This document shows, piece by piece, positions 1 through 45,334 of a stretch of DNA of 45,334 nucleotides. The DNA lies in contig JAJDCU010000077.1 of the NCBI GenBank assembly GCA_029260655.1, positions 1-45,334 on the forward strand. Reading direction: 5' to 3'. A program made the translations under genes and the position numbers. Under the pieces are notes generated by a model. That model did not search any database, had not been told where the DNA came from, and saw nothing but the letters and a program-made list of their open reading frames with translations. Origin of the DNA: Phycisphaeraceae bacterium. GTDB lineage: Bacteria > Planctomycetota > Phycisphaerae > Phycisphaerales > Phycisphaeraceae. Every line of letters begins with the position of its first letter. The first letter of the stretch is position 1.

Positions 1-1
1 G

Positions 2-454
2 GCGGTGATGGCGGCGATGCCGCCGGCGGGGGGGGCGTGGTCGTGGGCGGGGGCCGGCAAGGGCGGGATGATCCTCTGGCCGATGTTCGGGGCGACGAAT
101 CAACTGCTCGGCGGGCTGGCGTTTTTGGTGATCGGGTTTTACCTCTGGCGTCGGAACAAGCCGGTGTGGTTCCTGGCGCTGCCGATGGTGTTCATGCTGG
201 TGATGCCGGCCTGGGCGATGAGCTGGCAGCTCTTCGTGGGCAGCGAGGATCACCCGGCCTGGATGTACGCGGACAAGCCCAACTGGGCGCTTATCGTGAT
301 CGCGGTGGCGACGCTGGTGTTGGAGGTCTGGATGGTGGTTGAAGCGATACTGCTTTGGCCGAAGGTCAAGGGCGAACTCGAGCCGCAACTTGGCGACCTG
401 GACGTGGTCCCGGTCTCCGCCGGGCCCGACCCGGGGGCGGGGATGAACTGCTGA
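2..454 (+). CDS. cstA: Carbon starvation protein CstA-like, C-terminal fragment (cut by window edge)
   Basis: This is the C-terminal ~150 residues of a membrane protein whose frame is open to the left edge of the window. The segment ILWPMFGATNQLL followed by hydrophobic stretches (GLAFLVIGFYLW, ALPMVFMLVMPAWAM, ALIVIAVATLVLEVW) matches the end of CstA, where an LWP-FG-TNQ-L motif precedes the last membrane helices. CstA proteins are inner-membrane peptide or pyruvate transporters induced by carbon starvation. The ATG and GTG codons at the left edge are internal, not the start. The hydrophilic tail of about 30 residues after the last helix ends at a TGA. Confidence 0.8.
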   Translation, partial: AVMAAMPPAGGAWSWAGAGKGGMILWPMFGATNQLLGGLAFLVIGFYLWRRNKPVWFLALPMVFMLVMPAWAMSWQLFVGSEDHPAWMYADKPNWALIVIAVATLVLEVWMVVEAILLWPKVKGELEPQLGDLDVVPVSAGPDPGAGMNC

Positions 455-552
455 CCCGATGACGGGCTTTGATCCGTCTGCCGCTCGCCTGGGGTGGGTT
501 GATGCCGTATCCTTACACGATGCGTGATGATGCGCCGTTGGAGCGATCGCTT

Positions 553-1002
553 ATGAGCCGGACGATCCTGTTGGTCCTGTGTATGTCTGTGGTGTTGACC
601 GGGTGCAGCAGCAACCTTCGGCCGGTGACGGCGCGGGTTGATTCGGTCACGGTTGACGACCAGACCGATCAGGGCGTGCGCCTGCTGGTCACGGTGGTAG
701 CGGAGAACCCCAACGACACGCCCTTGCCGGTGACATGGGTGTGGTACAAGGTCAACCTCGATGGCGGGGGGGACGAATTCACTTTCACCGAGCTGCCCAA
801 GGCCACGCTCCCGGCCCACGGCACGCAGACGATCACACTTCCCGCCGCGTTTGCACGGGGCGGCGGCGAAGCGGCGGGGGATCGCTACCAGGTTACCGGG
901 CATGTTACCTATCATCCTCCGGGCGAGATCCGCAAGCTCCTGACCGAATACAAAGTCCCTCTGCCGTCGGCGGCGTTCGCTGACGAAGGGGTATTGCCTT
1001 AA
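553..1002 (+). CDS. LEA14-like (WHy-type) lipoprotein
   Basis: A 149-residue lipoprotein. The N-terminus MSRTILLVLCMSVVLTGCSS is a signal peptide with lipobox LTGC, so the Cys should be lipidated and the protein membrane anchored outside the cytoplasm. The mature part has the LEA type-2 / water-stress pattern: a strand ending in 'AENPNDTPLPVTWVWYKVNL', then 'TLPAHGTQTITLP'. This beta-sandwich family is linked to desiccation tolerance in plants; bacterial roles are poorly defined. An in-frame ATG lies 84 bases upstream (469), but only the start at 553 puts a clean signal peptide at the N-terminus. Fold assignment is moderate, lipoprotein assignment strong. Confidence 0.72.
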   Translation: MSRTILLVLCMSVVLTGCSSNLRPVTARVDSVTVDDQTDQGVRLLVTVVAENPNDTPLPVTWVWYKVNLDGGGDEFTFTELPKATLPAHGTQTITLPAAFARGGGEAAGDRYQVTGHVTYHPPGEIRKLLTEYKVPLPSAAFADEGVLP

Positions 1003-1019
1003 GTGGACGCCTAAGCGTC

Positions 1020-1044
1020 AAGCCCGCGACAAGTCGCGGCGCTT
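1020..1044. other. Hairpin downstream of the LEA-like gene, no U-tract
   Basis: CCGCGA-CAAG-TCGCGG forms a 6-bp GC stem with a 4-base loop, extended outward by imperfect AAGC/GCTT pairing. No T-run follows on either strand, so it is not a canonical intrinsic terminator. Similar CCCGC-type hairpins occur at 7501-7519 and 19565-19579. Confidence 0.4.
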
Positions 1045-1070
1045 CGTGGATGTCATGACATCATCCCGGT

Positions 1071-1113
1071 CCCCGACCACCCGCCCCCGACCCCTGAACC
1101 CTACGCTCCGCCC
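1071..1113 (+). repeat. C-rich tract abutting the nadB start (G-quadruplex motif on template strand)
   Basis: Six runs of three or more C separated by short spacers end directly at the nadB ATG. The complementary (template) strand satisfies the G3+N1-7 quadruplex pattern. There is no Shine-Dalgarno sequence. Comparable tracts precede hisA (6385-6410), ychF (21462-21486) and the RidA gene (39422-39453), with a looser one before asnB. Confidence 0.5.
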
Positions 1114-2775
1114 ATGCTCGACGACCGCCGATACCTGATCCCGTTCCGTGCGACGCTGTTGCCGCAGATCTTCACCGATACGCTCGTGATCGGCGGGGGG
1201 GTGGCGGGGTTGCGCGCCGCGGTTTCGGCCCGTGAGCACGGGGACGTGATTGTCGCGGGCAAGGGCGGTATTCAGGACTCCAACACCTACTGGGCCCAGG
1301 GCGGCGTCAGCGTGGTGCTGGATGAGTCCGACAGCATCGATCAGCATGTTGAAGACACGATGGTCGCCGGAGCAGGGCTCTGCGATGAGCCGGTCGTCCG
1401 ACAGGTTGTGTCACAGGCACGAGAGCGTATCGACGAGTTGGTCTCGTGGGGGATGCGTCTGGATCGGACAGACAGCGGGCCGGCGCTCGGGAAAGAAGGG
1501 GGCCATACCCATCCGCGGATCGTACACGCCGACGGCGACGCCACCGGTCGTGAACTCGCTGCCACACTTGATCGTCACGTCCGAAGCCTCGACCGCGTCC
1601 GTTTATTCGACCAGTGTTTCGTGCTGGACCTGATCACGCTCGACGGCTCGCCCCCGCAGTGCCTGGGCGCGATCACGCACCACCCCAAATACGGCCTTCA
1701 GGTCATCTGGGCCCAGGCGACGATCCTGGCGACCGGCGGGTGCGGGCAGGTCTACCGTGAATCGACCAACCCCACCGCCGCGACCGGTGACGGCCTGGCG
1801 ATGGCGTACCGGGCCGGGGCGCAACTGGCGGACCTGAGCTTTATGCAGTTCCACCCGACGACGCTGTATGTCGCCGGTGCAAGCCGGTCGCTGATCTCCG
1901 AGGCCGTGCGCGGCGAGGGAGCGTACCTGGTCGACCGCCACGGCCAGCGGTTCATGCAGGACTACGACCAGCGAGGTGAGTTGGCCCCACGAGATATCGT
2001 CTCACGCTCGATCCTCAAGCAGATGGCGGCCACCAACCACACCAACGTCTACCTGGACGTGAGGCACCTGGGTAAGGACCGCTTCGCTAAGCGATTCCCG
2101 GGGATCTATGACCTGCTCAAACAGTTCGACATCGACCCCGCCGAGCAGACGATCCCGATCCATCCCTCGGCCCACTACATGGTCGGCGGCGTGCGGACCG
2201 ACGACCACGCACGCACCAACATCCAGGGCCTGTACGCCTGCGGCGAGATCGCCTGCACCGGCCTGCACGGCGCTAACCGCTTGGCCAGCAACAGCCTGTT
2301 GGAGGGGTTGGTCTTCGGCGAGGTCGCAGGCCGAACCGCGTCGGAGATGATCGACCATCAGCACGGACGGTCCCCGGTCAAGGTCATCTCCGACATCCGT
2401 CCGTCCGATCGCTCGGAGCTGGACCTGGCGGACGTCCGCTCGAGCCTTCGCAGCGTGATGTGGCGACACGTCAGTATCGAACGTCAGGGCGAACGCCTGG
2501 ACGAGGTGACCGAGATGTTCGACTTCTGGGCGAGGTACACCCTCGATAAGATCTTCGACGACCGCAAGGGCTGGGAGGTGCAGAACCTCCTGACCGTCGG
2601 CTCACTGATCACCCGCGCCGCGCTCTGGCGCACCGAGAGCCGGGGCACACATTACCGCCTGGATCACCCCAAGCCCAGCGATAACCTGCGCACCCATAGC
2701 ATCTGGAAGCGAGGCGACGTCGATCCGATCTCGGTGGCGGTAGCCGATACCACACAAACGACACGGCCGGCCTGA
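1114..2775 (+). CDS. nadB: L-aspartate oxidase
   Basis: FAD-dependent oxidation of L-aspartate to iminoaspartate, first step of de novo NAD synthesis, cytoplasmic. The 553-residue product has the N-terminal dinucleotide-binding motif DTLVIGGGVAGLRAA, the GGCGQVYRESTNP stretch, the FHPT segment, the RGEGAYLVD loop, PRDIVSRSI (catalytic Arg region), HYMVGGV and HGANRLASNSLLEGLVFG, followed by the helical C-terminal domain typical of NadB and the related succinate dehydrogenase flavoproteins. Its length fits NadB (about 530-550). nadA and nadC are not in the window. The stop codon is separated by one base from the stop of the convergent pseudopilin gene, so the two transcripts must overlap. Confidence 0.93.
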   Translation: MLDDRRYLIPFRATLLPQIFTDTLVIGGGVAGLRAAVSAREHGDVIVAGKGGIQDSNTYWAQGGVSVVLDESDSIDQHVEDTMVAGAGLCDEPVVRQVVSQARERIDELVSWGMRLDRTDSGPALGKEGGHTHPRIVHADGDATGRELAATLDRHVRSLDRVRLFDQCFVLDLITLDGSPPQCLGAITHHPKYGLQVIWAQATILATGGCGQVYRESTNPTAATGDGLAMAYRAGAQLADLSFMQFHPTTLYVAGASRSLISEAVRGEGAYLVDRHGQRFMQDYDQRGELAPRDIVSRSILKQMAATNHTNVYLDVRHLGKDRFAKRFPGIYDLLKQFDIDPAEQTIPIHPSAHYMVGGVRTDDHARTNIQGLYACGEIACTGLHGANRLASNSLLEGLVFGEVAGRTASEMIDHQHGRSPVKVISDIRPSDRSELDLADVRSSLRSVMWRHVSIERQGERLDEVTEMFDFWARYTLDKIFDDRKGWEVQNLLTVGSLITRAALWRTESRGTHYRLDHPKPSDNLRTHSIWKRGDVDPISVAVADTTQTTRPA

Positions 2776-2776
2776 C

Positions 2777-3547
2777 TCACCGCGCGGTCGCGGGGTTCCA
2801 CAGGTCGATTCCTTTTTCATTGTCAAAGGTCTGAGGAAATGCGACGCCGTTAGCGTGGCCGTCGGCGTAGATGTAGTTAGACGCCGACCCGTGGCGGATA
2901 AGGTCCAGTCCGTCGCCGGGCTCGGTCCGTCCTAGTTTCCAGAAGTGCGCCATGACGTGGTCAACGCCAAAAGCGCCGCCTGCGATCTCGCCGAATATCA
3001 CGGTCGCGGAGGGCAGGGGGATGTCCAGGGTCCTGCCCCAGGTGTTCCCGGCCAGGACCACGGCCTCCTGCGGGTCGGGCGAATCAGGGCGCAGCTCAAA
3101 ATAGACGCTCTTGCCGTAGCTGAGATACGAGTCAGGCGGAGCGAAAGCAGGTTCGGGCTGGTCGCGCTGGTCCTCCGGGCAACGGTAGAGCGTCGACCGG
3201 AGTTGAACCAATGCGTCGCTGGTGAAGATATTGAAGCTCAGCGGGTCACCTGAGAATGAGGTGTATCCGAGATAGGGCGCCAGCTGCACGTCCCAAGCCG
3301 CAACGGGGTCGGCGATGCTGAATGAGTGGACGCTGGGCGGGAAATACTCGTCGTTCTCCCCGGTATACATCGTCATCGCCTGACCGATACTGACCATCTG
3401 TGTCATGCACTGCATCCGCCGGGCGATTGCCTTTGACGCGCCCAAAGCCGGCAACAGGATGCCCATCAGCAGTGCGATGATCGCGATCACCACAACCAAC
3501 TCGATGAGCGTGAAGCCGGCAGATTGCCGCGGTATGTCAATGCGCAT
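2777..3547 (-). CDS. Pseudopilin-type protein with H-X9-DG motif
   Basis: A 256-residue protein with a type IV prepilin/pseudopilin N-terminus: short basic leader, then GFTLIELVVVIAIIALLMGI, which fits prepilin-peptidase cleavage after Gly and N-methylation of Phe. The C-terminal part contains HGSASNYIYADGHANG, i.e. His, nine residues, Asp-Gly, the H-X9-DG signature of a protein family abundant in planctomycetes. The start at 3547 is preceded by GGAGGGGATGG. It overlaps the end of the upstream PEP-CTERM gene by 11 bases, which suggests translational coupling. A role in a type II secretion/pilus-like surface apparatus is inferred from family only. Confidence 0.85.
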   Translation of the reverse strand: MRIDIPRQSAGFTLIELVVVIAIIALLMGILLPALGASKAIARRMQCMTQMVSIGQAMTMYTGENDEYFPPSVHSFSIADPVAAWDVQLAPYLGYTSFSGDPLSFNIFTSDALVQLRSTLYRCPEDQRDQPEPAFAPPDSYLSYGKSVYFELRPDSPDPQEAVVLAGNTWGRTLDIPLPSATVIFGEIAGGAFGVDHVMAHFWKLGRTEPGDGLDLIRHGSASNYIYADGHANGVAFPQTFDNEKGIDLWNPATAR

Positions 3548-4412
3548 TCCATCCCCTCCGCCCCAAAATAAGTAAACCCGCCAATAGCAGCCCCGACGCC
3601 GGCTCAGGCACATCGATGCCAAAACCTGGAGGCGGGGGCGTCCCAGCGTTCCAGTTACCCAGCACGGCGTTGAGGTCTTCGATGCCGACAAAGCCGTCGC
3701 CGGTAGGATCGCCCGACAGCGGATCCCCTTGGGCCGTGCTCTGGTTCCAGTTGCCCAACACGGTGTTGAGGTCTTCGATGCCGACGAATCCGTCGGTGTT
3801 CAGGTCACCGGCGAGCAACTGGTGTGTGTTGGTCCATTCGAAAGTGACTTGGGCCGGAGTGAAAGTGTTATTCATCACACCCAGTGTGTCACCGACGTAG
3901 ACCCGGTAAGTTGCGAAGAAGTCTCCGGGCTCGACGGATGCGTACCAGTTGTGTGTCATCGACCCGGACCAGGACCAGATGTCCGCGGAGCCGAACGTCC
4001 CGAATATCGGGGCCATGGGTTGATCGCCCGGGTTGGGGACACCGGTGCCGCCAGAGTTCGACGCGATCCCGCCCTGGAATGATTGCAGGCCCGGTGTCTG
4101 GTCAATCACCTCGATCCAGATCAAGTCACCTTGCAGGTCGAAGGGGAACAGCGCGGTCCAGCCGAACTGCGCGTTGTACCCCTTGCCGTTGAGCACGGAA
4201 AAGGGGGCGTCGAAGGCGTCCTGGCCGATCATGTCGGGGATCAACGCCGGATCGTCCCTGAAGACAAGCACCTGCCCGCCACTGACACCGATGTTGACGT
4301 GACTCATGAAGCCGCCGAGCGTCTGCCCGTGCGCCCCGCTGCTAACAAGCAGCGAGGCGCATAAGGCAAGACCGGCCGGCCGGCCGATGTTTGACTGTGC
4401 ATATCGAAACAT
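3537..4412 (-). CDS. PEP-CTERM protein with paired dockerin-like repeats
   Basis: A 291-residue secreted protein: signal peptide ending near SSGAHG, a ~165-residue beta-rich domain, two tandem copies of 'GD.N.DGFVGIEDLN.VLGNWN' (EF-hand-like, dockerin type I style), and a PEP-CTERM tail (VPEPASGLLLAGLLILGRRGW). PEP-CTERM proteins are processed by an exosortase; none is in the window. The globular domain is paralogous to the next upstream gene (shared SVLNGKGYNAQFGW / TVLNGRHFNAQLGW, MTHNWY, YRVYVGD, TPAQV). ATG 4412 has GAGGAG seven bases upstream; an alternative ATG at 4427 forms an ATGA overlap with the upstream stop. Confidence 0.85.
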   Translation of the reverse strand: MFRYAQSNIGRPAGLALCASLLVSSGAHGQTLGGFMSHVNIGVSGGQVLVFRDDPALIPDMIGQDAFDAPFSVLNGKGYNAQFGWTALFPFDLQGDLIWIEVIDQTPGLQSFQGGIASNSGGTGVPNPGDQPMAPIFGTFGSADIWSWSGSMTHNWYASVEPGDFFATYRVYVGDTLGVMNNTFTPAQVTFEWTNTHQLLAGDLNTDGFVGIEDLNTVLGNWNQSTAQGDPLSGDPTGDGFVGIEDLNAVLGNWNAGTPPPPGFGIDVPEPASGLLLAGLLILGRRGWNAH

Positions 4413-4423
4413 CGGGTAGCTCC

Positions 4424-5221
4424 TCATAGCTGGCCGTTCCGTCCCCTGCGGCAGACCAGTGCTAGCGTGCCAAGTAGAACGATCGCCGTAGACGCCGGCT
4501 CGGGCACCCAGGCCACATTCACTTGCGCCGGTGTATATGTCGGGTCCAGCACACCGGTCGTGGCATCGCCGACATAGATTCGGTACTGAACCTCGTATAG
4601 ACCGGGTGTGTCCGTGACGTACCAGTTGTGAGTCATAATGCCCGAGCCGCTTGCGATAAACGGTGGGTTGAGGCTGTCTGCGATGTCACGGTCAAACCAC
4701 TTCCAGGGCTGACCGCCTACGAAGATCGGGTCGAGCGTGTGCTGGTCCATCGGCAGCAGTGGGGAGGTAGCGCCCTGCCCGCCCTCGAGGACCTCCAGCG
4801 TGCCCGGGCCGGTAACCGAGATCGGCTCGATCCAGACCGCCGACCCGCTGGGCACGGTCCAGGTCCCAGCGTTCTCGGCGATCCACCCCAGTTGGGCGTT
4901 GAAGTGTCGGCCGTTGAGCACCGTCCAGTCTGGCCCGCCCGTGCCGGATTCATCGGTATAGTCCGGGTGGGTATCTGGCGTGAACTTCAGAGGCAACTCA
5001 GGGGTGTTCCCCGCCGGCGACATGCCCGGGCCTAGATGCACGACAATTTCATTTGCCGGGTTGATCGAAATCATCCCGTGGTACATGCCCAACTCACCGG
5101 CCTGACCGCCGGTCATCATCGGGTTCGGCGGGATAACCGCCGACTGGACCTGTGAGACAACCAACACGACCAATCCGATAGCCATCACAACCGCCCCGAG
5201 GCGGGATAACAGTCGATTCAT
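4424..5221 (-). CDS. PEP-CTERM protein, paralogue of the downstream gene
   Basis: A 265-residue secreted protein with signal peptide (MNRLLSRLGAVVMAIGLVVL...VQSA) and PEP-CTERM tail VPEPASTAIVLLGTLALVCRR. The body shares conserved blocks with the neighbour at 3537-4412 (LNG..FNAQLGW, WIEPI, G.MTHNWY, YRIYVGDATTGVLDPTYTPAQV) but has no dockerin-like repeats, so the pair looks like a tandem duplication followed by domain gain or loss. GAGAGGAG lies six bases before ATG 5221, and a GGCGC-TGT-GCGCC hairpin lies at 5251-5263 in the leader. It is probably the first gene of a three-gene unit with 3537-4412 and the pseudopilin. Function unknown; probably an extracellular or surface protein. Confidence 0.83.
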   Translation of the reverse strand: MNRLLSRLGAVVMAIGLVVLVVSQVQSAVIPPNPMMTGGQAGELGMYHGMISINPANEIVVHLGPGMSPAGNTPELPLKFTPDTHPDYTDESGTGGPDWTVLNGRHFNAQLGWIAENAGTWTVPSGSAVWIEPISVTGPGTLEVLEGGQGATSPLLPMDQHTLDPIFVGGQPWKWFDRDIADSLNPPFIASGSGIMTHNWYVTDTPGLYEVQYRIYVGDATTGVLDPTYTPAQVNVAWVPEPASTAIVLLGTLALVCRRGRNGQL

Positions 5222-5343
5222 AACAAACTCCTCTCGTATCCATGCAGCTTGGCGCTGTGCGCCTTGACCATGACAGACGAAGCGCCCCACTAACAACGCA
5301 GTGGGTGCAATTCGCTAAACAAAAGTGGTTCAAAGATCGGGTA

Positions 5344-5742
5344 TCAGGCGGCCGGCGGACCGCGGCCGAAGTAGATGTGCTCGAACTCGGGGCGCTGGGC
5401 GACCCTCGGCGCGGGCCAGGGCAGCACGTCCAGCAACTGAGGCGATGGGGGGCCTACGTCGACCGGATCTGGTGCGTTAAGCACCGCGATGATCTGGCAG
5501 ATCGCGCACGAACCGGCGGGGGTAAGCGGCGATCCCCCAGGCGCACGGCTTGGCTTTGGGCAGCCGCAACGGCTCGTGCCGCTGAACATCTGCGCAAGCG
5601 GGCAGACCTCGTTGGCTGAAGGCTGAGGCGGCGGTTCGGCGCCCGGCACCCGCACCACACCGCGGGTGTGGCCCGGCACGATCACCCCGAACCACAGCGC
5701 TAGCCAGATGATTGTCAGCTTGTAGAGCGTCGTTGACCGCAT
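5344..5742 (-). CDS. Small Cys-rich secreted or membrane-anchored hypothetical protein
   Basis: Not recognised. The 132-residue product has one N-terminal hydrophobic stretch (LTIIWLALWFGVIVPGHT), a Pro-rich linker, then Cys residues in the pattern C...CGC...CAIC, and a Pro-rich tail. The paired cysteines suggest metal binding or disulfides outside the cytoplasm. The start at 5742 has no Shine-Dalgarno, but a promoter-like TTGCGA-16-TATGAT lies just upstream on the same strand (5757-5784), giving a very short leader. It diverges from the carbonic-anhydrase-like gene. Confidence 0.6.
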   Translation of the reverse strand: MRSTTLYKLTIIWLALWFGVIVPGHTRGVVRVPGAEPPPQPSANEVCPLAQMFSGTSRCGCPKPSRAPGGSPLTPAGSCAICQIIAVLNAPDPVDVGPPSPQLLDVLPWPAPRVAQRPEFEHIYFGRGPPAA

Positions 5743-5756
5743 AGGCTTATGCGATC

Positions 5757-5784
5757 ATCATAGAGATCGGTCCCCTTCTCGCAA
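5757..5784 (-). promoter_or_regulatory. Candidate promoter for the Cys-rich gene
   Basis: On the minus strand, -35 TTGCGA (5779-5784) and -10 TATGAT (5757-5762) are separated by 16 bases. The expected transcription start lies only a few bases before the ATG at 5742. Confidence 0.45.
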
Positions 5785-5802
5785 GGTGACGACCCGATCC
5801 GC

Positions 5803-5808
5803 TACGAT
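5803..5808 (+). promoter_or_regulatory. -10-like TACGAT close to the start of the carbonic-anhydrase-like gene
   Basis: TACGAT ends nine bases before ATG 5818. The same arrangement (TACGATAC, a few bases, ACGATG) occurs before gluQ at 10286. No convincing -35 box. If this is the -10, the mRNA would be leaderless or nearly so. Confidence 0.35.
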
Positions 5809-5817
5809 ACCCACACG

Positions 5818-6351
5818 ATGAGCATCAACGAGATACAAGGCGTCTACATGGCTGACACCGCCCGGGTGGTGGGGCGGGTGAATCTAGGCCAGGGTGTCAA
5901 CCTCTGGTACGGTGCGGCCGTCCGCGGTGATGTGGATGTGATCACCATCGGCAGAGGTACGAACGTGCAGGACAACGCCGTCATCCACTGTGATGGCGGC
6001 ACCCCCAACACCATCGGCGAAGATGTCAGCATCGGCCACGGGGCGATCGTCCACGGCAAACAGGTCGGCGACGGCTCATTGATCGGCATGGGCGCGGTCG
6101 TCCTGGGCGGATCGGTCGTCGGCAAGGGGTGCCTGATCGCCGCCAGAGCACTCGTGACCGAGAACATGGTCGTCCCTGATGGCATGGTCGTTATGGGCAT
6201 CCCCGGCAAGATCGTCAGGCCGGTCAGCGAGGAGGAAGCCAAGATGATGCGCTGGCTCGCACCGCATTACGCGGAACTGGCCCAGAAGCACCGCCACCAC
6301 CCCGAAGCCCCCGAGCACCGCCCCTGGACAGGGGAAGCTATGAGCCATTAG
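5818..6351 (+). CDS. Gamma-carbonic anhydrase family protein (left-handed beta-helix)
   Basis: A 177-residue hexapeptide-repeat protein of the gamma-carbonic anhydrase / YrdA-PaaY group. Hexapeptide turns run through residues ~10-125 (VVGRVNLGQGVNLWYGAAVRGD, then IGRGTNVQDNAVIH). The three metal-ligand histidines of the family are present at residues 57, 74 and 79 (VIHC, GHGAIVHG), so Zn/Fe binding and carbonic anhydrase activity are possible, although many YrdA-like proteins are inactive in vitro. The C-terminal helix (EEEAKMMRWLAPHYAELAQKHRHH) is usual for the family and supports trimer packing. Its stop codon lies inside a short CATTAGCC-GTTAGT-CATTAGCC direct repeat. Confidence 0.85.
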   Translation: MSINEIQGVYMADTARVVGRVNLGQGVNLWYGAAVRGDVDVITIGRGTNVQDNAVIHCDGGTPNTIGEDVSIGHGAIVHGKQVGDGSLIGMGAVVLGGSVVGKGCLIAARALVTENMVVPDGMVVMGIPGKIVRPVSEEEAKMMRWLAPHYAELAQKHRHHPEAPEHRPWTGEAMSH

Positions 6352-6384
6352 CCGTTAGTCATTAGCCTGCTGTCTATTGCGATA

Positions 6385-6410
6385 CCCCGAACCCTAGACC
6401 CAATTCCCCC
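6385..6410 (+). repeat. C-rich tract abutting the hisA start (G-quadruplex motif on template strand)
   Basis: Runs CCCC, CCC, CCC, CCCCC separated by 3-4 bases end exactly at the hisA ATG. The template strand fits the G-quadruplex pattern, and no Shine-Dalgarno is present. It belongs to the same family as the tracts at 1071, 15816, 21462, 34806 and 39422. Confidence 0.55.
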
Positions 6411-7133
6411 ATGCATCTTTTCCCCGCCATCGATTTACGTAACGGCCAAGTCGTCCGCCTGACCCAGGGCGACTACGACCGCCAGACCACGTACCAGGCA
6501 GACCCCGTAGACCAGGCCAAACAGTTCCGCGACGCCGGGGCGAGTTGGATGCACGTCGTGGACCTCGACGGCGCCCGCACCGGCAAGCTGACGCACGCCG
6601 GGGTGATCGAGCAGATGTGTACGCAGACGGGTTTGAAGGTCGAGGTCGGTGGGGGGGTGCGGTCCGAGGCCGTGATCGACACGCTGCTGGGTGCCGGGGT
6701 CAACCGCGTCGTCGTCGGGACCGCGGCGCTGAAGAACTGGCCCTGGTTCGAAGCGCTCATGGGCAACCCGACCTACCGCGGCCGGCTCGTCCTGGGCCTG
6801 GACGCCAAGCACGGCCAGGTCACCACCGACGGCTGGGAACAGACCAGCGAGCAGACCGCGCTCGACGTCGCCAAGGCCGTCACCGACTGGCCGCTGGCCG
6901 CGATCGTCTACACCGACATCGCCACCGATGGCACGCTCAAAGGACCAAACGTCCCTGCCACACGCGAGATCGCCGAAGCCACCCACGTCCCCATCGTCGC
7001 CTCAGGCGGCGTCGGCACACTCGATGACCTTATCGCATTACGCGAACTACCCATCCAAGGCGCGATCGTCGGCAAGGCCCTCTACGAAAACGCCTTCACC
7101 ATCGACCAAGCGATCCAGGCTTTTGAAGGATAA
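6411..7133 (+). CDS. hisA: Phosphoribosylformimino-5-aminoimidazole carboxamide ribotide isomerase
   Basis: Catalyses the ProFAR to PRFAR Amadori-type isomerisation in histidine biosynthesis. The 240-residue (beta/alpha)8 barrel starts with MHLFPAIDLRNGQVVRL, carrying the catalytic Asp in AIDLR, and has the second catalytic Asp in VLGLDAKHGQV. Phosphate-binding loops VEVGGGVR and IVASGGVGTLDDL and the TDIATDGTLKGPN segment identify HisA rather than HisF or PriA. Normal length. It stands alone, without hisF or hisH, so the his genes are dispersed in this genome. Confidence 0.94.
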   Translation: MHLFPAIDLRNGQVVRLTQGDYDRQTTYQADPVDQAKQFRDAGASWMHVVDLDGARTGKLTHAGVIEQMCTQTGLKVEVGGGVRSEAVIDTLLGAGVNRVVVGTAALKNWPWFEALMGNPTYRGRLVLGLDAKHGQVTTDGWEQTSEQTALDVAKAVTDWPLAAIVYTDIATDGTLKGPNVPATREIAEATHVPIVASGGVGTLDDLIALRELPIQGAIVGKALYENAFTIDQAIQAFEG

Positions 7134-7184
7134 ACAGTCTCATCCCTCATGAAGCGCCGCGAATTGTCGCACCGGTGAAATACC

Positions 7185-7478
7185 ATGACAGACGAACAAG
7201 ACACATACGATGACCAGGACGAGAATCCTTTGCAAGGCTACTTCGACTGGCAGGTCACGACGCTGCTGTTGGCCTACGACCTGACCGACCCGATCCCCGG
7301 CGACGACCCGCAGGCCGGCGAACAGCGTCGTGCGAAGGTCGAGCAGGAGGTCCGCGAGTTCACCCTCGCCGTCGTCCCCGAGATGTATCTGAACGACCCG
7401 AACCTCGACTGGCCCCCCGAAGTGATGATGACCATCACCCGCGCGACGTTCGACCGGGTGAATCAGATCACGGGCTGA
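7185..7478 (+). CDS. Small acidic hypothetical protein
   Basis: A 97-residue acidic cytoplasmic protein not recognised from sequence. There is no signal peptide or membrane segment. The composition is rich in Asp/Glu, with a likely helical middle (QRRAKVEQEVREFTLAVVPEMYL). The start at 7185 is preceded by GGTGAAATACC (weak Shine-Dalgarno) and follows hisA by 51 bases, so it may be co-transcribed. A hairpin lies 22 bases after the stop. Coding status is supported by the clean reading frame and spacing, not by homology. Confidence 0.6.
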   Translation: MTDEQDTYDDQDENPLQGYFDWQVTTLLLAYDLTDPIPGDDPQAGEQRRAKVEQEVREFTLAVVPEMYLNDPNLDWPPEVMMTITRATFDRVNQITG

Positions 7479-7500
7479 TAATGACCACGTTCCGGCAAAG

Positions 7501-7519
7501 CCCGCGATATTATCGCGGG
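7501..7519. other. CCCGCGAT/ATCGCGGG hairpin
   Basis: A perfect 8-bp stem with a 3-base loop downstream of the small acidic gene. No U-tract. The rest of 7479-7722 holds no recognisable gene. Resembles the hairpin at 1020-1044. Confidence 0.45.
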
Positions 7520-7722
7520 TCCGAACGAGAAAGAGCAATAGAGGCGTGTGCCCAAACCGAAGGGGCGTCGGTGGGGTGAGAAGTGGGACGCATCCACGCC
7601 CCACCACCACCGAGGCTATCGGACCCTGCGCATTACGCGAGGAATCAGCCCCAAGTGATTGTATGCCGTGATACACCCGATGCATGGCTAGGGTTCATCA
7701 CATTCAGACGAAGGGCGGAAAC

Positions 7723-8115
7723 ATGAGCGAGAGTCTTTTCGAGCGGATCGGTGGTAAAGACGCGATTGAGGCGGCGGTGGATATCTTCTACGGGAAGGTC
7801 ATGGCTGATGATCACATCAACCGGTTCTTCGCTGGCGTTGATATGGACAAGCAACGCGGCAAGCAGAAGATCTTCCTGGCGTACGCCTTCGGCGGGCCTG
7901 TGAAGTATGACGGCAAGGACATGCGTGAGGCTCACAAGCACCTGGTCGAGCGTGGGCTCAACGACAGCCATTTCGACGCCGTCGCCGGCCATCTCCAGGC
8001 GACCCTCGAAGAGCTGAATGTTCCTGCTGATCTGATCGGTGAAGTCATGGCCATCGCCGGCAGCACACGCGATGACGTCCTGAATCGCCCGACCCAGCAG
8101 CGTCGGTCCGCCTGA
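7723..8115 (+). CDS. glbN: Group I truncated haemoglobin
   Basis: A 130-residue 2-on-2 globin closely following the group I (GlbN) pattern: FERIGGKDAIEAAVDIFYGKVMADD, GGP..Y.GKDMREAHKHL and HFDAVAGHLQATLEEL. Tyr23 is the expected B10 distal residue and His71 the proximal F8 haem ligand. Group I proteins bind O2 and NO and are linked to NO detoxification or O2 handling. The start at 7723 (AAGGGCGGAAAC before ATG) aligns with family N-termini; an in-frame ATG at 7684 would add 13 unrelated residues. A strong intrinsic terminator follows at 8155, so this is probably a single-gene transcript. Confidence 0.92.
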   Translation: MSESLFERIGGKDAIEAAVDIFYGKVMADDHINRFFAGVDMDKQRGKQKIFLAYAFGGPVKYDGKDMREAHKHLVERGLNDSHFDAVAGHLQATLEELNVPADLIGEVMAIAGSTRDDVLNRPTQQRRSA

Positions 8116-8154
8116 CCCGGCTGCCGAGAGTCGACACGCTCGAAGTCCAACTAC

Positions 8155-8203
8155 CCACCGCTCAAACCCTCGGGCTCAGTCCGCCGGCTTGAGCGGTGGT
8201 TTT
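8155..8203 (+). terminator. Intrinsic terminator of the truncated haemoglobin gene
   Basis: CCACCGCTCAA (8155-8165) pairs perfectly with TTGAGCGGTGG (8189-8199), followed by TTTT. Eleven-bp stem with a 23-base loop, 40 bases after the globin stop codon. Confidence 0.75.
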
Positions 8204-8467
8204 GTATCTACCGAGAGGTGTGCCGCATCAGGTCATATCGCCGTATGGTGGCTCTGAGTCACCGAAGGTAAGCCCGGGGCCGAACTTAGCCTCGTTCGCC
8301 TTGCGGTCGCCTGGCAGGCTGAGTTATACATAACGTATATTATCGGATCTAAAGCAGGGGGTCGGATCTGGGAAAAGTGCTTGCCCGCTAGGTGGCGGCC
8401 AGCTATAAGAAACGGGTCAGTTACGGATCGATCACGTCCACCACGTCCCTCTTTTAGGAGAGAACCC

Positions 8468-8584
8468 ATGATTCGACGGCTTTCGTTGGTCCTGTTGATC
8501 GCAATGGCGGTGATTGCTTTTTCCGGTTGTGCGAGCGTCCAGGTCGAGGATGAGCACGGCGGCTACGGGGTATCGACCTATTGA
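8468..8584 (+). CDS. 38-residue lipoprotein
   Basis: MIRRLSLVLLIAMAVIAFSG followed by Cys is a complete lipoprotein signal peptide with lipobox FSGC, leaving a mature peptide of only 18 residues. AGGAGAGAACCC precedes the ATG, an excellent Shine-Dalgarno. The 264 bases upstream carry no other gene, but include an AT-rich segment around 8325-8345 (ATACATAACGTATATTAT) that may hold its promoter. A bidirectional terminator follows at 8687. Small size and lipobox are reminiscent of entericidin-like peptides, but no homology is claimed. Confidence 0.72.
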   Translation: MIRRLSLVLLIAMAVIAFSGCASVQVEDEHGGYGVSTY

Positions 8585-8686
8585 CGTGTGAAGCGGTCGT
8601 CACCGGGCTCGCTGGCCAAGGTGACCATGACGGCGAAGCACCTGTCAAGAGCGTCTGATTCAACCCGACACCAGAGATGATTTATT

Positions 8687-8728
8687 AAACAAAAACAGCC
8701 GCACAATTGAGTGCGGCTGTTTTTGTTT
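8687..8728. terminator. Bidirectional intrinsic terminator
   Basis: AAACAAAAACAGCCGCAC (8687-8704) pairs perfectly with GTGCGGCTGTTTTTGTTT (8711-8728) around a 6-base loop. The A-rich and T-rich arms make it work both ways, between the plus-strand lipoprotein and the minus-strand PEP-CTERM gene. Confidence 0.88.
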
Positions 8729-8756
8729 GTATCCATAGTCCGGAGGCCAAATCGGC

Positions 8757-9482
8757 CTATCGCCGTCGTCTCAGACCAATCAGCACGGACCCGCAGGCCA
8801 GCAGCCCAAGGCTTGCCGGTTCGGGGATGACCACCTGGAAGAACGAGGTCAGCGAGACGGTGTCGCCGGGGGTCAGTGTGAAGGTGTGGTTGATCCCGAT
8901 GGTGCTCAGCGCGGCGGGACCGGGGATGGTGGGCCCGGGCAGGCCGACGTTGGTCGCTGGGATGTTCGCGGTGCCGCCTGGGAACGGGGCGCTGAAGCTA
9001 AACGGTGCGGTGATAATCGGCAAAGCGCTGACGCCGTCGATCAGGCCGTCAAATAATGGCGCTGCGCCGGCGTTGGCGACGGTGCCCCCCCCACCGTTTA
9101 CGTCGGTGACTGATCCACCCACGGACCCGCCGATCAAAGAACTGGGTGTGACAGGCGGTGCGATCGGGAGCGTGACGTTCAGGATGAACGTCTGAGTCAT
9201 CCCGGACACGTTGGTCAGGCCGAAGACGCCGTTGACGAATGGGTCGGTGTCGACGGTCATGTCCCAGGTCAGATTCCACATCCCGGGCATCATCATGTTG
9301 CCATCGAGGTCGAACTGATCGGGACTGCCGTTCGCAACGGCTGCGGGGCTCAGCGTCTGGGTGTTACCCATGACGCCGACTTGGATCTGCACATCGGGCG
9401 CGACGGCGGCAAAGGATGCGCTGGTGAAAAGACCGACTGTACAAAGCGCGACACCGGCCCTGAGGACTAACTTCAATGACAT
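8757..9482 (-). CDS. PEP-CTERM protein
   Basis: A 241-residue secreted protein with signal peptide (ending near SASFAA), a Thr/Gly/Pro-rich beta body and a C-terminal sorting signal IPEPASLGLLACGSVLIGLRRRR. The body has no recognised enzymatic motif; segments such as TFTLTPGDTVSLTSFFQVV suggest a beta-sandwich. GGAGTGGAGATAGTCCT precedes the ATG, and a TTGTAA-17-TATATT promoter lies 44 bases upstream. It is transcribed alone, with a terminator shared with the 38-residue lipoprotein gene. Confidence 0.85.
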   Translation of the reverse strand: MSLKLVLRAGVALCTVGLFTSASFAAVAPDVQIQVGVMGNTQTLSPAAVANGSPDQFDLDGNMMMPGMWNLTWDMTVDTDPFVNGVFGLTNVSGMTQTFILNVTLPIAPPVTPSSLIGGSVGGSVTDVNGGGGTVANAGAAPLFDGLIDGVSALPIITAPFSFSAPFPGGTANIPATNVGLPGPTIPGPAALSTIGINHTFTLTPGDTVSLTSFFQVVIPEPASLGLLACGSVLIGLRRRR

Positions 9483-9525
9483 AGGACTATCTCCACTCCA
9501 AATTCAAATCCCACCCATCAACTAT

Positions 9526-9554
9526 AATATACCTATATGCCGATACCATTACAA
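9526..9554 (-). promoter_or_regulatory. Promoter of the PEP-CTERM gene at 8757
   Basis: Minus strand: -35 TTGTAA (9549-9554), 17-base spacer, -10 TATATT (9526-9531) in a locally AT-rich stretch 44 bases upstream of the ATG. Confidence 0.55.
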
Positions 9555-9634
9555 TAGAATCGTCGAAAAAAAACGCAGAATAGCGGCCCCGTCACAAAGT
9601 CCATAAGTTGGTCTGAAACAGAAAGATGCGTCGG

Positions 9635-10279
9635 CTAGCGCGTGCAGGCTACCCCGTCCGTGATGGAAATTCTTCCCTGTAAGAACAGGTTTATTGCCTG
9701 GGGATAGGCCAGGCACTCCTGTTCAAACACGCGGGCGGCGAGGGTTTGGGGGGTATCATCATCCAGGACCGGACAGGTGCGCTGCACGAGGATCACGCCG
9801 GTGTCGTAAGTCTGGTCGGCGAAGTGGACCGTGCAGCCGGAGACCTTGCAGCCGGCGTCGAGGACAGCCTGGTGGACGTGCTGGCCGAACATCCCCTTAC
9901 CCCCGAACGCCGGGAGCAGCGCCGGGTGGATGTTCAGCACCCTGTGGACGAAGTCGTCGGGGATCGAAAGCAGGCAGAGGAACCCGGCCAGGCAGACCAG
10001 ATCGGCATTGCTGTCATGTACGAACTGGAAGACCGCTTGGGAAAAGGCTGCGGTGTCGACGTGGTCTTTGCGGGCAACCAGGTGGATCGGGATATCGAGC
10101 TTGCGCTGTATGAGCCTGTCGTAAGACGCCTGATTGGAGCAGACGGCGACGGCCAACTCGGCGTCCAGTTCGCCTGTTTCAATCTTCTTAGCCAGGTTCA
10201 CCAGCGTGGTGCCTCCTCCGCTGACCAACACGGCCAGACGGATCGGCTGATGACGGGGCTTGGGTACAACGACCGGCAT
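9635..10279 (-). CDS. purN: Phosphoribosylglycinamide formyltransferase
   Basis: Transfers a formyl group from 10-formyl-THF to GAR in purine biosynthesis. The 214-residue product shows IRLAVLVSGGGTTLVNL at the N-terminus, the catalytic NIHPALLP (Asn and His), TVHF and the catalytic Asp in TYDTGVILVQ. Length matches PurN (about 210). The SGGGTTL phosphate loop differs slightly from the common SGNGSNL form. ATG 10279 is preferred; the upstream ATG at 10312 would overlap the divergent gluQ. Other pur genes are absent. Confidence 0.9.
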   Translation of the reverse strand: MPVVVPKPRHQPIRLAVLVSGGGTTLVNLAKKIETGELDAELAVAVCSNQASYDRLIQRKLDIPIHLVARKDHVDTAAFSQAVFQFVHDSNADLVCLAGFLCLLSIPDDFVHRVLNIHPALLPAFGGKGMFGQHVHQAVLDAGCKVSGCTVHFADQTYDTGVILVQRTCPVLDDDTPQTLAARVFEQECLAYPQAINLFLQGRISITDGVACTR

Positions 10280-10285
10280 GGCGGA

Positions 10286-10291
10286 TACGAT
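10286..10291 (+). promoter_or_regulatory. -10-like TACGAT close to the gluQ start
   Basis: TACGAT ends eight bases before ATG 10300 in the 20-base gap between divergent purN and gluQ, mirroring the site at 5803-5808. The -35 element is not convincing. Confidence 0.3.
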
Positions 10292-10299
10292 ACCTGACG

Positions 10300-11337
10300 A
10301 TGGACCGACCACAACCCAACTCCCCCGTTGCCTCCCCCGGATCCTCGCCCGAAGCCCTCGGCGATGTATCTAGCGCCGACCGCGAGGTCACACGGCTTGC
10401 GCCTTCCCCCACCGGGGCGCTGCACCTGGGCAACGCACGCACGTTCCTGATCAACTGGGCTCTGGCGAGGCAAAACGGCTGGCGGATCGTCCTGCGGATC
10501 GAGGATCTGGATGGGCCACGGATCAAGTCCGATGCCGACCAGCAGGCGATCGACATCCTTGACTGGCTGGGGCTGAATTGGGACGAGGGGCCGGTCTACC
10601 AGGCCCACGACCTGACGCCCTACCACCAGGCCCTCTCGGGGCTATTGAGCCGCGGAGAGATCTACCCCTGCACGTGCACACGCAAGGACATCCAAAACGC
10701 CCAGTCCGCCCCGCACGCGGATGAGCACGAGCTGCGTTACCCCGGGACCTGCCGGCCGACGCTGCCGATCGATCCGCCCCACCGCCAAGATGCCCTGCTG
10801 ACAGAGTCCGACACCGCTTGGCGTGTGATCGTTCCGCCGGAGTCGGTCGGGTATGAAGACCAACTGCACGGGCCCCAATCGGTGGATGTTCAACGGGAGG
10901 TCGGCGACTTCATCGTCGCCAGCAAGGCCGGGAGGCCGGCGTATCAGTTGGCGGTCGTGGTGGACGATGCCCGCCAGGGCGTGACCCAGGTCGTCCGCGG
11001 CGATGACCTGTTGCGTTCGACCGGCCGCCAGCTCTTGTTGTACCGTATGCTGGCGTTTGCGCCGGTGCCGACCTACACGCACCTGCCGCTGGTCCTGGGC
11101 ACAGACGGGCAACGGCTGGCCAAGCGGCACGGCGATACGCGCCTGTCTGCCTACCGGCAACGCGGAGTCCGCCCGCAGCGCCTGGTCGGGCTGCTGGCCC
11201 GGTGGTCGGCGCTGGTCGATCGGCGTGTCGAAATGACCGCTGACGAGTTCGCGGATGGGTTCGATCTGAGTCGGCTTGGACGGGAGCCGGTGATGTGGAC
11301 GCAGGAGGACGAAGCGTGGCTACTGGACGGATGTTAA
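10300..11337 (+). CDS. gluQ: Glutamyl-Q tRNA(Asp) synthetase
   Basis: A truncated GluRS paralogue that charges glutamate onto the queuosine of tRNA-Asp. The 345-residue length is right for GluQRS (about 300) and far short of GluRS (about 470) because the anticodon-binding domain is missing. Motifs: RLAPSPTGALHLGNARTFL (HIGH-type), LRIEDLDGPR, the Cys-rich CTCTRKDI...YPGTCR (zinc site), and RLAKRHGD (KMSKS-type). It has a ~30-residue unstructured N-terminal extension. Its last codons overlap the DUF192 gene by seven bases (ATGTTAA), suggesting an operon with 11331-13167. Confidence 0.85.
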   Translation: MDRPQPNSPVASPGSSPEALGDVSSADREVTRLAPSPTGALHLGNARTFLINWALARQNGWRIVLRIEDLDGPRIKSDADQQAIDILDWLGLNWDEGPVYQAHDLTPYHQALSGLLSRGEIYPCTCTRKDIQNAQSAPHADEHELRYPGTCRPTLPIDPPHRQDALLTESDTAWRVIVPPESVGYEDQLHGPQSVDVQREVGDFIVASKAGRPAYQLAVVVDDARQGVTQVVRGDDLLRSTGRQLLLYRMLAFAPVPTYTHLPLVLGTDGQRLAKRHGDTRLSAYRQRGVRPQRLVGLLARWSALVDRRVEMTADEFADGFDLSRLGREPVMWTQEDEAWLLDGC

Positions 11338-11825
11338 GACTACTTGGCTTGATCGTTGTGACGGGGCTGATTAGCGGCTGTCCCGCAGATGAATCACAGC
11401 CGCCCCCCCCGCCGACCGACGAGTCCGTGCTGTCCGTCTCGATCATGGGTGAGACGTTCGAGCTGGAACTGGCACTGGACGATGCCACCCGTGTCCAGGG
11501 CCTGTCCGATCGCGCGTCGATGCCAGATAGCGGCGGGATGCTCTTCGTATTTTCCGAACCCAGGCACCGGGCATTTGTGATGCGCCGCTGCCTGTTTCCG
11601 ATCGACCTGCTTTTTCTCGATGCCCAGGGCAAGGTCATCTGGATGCACGCGATGCAGGTCGAAAAGGACCCGGATCTTCCGGACAACCGGCTCAAACCCT
11701 ACATCAGTCACTACCCGGCCCAGTTCGCTATCGAGCTTACGCAAGGGTCGATCCAGCGGTTAGGCCTGCGCCAGGGCGATCAGATCGACCTGCCCTTGGA
11801 AGAGCTTAAGCACCGCACCCGCTAG
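11331..11825 (+). CDS. DUF192 lipoprotein
   Basis: A 164-residue lipoprotein: MLRLLGLIVVTGLISGC gives a lipobox ISGC, followed by a Pro-rich linker and a DUF192 domain (ELELALDDATRVQGLSDRASMPDSGGMLFVF, then FVMRRCLFPIDLLFLDAQGKV and the closing GLRQGDQIDL). DUF192 proteins form small beta folds of unknown biochemical role. The start at 11331 overlaps the gluQ stop; the upstream in-frame ATG at 11295 would bury the signal peptide. Confidence 0.85.
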   Translation: MLRLLGLIVVTGLISGCPADESQPPPPPTDESVLSVSIMGETFELELALDDATRVQGLSDRASMPDSGGMLFVFSEPRHRAFVMRRCLFPIDLLFLDAQGKVIWMHAMQVEKDPDLPDNRLKPYISHYPAQFAIELTQGSIQRLGLRQGDQIDLPLEELKHRTR

Positions 11826-11874
11826 GTCGATGACCCCTAATACGATGGGTGTCGTTACCTAATGGTGAGGCAGG

Positions 11875-13167
11875 ATGGCTGTGAATCAACTACTGCTGGT
11901 GGTGGACCGGGACAAGGACGTACAGCAGGTGACGGCCCGAGTCCAGGCGGTGTTGTCCCAATGGGATGAGCCGGGGCGCCCCAGTTCCGAAGCGATCTCG
12001 ATCGACGATCTCATCGCGGACCCATCGGTCCTTGGCAAAGCCCAGGTGGCCTGGCTGGTGCTCGACGACGACAACTCGCCCCAGGCGTTTGAGTTGATCG
12101 GCCAGGTTCAGGACCAACGTGTGCCCTCGGTGATCAGCTACACCGGTGCCGGGCCGAGGATCCAAGCGTACGAAGACGGGATCGTCGCCTGCCCGCTGGA
12201 TGCCGATCCGTCGGTGGCCTGCTCGATGTTGCGCTCGCTGTGGAGTCAGGTCACGGTGCTTGCCGAGATGCGCCACGAGATCAAGCTGCTGCGAGCCCAC
12301 GAGGGCGGGCTCTGCGGACAGATATCCCAGCTCGATGAGGAGCTGCGGATGGCGGCGCAGCTTCAAAAAGAGTTCATGCCGACCGAGTTGCCGCGCGCCG
12401 ACGGGGTCGGGTTCGACGTGCTGTGGCGTCCGGCCGGGTACGTCAGCGGAGATATCTACGATGTCATCCAGCTCGACGAGACACACATCGGCCTGTTCAT
12501 CGCCGACGCGGTGGGCCACGGTGTGCCCGCGGCGCTGATGACCGTACACATCAAGCGATCCATGCCGACCAAGGTGATCGACACCACGTTGGAAGCGGGA
12601 TACCGGCTCTACACGCCCGGGGAAGCGATCGGCATCCTCAACCGCGAGATGCTCAAGCACCAGACCGGAAAGGTCCGCTTCGCCACGGCCTGCTACGGCG
12701 TGATCGATACCGAAACCAACCAACTGACGATCGCCCGCGCCGGCCATCCCTACCCGCTGATTCTCCGTGCGGACGGACGGACCGAAACCATCGAACCCGA
12801 GGGCGGGCTGCTGGGCGTGTTCCCCGATGAGGTGTTCGAGCAGACCACCATCCAGCTCACGCCAGGCGACCGGGTGCTGCTCTACTCAGACGGCTTTGAG
12901 GTCGCGTTCCCCACCCGTGAAGAGCCGAAAAATGGCGGCCTGGCTGGTCATCACAAAATCGCCACCGACCAGTACGCCCAGGAGTTCGAGGACCTTCGCC
13001 ATGGCAACGCAGAGGCCGCCTTGGACCGCCTCGCCCAACGGCTGAACATGCAGTCCGGTTCGCTGAATCAACGCGACGACCTGACAGTGGTCTGCATGAC
13101 GATCAGCGAGCCGGCAAACATCGCCTCCAAGGAAACACCGCCTGCCGAGTCGGCCACCGCGGCGTAG
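11875..13167 (+). CDS. SpoIIE/RsbU-type PP2C phosphatase with receiver-like N-terminus
   Basis: A 430-residue regulatory serine/threonine phosphatase. Residues ~1-125 look like a diverged receiver domain (LLLVVDRDKDVQQV; LVLDDDNSPQAFELI), residues ~130-165 form a coiled linker (QISQLDEELRMAAQLQKEFMP) and the rest is a SpoIIE PP2C domain with metal-binding SGDIYDV and ADAVGHG, RAGHPYPL, LYSDGFEVAF and the terminal RDDLTVVCM. Such proteins dephosphorylate STAS anti-anti-sigma factors in partner-switching pathways; a STAS protein is encoded at 28433. GAGGCAGG precedes the ATG. Probable third gene of the gluQ unit. Confidence 0.88.
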   Translation: MAVNQLLLVVDRDKDVQQVTARVQAVLSQWDEPGRPSSEAISIDDLIADPSVLGKAQVAWLVLDDDNSPQAFELIGQVQDQRVPSVISYTGAGPRIQAYEDGIVACPLDADPSVACSMLRSLWSQVTVLAEMRHEIKLLRAHEGGLCGQISQLDEELRMAAQLQKEFMPTELPRADGVGFDVLWRPAGYVSGDIYDVIQLDETHIGLFIADAVGHGVPAALMTVHIKRSMPTKVIDTTLEAGYRLYTPGEAIGILNREMLKHQTGKVRFATACYGVIDTETNQLTIARAGHPYPLILRADGRTETIEPEGGLLGVFPDEVFEQTTIQLTPGDRVLLYSDGFEVAFPTREEPKNGGLAGHHKIATDQYAQEFEDLRHGNAEAALDRLAQRLNMQSGSLNQRDDLTVVCMTISEPANIASKETPPAESATAA

Positions 13168-13173
13168 TTCCCG

Positions 13174-13851
13174 CTAACCGACAAACCCCGCCTCGCGTAA
13201 CGACTGCATCGTAAGTCCCCCGGCCTTCTCATCGCCGGACTGACCACGCAGCCGGTTGAGTTGATGCACCACGGTTTTACTGATGATGTCGGCTTCCAGG
13301 TTTACCCGCCGGCCGATCTTGGCTTGACCGAGCGTGGTCAACTCCAGCGTGGTCGGGATCAGTGCGACCTCAAAGGTGTCTTCCTTCACCTCGGCGAGGG
13401 TCAGGCTCACCCCGTCGATCGCGACCGAGCCCTTGGGGATGATGTAGGGCACTAATTCATCTGGTGGCTTGACCGTCACACGGTGCTCGTCTTCGCCCGT
13501 GTGGATATGCGTAACCTCACCGACCCCGTCGACGTGGCCCTGCATGAAGTGCCCGCCCAGCGGTTGGTTCGCCGTCACCGCCGGCTCGAGGTTGACCGGG
13601 TCGCCCTCACACAGGCCGCCCAGTGTCGTCTTGGCCAGCGTCTCGGCGATCACATCAAAACCAAGCACGCCGCCGGCGATGTCTGTGACCGTCAGGCAGA
13701 CCCCCGACACACAGATCGAGTCCCCGTGCACCGGGCGGTACCCCCCCGCTTCTGCCGGCCAGCCGCAGCCATCCACCACCAGGCGGATGCCGAAGGCGTT
13801 ACGCTCGATCCGGGCCACACATCCCTTGGCTTGAACGATCCCTGTGAACAT
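13174..13851 (-). CDS. ribE: Riboflavin synthase alpha chain
   Basis: Dismutates two 6,7-dimethyl-8-ribityllumazine molecules to riboflavin. The 225-residue protein begins MFTGIVQAKGCV, the canonical N-terminus, and contains two lumazine-binding barrels with repeated motifs (DSICVSGVCLTV / GSVAIDGVSLTL; GHFMQGHVDGVGEV between them). Normal length. The start is set by MFTGIV at 13851; the open frame extends upstream, but that extension is not conserved. It diverges from aspS. No other rib genes are near. Confidence 0.94.
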   Translation of the reverse strand: MFTGIVQAKGCVARIERNAFGIRLVVDGCGWPAEAGGYRPVHGDSICVSGVCLTVTDIAGGVLGFDVIAETLAKTTLGGLCEGDPVNLEPAVTANQPLGGHFMQGHVDGVGEVTHIHTGEDEHRVTVKPPDELVPYIIPKGSVAIDGVSLTLAEVKEDTFEVALIPTTLELTTLGQAKIGRRVNLEADIISKTVVHQLNRLRGQSGDEKAGGLTMQSLREAGFVG

Positions 13852-13961
13852 GGCGCAAGTGTACCAACCGGCCCGGGGTTTGGTATCATCCCCGATCCAA
13901 CGCCGGCACAGGCCGGGCTTTAGTGACGTTCCGACAGGCACCTTACCGATTCGAGCAGGAC

Positions 13962-15740
13962 ATGAAACCACGTACCCACGACTGTGGCGCACTCCGCCAG
14001 GAACACGTTGACCAGACCGTTTGCCTGTCGGGTTGGGTCAATAACTACCGCGACCACGGCGGCGTCATCTTCATCGACCTGCGAGACCGGGCCGGGATCA
14101 CCCAGATCGTATTCCACCCCGAGGCCGCCGACGCCCACGCGCTGGCGGATAAGCTGCGTAACGAGGATGTGATCCAGGTCACAGGAAAAGTCATCGCCCG
14201 AGGGATCGACGACAAAGGCAAGAGCCTGACCAACCCCAAACTCTCGACCGGCGAGATCGAGGTCCAGGCCGAGGAACTTGAGATCCTCAACAAGGCCCAG
14301 ACCCCTCCGTTCACCCCGGATGAAGCAGAGCGCACCGGCGAGGAGACCCGCCTGAAGTACCGGTACATCGACCTGCGCCGCCCGAAGATGCAGGAGGTGC
14401 TCAAGACCCGCTCTCGCGTGACCAAGGTGATGCGGGACTATTTCGCCGACAACGAGTTCCTCGAAATCGAGACGCCGTTTCTGTGTAAGTCGACCCCCGA
14501 GGGCGCGCGCGACTTCCTGGTGCCGTCGCGCAAACAGCCCGGCGAGTTCTATGCGCTGCCTCAGAGCCCGCAGCTTTTTAAGCAGATCCTGATGGTCTCC
14601 GGGTGCGAACGGTATCTACAGATCGTCCGTTGCTTCCGGGACGAGGACCCGCGCGCCGATCGGCAGGCCGAGTTCACCCAGATCGACCTGGAGATGAGCT
14701 TCGTGAGTTGTGAAGACGTGATGAAGATGACCGAGGGTTCGATCCGCGCGGTGTGGAAAGACATCCTGGATGTCGATGTCCCGCCGATCCGCCGGATGTC
14801 TTACGCCGAGGCGATGGACCGTTTCGGAAGCGATCGGCCTGACCTGCGCTTCGGGATGGAGCTGATCGACGTCTCGGACCTGGCGCAGCAGACGGAGTTC
14901 AAAGTGTTCTCCAATGCGATCGAGGCCGGGGGCGTGGTCAAAGCGATCCGCGTGCCCGGCGGTGCGAAGATGAGCCGCAAGGAAACCGACGCCCTGGCCG
15001 AATGGGTCAAGCAGTTCGGCGCCGGCGGCCTGCCCGTGTGCAAGGTCGAAGGCGGTGCGCTGACGACCGGCGTATCCAAGTTCGTCGCACCCATAGCTGA
15101 CGACCTGATCAAGCGTATGGAAGCAGAAGATGGCGACCTGATCTGCTTCGGTGTGGACGTGGTCCCGGCGACGGTCGCGAGGGTCCTCGGCGAGCTGCGC
15201 GTCAAGCTCGCGCATGACCTTGACATGATCGAACCGGGCCAATGGGAATGGGTATGGATCGTCGACTTCCCCCTGATCGAATGGAGCAAGGAGCAGCAGC
15301 GCTGGGACAGCCTGCACCACCCGTTCACCGCGCCCAACGAAGAAGACATGGACAAGCTCGAAGACGACCCCGGGGCGGTACTGTCTCAGGCCTACGACCT
15401 GGTGCTCAACGGCTCGGAGCTCGGCGGCGGGTCGATCCGTATCCACCGGATGGACGTGCAGGAAAAGATCTTCGGCCTGCTGGGGATCACGCCCGAGGCG
15501 GCCAAATCCAAGTTCGGGTTCCTCCTGGATGCCCTGAAGTTCGGCGCGCCGCCGCACGGCGGGATCGCGTTTGGGCTCGACCGCATCGTCATGCACCTGG
15601 TCGACACAACCAACATCCGCGACGTGATCGCGTTCCCCAAGACGCAGACCGGCGTCGACCTGATGACCATGGCCCCCTCCCCCGTCGATGACGCCCAAAT
15701 GCAAGAGCTTCACGTGAGGCTGAATCTGCCGGTGAAGTAG
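13962..15740 (+). CDS. aspS: Aspartyl-tRNA synthetase
   Basis: A 592-residue class IIb synthetase of bacterial type: N-terminal OB-fold anticodon-binding domain (CLSGWVNNYRDHGGVIFIDLRDR), motif 2 (FRDEDPRADRQAEFTQIDLEMSF), the bacterial GAD insertion (~290-420), and motif 3 (GGIAFGLDRIVMHL). QSPQLFKQILM is the Asp-binding loop. Start at 13962, MKPRTHDCGALRQEHV, matches family N-termini; a GTG 39 bases upstream is less likely. The stop TAG runs straight into a G-rich quadruplex-type tract. Confidence 0.95.
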   Translation: MKPRTHDCGALRQEHVDQTVCLSGWVNNYRDHGGVIFIDLRDRAGITQIVFHPEAADAHALADKLRNEDVIQVTGKVIARGIDDKGKSLTNPKLSTGEIEVQAEELEILNKAQTPPFTPDEAERTGEETRLKYRYIDLRRPKMQEVLKTRSRVTKVMRDYFADNEFLEIETPFLCKSTPEGARDFLVPSRKQPGEFYALPQSPQLFKQILMVSGCERYLQIVRCFRDEDPRADRQAEFTQIDLEMSFVSCEDVMKMTEGSIRAVWKDILDVDVPPIRRMSYAEAMDRFGSDRPDLRFGMELIDVSDLAQQTEFKVFSNAIEAGGVVKAIRVPGGAKMSRKETDALAEWVKQFGAGGLPVCKVEGGALTTGVSKFVAPIADDLIKRMEAEDGDLICFGVDVVPATVARVLGELRVKLAHDLDMIEPGQWEWVWIVDFPLIEWSKEQQRWDSLHHPFTAPNEEDMDKLEDDPGAVLSQAYDLVLNGSELGGGSIRIHRMDVQEKIFGLLGITPEAAKSKFGFLLDALKFGAPPHGGIAFGLDRIVMHLVDTTNIRDVIAFPKTQTGVDLMTMAPSPVDDAQMQELHVRLNLPVK

Positions 15741-15856
15741 GGATTTGGGATTGGGTTTTCGGGTTAAGGAGTCCAGCGGTATTGGTATTGTTGAACTAGC
15801 GGCGAGCATGTGCCATGCCCTAAACCCGAATCTCCAACCCCTAAGATCCAACCACC
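15740..15856. repeat. aspS-asnB spacer with G-rich and C-rich arms (imperfect inverted repeat)
   Basis: The G-rich arm at 15740-15770 has GGG runs spaced by 4, 3 and 5 bases (a plus-strand quadruplex motif). The C-rich arm at 15816-15848 (CCCTAAACCCGAATC...CCCCTAAGATCC) is its approximate reverse complement. The arms flank about 45 bases. The C-rich arm ends nine bases before the asnB ATG, which has no Shine-Dalgarno. Confidence 0.5.
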
Positions 15857-17755
15857 ATGTGCGGAATCGCCGGGATCGTCCGATTCGATGACCAGCCGAT
15901 CGACCGGCCGCGGGCCGAGGCGATGCTGGCTCACATGAGCCACCGCGGGCCCGACGCCAGCGGCATCAGCGAACACCCGCGCTGCACATTAGCGCACGCA
16001 AGGTTGTCGATCATCGACCAGATCGGGGGCGCACAGCCCATGCACGGCCCCCGGGTCGCTCAGACCGCCAGCCACGGCCCGCTGCACCTGGTTTTCAACG
16101 GCGAAATCTACAACCACCGAGAACTGCGCACCAAACTCGAAAAATGCGGCCACCGGTTCACTTCCGATCACAGTGACACCGAGACGCTGCTGCTGGGCTA
16201 CCGCGAATGGGGCACGGGGCTGCCCGAGCACCTGCGTGGGATGTTCGCCTTCACGCTGTGGGATGAAGACCGCCGTGAACTGTTCCTGGCCCGAGACCGG
16301 GCGGGAAAGAAGCCGCTATATCTCCACCGGGCCGGCAACGAACTGGTATTCGCCAGTCTCGCCGCAACGATCACTGCAGCCGACCCAAGCCGGTCCCCGG
16401 CGATCAACCCCGCCGCGATGCTGACGTACCTCCGCCTGGGCTACCCGTTTGCAGATTCGATGATCCAGGGCATCGAGGAGGTCCCCGCGGCGCACTGGAT
16501 GATGTTCGATGCCCAGGGCAAGACCCAGACGCGGTGTTACTGGCGTCCGTCGTCGATCTCACGGGATGGCACATCGACCGACGCGATGGACCGCCTGGGC
16601 GAAGTGTTGACCGAGGCCGTGGGCATCCGTTTGGAGGCCGATGTGCCGCTTGGCTGTTTCCTCTCAGGCGGGATCGATTCGTCCCTGATCGCGGCGCTCG
16701 CCCAGCAGCACCTGGCCAAACAAGGCGGCGACCGGCTCCGCACGTTCAGCGTGGCGATGCCGGATATCCAATACGACGAAGCCCCCTTCGCCCGCGCGGT
16801 CGCGGACCATATCGGCTCGGAACACACCGAATTACTGGCCGACCCGGTAGACCTGATCGCCGACCTTGAGCAGTTGATTTCGGTATCGGGTGAGCCGACC
16901 GCCGACAGCGGGCTTCTGCCAAGTTACTGGCTGTGCAAGGCCGCACGCCCGCACGTCAAGGTCGCGCTCTCCGGCGATGGCGGGGACGAACTGTTCGGCG
17001 GGTACGACCGCTACCGGGCGATGGCGCTACTGGCCCGTTACCGCAATTTGCTGCGCGCAATCCCACGGGCGCTACTTCACAGCACCAACCCGCGCTCGGC
17101 GCGGTGCCGGCTTGGCAGGCTCGTCGATGCCGCCAGGGCGGGCGCTATCCCCCCCGCCCAGTACGCCAGCATGATCCATCTGTTCACCGATGAACAGATC
17201 GCGGACCTGGCGCCTTCGCTTGCCGCCGGGCTGACTACTAACGATCACATGTCGGATTGGCCTGACGGGCCCGACGTCGGCCACGCCGCGATGCGGTGGG
17301 ACCGGGCGCATTACCTGCCGTATGAATTACTTCGCAAGGTCGACCGTTCGTCGATGGCTGTGGCATTGGAAGTCCGTTGCCCGATGCTGGATACCCAGGT
17401 GGTGGAACTGGCCGGTGGTCTGCCCAGGACGGCGCTGATGCCTGGGGGCAGACCCAAGGGGCTTCTGCGTCAGCTCTCGGCCCGTTACCTGCCCGATCCG
17501 ATTGTCCGTCGGCCCAAGCGAGGCTTCGCCGTCCCGATCGGTCGGTGGTTCCGCGAAGATTTGAAAGACGCCTTGGCCGACCGTCTGACCGACCCCGGGC
17601 TCGAAGCAATGGGCCTGAACCCCCGGGCGATCAGCCGATACCTCGACGAGCACACCCAAGGCCAGGCCGACCACGGGCACAGGCTCTTTGCTCTGCTACA
17701 GCTATCGCTGTGGAGCGGTTGGCTCCGAGAAGGCCCGCGGTCACCGGGTAACTGA
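15857..17755 (+). CDS. asnB: Asparagine synthetase (glutamine-hydrolysing)
   Basis: ATP-dependent amidation of aspartate using glutamine. The 632-residue protein begins MCGIAGIV, so Cys2 is the glutaminase nucleophile after Met removal; RLSIID, FNGEIYNH and the SHRGPDASG loop complete the N-terminal amidotransferase domain (~1-210). The synthetase domain has the PP-loop LSGGIDSSLIA, SGDGGDELFGGYDRY and the KVDRSSMAVALEVRCPMLD segment. Such proteins also appear in surface-polysaccharide clusters, but here the neighbour is aspS. Confidence 0.9.
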   Translation: MCGIAGIVRFDDQPIDRPRAEAMLAHMSHRGPDASGISEHPRCTLAHARLSIIDQIGGAQPMHGPRVAQTASHGPLHLVFNGEIYNHRELRTKLEKCGHRFTSDHSDTETLLLGYREWGTGLPEHLRGMFAFTLWDEDRRELFLARDRAGKKPLYLHRAGNELVFASLAATITAADPSRSPAINPAAMLTYLRLGYPFADSMIQGIEEVPAAHWMMFDAQGKTQTRCYWRPSSISRDGTSTDAMDRLGEVLTEAVGIRLEADVPLGCFLSGGIDSSLIAALAQQHLAKQGGDRLRTFSVAMPDIQYDEAPFARAVADHIGSEHTELLADPVDLIADLEQLISVSGEPTADSGLLPSYWLCKAARPHVKVALSGDGGDELFGGYDRYRAMALLARYRNLLRAIPRALLHSTNPRSARCRLGRLVDAARAGAIPPAQYASMIHLFTDEQIADLAPSLAAGLTTNDHMSDWPDGPDVGHAAMRWDRAHYLPYELLRKVDRSSMAVALEVRCPMLDTQVVELAGGLPRTALMPGGRPKGLLRQLSARYLPDPIVRRPKRGFAVPIGRWFREDLKDALADRLTDPGLEAMGLNPRAISRYLDEHTQGQADHGHRLFALLQLSLWSGWLREGPRSPGN

Positions 17756-17844
17756 TTTTTTCCCAATGGGTATGCGCCGATCGTCACCCACCGGCTACAA
17801 TGAATCGTTTGACACTTAATCATGACGCGAAGGAGAACCCCAAG

Positions 17845-18768
17845 ATGAACATCCTCCGAACTCTCGTTTGGATCACGGCGGCCCTGGCGCTGGTCAGTTC
17901 CCGCCCGGCCCTGGCCCAGGACGACGGGCAACTGACGATCGCGACATACAACATCGAGAACGCGTTTGACGTCTTTGACGACCCCTATACCAAAGACGAA
18001 GGCACGGACGTGAAGCAGCGATGGGAGTTCGAGGCGATCGCCCAGGCCCTGCGCACGATCGACGCCGATGTCGTGGGGTTTCAGGAGATCGAGAACGAGG
18101 CCGTACTCCAAGCGATGGTTCAGGAATACCTGCCGGGGATGGGCTACGACTTTGTTACGGTCCCGATGACCAACTCAGACCGGGGGATCAAGCTGGGGCT
18201 GATCAGCCGGTTGCCGATCGTCAGCGTCACCAGCTACCGCTGGCAGACCCTGCGACACCCCGACGATGAGCAGGTCCGCGGGTTCGCCCGTGACCTGTTT
18301 CACGCCCAACTGGAAGCGCCCGAGGGACAGATCGTCCATGTCTTTGTCGTCCACCTCAAGAGCAAGAGCAGCCGGGAGGGCGACCCACAAAGCGTCAAGT
18401 GGCGCAGCAGTGAGGCGATGCGGATCCGCCAGATCATCGGCGAAATGGTCGCGCAGAACCCCGGTGAACTGGCTGTCTTGATGGGCGACTTCAACTCCAA
18501 GCCGGACGAGCCCGCCAGCAGCGCGCTATTGACCCCGGCCCCCGACGGCAGCGCCGTCCTGTCAGATAGCCACGCATCGATCCCGATGGCGGACCGCACC
18601 ACCTACCCCAGCGAGCGCTTCCCCAACTCGGTCATCGACTACATCCTCACCAGCCCGGCGATGACAGCCCGGCTGGTCCCCGATTCGGCGATCATCTTCA
18701 ACGACCCGGAACTCACCAAGGGATCGGACCACCTGCCGGTCGTGGCGAAGTTTGATATGACGGACTGA
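17845..18768 (+). CDS. Secreted endonuclease/exonuclease/phosphatase-family protein
   Basis: A 307-residue exported member of the EEP fold (DNase I / phosphodiesterase superfamily). Signal peptide MNILRTLVWITAALALVSSRPALAQ. Fold motifs in order: ATYNIENAFD, the metal-binding Glu in GFQEIENEAV, VVHLKSKS, LMGDFNSKPDE, VIDYILTS and the catalytic Asp-His in KGSDHLPVVAKF. The substrate could be nucleic acid, phospholipid or another phosphodiester. AAGGAG lies ten bases before ATG 17845; the ATG at 17800 would place 15 polar residues before the signal. A TACAAT -10-like hexamer lies at 17796-17801. Confidence 0.83.
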   Translation: MNILRTLVWITAALALVSSRPALAQDDGQLTIATYNIENAFDVFDDPYTKDEGTDVKQRWEFEAIAQALRTIDADVVGFQEIENEAVLQAMVQEYLPGMGYDFVTVPMTNSDRGIKLGLISRLPIVSVTSYRWQTLRHPDDEQVRGFARDLFHAQLEAPEGQIVHVFVVHLKSKSSREGDPQSVKWRSSEAMRIRQIIGEMVAQNPGELAVLMGDFNSKPDEPASSALLTPAPDGSAVLSDSHASIPMADRTTYPSERFPNSVIDYILTSPAMTARLVPDSAIIFNDPELTKGSDHLPVVAKFDMTD

Positions 18769-18841
18769 CCACGGCGATCTGCGATCATCCGCTAAACAAA
18801 TACTCACGGTTGTTGTAACACGACCCCGTCAGGTTTCCTTG

Positions 18842-19510
18842 CTAGTCCTGCAGGAACGGGTTGGTGGCGCGTTCGTTGGCGATGGAAGTTTCCGGCCCGT
18901 GGCCCGGGAGGACGCGGGTGGTGTCCGGGAGGGTCAATAGTTGCTCGTGGATGCTGCGCATCAGGGTCGGGCCATCGGAGGTCGGGAAGTCGTGCCGCCC
19001 GATCGACCCGGCGAAGAGGGTGTCGCCGACGATCGCGACGTTGTTTTCCCGCTGGTACAGGCAGACCCCGCCGGGGCTGTGGCCGGGCGTGTGCCGGACC
19101 TCGAAGTCGTTTCCTCCGAGCGTGAGGGTGTCGCCGTGGGTCATTGTCCCGGTCGGCTCAGGCGCTACGACACGATCGTCCAGGGCCGCGGACAGGTTCA
19201 GCATCGGGTCGGCCGGGAATGCCAGCTCATCGTGGTGGATCACGACCGGCGTCCCCGGATGCTCGGCGAGGATCTCTGCAAGCCCGCCGATATGATCGAC
19301 ATGGGCGTGGGTCAGAACGACCTTTTCGAGCTGAAACCCATTCTCGGCAATGTAGCGCAGCATATATCCGGGGTCGAACCCCGCGTCCACGATCCAGCAC
19401 GCACCGCCTTGTGGATCGCCCGCCGTATCAGAGGACAGGGTCGAAACGACGTAGCAGTTCGTCGCCCAGTCGCCCAGGCAAAACCTTCTGATCTTCAGTG
19501 TGTCCGGCAT
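18842..19510 (-). CDS. MBL-fold metallohydrolase (glyoxalase II-like)
   Basis: A 222-residue cytoplasmic metallo-beta-lactamase-fold hydrolase with THAHVDHIGG (HxHxDH), HTPGHSPGG, GDTLFAGSIGR and terminal GHGPET, giving a complete binuclear metal site. It is of the short glyoxalase-II/YcbL type, lacking the C-terminal hydroxyacyl-glutathione domain; the substrate is likely a thioester or related compound. The ATG at 19510 lies inside a 20-bp tandem duplication, so a second out-of-frame copy of the start lies 20 bases upstream. Confidence 0.85.
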   Translation of the reverse strand: MPDTLKIRRFCLGDWATNCYVVSTLSSDTAGDPQGGACWIVDAGFDPGYMLRYIAENGFQLEKVVLTHAHVDHIGGLAEILAEHPGTPVVIHHDELAFPADPMLNLSAALDDRVVAPEPTGTMTHGDTLTLGGNDFEVRHTPGHSPGGVCLYQRENNVAIVGDTLFAGSIGRHDFPTSDGPTLMRSIHEQLLTLPDTTRVLPGHGPETSIANERATNPFLQD

Positions 19511-19550
19511 AGAGATCGTGTGTCCGGCATAGAGATCGTGTGTTCGGGGG
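19498..19550. repeat. 20-bp tandem duplication over the MBL-hydrolase start
   Basis: Two perfect copies of tgtccggcatagagatcgtg (19501-19520 and 19521-19540) are followed by a partial third (tgttcgg). Each copy contains the complement of an ATG, at 19508-19510 and 19528-19530. Twenty is not a multiple of three, so the second ATG is out of frame. Confidence 0.9.
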
Positions 19551-19564
19551 TTGGTTATCGAAGT

Positions 19565-19579
19565 CCCGCGTCAAGCGGG
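19565..19579. other. CCCGC-GTCAA-GCGGG hairpin
   Basis: A 5-bp GC stem with a 5-base loop in the spacer between rsmG and the MBL-hydrolase gene. No U-tract. It resembles the hairpins at 1020 and 7501. Confidence 0.35.
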
Positions 19580-19597
19580 GAGGAGATAGCAGTGGGA

Positions 19598-20344
19598 TTA
19601 TAACGGCGTCTTGCGCGGGGTCCCGGGCTCGCGGGGGTAGGCCTTGGGGGTCGGGTGTTCCTTGATGATGCTGATGATGACCAACTCACTGTCGAACCCG
19701 TCGGGGTAGGCGTCGATCACGGCGATGTCGCCCGCGCCCAGGACAGACAGGGCGTCGCCCGCGTCTGCGAGCTCCGCCTCGGCGGCCTGGCCCTTCATCG
19801 CAAGCATACGCCCCCCCTCTTTGACAAGCGGCAAGCAATACTCGGCGATCTCGGCGATCTTCCCCACCGCGCGGACCGTCGCCAGGTCGTAGCGGTGGCG
19901 GTGATCAGGTTCGTGCCCCAGTGTTTCTGCCCGTGCCTGGACCGCGGTGACGTTGGTCAGTCCAAGCTCTTGGACACACGAGTTGAGAAACGCCACCTTC
20001 TTGCCGGTCGCGTCCAGCAAGGTGAATGACAGGTCCGGCCGTGCGATCGCCAGCGGCATCCCCGGCAGCCCCCCGCCGGTCCCCACGTCGATCACCGAGG
20101 CCCCCGCCTCTAACGTTTCAAGCCCGCCCAGCAACGTCAGGCTGTCCAGGATCAGCCGCCGCCAGGCCGTGTCCGGGTCTTTGATCGCGGTGAGGTTGAC
20201 CCGCTGATTGGCTTCCAGCAGTTGCCCCAGGTACCGCGCTATCGCGGCGAGCACCTCGTCGGTCAGATCGAGTCCCAGCTTGCCAAGGTCGTCTCGGATG
20301 AAGTCGGGGACGTGTGGGGTCGGTGGCGTGCTCGGCGTGGGCAT
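19598..20344 (-). CDS. rsmG: 16S rRNA m7G527 methyltransferase
   Basis: SAM-dependent methylation of G527 in 16S rRNA (former GidB). The 248-residue protein has QRVNLTAIKDPDTAWRRLILDSL before the Rossmann core, the SAM loop VIDVGTGGGLPGMPLAI, FTLLDATGKKVAFLN and ATVRAVGKIAEI. The C-terminal ~40 residues are slightly longer than usual. ATG 20344 leaves a 19-base gap from ychF; an ATG at 20392 would overlap the ychF end. No Shine-Dalgarno before 20344, so translation may depend on ychF. Confidence 0.9.
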   Translation of the reverse strand: MPTPSTPPTPHVPDFIRDDLGKLGLDLTDEVLAAIARYLGQLLEANQRVNLTAIKDPDTAWRRLILDSLTLLGGLETLEAGASVIDVGTGGGLPGMPLAIARPDLSFTLLDATGKKVAFLNSCVQELGLTNVTAVQARAETLGHEPDHRHRYDLATVRAVGKIAEIAEYCLPLVKEGGRMLAMKGQAAEAELADAGDALSVLGAGDIAVIDAYPDGFDSELVIISIIKEHPTPKAYPREPGTPRKTPL

Positions 20345-20363
20345 AAGCGGGATGTTATCCGAA

Positions 20364-21452
20364 TCACACGTTGAACAGGAAGTGACAGACATCCCCGTCG
20401 CGCATCACGTATTCCTTGCCCTCGATCCGCATCTTCCCGGCCTCCTTGATCGCCTTCTCGGTCTTGTGCTCTTCGAGGTCGGCGACCGAATAAACTTCGA
20501 CGCGGATGAACCCGCGCTCGAAGTCGGTGTGGATCACCCCCGCCGCCTGAGGCCCGGTCGCGCCGATCGGGACCGTCCAAGCACGGACCTCCTTCGGCCC
20601 GGCGGTGAAATAGCTCTGTAACCCAAGCAGATCGTACGCCGCCCTCGCTAGTGAGTTCAGCGCCGGCTCATCGAGCCCGACGCTCTCCAGCAGCTCCGCG
20701 CGGTCGGCCTCATCAAGCTCCGCCAGCTCCGATTCGAGCTTGGCGCACACCGGGACCACCGCCCCGCCCTCTTCTTCCGCTCGATCACGCACACGTTTGA
20801 CCAGCTCGCTTTCGCCGTGCAGATCATCCTCGTCCACGTTCGCGACATACAGCACACGCTTGGCGGTAATGAACCCAAAGCTCTTGATCTGGGCCGCCTG
20901 CTTCTCATCCAGTTCGACCCCTCGGATCGGCTTGCCATCGCTTAGCCTTGCCAGACACTTCTCCAGCAGCGCCACCCGAGCCTTGGCGTCCTTGTCTCCC
21001 GTCCGCGCGGCCCGGGTCGCCTTGTCCATCGCCGACTCCACCGTCGCAAGGTCCGACAGCATCAGCTCCGTGTCGATCGTCTCGATATCCCGGATCGGGT
21101 CTACTTTCCCATCGACGTGAACCACATCCTCATCCTCAAAGCACCGCACCACGTGCAGCACCGCGTCCACATTTTTGATGTGCGAGAGGAACTTGTTGCC
21201 CAGCCCCTCGCCCTTGGACGCGCCGCGCACCAGCCCCGCGATATCGACCAGCCGAAGGATCGCCGGGATGACTTTTTCGGTTTCGATGTGGCTGCTAATC
21301 ACATCCAGCCGACCGTCCGGCACGGGCACAACCCCGACGTTCGGCTCGATCGTGCAGAACGGGTAATTCTCACTGGGAATCCCCGCCGCCGTCAGCGCAT
21401 TGAACAGCGTGGATTTGCCAACGTTCGGGAGACCGACAATGCCTGCTTCCAT
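20364..21452 (-). CDS. ychF: Redox-regulated ribosome-associated ATPase YchF
   Basis: A 362-residue Obg-family P-loop protein that hydrolyses ATP and binds ribosomes. Motifs: GLPNVGKST (Walker A, residues 7-15), the switch segment with [26 protein letters not shown] in the position of the NKxD base-recognition motif, a coiled-coil insertion (~130-190) and a C-terminal TGS domain ([31 protein letters not shown], ending [11 protein letters not shown]). Full length. No Shine-Dalgarno; a G-quadruplex-type tract begins ten bases upstream. A short relic of a second ychF lies 3 kb away at 24485. Confidence 0.95.
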
Positions 21453-21461
21453 GGATTGATT

Positions 21462-21486
21462 GGGGGCTGGGGATTAGGGGTTGGGG
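21462..21486. repeat. G-rich tract before ychF (G-quadruplex motif)
   Basis: On the plus strand (template of ychF), runs GGGGG, GGGG, GGGG and GGGG are separated by 2, 4 and 2 bases, beginning ten bases upstream of the ychF ATG. The remainder of the 21453-21587 spacer holds nothing recognisable. Confidence 0.6.
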
Positions 21487-21587
21487 TTGGTTTAGAGCGG
21501 GGCAGTGTAGTGCCGATATCCGGTCCCGCCAACCCGATGGATCCTCCTCAGCCGAGCATCAAGAATATTGACCCATTCTCACTCACT

Positions 21588-24098
21588 TCAATTTCTCGGA
21601 CGAGACAGCGACAGCGCACCGCCGAGCATTAGCAGCATCAGAGTCGCGGGTTCGGGCACGGCCGAGGTGGGCGGCAGGGTGCCGGCGTTCCAGTTGCCCA
21701 GGACGATGTTCAGGTCTTCGATCCCGATGAAACCGTCGCCGGAGGGGTCGGCCGCCGGGTCGCCGGGCGGGACGAACTGGTTCCAGTTGCTCAGGACGAC
21801 GTTCAGATCGGTAATCCCGACGAACCCGTCGCCGTCCAGGTCGCCGACGAGCTCATACAGGTATAGCGCGTCGCCGGGGTTCATGTCGAAGGTGGACACG
21901 CGATCATGACCTTGCGCATCTATGTTGAATTGTTGGATCCATTCGGGGACGAGCAGCGCATAGACCCCTTTGGCAGGTAGCGCGTTTAGCACCTCATAGC
22001 CTGCGCCGCCGAACTGTGAGGAGCGAGCCCAGCCGCCCAGTTGCAGTTCGGTTAGATAATCGAAATACCCAATGCCGATGCGTGGTTGCGGCAGGGTTTG
22101 GTCCGTCAGGTTTACCATAAGCAGCATGTCGAAGCCGTCCCATGCCTGGCCTAGTCCCGCCGGGCCGTCCTCCATCATGTATAACGCCGTGCCGGCCCAG
22201 ACCGGCGCCTGGCTGACCAGCGCCGCCAGTTCGGGATCGTCCGCGGACAGGCTCGACAAGCCGCAGACATCCGCCCCGTCGATAAGGTTGGGGATGTAGG
22301 GCGTTCGTTTTTGGCTGTAGCTGTAAAGATCTGGATGGATGAACGGATTAAACGTACGGGGGCCGTAGTTGTTGCCGTTTTCATCGATCGGGTAGTACTG
22401 GGTGCCGCTAGCGAGCGAACCGCTCCACACGTCGGTAGTATTTCGGCGGAAAGAGAACTTCCCGTCGTACAGCGCGTCGACCACAGGATTAGCTGGCGCG
22501 TCGCCGCGCCGGGTGTTGACGGTGCCGCTGCCGCTGACCGACGTAGCTGAGATGAAGACGGTGCCACCCCCGCCGGCGCCGCCTTCGCCGCCGTTGCCGC
22601 TGGCCGCGCCGCTACCGCCGGTCCCGCCGTGTCCGCCGCCGCCGGCGCCGCCACCACCGCCGCCACCGCCACCGGTCCCACCATAGCTGCCGTGGTTAAC
22701 GCCAGCCTCGCCACCGAAACCGGATGTGCCTGCCGTCGCGCTCCCCCCTAAGGCCGCTCCACTCCCACCGGGCTTGCCACTCCCACCCGCTGCACCTGTA
22801 GGGGATACCCGCGTATCGAACGCGCCCACCGCACCGTTACCTCCGGCAGAGCCGTTCGCGCCGGTAGTCCCTGTGAATCCGGCCAGGCCCCCGGTCCCGG
22901 ACGTGGCGGGTTCGGGCCCGTAGGGGCTGCCTTGTGCGAGCAGGGAGCCGCCGTCCAAATGAAGCTGGCCCAGCACCTGGAGCTCGAATGCGCCGCCCCC
23001 GGCATCACCGCCGCGTCCGCCGTCGCCCCCGGCCCCGCCGTCGCCGCCACCGCCGCCATTACCGCCCTTCCCCGCCAAACCCCCTGCCCCACCGGCGTCA
23101 CCTGTGGCACCGAAAGGCCAGACGAAGTTATTGCCGGCACCGCCGCCGCCCCCGCCCCCACCGCCGCCACGGGTACCGGCATCACCGCCGCCGCCGCCGC
23201 CGCCGCCTTGGCCACCCGAGCCACCGCTACCGCCGGAGAGGGACTGACCCTGCTTAGACCTCCCGGTTAAGCCATCATTTCCGTTACCTCCGGCCGATCC
23301 GTGCCCGCCGTTGCCGCCGTTGCCACCGGCGTGTCCACCGGCACCGCCGCCGCCGCCACTACCGCCCACGCCCCAACCCGTGCCGTTGGGTCCACCGCTA
23401 CCGCCAACGGCGTTGTGCAGTGTGTCGTAGATCGAGCCACCGGTCCCGCCGGCCCCGGCATTCGTTGATGACGGCGTGAACGTCCGCAGGCTGCTACCGA
23501 AGCCCTCCCAGCCGGCCCCCCCTGACCCGCCTTGGCCCCCGTTGTAAGTCGCCCCGACATCGCCGTGGTAGTAGTCCCAGCCGTAGGCCCCGCTCCCGCC
23601 ATCCTCGCCGAGGGTGTTGATGGCGCCCCCAGCTCCGCCGGGCCCGCCCGTGCCCGTAACACTGTCACCGACCCCGCCGCCGCCGCCGGTCCCGGTCGCT
23701 CCGCCAGCAGCTCCGGCTCCGCCGACGCCGGCGCGCCCCCCGCCGGCTCGGCCCTGGGTGCCGCTTCCCGACATATCGATCGTCCCGGCCAGTGTCGCGT
23801 TGTTGGCGACGATGAAGCGTACGGGGCGGCTATAATTACCCAAACTTAGCGTGGCAGTGACCGTGTCACCGCTATTGACGGTAAAGTCGCCGTGTACCAG
23901 GTATTGGCGCGCGTGGTCCTGACCAGTGCCGCCATCGGTGATCTGCACGCCGTGCCAATCCACACTCGCGGCGAACGCGCCGCCGTTACTTAGCTGACCC
24001 GTGTCCGGATTGACGGTCAGCACATCTGCACGGGCAATCCCGGACCAGACAAAACACAACGACACCATAAAGCATCCAATGCTCCTGTTGGTAAGCAT
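21588..24098 (-). CDS. Giant glycine-rich PEP-CTERM protein with dockerin-like repeats
   Basis: An 836-residue secreted protein. Order: signal peptide (~1-24, ending GIARA), a ~85-residue beta domain (TVNSGDTVTATLSLGNYSRP), a glycine-rich block of roughly 400 residues built from GGxGG and GGAGG units, a ~220-residue non-repetitive domain (from about TVFISATSV to the Tyr-rich DALYLYELV), two dockerin-like EF-hand repeats (GDLDGDGFVGITDLNVVLSN and DPSGDGFIGIEDLNIVLGN) and a PEP-CTERM tail (VPEPATLMLLMLGGALSLSR). The Gly block resembles mycobacterial PE_PGRS proteins in composition but lacks a PE domain. GAGGGAACCGCC precedes ATG 24098. Probably a surface or matrix protein with calcium-binding repeats; function unknown. 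Confidence 0.85.
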   Translation of the reverse strand: MLTNRSIGCFMVSLCFVWSGIARADVLTVNPDTGQLSNGGAFAASVDWHGVQITDGGTGQDHARQYLVHGDFTVNSGDTVTATLSLGNYSRPVRFIVANNATLAGTIDMSGSGTQGRAGGGRAGVGGAGAAGGATGTGGGGGVGDSVTGTGGPGGAGGAINTLGEDGGSGAYGWDYYHGDVGATYNGGQGGSGGAGWEGFGSSLRTFTPSSTNAGAGGTGGSIYDTLHNAVGGSGGPNGTGWGVGGSGGGGGAGGHAGGNGGNGGHGSAGGNGNDGLTGRSKQGQSLSGGSGGSGGQGGGGGGGGDAGTRGGGGGGGGGGAGNNFVWPFGATGDAGGAGGLAGKGGNGGGGGDGGAGGDGGRGGDAGGGAFELQVLGQLHLDGGSLLAQGSPYGPEPATSGTGGLAGFTGTTGANGSAGGNGAVGAFDTRVSPTGAAGGSGKPGGSGAALGGSATAGTSGFGGEAGVNHGSYGGTGGGGGGGGGAGGGGHGGTGGSGAASGNGGEGGAGGGGTVFISATSVSGSGTVNTRRGDAPANPVVDALYDGKFSFRRNTTDVWSGSLASGTQYYPIDENGNNYGPRTFNPFIHPDLYSYSQKRTPYIPNLIDGADVCGLSSLSADDPELAALVSQAPVWAGTALYMMEDGPAGLGQAWDGFDMLLMVNLTDQTLPQPRIGIGYFDYLTELQLGGWARSSQFGGAGYEVLNALPAKGVYALLVPEWIQQFNIDAQGHDRVSTFDMNPGDALYLYELVGDLDGDGFVGITDLNVVLSNWNQFVPPGDPAADPSGDGFIGIEDLNIVLGNWNAGTLPPTSAVPEPATLMLLMLGGALSLSRPRN

Positions 24099-24484
24099 GG
24101 CGGTTCCCTCACCGGTAAAGGATGATGAAGTTGTTTTTCACACGATGGCGATGACCGGGTGTGTTGCAGATGGCCGATCGGGACGTGGCACTCAAAGCAG
24201 TCGCTGGGCATCCGCCAGAGTAAGCGCATACGACAGCCGCAACACAGTTGAAAATCTCACGGGCCGGAATCAAGCCAAACATGTTTAGAATCCCCAGCCG
24301 CCCTGAGGATTGAACATCAAAGCAAGTTACTCGTATAACGCGCCGCGGCGACCACGTCAATACCATATTATCTTTTTATAGGCTCGGGCACCGGCCACCA
24401 TTTACCGCCTGGGAATAGGCGGGGGCTGGGCGTGATCGAACCGGGGTTTAGCGGCCCCGGAGAAGCCGCTCTCATGGTCGCTTA
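24099..24484. other. Intergenic stretch without recognisable gene
   Basis: About 390 bases between the ychF relic and the giant Gly-rich gene. Short frames on both strands lack good starts or homology. No tRNA, CRISPR or terminator was found. It presumably holds the upstream control region of the Gly-rich gene, but no convincing -35/-10 pair was identified. Confidence 0.5.
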
Positions 24485-24549
24485 ATCCGACAGCATCAGT
24501 TCCGTGTCGATCGTCTCGATATCCCGGATCGGATCGACCTTCCATCAAC
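24485..24549 (-). pseudogene. Relic of a second ychF (about 22 codons)
   Basis: On the minus strand this reads [22 protein letters not shown] and then stops, matching an internal segment of YchF encoded at about 21051-21117. Against the intact gene I count six synonymous third-position changes (e.g. GAG/GAA, GAC/GAT, GTA/GTC), no amino-acid change, and one single-base deletion. The matching segment ends at a TAA where ychF continues LATVE. Its upstream end supplies the TGA stop of the adjacent PEP-CTERM gene. It appears to be what remains of a diverged ychF copy. Confidence 0.75.
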
Positions 24550-25288
24550 GCCTTCGCCTTACACAGAGCTCCGCACCGGCCATCAGCAGGGCTATCGTCG
24601 AGGGCTCCGGCACTGTGAAGATGCGGGCCTGATCGATCCCCAGTTCGGCGTGCAGGTCGAAGGTAACGGAGTTCAGGTCGAAGGCGATGGTCGCCGAATC
24701 GGTGCCGGGCAGTGTCTCGAAGCCCCGGGTCGTACTGCCCGTGGGATACGTAACTGCGGGGAGTCCAACTGGGAATCCGTCACTGCCATCAAGGTAAGGC
24801 GGGTGCAGCGCCATGCCCACGATGATTTCACCTGGATCAAATGTCACACCACCGGCAAGCGAGATGATGCCGCCGGCCGGATCGAAGTGAACGATATAAG
24901 TATGAACAAACAATCCTGGGGGAAGGACATCCAGTGGCCCGGCCGGAAACTGAATACCCGGCCCAAAGGCGTCCACGAACAAGGGCCCCGCCAGAAACTT
25001 GCTGCCTTCATCAATGATGCGGATCTCGGTGGAGCTTTCAAAAGCTCCCGACACGAGGGACGGCGGTGGCGCGACCTCCACCATGGCTCCTGATGTGGCC
25101 AGGATGTCGGCTTGCGCCTGACCAGCCAACATGAATGTCAACACGCAGAGAAGACCCCAACGCATGCGGTGTCTCGTGGCAGCACTTGAAGCCTTGAGCA
25201 GCTCTTTCAATCGATCAGTCGAACGGTGAGTAATCTGCGCAGTCAAAATCACGACAGTCCCGGTGTACAACGCACGTAAATCATGCAT
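24545..25288 (-). CDS. PEP-CTERM protein with extended N-terminus
   Basis: A 247-residue exported protein with PEP-CTERM tail VPEPSTIALLMAGAELCVRRRR. The best ribosome site, GAGGAGG eight bases before ATG 25288, gives about 41 residues (MHDLRALYTGTVVILTAQIT...) ahead of the canonical signal peptide MRWGLLCVLTFMLAGQAQA. A start at 25165 would give a normal signal peptide but has no good Shine-Dalgarno. The body (~60-220) is beta-rich, with no recognised domain; it contains FDPGEIIVGMALHPPYLDGSDGF. Its TGA stop lies at the edge of the ychF relic, so the 3' end may be a recombination junction. Confidence 0.78.
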   Translation of the reverse strand: MHDLRALYTGTVVILTAQITHRSTDRLKELLKASSAATRHRMRWGLLCVLTFMLAGQAQADILATSGAMVEVAPPPSLVSGAFESSTEIRIIDEGSKFLAGPLFVDAFGPGIQFPAGPLDVLPPGLFVHTYIVHFDPAGGIISLAGGVTFDPGEIIVGMALHPPYLDGSDGFPVGLPAVTYPTGSTTRGFETLPGTDSATIAFDLNSVTFDLHAELGIDQARIFTVPEPSTIALLMAGAELCVRRRR

Positions 25289-25306
25289 GTTCCCGCCCTC
25301 CTCTTG

Positions 25307-25338
25307 TGAAATGAAACGCACTTGAAATGAAACGCACC
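25307..25338. repeat. Tandem 16-bp repeat in the leader of the PEP-CTERM gene
   Basis: tgaaatgaaacgcact is followed directly by tgaaatgaaacgcacc (25307-25322, 25323-25338). Adjoining it is the palindrome ACCGGC-TG-GCCGGT at 25336-25349. Both lie between the candidate promoter and the start codon at 25288. Confidence 0.85.
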
Positions 25339-25357
25339 GGCTGGCCGGTATTTCGGC

Positions 25358-25386
25358 ATTTTACTTAGTGTTAGGCCCAAATACAA
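25358..25386 (-). promoter_or_regulatory. Promoter of the PEP-CTERM gene at 24545
   Basis: Minus strand: -35 TTGTAT (25381-25386), 17-base spacer, -10 TAAAAT (25358-25363), 70 bases upstream of ATG 25288. Confidence 0.55.
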
Positions 25387-25533
25387 CACTTTTTTGGATG
25401 GCTGGCGTAAAGGAATCGCGCCCTTGCGTATCGACCCACGATAAACGGCCGTCGCTACCAACCACGGCTCATATTTGCAATTAGATAGGTCGCTCAGCCC
25501 CCCGAATAAAGGTACAATGACCCCCTGAGAAAG

Positions 25534-25550
25534 CAGGCCTGTGAGGCCTG
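25534..25550 (+). other. Leader hairpin upstream of gyrA
   Basis: CAGGCCT-GTG-AGGCCTG forms a perfect 7-bp stem 31 bases before the gyrA start. A TACAAT -10-like hexamer lies at 25513-25518, so the hairpin would sit near the mRNA 5' end. No U-tract and no riboswitch resemblance. Confidence 0.45.
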
Positions 25551-25581
25551 AAAAGCCCGCTAATCAGGACCGATTTGACCC

Positions 25582-28230
25582 ATGAGCGACGAACCCCAAG
25601 AGCCGACGAATCCTAACCCGGATGAGCAACCTGAAATGGCCCCCCAGGCTGCCGGCCGTGTGGTGGACCATCCGATCGAACAGGAGCTGGGCGAGAGCTA
25701 TCTCACCTATGCGATGAGCACGATCGTGGACCGGGCGTTGCCTGACGTGCGGGACGGACTCAAGCCATCGCAGCGGCGGATCCTGGTGGCGATGAATGAT
25801 TTGAACCTCACCCCTGGCCGAAAGCACAGCAAGTGTGCCGGCATCGTGGGTGAGACGATGAAGAAGTACCACCCCCACGGCGACGGGGCGATCTACCCGA
25901 CGCTGGTGAACCTGGCGCAGGAGTGGAAGACCCGGGCGCTCTTGATCGACAAGCAGGGCAACTTCGGGTCGATCGACCCGGACCCCCCCGCCGCGATGCG
26001 TTACACCGAGGCCCGGCTTCACCGCCACGCGGTCGAGTTGCTCGAAGATCTCAAGCTGGACACGGTGGACTGGCAGCCGAACTTTGATGAGCAGTACAAC
26101 GAGCCGAAGGTCCTGCCGGCGAAGCTGCCGAACCTGCTGATCAACGGCTCGACGGGGATCGCGGTGGGGATGGCCAGCTCGATGCCGCCGCACAACCTCG
26201 GAGAGATCTGCGATGCGATCATCGCCCTGATCGACAACCCCGAAATCACCCTGCGTGAGTTGATGGGAATTGTACAGGGCCCGGACTTCCCCACCGGTGG
26301 GACCATCTGCGGCAAGGTCGGGATCGCCCAAGCCTACGCCAAGGGGCGCGGCAGGGTGACCGTGCGTGCGAAGGTCCACCACGAGCAGACCAAGAAGGGC
26401 CGGGACCTGCTGGTGGTCACCCAGATCCCCTACCAGGTCTCCAAGAACGCCGGGATCGTGGACAAGATCGTCACGCTGCGTAAGGCCGACCGGATCACCG
26501 ACATCTCGGACATCGTCGACGAGTCGTCAGGCCGAGGCGGGATGCGAGTCGTCATCACCTTGAAACGTGGCGCGGACCCGACGGTCGTCGAGAACCAGCT
26601 CTACCAGATGACGCCGCTGCAATCGACGTTCAGCATCATCAACATCGCACTGGTCAAGGGCCAGCCCCGGACGCTGGGCTTGAAGGAACTGATCCGCCTC
26701 TATGTCGACCACCGGATCGAGGTCATCCGCCGACGCACCGCCTACCGCCTGCGCCACGCTCAGCAAGAGGCGCACCGGATCGAAGGCTTGATCTACGCGG
26801 TCTGTGATATCGACGAGGTCATCAAGTTGATCCGATCGAGCCGGACGCGTGACGAGGCGATCCAGCGTCTGACCGAGCGTGGGTTCCGCATCCCGGCGGA
26901 CCACCCGTCTGCGCCGCAGATCCCCGACCGGTTCCTCAAGGCTTCGGCCCAGGGCGACGTCTACCTCAGCCGCGTTCAGGCCGAGGCCATCGGCAGGCTG
27001 CAACTGATCCAGTTGGTTGGGCTGGAGATCGAAACGCTGGTGAACAACTACGCCAAGCTGCTTAGCCAGATCGAGGAGTATGAATCGATCCTCGCCGATC
27101 AGCAGCGCGTCTTGGATATCATCAAGGAAGACACCGCCGAACTGAAGCAGAAATTCGACGACCCGCGGCGGACCGAGATCCAGGCCGGTGAGGTCGGCGA
27201 GCTGGACCTGGCGGCGCTGACCCCGGTCGAGCAGGTAGTGGTGACGATAACACACGCCGGGTACGTCAAGCGGCTGCCGGTCGAGGAATACCGGGTACAG
27301 GGCCGAGGCGGCAAGGGCGTGATCGGCGCTCGCAGTAAGGACGACGACTTCACCGAGCAGGTTTTTGTGGCGTCGACCCACGACGACCTGTTGTGCTTCA
27401 CAGACAGCGGGCGGGTCTTCAAGATCAAGGTCTACGAGATCCCCGAAGCGCCTCGGACCACCCGCGGCCGGGCGATCGTGAACCTGATCGAGCTTAAGAA
27501 CGGCGAGCGGATCTGTGAGTTCATGCCGATCTCCGACTTCGAGAAGGGCGAGCACTTCCTGATGTTCGCCACCGCGCAGGGCCTGGTGAAGCGCACCGCC
27601 CTGAAGGACTACCGCAACGTCAACCGCTCAGGGATCATCGCGGTGAACCTCCGCGACGGCGACTCGCTGATCGGCGTGACCTGGACCGCGGGGAACGACC
27701 ACATGCTGCTGGGCACGCGCGACGGGATGTCGATCCGGTTCGACGAGAATGACGCCCGTGTGATGGGCCGAAACGCCAGCGGTGTCAAGGGCATCACGCT
27801 CAGCGTAGACGACCGGGTGGTTGGGATGATGAAGATCCTTGACGGTCAGGAGTCCGACCTGCTGACTGTCTGCGAGAACGGCTACGGCAAGCGTACGGCG
27901 ACGACCGAGTACCTGGTCAAGAGTGAGGACGGCACGACCCGTCCCCAGGGCCGAGGCGGCAAGGGGCGACGCGACATCGTCACCAGCGCCCGCAACGGCA
28001 AGGTCGTGAGCCTGCAGCGCGTGATCCCGGAGGACGACCTGATGCTGATCACGTCTAACGGGATGATCGTTCGGATCAACGCCGGGTCGGTCAGCAGGAT
28101 AGGGCGCAACACCCAGGGGGTACGTGTGATCTCGGTCCGCGAGGAAGACAAGCTCGTGGCGGTGGCTCGGATCGCCGAGTCTGAGGCCGACAATACCGCC
28201 GCGAACGACGGCGGCGGGCAAAAGCCGTAG
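25582..28230 (+). CDS. gyrA: DNA gyrase subunit A
   Basis: An 882-residue type IIA topoisomerase A subunit. Winged-helix domain with catalytic Tyr141 ([10 protein letters not shown]), [21 protein letters not shown] quinolone-determining region, tower and coiled-coil domain, and a C-terminal beta-pinwheel with a GyrA-box-like [14 protein letters not shown] that marks gyrase rather than ParC. A second QGRGGKG copy lies in a later blade ([15 protein letters not shown]) within a short insertion. At the positions of E. coli Ser83 and Asp87 the protein has Gly102 and Pro106. A ~30-residue acidic N-terminal extension precedes the conserved part. gyrB is not adjacent. Confidence 0.95.
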
Positions 28231-28432
28231 CGCACCGCGGCGGGCTCGCGGGTGTGTGGATCGGGCGGGACACCGGTGACGCCATGCGGCTACGGGCCGT
28301 CCACAGCGACAGAAAAGCCCGGCCATACGATCAGGCATAAGCCCGATTGAACTTTCCCCGCCCGGGGTGCGTATCAGTAAGGAATCAACCGAGAGTCCTA
28401 GCCGCCACGGCAAACACGCACAGGGACAGGCC

Positions 28433-28771
28433 ATGCCGATTGATAAATGGTCAGACCGGATATGGGTGGTCAACCTTCAGGACGATCCTGTCTTCACCGA
28501 GGACATGGAGTTCCTGGCAGACCAGGCGGTGAGCCCGGACCCGATGCCCGACCTGATCCTGGACCTCTCCGGGATCGACCACCTCGGTAGCTCGAACCTC
28601 TCAGCCATGCTGCGTCTTCGCAAATCGGTGATCGACCGTCAGACCCGGCTGCGCCTGACCGCGCCCCCAGACCCCGTTTGGGCGGTGCTGTTGACGACCG
28701 GGCTGGACAAGGTCTTCGAGTTCTCACACGACACACCGACCGCGCTGGCCGAGTTGCAGATCCGTCGGTGA
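28433..28771 (+). CDS. STAS-domain anti-sigma factor antagonist
   Basis: A 112-residue single STAS domain. The core DLILDLSGIDHLGSSNLSAML carries Ser53-Ser54 at the regulatory phosphorylation site of SpoIIAA/RsbV proteins (family pattern DLS...DSSGL). Such proteins bind anti-sigma kinases when dephosphorylated, and a SpoIIE-type phosphatase is encoded at 11875. AGGGACAGG precedes ATG 28433; the upstream in-frame start at 28367 adds 22 unconserved residues. No kinase (RsbW-type) gene lies in the window. Confidence 0.82.
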   Translation: MPIDKWSDRIWVVNLQDDPVFTEDMEFLADQAVSPDPMPDLILDLSGIDHLGSSNLSAMLRLRKSVIDRQTRLRLTAPPDPVWAVLLTTGLDKVFEFSHDTPTALAELQIRR

Positions 28772-28811
28772 CTCGGTGCGGCGGCGGGCTGTGTGTGTGA
28801 TGAACCGTGTC

Positions 28812-30197
28812 TTAATGAACTTCGTGGTCGTATCGGCGCTGGTCGTAGATATCCAGGCGGTCGCGTTGCTGCAGGGCGATGCGTACCGTTGGGCTATCAT
28901 CGGCGTCGGCGTCTTCAGGTGCTAACTCAGCGGCGAGGGCTCGGCCGGCTTCGATCGCCTTGTCGGACTGCGCGTTGAGGTCCGTCTGGGCCTGGATCAG
29001 TTGATCCAAACGGTCTGTGTACACCCCCGCGTTCTGGGGGGTCAGGCGTTGGGTGCTTTCGGCCAACATACGGGTGGTATGGGCCAACCCACCCAAGAAC
29101 ATCGCGTGGCTGGTTGTGATGTGTGCCTGCTCGACGTAGGCGGCCAGCAGTTGGAAGCGGACAGCCTGCCTGTCGGACTGATCGCTGGCGAGCGCCATCG
29201 CCTGCTCCAGCGCACCGATGGCCTTACTGGCTCTTTTGCCGGCCTCTGTCATCCGACGTTGGACGGCCTGCTCGTGGACCTCGATGATCTGTGCGAACTC
29301 CTGGGACATCGTCTCGGCGGCCTGAGCGCTGACGTCGGCGGCGGTGGTGGATTCGTCACGGAGATGCGCGGCGCGGGCGCGGGTGTCCTTCACCTGGCTG
29401 TTAAGCTCGGCAAGCAACTGGTCGGTCAGAGCGAGTTGTGACTGGATCAACTCAAGGCGGTTGGACCGATCGGTGATAATGACCTGCTCCCGCTCGGCCG
29501 CCGCCGATTCGATCGCGGCCTGGCGCTGAAGCTCGGTCGCCTGGTCCTGCAGGTCGTACTTGCGTTCGCCTTGGGCCACGAACGATTGGTCCTGCAGCGC
29601 CTGGGCCTTGGCGTAGCCCTCATCGGCGCGGGCCTTGAATCGGGCCATCTGCTGGTGGACATTTTCCAACTCATCACGCAGGGCCTGGGCCTCGGCGGTC
29701 TGGCTCTTGTGCCTGGCTGTCTGGCGGTCGATTTCTTCCTGGAGTTTTTCCAGGGTGGTTTGCTCCTGGGGCTGAAGCGCCTCGGAGCGTGACGATGCGC
29801 CCTCGAACGCGCCAAGGTAGCCCAGCAGGGTGCTGGAACGCCCAGCTAGGACGGCGTTCTCGCTGGCGGCTTCCCGTCCGGCGTACCGGGCGGCGGAGAT
29901 GTCGATATCCGCGCTGACCCGCAGGGCCTGGAACTTCTGCGCCGGGGCGTCGAGCTTCATCACCTCGTTGAGATCGTCGAACACGGCGTCCATCGACGAC
30001 TGACGGTAGGCCTGAAGCCCCGGCCCCTCACCCTTGCTCGAAGACAGGACGTATCCGCTGTTGGCTTGGGCGAGCTTGGCCAGTGCCGCATCAAGGTGGC
30101 GCTGCGCCTTGGCCTGTTGGGAGGCCTGACTGTCGCAGCTAAGCTGGGTCATCGCGATGACAGCGAGCACCACCCACATCGTAAACTTCTTCCGCAC
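28812..30197 (-). CDS. Coiled-coil lipoprotein
   Basis: A 461-residue lipoprotein with signal MRKKFTMWVVLAVIAMTQLSC (lipobox QLSC). The mature protein is almost entirely helical: long heptad-like stretches rich in Ala, Gln, Glu and Arg run from ~145 to 300 (LEKLQEEIDRQTARHKSQTAEAQ...), and further helices continue to ~430, ending in an Asp-rich tail. No catalytic motif. The frame starts with GTG at 30197 after AAAGGATGACCC; an internal ATG at 30179 would drop the basic n-region. It may form an envelope scaffold. Confidence 0.72.
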   Translation of the reverse strand: MRKKFTMWVVLAVIAMTQLSCDSQASQQAKAQRHLDAALAKLAQANSGYVLSSSKGEGPGLQAYRQSSMDAVFDDLNEVMKLDAPAQKFQALRVSADIDISAARYAGREAASENAVLAGRSSTLLGYLGAFEGASSRSEALQPQEQTTLEKLQEEIDRQTARHKSQTAEAQALRDELENVHQQMARFKARADEGYAKAQALQDQSFVAQGERKYDLQDQATELQRQAAIESAAAEREQVIITDRSNRLELIQSQLALTDQLLAELNSQVKDTRARAAHLRDESTTAADVSAQAAETMSQEFAQIIEVHEQAVQRRMTEAGKRASKAIGALEQAMALASDQSDRQAVRFQLLAAYVEQAHITTSHAMFLGGLAHTTRMLAESTQRLTPQNAGVYTDRLDQLIQAQTDLNAQSDKAIEAGRALAAELAPEDADADDSPTVRIALQQRDRLDIYDQRRYDHEVH

Positions 30198-30294
30198 GGG
30201 TCATCCTTTCGGTTGACGCCCGGTTGCCGGTAGCCCGGCTTGGGGGCGTTGCATAGCTGGTCGGTCACACGCCGGTATGAGCCCGGCGGTTGGG

Positions 30295-31500
30295 TCATGG
30301 CGTATCCTGCGCCGCATCGGATTCAGGCGGCGAGGGAGGCGGTTGAGCCGGCGTGTAGTTGATGCCGTACTCCGGCGCGGGGCTCCAGAACCCCTCAAGC
30401 ACATCGGCGTATTGTTGGAAGCGTTCATCGTCCTCACTGACGAACTGGGCCCGCCAGCCCGAGGTGTCCGGGTGAGGGGTGGCGGCGACTTCTCTGGCAA
30501 GGCCGTATTGAAGCAGCAGAGACCTGCGCGGGGTGTCACGGTCGATCATCTTGCCGACCTGGTTTTCGTATCGTGTAAGGACGTAGAAGTTCGTGTACAA
30601 GGTGGCGTCGCTGTTGGGCTGAAGCCGTAACAGGTGCAACCCGTCCTGCGATCCGTTGCTGTGACATGCGGTAGCGGCGCAGTAATTCAGGACGTAACGC
30701 TGGTGTATCTGTGAGCGGAAAGCCTTCAGGGCCGGGGAGTCTTGCCGGATCACCACCTCGCCGTACAACTCGCGCGCCTGCAGATCGAACAGGATGCCCA
30801 ATTGCTCATGTCCCGGCAAGCGTCTGAAGGCTTTGCGGTCTTTGTTCAGACGGTCGTCGCTGGCGTATTTCTCGAACAGTTTATCGATGGTCTCGGCCGG
30901 TACGGTGATACGCGGCTGAACATCCAGGTCGACCTCGTAGACCCGTATGAGGGCGATCTGCTCTTCGGTGAGCCGAAGGTCCTCGTCCCCGTCGGTGATC
31001 TGGTCGGTCGTCGCTGTGGCCGAGGGCCTGGCGGAGTGTCTTGCGTCGGGCGGATCGGTCTGGGCCTGCTGCTGGGCCAATCGGCCGGAGACGACGATCG
31101 CCAGTGCCTTGACTTTTTTGCTCTCGGGGAAGCTCTGCTCAATCGATTGGAGTTCGGACAGCGCCAGGTCGTACCACTTTTTCTCGTACATCGTGTAGGC
31201 CAGGCGGTACCGCCCGTCCAGGTCGCCGTCGTCCAGCTTCGAGCGCATCTCACGGTACTGCTCGCGGGGCTCGGCCTTGATCTCAACGCTCTGGATCGAT
31301 CGGCGTGGGATCGGGGTCTTGATCCCCGAGATCAAGAGTGTGACCGTTGCTTCATCCTGGCTGACCAGTTCGCCGGTGAGTACCCGGCCGTCGGCGGTCG
31401 TGACAACCGCCTCGCGCGCCCAAGCCCGATCCGCCGTCGCCGCGGTCAACACCAAGACACAAGCCAGGGTCAAGCACGTGCCAAGATAAGATGCACGCAT
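30295..31500 (-). CDS. Exported hypothetical protein with Sm-like N-terminal domain and CX4CH motif
   Basis: A 401-residue exported protein: signal peptide (MRASYLGTCLTLACVLVLTAATADRAWA), a ~45-residue Sm/SH3-like beta segment common in planctomycete proteins (VVTTADGRVLTGELVSQDEATVTLLI), a TPR-like helical stretch (YRLAYTMYEKKWYDLALSELQSIEQSFPESKKV), a low-complexity linker, then a C-terminal domain with NYCAATACHSNG (Cys274, Cys279, His280), a CX4CH pattern that could bind c-type haem non-canonically. GGAGG lies seven bases before ATG 31500 and four before an adjacent ATG at 31503. Function unknown. Confidence 0.68.
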   Translation of the reverse strand: MRASYLGTCLTLACVLVLTAATADRAWAREAVVTTADGRVLTGELVSQDEATVTLLISGIKTPIPRRSIQSVEIKAEPREQYREMRSKLDDGDLDGRYRLAYTMYEKKWYDLALSELQSIEQSFPESKKVKALAIVVSGRLAQQQAQTDPPDARHSARPSATATTDQITDGDEDLRLTEEQIALIRVYEVDLDVQPRITVPAETIDKLFEKYASDDRLNKDRKAFRRLPGHEQLGILFDLQARELYGEVVIRQDSPALKAFRSQIHQRYVLNYCAATACHSNGSQDGLHLLRLQPNSDATLYTNFYVLTRYENQVGKMIDRDTPRRSLLLQYGLAREVAATPHPDTSGWRAQFVSEDDERFQQYADVLEGFWSPAPEYGINYTPAQPPPSPPESDAAQDTP

Positions 31501-31627
31501 CATCAAGCCTCCGAAATTAAGGTCACGGGCACGATCCGCGGCCATCCGCTTGCCTGCCCAGTTTAGCGCCACCAGTATATGCCATCAGGACTTAAGCGAA
31601 AACCGGACAAGCCGGCTCCAACCGGGC

Positions 31628-32056
31628 TTAAGATTTCTGGTCCAGCAGGTCCTGGGCCATCGTGATCAGCCGCTCCAGCCGTACGGGCTTGAGGATGTAG
31701 CCGTCGACACCAAGGGTCTCGGCGTACTGCTGGTGGCGTCGCCCCTCGTTGGCGGTGACCATGATGACGATCGGGGGAGTCTCCAGCCGCTTGATCTTCT
31801 CCAGCACCAGGAACCCCGAGCGTTTGGGCAGCATCATGTCGAGGATAACCAGCTCCGGCGGCTCGGATTCACAGATGCGGACCGCCGAGTTCCCGTCGCC
31901 ACAGTATTGGGTCAGGGCCCCCTCGGCCTGGAGGGCGTGATCGATCGCTGCGCGGACCTCCGGGTCGTCGTCGACGATCAGGACCTTGCGTGACGTCAGC
32001 CGCATTTCTTCGGATTCATCGGTCATCGGGTTCATCTTAGGTGTCTCATCATTCAT
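31628..32056 (-). CDS. Single-domain response regulator
   Basis: A 142-residue CheY-like protein made only of a receiver domain (~22-140): acidic pair Asp30/Asp31 in VLIVDDDPEV, phospho-acceptor Asp73 in VILDMMLPKRSG, Thr101 in VMVTAN and Lys123 in YILKPVR. No output domain, so it must act through protein contacts. No histidine kinase is in the window. Three in-frame ATGs (32056, 32035, 32026) precede the conserved core; none has a strong Shine-Dalgarno, and the first is given here. Confidence 0.85.
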   Translation of the reverse strand: MNDETPKMNPMTDESEEMRLTSRKVLIVDDDPEVRAAIDHALQAEGALTQYCGDGNSAVRICESEPPELVILDMMLPKRSGFLVLEKIKRLETPPIVIMVTANEGRRHQQYAETLGVDGYILKPVRLERLITMAQDLLDQKS

Positions 32057-32206
32057 CTTAGCTGCTTGTTCCGAGGGTTTCTTGGGCCGGTGTTTTCTGC
32101 GGGGTGCCGCAGCCGCATGGGTGTGCCTACGAGGGCGTCAGGGGTTTTCGGCCGAGGCGCACGGGCGTTTGGTTGTCCTGTCCGGTTCAGGGATGCCGGC
32201 AGGGGG

Positions 32207-33226
32207 TCAGGCCGGGAGGGCCGGGGCCGGCTGCATTAGCCGGTCAAGCTGCGCCTGGTCCATCCAGGGCAGGTCTTCGAGGTTGCGACGCAGGGCCTTG
32301 GGCATGGGCTTGCCCTGGCGTTCGTGCCTGGGCCGGCTCTTCCATCGGCGGTGCATCCACAGGTACTGCTGGGGCCTAAGCCGCACCATCGTCTCGATCG
32401 CGCGGGCGTACCGGGCGGTCACATAATACAACGGGTCATGCCTGCCCTGCCAGTCGTCCGGGCGGATCACGTCCGCGACCCCCAATTCGTAGCGGAATCC
32501 GGGCCCGACACGGTGAGCGTACCCGCAGACGATCGGGACCTCCTCACGGATCGCCAGGAGCCCGATCGACTTGTACGAACTCGCCAGCCGCCCGAAGAAC
32601 GGGACAAACAGCCCCTTGTCCCCGGCGTTCTGGTCGGCGATAAAGCCCAACGCCCCGCCTCGCTTGAGCACGCCGAGCATCCGGTCGGTCGCGTCCCACT
32701 TGGTGATGATCCGCATCCCCTGTTGCTGGCGGATGCCCATAAGCCAATCGTTGATCAGCCGGTTGTCGATCGGGCGGGCGATGGCGTCGATCTCGTAGCC
32801 GATGACCGCCAGCAGGTAGCCCAGGACCTCCCAGTTACCCAGATGGCCGGTAAGGAGGATCACGGGCTTGCGGGCGTTGAGCAGGTCCAGCGCGGGCCCG
32901 AGGCTGGCGATCGTCGTCCGTGTGGGCCAGGAATCCTTGCTGATCACCCGCGGGGTGTGGCAGACCTCGATCGCCAACTGGACGAAGTGCTCAAACGAAC
33001 CGCGGCAGACCCGCTCGACCTTCTGCCGGGGCCAATCCGGGAACGAAAGCGAGATGCTGTGGCAGGCACGCTCGCGGTGGCGCTTGTCCCAGGCAAACAT
33101 GGCCCGTCCGATGGCGGCGGCGGAGCGCAGGTTCGTGTCAACGCCGAACATCGTCAGCCCCATCGCCGCCAGGCGTGCGGCGAGGTATTGGGACCAGGTG
33201 ACAATCGGGCTTTGGTTTTGCGCCAT
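32207..33226 (-). CDS. LpxL/HtrB-type lysophospholipid or lipid A acyltransferase
   Basis: A 339-residue member of the LpxL acyltransferase family, which adds secondary acyl chains to lipid A or related lipids at the inner membrane. Motifs: catalytic HX4E in LLTGHLGNWE, AIARPIDNRLIN, FIADQNAGDKGLFVPFFG (acceptor region), and the C-terminal YLWMHRRWKSRP. The N-terminus has only weak hydrophobicity (LAARLAAMGLTMFG). It suggests that this lineage makes acylated LPS-like lipids. It lies 14 bases downstream of the membrane coiled-coil gene (33241-34578), so the two are probably co-transcribed. Confidence 0.85.
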   Translation of the reverse strand: MAQNQSPIVTWSQYLAARLAAMGLTMFGVDTNLRSAAAIGRAMFAWDKRHRERACHSISLSFPDWPRQKVERVCRGSFEHFVQLAIEVCHTPRVISKDSWPTRTTIASLGPALDLLNARKPVILLTGHLGNWEVLGYLLAVIGYEIDAIARPIDNRLINDWLMGIRQQQGMRIITKWDATDRMLGVLKRGGALGFIADQNAGDKGLFVPFFGRLASSYKSIGLLAIREEVPIVCGYAHRVGPGFRYELGVADVIRPDDWQGRHDPLYYVTARYARAIETMVRLRPQQYLWMHRRWKSRPRHERQGKPMPKALRRNLEDLPWMDQAQLDRLMQPAPALPA

Positions 33227-33240
33227 CGGGGCAGGCCGCT

Positions 33241-34578
33241 CTAGCGGTCGTAGAAGCCTACCAGGGCCAGGAACCGGTTCTGGTTCAGGATCGGGATGTC
33301 CAGCGATCGCGCCTCGCCGATCAACTGCTGGTAGGTCTCGAAGTCCTGCTTCTGGGCGACGTAGATGGCGATCTTGACCGGGTCGATATCGCCCTCCGGC
33401 GGCTGGGTCGGCAAGGCGGGCTCGTGGCCGAGCACCAGGTAGTCCACGTCATACGTCAACTCGTCGCTGTCCTGTCCTCGCCACTGATTGATCATGCTGA
33501 CGATCCGGTCCTGGCCGCCCTGAATATCAAACTCCCCGTACACATGGAACTTGTACGTCGCCTGTGGATCGTACGCCAGATTCACGATCACATCGCCGTC
33601 CTTGACCGCCACGCCCCGCTCCTGGCGGACCACCCGGGCAACCGACGCGCCTTCGTCCACACTGACCACCTCCAGCGTCGCCTTGCCACGGACCTGCTCG
33701 TAGTTGTCCAGCTTGACCAGGTCGTTGGCGTCGAAGACCTCGAACGTCATCCCCATCAGCAGGCGGTCGGACCGACCCAGGCTGATGTAGACCTCGTTGC
33801 GTCCGCCGATCAGCGAGACGATCCGGCCGTCGGGCTTGGTCAGGTTCCCCGGCCCGGCATCCACCGCGCCGCTACCCGTGGTCTCGTCGATAATCCGCAG
33901 CAGCCGGGCGATCTCCACGTCCTTGTCGCGGGCCTGCTGCTCCATCGATTCCAATTGCTGTTCCATATCCCCACGGGCGTCGGCCATCTGCTGGTCGAGC
34001 GCCGACTTCTGGTCACGGATCTGGTCCCGGGTCTCGTTGAGCCCATCGGTCGTCTGGCCAAGCGTCTCGCCCAGCCCCGCCAGAGAGTCCTTGTACGCCT
34101 GGTCCAGCTCGGCCTTGGCCTGCTCGGCCTCCTCGGCGCGCTGACGCGCCTTGCCAAGCTCCTGCTCCAGCGTGGCACGCAGTTCCTGAGCCGCCGCCTG
34201 CTCATTCTGAAGACGCTTGATCTCCTGGAACAGCGCACGGTCCTCAAGCCCCAGCGTGGTCAGGCCGGTCTTGATCTCCGCCTCGCTCTTTTCCGGGTCT
34301 TGCGCGATCGTCTTGCGCAGCCAGGCACGCTCATCCAGGAGCGCGCCGACCACCGTGCCGCCGCCTTCTAATAGCGCGCTGACCGCCGGTGAGTTCGCCT
34401 CGGTCGGATTCACGTATTTGCCCAGACTCCGCTTGGCCTGCTCCTCAGCCTGACGGGCGCCGCTGACCTGGGTGAAGAAGACGATCGCCAGAAGCAGGCA
34501 CAGGAAGAAACCCGCTCCGAACACGACCAACGCCAGAACCGGGCCCGATCCGCCACCACCGCTTCGCGCACGTGCCAT
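33241..34578 (-). CDS. Membrane-anchored coiled-coil protein with possible BRCT-like C-terminus
   Basis: A 445-residue protein, not a recognised family. A single transmembrane helix near the N-terminus (VLALVVFGAGFFLCLLLAIVFF), a long coiled coil (~110-235), a beta-rich middle domain (~245-335; GRIVSLIGGRNEVYISLGRSDRLLMGMTFEVFD) and a C-terminal segment (~340-445) whose FHVYGEFDIQGGQDRIVSMINQW, LTYDVDYLVLGHEP and ILNQNRFL order is reminiscent of a BRCT fold. The BRCT suggestion is weak and needs a profile search. It precedes the LpxL-like gene. Confidence 0.65.
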   Translation of the reverse strand: MARARSGGGGSGPVLALVVFGAGFFLCLLLAIVFFTQVSGARQAEEQAKRSLGKYVNPTEANSPAVSALLEGGGTVVGALLDERAWLRKTIAQDPEKSEAEIKTGLTTLGLEDRALFQEIKRLQNEQAAAQELRATLEQELGKARQRAEEAEQAKAELDQAYKDSLAGLGETLGQTTDGLNETRDQIRDQKSALDQQMADARGDMEQQLESMEQQARDKDVEIARLLRIIDETTGSGAVDAGPGNLTKPDGRIVSLIGGRNEVYISLGRSDRLLMGMTFEVFDANDLVKLDNYEQVRGKATLEVVSVDEGASVARVVRQERGVAVKDGDVIVNLAYDPQATYKFHVYGEFDIQGGQDRIVSMINQWRGQDSDELTYDVDYLVLGHEPALPTQPPEGDIDPVKIAIYVAQKQDFETYQQLIGEARSLDIPILNQNRFLALVGFYDR

Positions 34579-35058
34579 GTAAGAACTCCAGAATTACGAG
34601 TGTGACGCCGGCATCCAACACCGGCCTGCCTCGCCCGCGCCGCGGACGCTTATCAACCAACCTTGCCCCCAAAAGTCCCTGCCCCGGATGCCCCCTTCAC
34701 AGACCGTAAGTGTCGCTGTAATTCCACCTTTCGTCAACTTTGGCAAGCCTCCGCTTACGCTCGTCAGTCCTGAGTCTACCCTCTCTAGCATCTGCCCCGC
34801 CGATACCCGAGCCCCAAATCCCGATACCCCCTGTCCATGTCCCCCCCCCTCCCCCCGGATGGGCCTTTCCCAGTGTAACCACCTGTCAGACAACTCATTA
34901 CACCCGTGTCCGCTTTTCGGGGAAGGACGTCCGCCCCCAGGGGGGAAATATGTGATGGATGAGTGCTGATTTCGATTCATTGGATGCCATAACTGACCTT
35001 ACCCACGAATGGTGGACACGGAGCACGGCCAGTCTAATGTCTGGTTAAGGAGACCAAC
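34579..35058. other. Intergenic region with C-rich tract, no gene
   Basis: A 480-base region between divergent genes. At 34806-34831 runs CCC, CCCC, CCC, CCCCC resemble the tracts before hisA and nadB, and are followed by a short open frame of only 14 codons; a second poly-C stretch lies at 34841-34856. The right part presumably contains the promoter of the cytochrome b gene. Small frames on both strands lack support. Confidence 0.5.
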
Positions 35059-35787
35059 ATGGCACGCATTCTTGTTTATGACCTTCCGACCCGCCTGTTT
35101 CATTGGTTGCTGGCGCTTGGTTTTGTGTTGGCCTTGGTGATAGGTCAGTTCGCCGACGAACACGGTGTGTTATTCCCCTATCACATGATCATCGGGCTTG
35201 TTCTCGGGATGATGCTGATCCTGCGGATCGTCTGGGGTTTTGTAGGTACCCGGTACGCTCGGTTCGGGTCGTTCCTGTTCGGGCCGGGTGCCGTGATTGG
35301 ATACTTTAAGGGGATCCTGATCGGCGGCGGGCGGCGGTATGTCGGGCATAACCCGGGTTCGAGTTACGCAATTTTTGCGGTGCTCGCGATTACGCTGCTC
35401 ATCGTGGCAAGCGGTCTACTGATGTCCGGTGGCGGCGAGGTGTTCGAGGAAGTGCACTCGGTCGCCTCTTATGTATTGTTGGCTTTGGTCGCAGTACATC
35501 TGGTGGGGATTATTGTTCACATGATTCGCCATCGCGAGAACATCGCCGCGAGTATGGTGACCGGGACTAAAGCGGGCGAGCCGGGGAATGCCATCGGCTC
35601 AGCGAAACCCATCACCGCGATCGTGTTCATCCTTGTGACCGCGTTCTGGGCCGGCGGCTTGATCCGTAATTACAACAGCGGTACACAGCAGACAACCCTC
35701 CCGCTCCTGGGCGTGGCCGTCCAGCTTGGCGAGTCCGAGCACGGAGAAGAAGGTCATGGCCGACGCAACCAGCACGACGACGATTAG
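35059..35787 (+). CDS. Cytochrome b561/hydrogenase-type b cytochrome
   Basis: A 242-residue inner-membrane dihaem cytochrome b of the Ni/Fe-hydrogenase b-subunit-like group. MARILVYDLPTRLFHWLLALGFVLALVIG contains the first haem-ligand His (RLFHW) and helix 1; further helices at ~38-62 (YHMIIGLVLGMMLILRIVWGFVGTRY, second His), ~100-120, and ~133-155 (HSVASYVLLALVAVHLVGIIVHMIRH, two more His), then a fifth helix at ~188. The His-rich acidic tail (GESEHGEEGHG) is unusual. The electron donor is unknown; no partner c-cytochrome is adjacent. AAGGAGACCAAC precedes the ATG. Confidence 0.85.
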   Translation: MARILVYDLPTRLFHWLLALGFVLALVIGQFADEHGVLFPYHMIIGLVLGMMLILRIVWGFVGTRYARFGSFLFGPGAVIGYFKGILIGGGRRYVGHNPGSSYAIFAVLAITLLIVASGLLMSGGGEVFEEVHSVASYVLLALVAVHLVGIIVHMIRHRENIAASMVTGTKAGEPGNAIGSAKPITAIVFILVTAFWAGGLIRNYNSGTQQTTLPLLGVAVQLGESEHGEEGHGRRNQHDDD

Positions 35788-35903
35788 CCCTTGACTGAAC
35801 ACCACAAACTTAAGACGTAACACGCGCGGACTTACGGCTAAAGTTCGTGGTGTTCGACCCGGATACCATTTTGGGTCCTCTTTCTCAGTTAACCGCGCAA
35901 TGA

Positions 35904-35929
35904 AAAGCCCGGCTGGCAAGCCGGGCTTT
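35904..35929. terminator. Bidirectional terminator
   Basis: AAAGCCCGGCT (35904-35914) pairs perfectly with AGCCGGGCTTT (35919-35929), with a 4-base loop. Located between the convergent cytochrome b and PEP-CTERM genes. Confidence 0.8.
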
Positions 35930-35955
35930 GTGGTTAATGCGTTGTATTTCTCGGA

Positions 35956-36726
35956 TTAGGCGCGGCGGCGGAGCAGCGCCAAGCCGCCGAGGGCGAAGGC
36001 GGCCAGCGTGCTCGGCTCGGGCGTGATCACGAAGGCCAGGTCGAGAGACTGGGTGGTGAAAGGCTCGTAGAGTTCTTCCATCCAGACCTCGGTCGGCACC
36101 GAATGGCCCCAGAAGGCGTCGTCGTTGAAGTGATCTAACGAACTCTTCCAACCCCACTGCGCCTGGCTGCCGAACGCGAGCTTGGTGGAGATCTCCAGCC
36201 AGTAGATCTCGCCCTGCTGCTGGATGAACGGCGGGGCGAACGTGGAGACGTCGTTGATGTTGTATTGGAACATGCGGGTGTGGTTGCCCGGTTCCACCAC
36301 CGGTCCGCCCGCGGCAACGTTGTAGGGGTCGTACCAGCCCTGGTTACCGCCGGTCACCTCGCGGATGGTGAAGTCGCCGGGGTAGAAGTCGCCGTGCCAC
36401 AGTTCCTGCAGCGGCCGGCTGGGCTCGATGCCTTGTGCCGGCTGGTCGGACCAGATCTTGATATGGAAGAAGTCGATATCGCCGACAAGATCGTCCTTCC
36501 AGGAGCCCCAGAAGTGGATGTCCTGAACGGGCCCGGTCTCGGAGCACTGCCAGTCGTCGGCCAGAGCCTCATAGTAGGTGGCGTCGACGTCCCATCCGTT
36601 GGGATCGGGCAGTTGGGGGTAGTGCATCTTGTGGCCGTCGCCGATGTTCCAGTCGGCCAACGCGGCGGGGGCGGACAGCAGGCTGACAACCGTAACAGGC
36701 AGCAAAGCATGAATCAGTCTTGGCAT
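35956..36726 (-). CDS. PEP-CTERM protein, aromatic-rich exported domain
   Basis: A 256-residue exported protein with signal peptide ending APAALA, a Trp/Tyr/Asp-rich domain (~25-230: DDWQCSETGPVQDIHFWGSWKDD, YWLEISTKL) and sorting tail TPEPSTLAAFALGGLALLRRRA. The DDWxC...V.DIHFWGSW pattern is a domain recurrent in planctomycete secreted proteins, still uncharacterised. AAGGAG lies eight bases before the ATG, and an exact TTGACA-17-TATAAT promoter lies upstream. Single-gene transcript ending at the 35904 terminator. Confidence 0.87.
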   Translation of the reverse strand: MPRLIHALLPVTVVSLLSAPAALADWNIGDGHKMHYPQLPDPNGWDVDATYYEALADDWQCSETGPVQDIHFWGSWKDDLVGDIDFFHIKIWSDQPAQGIEPSRPLQELWHGDFYPGDFTIREVTGGNQGWYDPYNVAAGGPVVEPGNHTRMFQYNINDVSTFAPPFIQQQGEIYWLEISTKLAFGSQAQWGWKSSLDHFNDDAFWGHSVPTEVWMEELYEPFTTQSLDLAFVITPEPSTLAAFALGGLALLRRRA

Positions 36727-36768
36727 CGTGGAACTCCTTCTTCCCGCCTAAAAATATATATTTATCTG

Positions 36769-36797
36769 ATTATAGGGCGATCCTATTAATCTGTCAA
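36769..36797 (-). promoter_or_regulatory. Exact consensus sigma-70 promoter
   Basis: Minus strand: TTGACA (36792-36797), 17-base spacer, TATAAT (36769-36774). The -10 lies 42 bases before ATG 36726. Both hexamers match the vegetative sigma consensus perfectly. Confidence 0.88.
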
Positions 36798-37030
36798 TAC
36801 TTTTTTGTCACTATCGCCTCTATCCAATCAAGAAGTGCAAACAATTGATGTATCAATACTTAACCCACATTGCGAGCGCCGCAAAACGGGCGTGCCCCCC
36901 TCAACTTTCGACTCAACTGAAAAGGACCCACACGAAAACAGGCGGGGCAGCATAACCTCCTTAACACTACGGCCTTATGGACCAAGAGGCTGCTATGCAT
37001 AATATGTGATAATGATTTGTGCATATATCT
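36798..37030. other. AT-rich spacer between two divergent promoters
   Basis: About 230 bases of visibly lower GC than the surroundings. A 65-codon open frame at 36805-37002 has no Shine-Dalgarno or recognisable protein pattern. No RNA gene seen. Confidence 0.45.
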
Positions 37031-37059
37031 TTGACGCCCGCAATATTGATTGATAGCAT
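37031..37059 (+). promoter_or_regulatory. Promoter of the PEP-CTERM gene at 37135
   Basis: -35 TTGACG (37031-37036), 17-base spacer, -10 TAGCAT (37054-37059). The ATG is 75 bases further downstream. Confidence 0.6.
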
Positions 37060-37134
37060 TGCATTACAAAAAAATGCTGCTTCGGGGAGATTATCGTGTG
37101 GTGATTTCGCGTGCGGCAAGGAGGAGAGATCACA

Positions 37135-37908
37135 ATGAAACATGCGTTAAAGTCTTACAGCAGTCTGATTCACGCATCCTTTTTGTTCGGACTGGTAATA
37201 GTGTGCCTGTGTGTAGATCGTGCGGAAGGTGCGCTCATCACAGTTCAAGTTACTGGGACGATAGACGTGGTTGAGGCCCCACTCGGCGTCAAATTCTCGG
37301 TAGGAAACACCTTCGAGGGTGTGTTTACATACGGTACAACGACACAAGATGTGGACGCGACAGCTCAAACCGGACGTTACGAAGGCGCGATAGTCAGCGC
37401 ATCCTTCCAGGTGATGGACGGAGCAAGTGTAATATACGGGGCCGCCGCCGTGCCCGACCCCATCGCTGCGAGCAATGTCATTGGGGTGTTCGATGAATTT
37501 CCAGTCCCATTGGAAGCGCCCGGGCCAACCGATCAGATCCGAGTTGCCGTAGGCAGTCCTGAGCAGTGGCCTGGCGCACCTCTCGTCGTAGACCCCGCGT
37601 CCATTGTCGAAGACCTTCAACTCACCCGGGTATTTTTCGCTTTACTCAACGACAATTTTGATCACAACGCCCACAACTCTGACGCTTTGTCTGAAATCAT
37701 TGCTTGGGACCTCAACGATTATCCGGATGAAAGGGGGTTCTTCTTAGCCTTTAAGCACCCAACGGATATCGGCGTAACGCCTCTACACGAAGATTTCGCT
37801 GTGTTTGGGCAGATCACGTTGATTACTGTGCCGGAACCCTCCGCGATAGGTCTTCTTACCCTTGGCCCGCTAGGTTTCCTGCGTCGAGAACGTCGAAGCT
37901 TCAATTGA
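37135..37908 (+). CDS. PEP-CTERM protein
   Basis: A 257-residue exported protein. Signal peptide MKHALKSYSSLIHASFLFGLVIVCLCVDRAEG, then a beta-rich domain beginning ITVQVTGTIDVVEAPLGVKFSVGNTFEGVFTY, a pattern common in PEP-CTERM proteins, and the tail VPEPSAIGLLTLGPLGFLRRERR. GGAGGAGAGATCACA precedes ATG 37135. Codon use and local GC are lower than the neighbours, which may indicate recent acquisition. It converges on the second pseudopilin gene. Confidence 0.83.
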   Translation: MKHALKSYSSLIHASFLFGLVIVCLCVDRAEGALITVQVTGTIDVVEAPLGVKFSVGNTFEGVFTYGTTTQDVDATAQTGRYEGAIVSASFQVMDGASVIYGAAAVPDPIAASNVIGVFDEFPVPLEAPGPTDQIRVAVGSPEQWPGAPLVVDPASIVEDLQLTRVFFALLNDNFDHNAHNSDALSEIIAWDLNDYPDERGFFLAFKHPTDIGVTPLHEDFAVFGQITLITVPEPSAIGLLTLGPLGFLRRERRSFN

Positions 37909-37946
37909 CCCGTTTGATGCTGACTTGGGCGTTTGCATTTGGGTCA

Positions 37947-38735
37947 TCACTGATACACCCCCGCGGCGTTGTCCATCCAGTGGTCGTGGGGGTGTTGGGG
38001 TTCGCGGTAGTTGTGCCAGCGGCAGTCGGGCATGATGCTGTCGCTCAGTGTGAGCGTTTCGACGTGGCCGTCGAACATGACCCAGTTGGCTTTGCCGTTG
38101 TGCCAGTATCCGAAGTATCCGCCGCCGTCGTCCTCGGCGCCGAAGGTCGCCCCCCGGCCGTCGAACGAGCCTTCTCGCAGATCCGGCCAGACGGCGCGTG
38201 TCTCGGTGATGATGTACGTCAATGTCGGGCGGTCGATAGTGACCAGGTCGATGTCGCGTGGATCGTTCTTTAATGGGTACGCCCGCCAGGCCAGCTCGCC
38301 GTTGTAGGCGTAATTGGCCTCGATGTCGTCGCGGCAGACGCTGGCGCCGTCAAGATGTTCGCGCAGCGGCTCGGTCGGCGTGCTGGGGCAACGCCAGGCC
38401 TCCTCTTCCCGGGGGGCGTAGTCGCGGCTGACCAGCCAGGCGCGCCAGGTGACGTGCTGGTTGGGCCCGACCTTGATCCGGTTGGACGGCAGTTGGTCGC
38501 GGTGATCGGTCGCGAACGTGGTGGCGATCGTCGCCAGTTGCCGGCAGTTGCTCATGCACACCGCCGACCGAGCCACCCGCTTCGCCGCGCCCAGCGCCGG
38601 CAGCAGGATCCCGATCAGCACCGCGATGATGCTGATTACCACCAGCAGCTCAATCAATGTGAAGCCCCGGATGACGTGGATCGGCCCGGGCCTCGGAACT
38701 CGGATGCTTGCAGACGGGTGGAAGTAGCTGCTCAT
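37947..38735 (-). CDS. Pseudopilin-type protein with H-X9-DG motif
   Basis: A 262-residue protein: basic leader of 23 residues, then [20 protein letters not shown], the prepilin cleavage/methylation signal, and a C-terminal domain with [19 protein letters not shown] (His, nine residues, Asp-Gly). Cys residues in [11 protein letters not shown] and WRCPSTP could form disulfides. Same family as 2777-3547, but the middle is divergent. AGAGGGATGTTGCC precedes the ATG. The leader is longer than in the other copy, with Pro/Arg-rich sequence. Confidence 0.87.
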
Positions 38736-38959
38736 GGCAACATCCCTCTTTCAAGCGGTGGGGGAAAAGTCAGTAACGATTCATCGTCTTCTCGGGCGTG
38801 ATGGACAATCGGATACCGCTGGTATTGCCTGCACTGCCCTTAACCGTTAGCCAACGTGCTTATTCTATCATCTTCGGCATGCCCGGTACAAGACCTTTAT
38901 GATGGCTGATCCTCCGCATGGTCCGGCGAGGCGGATTGCGGGCAGATCGTGTCTTGTCG

Positions 38960-39421
38960 CTATTTAACCTGGAAGGTGAACTCGATTTCGACCGAGGCGC
39001 CCAACGGCAGGCTTTGGACGCCCACGGCGGCCCGGGCGTGTCGGCCTTGCTCGCCTAAGAGCTTGACCAGCAATTCGCTGGCTCCGTTGGCGACCAGGTG
39101 CTGGTCGGTGAAGGTCGGGTCGGAGGCGACAAAAACGCCGATGCGGACGACCCGGACCAGGCGGGACCAGTCGCCATCAAGCAGCGGGTCGACCACGGCC
39201 AGGGCGTTGAGCACACAGGTCCGGGCTGCGCGCTCGGAGGCTTCCAGCGAGGCTTTCGAGGGCACGGGCCCGGTGACGGTGAGTTGCCCGTCCTGCATCG
39301 GGAGTTGGCCGCTGACGATGACCATGCCGTTGACCTGAGCCGCCGGGACGTAGGCGGCGACGGCCTTGGGGGGATCGGGCAGTGTCAGACCGAGTTCGGC
39401 GAGTTTATCGTGGATGTTCAT
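38960..39421 (-). CDS. RidA/YjgF-family protein
   Basis: A 153-residue Rid-family protein (enamine/imine deaminase fold). VNGMVIVSGQLPMQDGQL is the first core strand, ARTCVLNALAVVDPLL the central helix, and RHARAAVGVQSLPLGASVEIE contains the conserved Arg of the active site. The length and the extra N-terminal segment fit the ~150-residue subgroup rather than the canonical ~128-residue RidA. It begins right after a strong G-quadruplex-type tract and follows the DsbD-like gene by 15 bases, so the two are probably co-transcribed. Confidence 0.85.
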   Translation of the reverse strand: MNIHDKLAELGLTLPDPPKAVAAYVPAAQVNGMVIVSGQLPMQDGQLTVTGPVPSKASLEASERAARTCVLNALAVVDPLLDGDWSRLVRVVRIGVFVASDPTFTDQHLVANGASELLVKLLGEQGRHARAAVGVQSLPLGASVEIEFTFQVK

Positions 39422-39453
39422 GGGTGGGATTGGGGGTTAGGGATTGGGCGGGG
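39422..39453. repeat. G-rich tract between DsbD-like stop and RidA start (G-quadruplex motif)
   Basis: Plus-strand runs GGG, GGG, GGGGG, GGG, GGG and GGGG are spaced by 1-3 bases, directly against the RidA ATG. On the coding strand the tract reads CCCAATCCCTAACCCCCAAT, and the TAA within it is the stop codon of the DsbD-like gene. Confidence 0.65.
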
Positions 39454-41395
39454 AGTTTGATGGGGGCAACTGTTGTCTGGCCTGGTTAAGGGCGTCGGTG
39501 ATCTGGCTTGCGGTGTACCAGTTGTCTTTGAAGACCTCCTCGCCGTCGGGCGCGAAGATCACCAGCCAGGGGATGGTCACCGCGCCGGTCTGCTTGAGCA
39601 AGAGCTTGCCATCGGGGTACCCGCCGGTGAGGTCGACCTTCATCGCGACGTAGCCCTTGGTTTGAAGCAGGGACTCGACCCGTTCATCGCTTAAGACCGT
39701 CTGCTCGAGCAGGAGGCAGTTAGCGCACCAGTCGGCGGTGAAGTCAAGCAGCACCACGTTGCCTTCGGCCTGGGCTTTTTCAAACCGCTGCGGGGTGTAG
39801 TAGGCCCATGTGTCGGGTGTGGTCAGTACCGACGCGGTCAGCGCTGCCCCGATGACGGCGACCCATGCAAGCGACACAAAGACAAGCTGTTTGATCCGGG
39901 ATGGCGTGGCCTTGAAAACCCGCAGCATCAGCCAGAAGCCGGCGGCGGCCACGAACGCGGCGACAACCCACCAATGGCCTTTGGGCGCGGCCTGCGTGCC
40001 GTCGCTGAGCATCCCCGAGCCCCCCGCCCCGATGAAGAACGCCGCGGCGGCCAGCATCAGCAGGCCCATGACCTGTTTGAGTAATTCGCTGCCGGGCCCG
40101 GAACGTGGCAGGTGGTCGACCCATTTGGGGTTTGCCGACAGGACCAGGTAAGGCAGCGCCATGCCCACGCCGATGGCGGCGAAGGTCACGAGGGTGAATC
40201 CCGGTGATTGGGTCGCGGCCCACGCGGCGGCGGCGCCCATCAGCGGCGCGGTGCAGGGCGTCGACAGCACGGCCGTCATCACGCCGAACCCGAACGACCC
40301 GGCGTAGCTGTCGTGCCTGGGGCTGATTGCGTAGACCCAGTTCGGCAGCGAAAAGTTGAACAAGCCGCACATCCCCACGGCCAGGACGGCGATCACGGCG
40401 CCGACACCGATCGAGAACACCGGGTATTGGAAGAGCTGATTCGACGCGGTGAAACCGCTGACGCCGGCGATCGCCACCCCCAGCCCCAACCAGAACGCGA
40501 CCACGCCCCCCGCCATCACCGCGCCCAGGGCCAACGTCCGGCCTCGGTTGCCCGCGGTCTGCGCCAGGCCGAGAATCTTGATCGGGATCACCGGAAGCAC
40601 ACAGGGGGTGAAGTTCAGCAGCGCCCCGCCGAGCGCGGCCAACAATAGCAGCAGGACAAACCCCCATGCCCGGGACGGGTCGACACCGAACCCGAAGAAA
40701 TCGATCGTCTCTCCGTGCATCGTAGCGCCGGTGCTGGCAGTGGAACCCATCGTGGCGAACATCCCCGGGTCGAACCCATCAAATAAATCCACCGGCCCCG
40801 GCTCGGTGAGACCCGAAGCGTCGGCGGCCACGAGGGTCAGGGTCTTGGCGAGGGTGACCGTCTTGGGGAAATCACAGCGCTTGTCATCGCAGGCCTGGTA
40901 CCGCACATCGACGTGGACCTCGATCTCGCCGGGCTCGGCATCGGGGCTGATCAACACCGGGAGGTACACGACCGCCTGTTCGCTGAACACCGCGATGGGG
41001 TCCGGCATCGACTCCACGGACATGCGGTGAGCCTTTGGGAACTGCGCCGGGCCGTACGCCAGCCTCGGGTCCGGAGTCTTGACCTGCACGCGTGTAAACG
41101 ATGGCTTGAAGTCGGACACCACCGCCTGGGACCGATCGGAAGCGATGTGCCAGTTGGGCACGATATCGAACACCACCGCCAGGACGTTCTGCGCCGATGG
41201 CCGGGCCTGATCGCTGTGCCAGACGGCGTGGACTTGAACCTTCGGCTGTGCCTGCAAAGCCGTCGGGGTCGGCGGTTGGTCCTGGCCCCAGGCCGGCGTG
41301 GCGGCTATGAGCGCCAAGATCCAAAACGCCAGCCACCGGCCTGCGGAACAAGCGGTTTGGGAAGATCCGCGAACGGTTGTCGATGGATATCGCAA
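39437..41395 (-). CDS. dsbD: DsbD-type thiol:disulfide interchange protein
   Basis: A 652-residue membrane protein that moves electrons from cytoplasmic thioredoxin to periplasmic thiols. Order: signal peptide (SAGRWLAFWILALIAATPAWG), periplasmic alpha domain with the Cys pair region YQACDDKRCDFP, a polytopic beta domain with ALGGALLNFTPCVLPVIPIKIL and STPCTAPLMGA (redox cysteines), and a C-terminal thioredoxin-like gamma domain with TADWCANC. Start uncertain: the first ATG in frame (41485) gives an unlikely N-terminus without Shine-Dalgarno; TTG 41395 has AAGGA about nine bases upstream and is preferred. Confidence 0.85.
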   Translation of the reverse strand: MRYPSTTVRGSSQTACSAGRWLAFWILALIAATPAWGQDQPPTPTALQAQPKVQVHAVWHSDQARPSAQNVLAVVFDIVPNWHIASDRSQAVVSDFKPSFTRVQVKTPDPRLAYGPAQFPKAHRMSVESMPDPIAVFSEQAVVYLPVLISPDAEPGEIEVHVDVRYQACDDKRCDFPKTVTLAKTLTLVAADASGLTEPGPVDLFDGFDPGMFATMGSTASTGATMHGETIDFFGFGVDPSRAWGFVLLLLLAALGGALLNFTPCVLPVIPIKILGLAQTAGNRGRTLALGAVMAGGVVAFWLGLGVAIAGVSGFTASNQLFQYPVFSIGVGAVIAVLAVGMCGLFNFSLPNWVYAISPRHDSYAGSFGFGVMTAVLSTPCTAPLMGAAAAWAATQSPGFTLVTFAAIGVGMALPYLVLSANPKWVDHLPRSGPGSELLKQVMGLLMLAAAAFFIGAGGSGMLSDGTQAAPKGHWWVVAAFVAAAGFWLMLRVFKATPSRIKQLVFVSLAWVAVIGAALTASVLTTPDTWAYYTPQRFEKAQAEGNVVLLDFTADWCANCLLLEQTVLSDERVESLLQTKGYVAMKVDLTGGYPDGKLLLKQTGAVTIPWLVIFAPDGEEVFKDNWYTASQITDALNQARQQLPPSNSPPNP

Positions 41396-41532
41396 GCAGT
41401 TGATTCCTTGGGCCCGGGCCGTGTCGGGGATTATAGCCCGATACGCGGGCCCGGAAGCCGGGTTTATCAAAGCCGCCGGGGGCATACCGCCGATAACGGC
41501 ATCAACCGCAACCCAAAGGATACCGCTCCCGC

Positions 41533-42561
41533 ATGTCAGACCTGCTTGATCAGAACGAGGTAGACGCCCTGCTCGCGGCCGTCGAGACCGGCGATGTCGA
41601 GGAAGAAACGACGAGCGAGTCGAATCAGATTTTCTTCAGCCGTCATCGTCTGGGCAATGTCGATGATGTGGAGATCCGTGACTACGACTTCAAGCGCCCC
41701 GAGCGCGTCAGCAAGGACCAGATGCGCGCCCTGCAGACCCTCCACGAGGCGTTTGCACGCAGCTACGGCGCCCTGCTGTCCGGATTCCTGCGGACGATCA
41801 TGGAGGTCCGGGTCGCCAACATCGAGCAGATGACATTCAGCGAGTTCACCCACTCGCTGCCCAACCCCACCTGCTTCAACCTCCTGTCATGCGAGCCGCT
41901 GGACGGGAACATGTGTATGGAGATCAGCCCGTTGATCATCTACCCGGTGATCGATCGGCTGCTGGGCGGGTCCAACGCCGACCTGTTCATCCCCCAAAGG
42001 CCGCTGACCGCGATCGAGCTGAGGCTGGTCAGCCAGATCATCGACCGGGCCAAGACCGGGCTCGCCGAGGCCTGGTCCAACATCCTGCCGGTTCATTTCC
42101 AGTTGCAGGAAACCGAGAGCAACCCGGCGCTGGTCCAGATCGTCCCGCCCAACGAGGTCGTCGTGGTCGTCAGCTTCGAGGTGAAGATGAGCGGGCGGGC
42201 CGGGACCATGAGCCTGTGCATCCCCTACAACGTCATCGAGCCGGTCATCGACAAGCTCTCGAACCAGACATGGGCCGCCTACAAGCGCAACACCAGCGAC
42301 GATCAACTCCGCCATCGGCTGGAGGGCCACCTCGAAGCCGCCAAGATCGAGGTTACCACCGTCCTGGCGGACACGAGCATGAAGGTCAGCGACCTGATCA
42401 ACCTCCAGGTCGGCGACGTCATCCTCACCGAGAAGCCCGCCGCCAGCCCGCTTTCACTGAGCATCGAGGGCAAGCGCAAGTACATCGGTCAACTCGGCCA
42501 GTACCGCGGCAACCGCGCGTTCAAGGTCACCCGCACGCTCTCGCCCAAGGACCGGGTCTAA
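41533..42561 (+). CDS. fliM: Flagellar motor switch protein FliM
   Basis: A 342-residue C-ring protein controlling rotation direction. The N-terminal CheY-P binding peptide (LLDQNEVDALLAAV) is present, followed by a linker, the middle CheC-like domain (YDFKRPERVSKDQMRALQTLHEAFARSYGALLS ... MEISPLIIYPVIDRLLGG) and a C-terminal SpoA domain (~260-335: DLINLQVGDVILTEKP...FKVTRTL). It indicates a flagellated cell, but no other flagellar gene is in the window, so fliM is isolated here. AAAGGATACCGCTCCCGC precedes ATG; a TTGGGC/TTATAG pair lies near 41408-41434. Confidence 0.93.
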   Translation: MSDLLDQNEVDALLAAVETGDVEEETTSESNQIFFSRHRLGNVDDVEIRDYDFKRPERVSKDQMRALQTLHEAFARSYGALLSGFLRTIMEVRVANIEQMTFSEFTHSLPNPTCFNLLSCEPLDGNMCMEISPLIIYPVIDRLLGGSNADLFIPQRPLTAIELRLVSQIIDRAKTGLAEAWSNILPVHFQLQETESNPALVQIVPPNEVVVVVSFEVKMSGRAGTMSLCIPYNVIEPVIDKLSNQTWAAYKRNTSDDQLRHRLEGHLEAAKIEVTTVLADTSMKVSDLINLQVGDVILTEKPAASPLSLSIEGKRKYIGQLGQYRGNRAFKVTRTLSPKDRV

Positions 42562-42583
42562 CCGTCGGCGGGCGTCGGACACT

Positions 42584-43378
42584 TCAAAGGCTGAAACTTC
42601 GACGGGCCTGCTCAATAAACTTACGCAGCGGCGCGTGCGTCAGCAGCAGCATCGGGTTCATCGTCTTGGTGCCCAGTGCGAAGTGGTCTGCGCCGGCATT
42701 TGCGTAATCGTCGATGTCGCTTAGCTCGTAGATGCCCCCACCGCCGACGATCGTCAGTTTCGCGCCGTTCGGACCGCTTCGCAGATCACGGATGCAATCA
42801 AGCGCCACCGGCTTCAGCGGTCGGCCGCTCATACCCCCTTCCGGGACCGGCAGGGTGTTGCAGCAATGAAACGCGCAGATACCCGCCGCCAACGCCTGCT
42901 CGGCCATCTGCTGATAGTTCACCGGCGGCAGCTTTACGACGACAGGGATGCCCGTCTCGACCGCGCGGGCGAACAATTCCGGGGGCCAGTCGATCTCGCC
43001 GACGTTCGGGCAGCTCATGTTAAGCTCGACCGCCATCGGCCTGATCTCAGCGATCTTCTCAAGCAATGCGAACCATTGCCCCGCATCAAATCCGTGGATG
43101 CTGACGATCTTGTCGCTGACATCGCAGCGCCCCCGCGTCACCCGGTCGGTCAGCCAGTCGATCCCGGGGTTGCGCAGGCCGATCTGGTTGACCCAGGCTT
43201 GCTGCTTCCTTCGGTAGCGGACGGTCTTTAGGATGCGCCACACCCGGCCGGGCCGGCGGTGCAGCGTGAACGTCCCCAGCGTGGGGGTCGCGCCCTTTGG
43301 CTGGATGTAATTGCCGAACGGCGCGGAGATGACCAGGGGCTTGAGGCCGGGGACAGGGTGTGAGTAATCGTCTGCCAA
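42584..43378 (-). CDS. Dihydroorotate-dehydrogenase-like flavoprotein
   Basis: A 264-residue FMN-binding TIM-barrel protein of the DHOD family. Recognisable: VNQIGLRNPGIDWL (class 1 N-IGL-NPG), ELNMSCPNVG (class 1B-like catalytic Cys), VVVKLPPV, TIVGGGGI phosphate loop. It is about 45 residues shorter than typical DHODs and has a divergent first 50 residues (APFGNYIQPKGATPTLGTFTLHRRPGRVWR), so it may act on another dihydropyrimidine or be a specialised branch. TTG start at 43378 with GGAG five bases upstream; no in-frame ATG is near. It converges with fliM. Confidence 0.72.
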   Translation of the reverse strand: MADDYSHPVPGLKPLVISAPFGNYIQPKGATPTLGTFTLHRRPGRVWRILKTVRYRRKQQAWVNQIGLRNPGIDWLTDRVTRGRCDVSDKIVSIHGFDAGQWFALLEKIAEIRPMAVELNMSCPNVGEIDWPPELFARAVETGIPVVVKLPPVNYQQMAEQALAAGICAFHCCNTLPVPEGGMSGRPLKPVALDCIRDLRSGPNGAKLTIVGGGGIYELSDIDDYANAGADHFALGTKTMNPMLLLTHAPLRKFIEQARRSFSL

Positions 43379-43445
43379 TGGGACTCCGGGGGGCTCCTGG
43401 GTTTGGCGCCTCGAAATAAAGCTGGCTACCGCCTGCGGACGGGAG

Positions 43446-43451
43446 TATAAC
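43446..43451 (+). promoter_or_regulatory. -10-like TATAAC before comF
   Basis: TATAAC ends ten bases before ATG 43462, implying a very short or absent leader. The -35 is weak (TGGCTA at 43423-43428, 17 bases upstream). Confidence 0.35.
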
Positions 43452-43461
43452 CGCAGCCGTC

Positions 43462-44193
43462 ATGCCGACCGCACGATTGCCCCAACTCCGCCGCCCCATC
43501 GCCTGGCTGGGACAGGTCCTGGACGAGTTGATGCCCCCCGGTTTGGTGCCCGACGGCGCTGCGGATTGGCGCCCCGATAGGGAGGACGCTTACTGCCCGC
43601 GCTGCGGCGCCTCGGCCGGGGAAGGAAGCGTCACGCCGCGCGGCTGTGCGTTTTGTGTGGATAGGCCGTTACCCTGGCAGCGCCTGACCCGGCTGAGTTA
43701 CTACGGCGAGCCGGTCGACGAATGGATACGCGAACTCAAGTTCCGCCGGCGGTGGCGCTGGGCCGGATGGCTGGGCAATCAACTGGCTCAGGTGATCGGT
43801 GAGCCCAACGACCCCAAGCACTTGGTCGTCTGCCCGGTCCCGATGCACCGGCTTCGGCGCTGGCGCCGCGGCTACAACCAGGCCGACCTGATCGCCCGCG
43901 CCGTGGCCGACGCCCGCGGTTGGTCGATAGCACCGATCCTAAAACGCACCCGCCACACACCGCCGCAGACAGCGATCGCCCCCTCACGCCGGCACGACAA
44001 CGTCCGCCACTCATTCGACACCGAACCGGTCGATCTGACGGGATACGACGTGATCCTGATCGACGATGTCAAGACCACCGGCGCCACCCTGAGCACCTGC
44101 ACACGCCTGCTCAAGCAGGCCGGCGCCCAAAGCGTTCACGCCGCTGTTCTCACCGTCGCCGACCCCAAGGGGCAGGGGTTCACCGCGATCTGA
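43462..44193 (+). CDS. comF: ComF-family phosphoribosyltransferase-like protein
   Basis: A 243-residue ComF protein. An N-terminal zinc site (YCPRCGA ... GCAFC) is followed by SYYGEPVDEWIRELKFRRRW, VCPVPMHRLRRWRRGYNQADLIA and a PRTase core with the PRPP-binding loop DVILIDDVKTTGATL. ComF is needed for DNA uptake in transformable bacteria, but homologues occur widely, including in non-competent species. Normal length. No other com genes in the window. Confidence 0.9.
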   Translation: MPTARLPQLRRPIAWLGQVLDELMPPGLVPDGAADWRPDREDAYCPRCGASAGEGSVTPRGCAFCVDRPLPWQRLTRLSYYGEPVDEWIRELKFRRRWRWAGWLGNQLAQVIGEPNDPKHLVVCPVPMHRLRRWRRGYNQADLIARAVADARGWSIAPILKRTRHTPPQTAIAPSRRHDNVRHSFDTEPVDLTGYDVILIDDVKTTGATLSTCTRLLKQAGAQSVHAAVLTVADPKGQGFTAI

Positions 44194-44232
44194 TGAAGCT
44201 TATATTTCACTTCCAAGACGCACCCCCAAATG

Positions 44233-44250
44233 GGTGTCCGACACCGTGTC
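44233..44250. repeat. REP-like palindrome GGTGTC-C-GACACC plus GTGTC
   Basis: GGTGTC (44233-44238), one base, GACACC (44240-44245), then a further GTGTC (44246-44250). GTGTC/GACAC palindromes of this kind are common as dispersed REP elements. The rest of 44194-44336 has no recognisable gene. Confidence 0.4.
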
Positions 44251-44336
44251 TTTCCCTCGCGGAATCCGCCTTCCGAAAGCCTGACCAGCAATTCCTGGGA
44301 GCTGCAATAGCATCTTGATGATCTGCGGGACCAGGC

Positions 44337-44365
44337 TTGGCATACATTGCACTTCAATGTATCAT
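44337..44365 (+). promoter_or_regulatory. Promoter with PadR-type operator nested in the spacer
   Basis: -35 TTGGCA (44337-44342), exactly 17 bases, -10 TATCAT (44360-44365). A perfect inverted repeat ATACATTG-CACTT-CAATGTAT (44342-44362) fills the spacer and overlaps both hexamers by one to three bases. The form fits PadR-family operators, so PadR dimers would block RNA polymerase. The start codon at 44372 is six bases after the -10, so the transcript is probably leaderless. Confidence 0.75.
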
Positions 44366-44371
44366 ACCTCT

Positions 44372-44710
44372 ATGGCTACCAAGGATCTCGTCGCCGCGTC
44401 CAGCCGGCCCATCGTTCTGAGCATCCTCGCCCAAGGCGAGAGCTACGGCTACGCCCTCATCCAGGAGGTCCGGGCACGCAGCGGCGGCGAGTTGGAATGG
44501 ACCGATGGCATGCTCTATCCCGTGCTACACCGGCTCAAACGCGAGAGGCTGATCAAGTCCCGCTGGGGAAAAAGCGACACCGGCCGCAAACGCAAGTACT
44601 ACCGCCTCAGCCGCGAAGGAGGCAAGGCGCTCGAAGCTGAACGCGCTCAATGGATCAACGTACACAACACGCTCGCAGAACTTTGGGGATACAAACCATG
44701 TCCAACCTAA
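44372..44710 (+). CDS. PadR-family transcriptional regulator
   Basis: A 112-residue winged-helix repressor of the short PadR-s2 type: LVAASSRPIVLSILAQGESYGYALIQEV (helices 1-3), WTDGMLYPVLHRLKRERLIKSRW (recognition helix and wing) and RKYYRLSREGGKALEAE, then a C-terminal helix. Start 44372 (MATKDLVAASS) matches family N-termini; the upstream in-frame ATG at 44315 would read through the promoter. It is probably autoregulated through the operator in its own promoter. The last codons overlap the following gene by 13 bases, a layout typical of PadR with a cognate membrane protein. Confidence 0.92.
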   Translation: MATKDLVAASSRPIVLSILAQGESYGYALIQEVRARSGGELEWTDGMLYPVLHRLKRERLIKSRWGKSDTGRKRKYYRLSREGGKALEAERAQWINVHNTLAELWGYKPCPT

Positions 44711-45192
44711 ACCAACACATCCGGCAGTGGCGAAAAAACTTAAGTGAGGGTGGTCTAGATCGGGCTGAAATCAACGAATTAGAGGCCCACCTGCGCGATC
44801 GAATGGATGAGTTCCGTGCTGACGCCGTTTCCGAAGCTTTCGCCCGCGTCGTGGCTGAACTCGGTGAGCCTGCGCAGCTTGCGGACGAGTTCGCCAAGCG
44901 CGATCGGTTCGGTATTCGGTCGTCAGTACGACGATGCGGTCGGTGGAAGCTCTACGCGCTATGGACGCTGATGGCTCTGGCCGTTTATCGCATGGCTTTT
45001 TTCATCCCGATGCCGGGCATCGATCAGGCGCGTCTTGCCGAATGGGTCGAAGGTGGCCGCCCACTAACCACCATTGATTTGTATCTCAGAACCGGTATGC
45101 CAAGCCAATATCTTGGCTTGGTTGTGCTGCTGTTAGCCTATTTGGCAGGGATAGTGTTGATTTACTGGAGAAAAGGAAAGATAAGGGGATAA
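44698..45192 (+). CDS. Small membrane protein: HAAS-like N-terminus fused to a SecY TM1-like segment
   Basis: A 164-residue protein overlapping the padR gene. Residues ~1-70 (IRQWRKNLSEGGLDRAEINELEAHLRDRMDEF ... VVAELGEPAQLADEFAK) have the helical pattern of HAAS/DUF1700-type or 'permease prefix' domains that usually accompany PadR regulators. Residues ~84-118 (WKLYALWTLMALAVYRMAFF and the following FIPMPGIDQARLAEWV) closely resemble the first transmembrane helix and plug-proximal loop of SecY, where YR.G..IP.PGID is characteristic. A second hydrophobic helix follows (YLGLVVLLLAYLAGIVLIYW). The rest of SecY is absent. Role unknown. An insertion-sequence end follows within bases of the stop. 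Confidence 0.72.
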   Translation: MSNLNQHIRQWRKNLSEGGLDRAEINELEAHLRDRMDEFRADAVSEAFARVVAELGEPAQLADEFAKRDRFGIRSSVRRCGRWKLYALWTLMALAVYRMAFFIPMPGIDQARLAEWVEGGRPLTTIDLYLRTGMPSQYLGLVVLLLAYLAGIVLIYWRKGKIRG

Positions 45193-45194
45193 GC

Positions 45195-45334
45195 CTGCTC
45201 TGTAGAAAACCTCCGCATTGCCGCCTGAGTATCATGACGTTGTGGGTCAGGCAGTGCAGGAGGATATCGCGGTTGCGGGCGTGATGAGAGCGTCCGGTGA
45301 CGGCGTGGCCGAGGTTTCGCTTGATCATGCTGAA
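45195..45334 (-). mobile_element. End of an insertion sequence carrying a DDE transposase C-terminus (partial)
   Basis: On the minus strand, entering from the right edge, the frame reads FSMIKRNLGHAVTGRSHHARNRDILLHCLTHNVMILRR, the C-terminal helix pattern of IS5/IS1182-type DDE transposases (catalytic Glu region upstream is outside the window). The frame then runs out of transposase-like sequence and stays open to 45086, inside the neighbouring gene, so the element lacks its own stop or was truncated. The exact left boundary is uncertain (about 45190-45215). Confidence 0.62.

Follow-up and report, generated by a model that had tools for sequence, protein, structure and literature searches.

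The window, by which we mean the whole 45,334-nucleotide stretch of DNA analysed, carries on its minus strand a gene of 836 codons plus stop that forms one uninterrupted open reading frame. The frame proposed in the initial annotation is exact in both coordinates, and the beta-rich N-terminal part, non-repetitive domain, paired calcium loops and PEP-CTERM end that were read into it are all recovered in the following layout:

21588..24098, minus strand: whole gene, 836 residues, ATG at 24098, stop at 21588 included, single reading frame
24027..24098, minus strand: signal peptide, residues 1-24, Sec-type, with an Arg, a hydrophobic core and ARA followed by D
23763..24026, minus strand: beta N-part, residues 25-112, the first predicted beta-helix rungs; pLDDT mostly 60-91, aligns to solved beta-helices
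23001..23762, minus strand: first Gly stretch, residues 113-366, 48% Gly in GGX triplets; pLDDT mostly 22-37
22926..23000, minus strand: conserved beta rung separating one Gly stretch from the other, residues 367-391, GGGAFELQVLGQLHLDGGSLLAQG; model strand 370-387
22566..22925, minus strand: second Gly stretch, residues 392-511, 46% Gly
22374..22565, minus strand: last predicted beta-helix rungs, residues 512-575; strands 513-528 and 547-552, and strands 396-453 in the homologue model
21861..22373, minus strand: non-repetitive domain, residues 576-746, from alignments A1 and A3; beta-sandwich predicted in the homologue model only
21807..21842, minus strand: calcium loop 1, residues 753-764, DLDGDGFVGITD, from Pfam scan and sequence
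21714..21749, minus strand: calcium loop 2, residues 784-795, DPSGDGFIGIED, from Pfam scan and sequence
21591..21662, minus strand: PEP-CTERM sorting signal, residues 813-836, with VPEP, a hydrophobic stretch and a basic end; TIGR02595, PF07589

The signal peptide was identified by eye and corresponds to a helix (residues 3-18) in the AlphaFold2 model; it supports the export that had been proposed. At the other end, the sorting signal passes the cut-off of the NCBIfam PEP-CTERM model TIGR02595 (17.8 bits versus 16) and falls just below that of the Pfam model PF07589 (18.6 versus 20.7). The protein resembles known substrates of the PEP-CTERM system, in which proteins are processed by an exosortase and associate with exopolysaccharide: it has the C-terminal PEP motif, hydrophobic stretch and basic end, and its own genome (G000, 3.52 Mb, 95% complete) encodes exosortases at two loci (168.7 and 159.9 bits versus a cut-off of 25.7), in line with the surface sorting suggested earlier. 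Directly upstream of the gene, at 24545-25321 on the minus strand, lies another PEP-CTERM protein, of 258 residues and lacking calcium loops. Two PEP-CTERM genes whose front parts resemble each other lie side by side at 3537-4427 and 4424-5296, both on the minus strand; the former has a paired calcium-loop tail that is 68% identical to that of our protein over residues 750-833, and the latter has no such tail. The non-repetitive domain has no Pfam match, and a PDB sequence search with it returned none. With the whole protein, this search gave weak matches only, the best (E 0.014) in a Gly stretch and another, to a cellulosomal chain, in the tail (E 0.051). A scan for promoters and terminators across the gene found nothing above chance.

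Glycine dominates residues 113-511. A single Gly block of about 400 residues had been described; the block is present, at 46-48% Gly, but a beta segment at residues 369-390 interrupts it, so it is not one run. The protein contains 43 overlapping GGxGG motifs; when its residues are shuffled 1000 times, the mean is 17.7 and the maximum 30. Gly recurs with a period of three (autocorrelation 0.414 at lag 3, z = 8.0; z = 5.6 at lag 6; no rise at lags 1, 2, 4 or 5), and 138 of 370 residues fall within runs of at least two GGX triplets (shuffle mean 71.6, maximum 114; 1000 shuffles). This period is shared by all 17 homologous blocks measured, in which the lag-3 autocorrelation is 0.36-0.47. The block also contains 18 Phe, Trp or Tyr residues. 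Because its Gly codons are mixed (GGC 95, GGT 40, GGG 36, GGA 14) and TRF detects only short, imperfect arrays in its DNA, slippage is not the origin of the block.

We counted changes by region in seven pairs of homologues, in which alignment of low-complexity sequence is uncertain and the figures are rough. In three close pairs of family f2 (G195/G095, G113/G195 and G243/G217), dN/dS is 0.04, 0.03 and 0.02 at the Gly positions of the block and, in the same order, 0.15, 0.24 and 0.11 at its non-Gly positions; the post-block domain of the f2 pairs gives 0.24, 0.30 and 0.09. Gly is therefore the most constrained class of residue in the block, which is translated in the annotated frame. We conclude that the Gly block is real and under selection. 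A frameshift or misassembly, named at the outset as the finding that would undo the initial reading, is contradicted by this low dN/dS of 0.02-0.04, by the codon mix and by the two other same-strand frames, where the block region is broken by 2 and 16 stops and Gly makes up only 11-12%. Low complexity and a GC content near 74% do invite error, yet the chance that the block is a frameshift, an assembly artefact or functionless drift is negligible, given these stops, the conservation of blocks in homologues from separate genomes and the synonymous divergence of Gly codons whose Gly is retained.

Searched against its own genome, the whole protein has 113 matches: one to itself and 112 others, the latter all confined to residues 705-836, which comprise the tail and the segment leading up to it. 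Its mid domain and its N-part are each single-copy. A pattern of four successive GG pairs occurs at 20 places in this genome, 10 of them within this gene; the frames at the remaining places are one long protein containing 9 GGxGG motifs, one frame with nothing remarkable about it, two short proteins resembling RNA-binding proteins and one resembling GroEL. Beyond this genome, the mid domain is present in 9 of 51 genomes of the same family. The A1 profile (10 rows) matches 27 of the 301 genomes in the order and 7 of 392 genomes of the phylum, five of those seven inside the order, and among named records it matches five loci, all in metagenome-assembled genomes labelled Phycisphaeraceae or Planctomycetota. 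The A3 profile (14 rows), from which the Gly-rich part was left out to avoid circularity, gives 32 rows in 23 of the 301 genomes of the order, and 30 loci were examined after two rows on G169 contig 3 were set aside. A Gly block, defined as at least 32% Gly upstream or at least 52 GGxGG motifs in frame, is present at 28 of these 30 loci: 26 in the standard survey, and L098 and L099 with the HMMER filters off. Five loci (L061, L062, L063, L065 and L066) were recovered in the survey with these filters off. The survey thus bears out the idea that the architecture is conserved among related planctomycetes and, judged by these profiles, the window protein is a member of a real, conserved family in the planctomycete order.

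The coupling of mid domain and Gly block is not strict. The two A3 loci without a block, L097 (G038, 23.7 bits) and L100 (G296, 18.9 bits), are weak partial matches; L064 and L068 are mid-domain loci without a block; and L073, from a genome outside the order (G348; profile positions 134-231, 73.9 bits), is a 390-residue frame with PEP-CTERM and no Gly block. All five speak against an obligatory association. The tails vary as well: in family f1 they mostly consist of calcium loops and PEP-CTERM (G031 has PEP-CTERM alone), whereas f2 relatives, unlike typical PEP-CTERM proteins, end the same module in a dockerin-type pair, mostly with a Cys-Pro or Cys end, and lack PEP-CTERM. The GC-type dockerin model NF041540 (cut-off 29) is passed by L055 (51.1) and L060 (67.1), L056 scores below it (20.3) and L053 gives no match to this model. 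Some relatives are far larger. Contig 44 of G040 (L030/L039) contains a 9922-residue open frame with two complete Gly modules and further stretches of GGxGxD-type repeats; no PEP-CTERM is seen at its end, and near an upstream Met there is what we take to be an LEPR-like motif. L032-L036 are relatives of about 2000 residues in which an N-terminal Gly module precedes a long non-Gly stretch containing repeat-like segments; paired calcium loops and PEP-CTERM make up their end.

To relate the Gly stretches to the parts that flank them, we used two AlphaFold2 models. That of the window protein (8 alignment rows, mean pLDDT 38.5) is confident only at residues 22-112, 368-390 and about 511-530; that of the G040 module from L039 (mean pLDDT 51.7) has most of its alignment rows in common with the first and is not fully independent of it. 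Neither gives the Gly stretches a fold (pLDDT mostly 22-37 and 21-41, respectively). Foldseek alone, run with both models against the PDB, returned no match at E ≤ 0.001. A second-look aligner, for which Z values below 8 may reflect a common arrangement, placed residues 21..612 of the window model on the beta-helix of hemolysin A from Proteus (P.) mirabilis (Z 9.9, rmsd 2.9 Å over 130 residues; Z 8.1 for 6pzl) and residues 25..577 on helices of the Hbp autotransporter (Z 6.5 and 6.4). Residues 1..456 of the L039 model were placed on parallel beta-helices of the tailspike type: WceF (Z 7.3, 128 aligned, 3.0 Å), K2-2 TSP (Z 6.2) and Kp7 gp52 (Z 5.3). Since the alignments of both models extend across both Gly stretches, these stretches would exit and re-enter one helix. 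Residues 499-614 of the L039 model, from the non-repetitive domain (pLDDT 37-82), align to beta-sandwich chains with Z up to 5.4, including adaptin-ear and CBM56 chains near 4.7-4.9. A fold search against viral proteins gave one match below 0.001, to an uncultured phage protein (E 2.8e-4), which we distrust on geometric grounds (rmsd 27 Å).

The segment between the two Gly stretches starts with GGGA and continues in alternating hydrophobic residues up to LG. A profile of this rung matches 17 of 22 loci when a domain E ≤ 1 is allowed, and 14 of these also pass E ≤ 0.01; the 22 include L034 and L080, which belong to the seed sequences. It has no match in L032, L035, L088, L099 and L102, although a rung-like stretch is visible by eye in L032 and L035. 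Compared by sequence, the three rungs score at or below controls except for the pair B-C, whose score of 5.9 lies above the maximum of the C controls (5.2) and below that of the B controls (11.1). On the basis of the models, residues 25-112, 367-391 and 512-575 are predicted to form one short parallel beta-helix, and both Gly stretches appear to be long loops out of this helix, folding in cis.

The best analogue of such an arrangement, as modelled, is the polyglycine-sandwich adhesin gp38. In the available excerpts of its description, gp38 of phage S16 (6F45) has a central beta-helix, two turns of which, 18 and 77 residues long, are extended and pack into a receptor-binding polyglycine sandwich of three layers, whose ends carry hypervariable loops (PMC6851490); PP01 gp38 is described in excerpt as having the same build, with receptor loops (PMC12892980). 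The polyglycine sandwich domain is said there to be especially difficult to predict, consistent with the low model confidence in our Gly stretches, and as of 2019 similar motifs were counted in only four other PDB structures (PMC6851490, in part). By prediction, the window protein shares with gp38 a beta-helix with two turns extended as Gly-rich loops, and in both the loops are about half Gly, with non-Gly segments between Gly motifs. It differs in the size of the loops, about 254 and 120 residues, and in lacking the N-terminal helical bundle by which gp38 attaches to the fibre; it carries instead a signal peptide, two calcium loops and a tail for sorting. Pfam includes a gp38 family. No match to gp38 was found in the Pfam scan (E ≤ 1) or in PHROGs, a tblastn search of phage records with the low-complexity filter on gave no match, and gp38 is not among the matches in the structure lists, which we read as an absence only. 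The polyglycine II bundle envisaged in the initial annotation is compatible with the triplet period, but AlphaFold2 assigned the Gly stretches no fold.

A counterpart of the hypervariable gp38 loops is clear in one comparison. Between the window protein and its homologue in G027, of the same genus, synonymous sites are near saturation and non-Gly block positions are 0.28 identical, compared with 0.72 in the N-part, 0.53 in the post-block domain and 0.81 in the tail; the block contains 96 gap columns. Three further pairs are intermediate: in G040a/b, G036/G037 and G028/G041, non-Gly block identity (0.41, 0.64 and 0.62) is below that of the post-block domain (0.50, 0.80 and 0.79) and, in two of the three, close to that of the N-part (0.67, 0.66 and 0.56). 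In the three closer f2 pairs the counterpart is absent: non-Gly block identity is near that of the flanks, and no block gap columns occur in any of the three. On these rough sequence comparisons, fast loop divergence is clear in the window's genus only.

We favour, at slightly better than an even chance, a secreted surface or matrix adhesin that is built like an enlarged gp38 tip. After Sec export, for which the signal peptide argues, the three beta segments would assemble into one short parallel beta-helix, as predicted for two homologues, and two of its turns would extend into Gly-rich loops some 254 and 120 residues long. Given the triplet period and the gp38 topology, these loops may pack against each other in a polyglycine II sandwich, forming a stiff Gly plate that would display the non-Gly segments at its ends. 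The beta-sandwich domain, predicted with low to moderate confidence, could serve as a spacer between plate and anchor. The calcium loops and PEP-CTERM, a tail that many proteins of this genome share, would then pass the protein to exosortase and on to exopolysaccharide or the outer surface. Once displayed, the plate would most likely bind a surface glycan or protein.

The initial annotation had instead taken the Gly block, set between a beta domain and a non-repetitive domain, for a fibre or matrix module and suggested an extracellular matrix polymer. The polymer is not supported: nothing found shows polymerisation, and the predicted geometry is that of two loops of one beta-helix, in cis, in place of a linear fibre that joins two domains. 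A polymerising matrix fibre, in which the Gly stretches of separate molecules associate in a silk-like manner and the calcium loops provide cross-links, is accordingly an improbable alternative. The GGX triplets resemble silk-type repeats and PEP-CTERM proteins have been linked to flocs and biofilms, in both cases according to partial sources, and the 96 block gap columns against G027 would suit a repeat of this kind. However, only one Gly-block copy is found in the genome, the Gly stretches hold conserved places between conserved rungs, and the gapless blocks of the three close f2 pairs are unlike typical silk repeats.

Equally doubtful is a reading of the paired loops as genuine dockerins by which the protein would attach to a cohesin scaffold, like the 'planctosome' proposed, in the excerpt available, for freshwater planctomycetes (PMC6461901). 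As in type I and GC-type dockerins, there are two loops of the form D-x-[DS]-x-D-...-D, with D at positions 1, 5 and 12; the homologue L032 passes the Dockerin_1 cut-off (26.9 versus 22.9), and 31 of the order's 301 genomes contain cohesins. The window protein, in contrast, stays below both cut-offs (Dockerin_1, 14.2 versus 22.9; NF041540, 19.4 versus 29), and its sorting signal comes directly after the loops. A search for cohesin (PF00963) gave 0 matches in its 95% complete genome, where a strongly diverged cohesin could escape, and just two of the 27 genomes with A1 contain a cohesin: G038 (E 8.3e-4) and G275 (E 9.9e-5). With no cohesin turning up in this genome, and with little overlap across the order between cohesins and the module, the case for dockerins is weak; of the earlier term dockerin-like, the calcium loops fit, whereas the family score and the cohesin search do not. 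The calcium-loop and PEP-CTERM tail is found at 112 further matches in this genome despite no cohesin being found. A literature search on PEP-CTERM combined with dockerin found no paper in the collection covered.

Less probable still is a sail like that proposed for PE_PGRS proteins, in which the plate would enter the outer membrane by a hydrophobic loop edge and the C-terminal domain would be cargo. In the excerpts consulted, PE_PGRS proteins are modelled as polyglycine II sandwiches with hydrophobic and aromatic residues along one edge (PMC9436101), a picture that the 18 aromatic residues of our block could match. The triplet composition is the same, and both are exported proteins with GGX triplets across hundreds of residues. 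Against this, the Pfam scan at E ≤ 1 gave only PEP-CTERM, Dockerin_1 and EF-hand_1, with no PE domain; the window protein has a signal peptide and PEP-CTERM, which already supplies surface sorting, and conserved beta rungs split its Gly block. The earlier label PE_PGRS-like therefore holds for composition and triplets and fails for the PE domain, which was not detected. Judged by their titles, the papers found on PGRS in planctomycetes include no study of a Gly-block protein.

If the adhesin reading is extended from this protein to its relatives, they would make up a family of cellular polyglycine-sandwich adhesins of very large size, with gp38-type tips several times the phage size mounted on the cell's own surface; we put this broader proposal slightly below even. 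The plate may have an origin separate from both phage gp38 and mycobacterial PE_PGRS; if so, the polyglycine sandwich would be a display scaffold reached by convergence. The polyglycine II sandwich of gp38 is a solved structure and those of PE_PGRS proteins are models; a family of bacterial proteins in which large Gly plates under selection sit on a beta-helix would offer a tractable way to the structure of a large polyglycine lattice. The case also counsels caution against reading GGxGG blocks as fibres, since here the block is apparently folded back onto a compact domain. For the organisms themselves, the family is a candidate for how uncultured planctomycetes attach to surfaces or matrix.

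Follow-up and report, generated by a model that had tools for sequence, protein, structure and literature searches.

A 65-base piece of the gene ychF lies between two genes for PEP-CTERM proteins in the genome of a Phycisphaeraceae bacterium, and with a probability of about 0.6 we read this relic as a scar, left when illegitimate recombination fused part of a diverged ychF to the 3' terminus of a resident PEP-CTERM gene. Coordinates refer to the window, the whole stretch of 45,334 nucleotides that was analysed, unless a locus is named. The features on which the argument turns are as follows.

20345-20363, no strand: lineage-specific junction of rsmG and ychF, with 19 bases between the rsmG start and the ychF stop
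20364-21452, minus strand: intact, single-copy ychF (redox-regulated ATPase YchF; TIGR00092, E 2e-144; one match in its own genome)
21052-21117, minus strand: segment of the intact resident ychF that is the blastn partner of the relic
21520-21587, no strand: approximate second junction, upstream of ychF
21588-24098, minus strand: Gly-rich PEP-CTERM gene, between the intact ychF and the relic (TIGR02595, 17.8 bits; cut-off 16)
24465-24485, minus strand: possible decayed continuation of the relic, with ATGGTCGC as in the ychF of congener G003
24486-24550, minus strand: ychF relic, internal codons of ychF (21 complete, residues about 112-133)
24545-25321, minus strand: second PEP-CTERM gene, with its stop codon within the relic (TIGR02595, 23.5 bits; cut-off 16)

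Using blastn, we aligned the relic to the intact ychF on the same strand with 60 of 66 identities and one gap (E about 1e-20 against the window, 8e-19 against the whole genome). A search of the relic with its flanks, a 241-base query, against that genome (3.52 Mb, 83 contigs) returned ychF as the unique match; the runner-up had an E of 0.2, so the similarity is not due to chance. In a codon alignment over the 21 complete codons, the relic differs from the resident gene by five substitutions (resident to relic: GTC to GTT, AAA to AAG, GTA to GTC, GAC to GAT and GAG to GAA), all of them synonymous and at third positions, and by a one-base deletion in a GGG codon. A first-pass annotation, made from the letters of the window, had described a 65-base match with six synonymous changes, one deletion and no amino-acid change; the match is real, and the deletion and the lack of amino-acid change stand, but its coordinates were off by one and the substitutions number five. 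The same annotation had advised the whole-genome search just described.

The relic is thus derived from ychF, with homology that is statistically secure and in the coding frame. It is a pseudogene fragment that has lost its coding capacity: it keeps 65 of the gene's 1,089 bases, carries the deletion and lacks a continuation on the right, where no homology to ychF was found beyond 24550. Leftward continuation over 24465-24485 was weak and not significant in an anchored extension test (p about 0.1), and we rejected an extension of the relic to 24465. We also considered the sequence left of the relic as what is left of a gyrA promoter: a conserved box, GGTCGCT, at 24476 also occurs before gyrA in four genomes, but it may equally belong to a ychF continuation. 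Comparison of the sequence left of the relic with the regions upstream of gyrA was negative for the resident genome, G003 and G005, and gave a score of 35 with congener G004 that random segments did not reach. The stretch concerned, 24381-24471, is about 64% similar to the G004 sequence (L065 10625-10712), a score unreached by about 2,900 random segments.

The relic supplies the end of the second PEP-CTERM gene, as had been proposed from the letters: the TGA at 24545-24547 lies inside the last matching bases. At this place the resident ychF reads GTC GAT, and the relic and G003 read GTT GAT, which places TGA in the PEP-CTERM reading frame. The sorting motif of the protein is complete ahead of this stop, and beyond providing the stop codon for a gene with a complete sorting signal the relic would have no function.

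The pattern of substitution bears on where the relic came from. Its 5 synonymous changes fall in 14.3 sites (pS 0.35, dS about 0.47), and over the same codons the resident gene differs from its congeners with a pS of 0.33-0.61. Only 0.24 of random single substitutions in the segment would be synonymous, or 0.30 with transition bias, giving a probability of 0.001-0.002 that five of five are synonymous by chance; the earlier statement that the donor was under coding selection before its reduction to the relic is supported by this test. Under neutral evolution since its split from the resident ychF, the relic should have gathered 6-23 non-synonymous changes, the range corresponding to the assignment of a quarter to all of the relic-resident divergence to the relic branch, and none was observed. 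At 95% confidence its neutral divergence is no more than 0.06 per site, against a dS of 0.47. Synonymous changes with no non-synonymous ones exclude the reading of the relic as a neutrally decayed copy of the resident gene, and zero against 6-23 implies a recent origin from another ychF allele, a functional one. From five substitutions, on which the divergence argument rests, the relic appears to have left a functional ychF recently, one about as far from the resident gene as that of another congeneric species. Its codons form a patchwork: the first six (GTT GAT GG- AAG GTC GAT) are as in G003, and those that follow are as in the resident gene or G004, one codon differing from the resident.

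The chromosome around the relic has been rearranged in this lineage alone, with loss of the zinc-ribbon gene, a new junction between rsmG and ychF and relocation of a block. A DegT-type aminotransferase gene adjoins ychF in five of five congeners (loci L062-L066), and the zinc-ribbon gene comes next after ychF in all four whose contig reaches past it. Here, homology to the congeners ends near 21516-21540, where their gene order would place the zinc-ribbon gene next; this genome lacks the gene. The aminotransferase gene instead lies on contig C62, with rodA following 180 bases later (L180 10004-10184). In G003, G004 and G005 the gene after rsmG is rodA. On a single contig of G005, 50 kb separate rsmG from ychF, a stretch bounded by rodA at one end and the aminotransferase gene at the other. 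The junctions of rsmG with ychF and of the aminotransferase gene with rodA are reciprocal. On the simplest reading, the block from rodA to the aminotransferase gene was excised, its own ends were fused and it came to lie at another site. Three features found in this lineage only, the relic, the zinc-ribbon loss and the new junction at ychF, fall within 5 kb in the window.

No ychF remnant was found at the junction of the aminotransferase gene and rodA on C62, and the idea that the relic is a native piece of ychF cut by excision of the block is unsupported. We also noted a REP-like element, about 73 bases long and dispersed, whose ends are inverted repeats (TTTAGCGGGCGATCGCAG...CCGCCGCTAAACGG); it has about 45 genomic matches. 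One copy sits exactly at the junction of the aminotransferase gene and rodA (G000 C62, L180 10055-10136) and a partial copy at 18772-18798 of the window; the element was absent from the gaps examined in congeners. Separately, a 20-base unit, GTGTCCGGCATAGAGATCGT, forms a perfect head-to-tail repeat at 19500-19539, at the start of a metallo-hydrolase gene.

The interval between ychF and gyrA varies within the genus: one species lacks a surface-protein gene there, two others have one each, and the present genome has two. In G005 the end of the zinc-ribbon gene stands directly before gyrA; in G004 a homologue of the second PEP-CTERM gene, with 71-72% identity, lies between them (order ychF-zinc ribbon-PEP-gyrA); and in G003 the same place is taken by a Gly-rich PEP-CTERM-like gene, the DNA upstream of which is homologous to that before the Gly-rich gene of the window. 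In the family outgroups G009, G012, G015 and G020, ychF and gyrA are a few hundred bases apart. The first-pass annotation had suggested that the PEP-CTERM genes arrived as an island with, or through, ychF, and had looked to gene order around ychF to decide. That comparison does not support the suggestion: the interval in G004 and G003 already holds a PEP-CTERM-type gene without the relic, which shows that genes and relic are separable and need not have come together. Two further observations concern the proteins encoded here. The Gly-rich protein has a weak dockerin-like segment at residues 753-806, ahead of its sorting signal. The zinc-ribbon gene of the congeners (L064 9048-9749, minus strand; L065 about 9047-9708) has a weak YcxB-like Pfam match, and its product is probably membrane-anchored.

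Taking matches with E below 1e-6 as secure, we searched for the relic in other genomes. It was absent from every congener, in which all secure matches fall at ychF, and across 40 related and 51 family genomes the secure matches had the strength and identity expected of an intact ychF. A donor search in the 51 family genomes and 400 genomes of the order, congeners included, gave 91% as the best full-length match, a value found in the resident ychF and in G004, and no near-identical segment was found in that set. That no ychF in the 400 order genomes came closer than 91% over the full length counts against the scar reading. A scan of named genomes returned distant ones only; the nearest are Phycisphaerae metagenome assemblies. 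Viral contigs, phages and plasmids gave no match. A mobile element or att site was considered and rejected, the window containing no tRNA and no Rfam hit.

The main rival to the recombination scar is that a second ychF once resided here. A tandem duplication or merodiploid (ychF-GlyPEP-ychF-zinc ribbon-PEP-gyrA) would have maintained two functional copies until a deletion left 65 bases of one and removed the zinc-ribbon gene as well. Several observations suit such a history: the relic has the orientation of ychF; it is flanked by the two PEP-CTERM genes and lies towards gyrA, where comparison with G004 would place the region originally neighbouring ychF; the zinc-ribbon gene is missing; and divergence by synonymous changes only is compatible with a second functional copy. 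The relic could still derive from a lost copy of this kind. However, in all 40 genomes where ychF was matched it is present once, never twice, and because the divergence of the relic is as large as that between species, the duplicate would need to have persisted for about the age of a species, and in this lineage only. These copy numbers lend no support to the idea that a whole second ychF was once resident here, and we regard the explanation as unlikely.

The relic might alternatively have been templated from the resident ychF during repair, the resident gene being overwritten later by recombination with a congener so that the relic preserves the older allele. The central 46 bases of the relic are a single base off the resident copy, and the GGG AAA of the resident gene also occurs in G005, suggestive of import; yet two events are required and informative sites are few, while templating without the overwriting step is excluded by the zero non-synonymous changes, and we find the scheme improbable. 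The assembly is a draft of 83 contigs, and reads of a related strain could in principle have been joined here by assembly or binning. Had a shared repeat caused the join, ychF would continue on one side of the relic, whereas both flanks differ from it; moreover, the reciprocal junctions, of rsmG with ychF and of the aminotransferase gene with rodA on C62, would rarely be produced by error, and genome contamination is 0.86%, all of which makes an artefact very improbable. We give hardly any credence to selection on the relic as such, for instance as a 3' untranslated region or an RNA mimicking ychF mRNA. It would be transcribed in the same sense as ychF and form the 3' terminus of the PEP-CTERM message, but it has no Rfam match, folds no better than its shuffles (z -0.46), coincides with no terminator-like site and is absent from all relatives; a structured RNA or terminator was rejected on the same folding and terminator results.

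We therefore favour the recombination scar, and the first-pass view that the relic marks a recombination junction is supported together with a diverged donor. Its source would most likely be a ychF allele of a congeneric species not yet sampled. Foreign ychF DNA, single- or double-stranded, may have been incorporated at microhomologies during repair or replication, either in the same event as the rearrangement or in a later one. The chief value of the relic is as a neat illustration that, where a fragment differs by synonymous changes only, the age and the origin of a recombination scar can be read from it; of greater use, though incidental, is the variable ychF-gyrA interval together with the lineage-specific relocation of the block, about 50 kb in G005. 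A wider generalization, which we offer as speculative and rather doubtful, is that uncultured Phycisphaerae take up very short patches of their relatives' DNA at non-homologous places, and that the scars keep a record of donors and of the succession of events in a ychF-gyrA interval that undergoes repeated rearrangement and accumulates genes for cell-surface proteins.

Products like this one are known from two kinds of event, homology-facilitated and short-patch double illegitimate recombination. Homology-facilitated illegitimate recombination of foreign DNA is described for naturally competent species and for conjugation in E. coli (PMC3240628). As outlined there, such events have one homologous and one illegitimate end and could bring an end derived from a congener's ychF into the interval; unlike them, the relic has no extended homologous anchor at either end, and its donor segment is short, at 65 bases. 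Partial gene duplications of the ordinary sort, and gene remnants at rearrangement junctions, offer another likeness, in that a short fragment of a neighbouring gene lies beside lineage-specific junctions, but the relic is as diverged as another species' copy and its differences are synonymous only. Short-patch double illegitimate recombination has been described in Acinetobacter baylyi. For the relic, microhomology at both junctions is presumed, the comparison being with congeners whose DNA is not alignable there. The likeness lies in short patches that end abruptly on both sides and have their source elsewhere in the genome or in outside DNA. The event is of an ordinary kind, with an unusually clean record.
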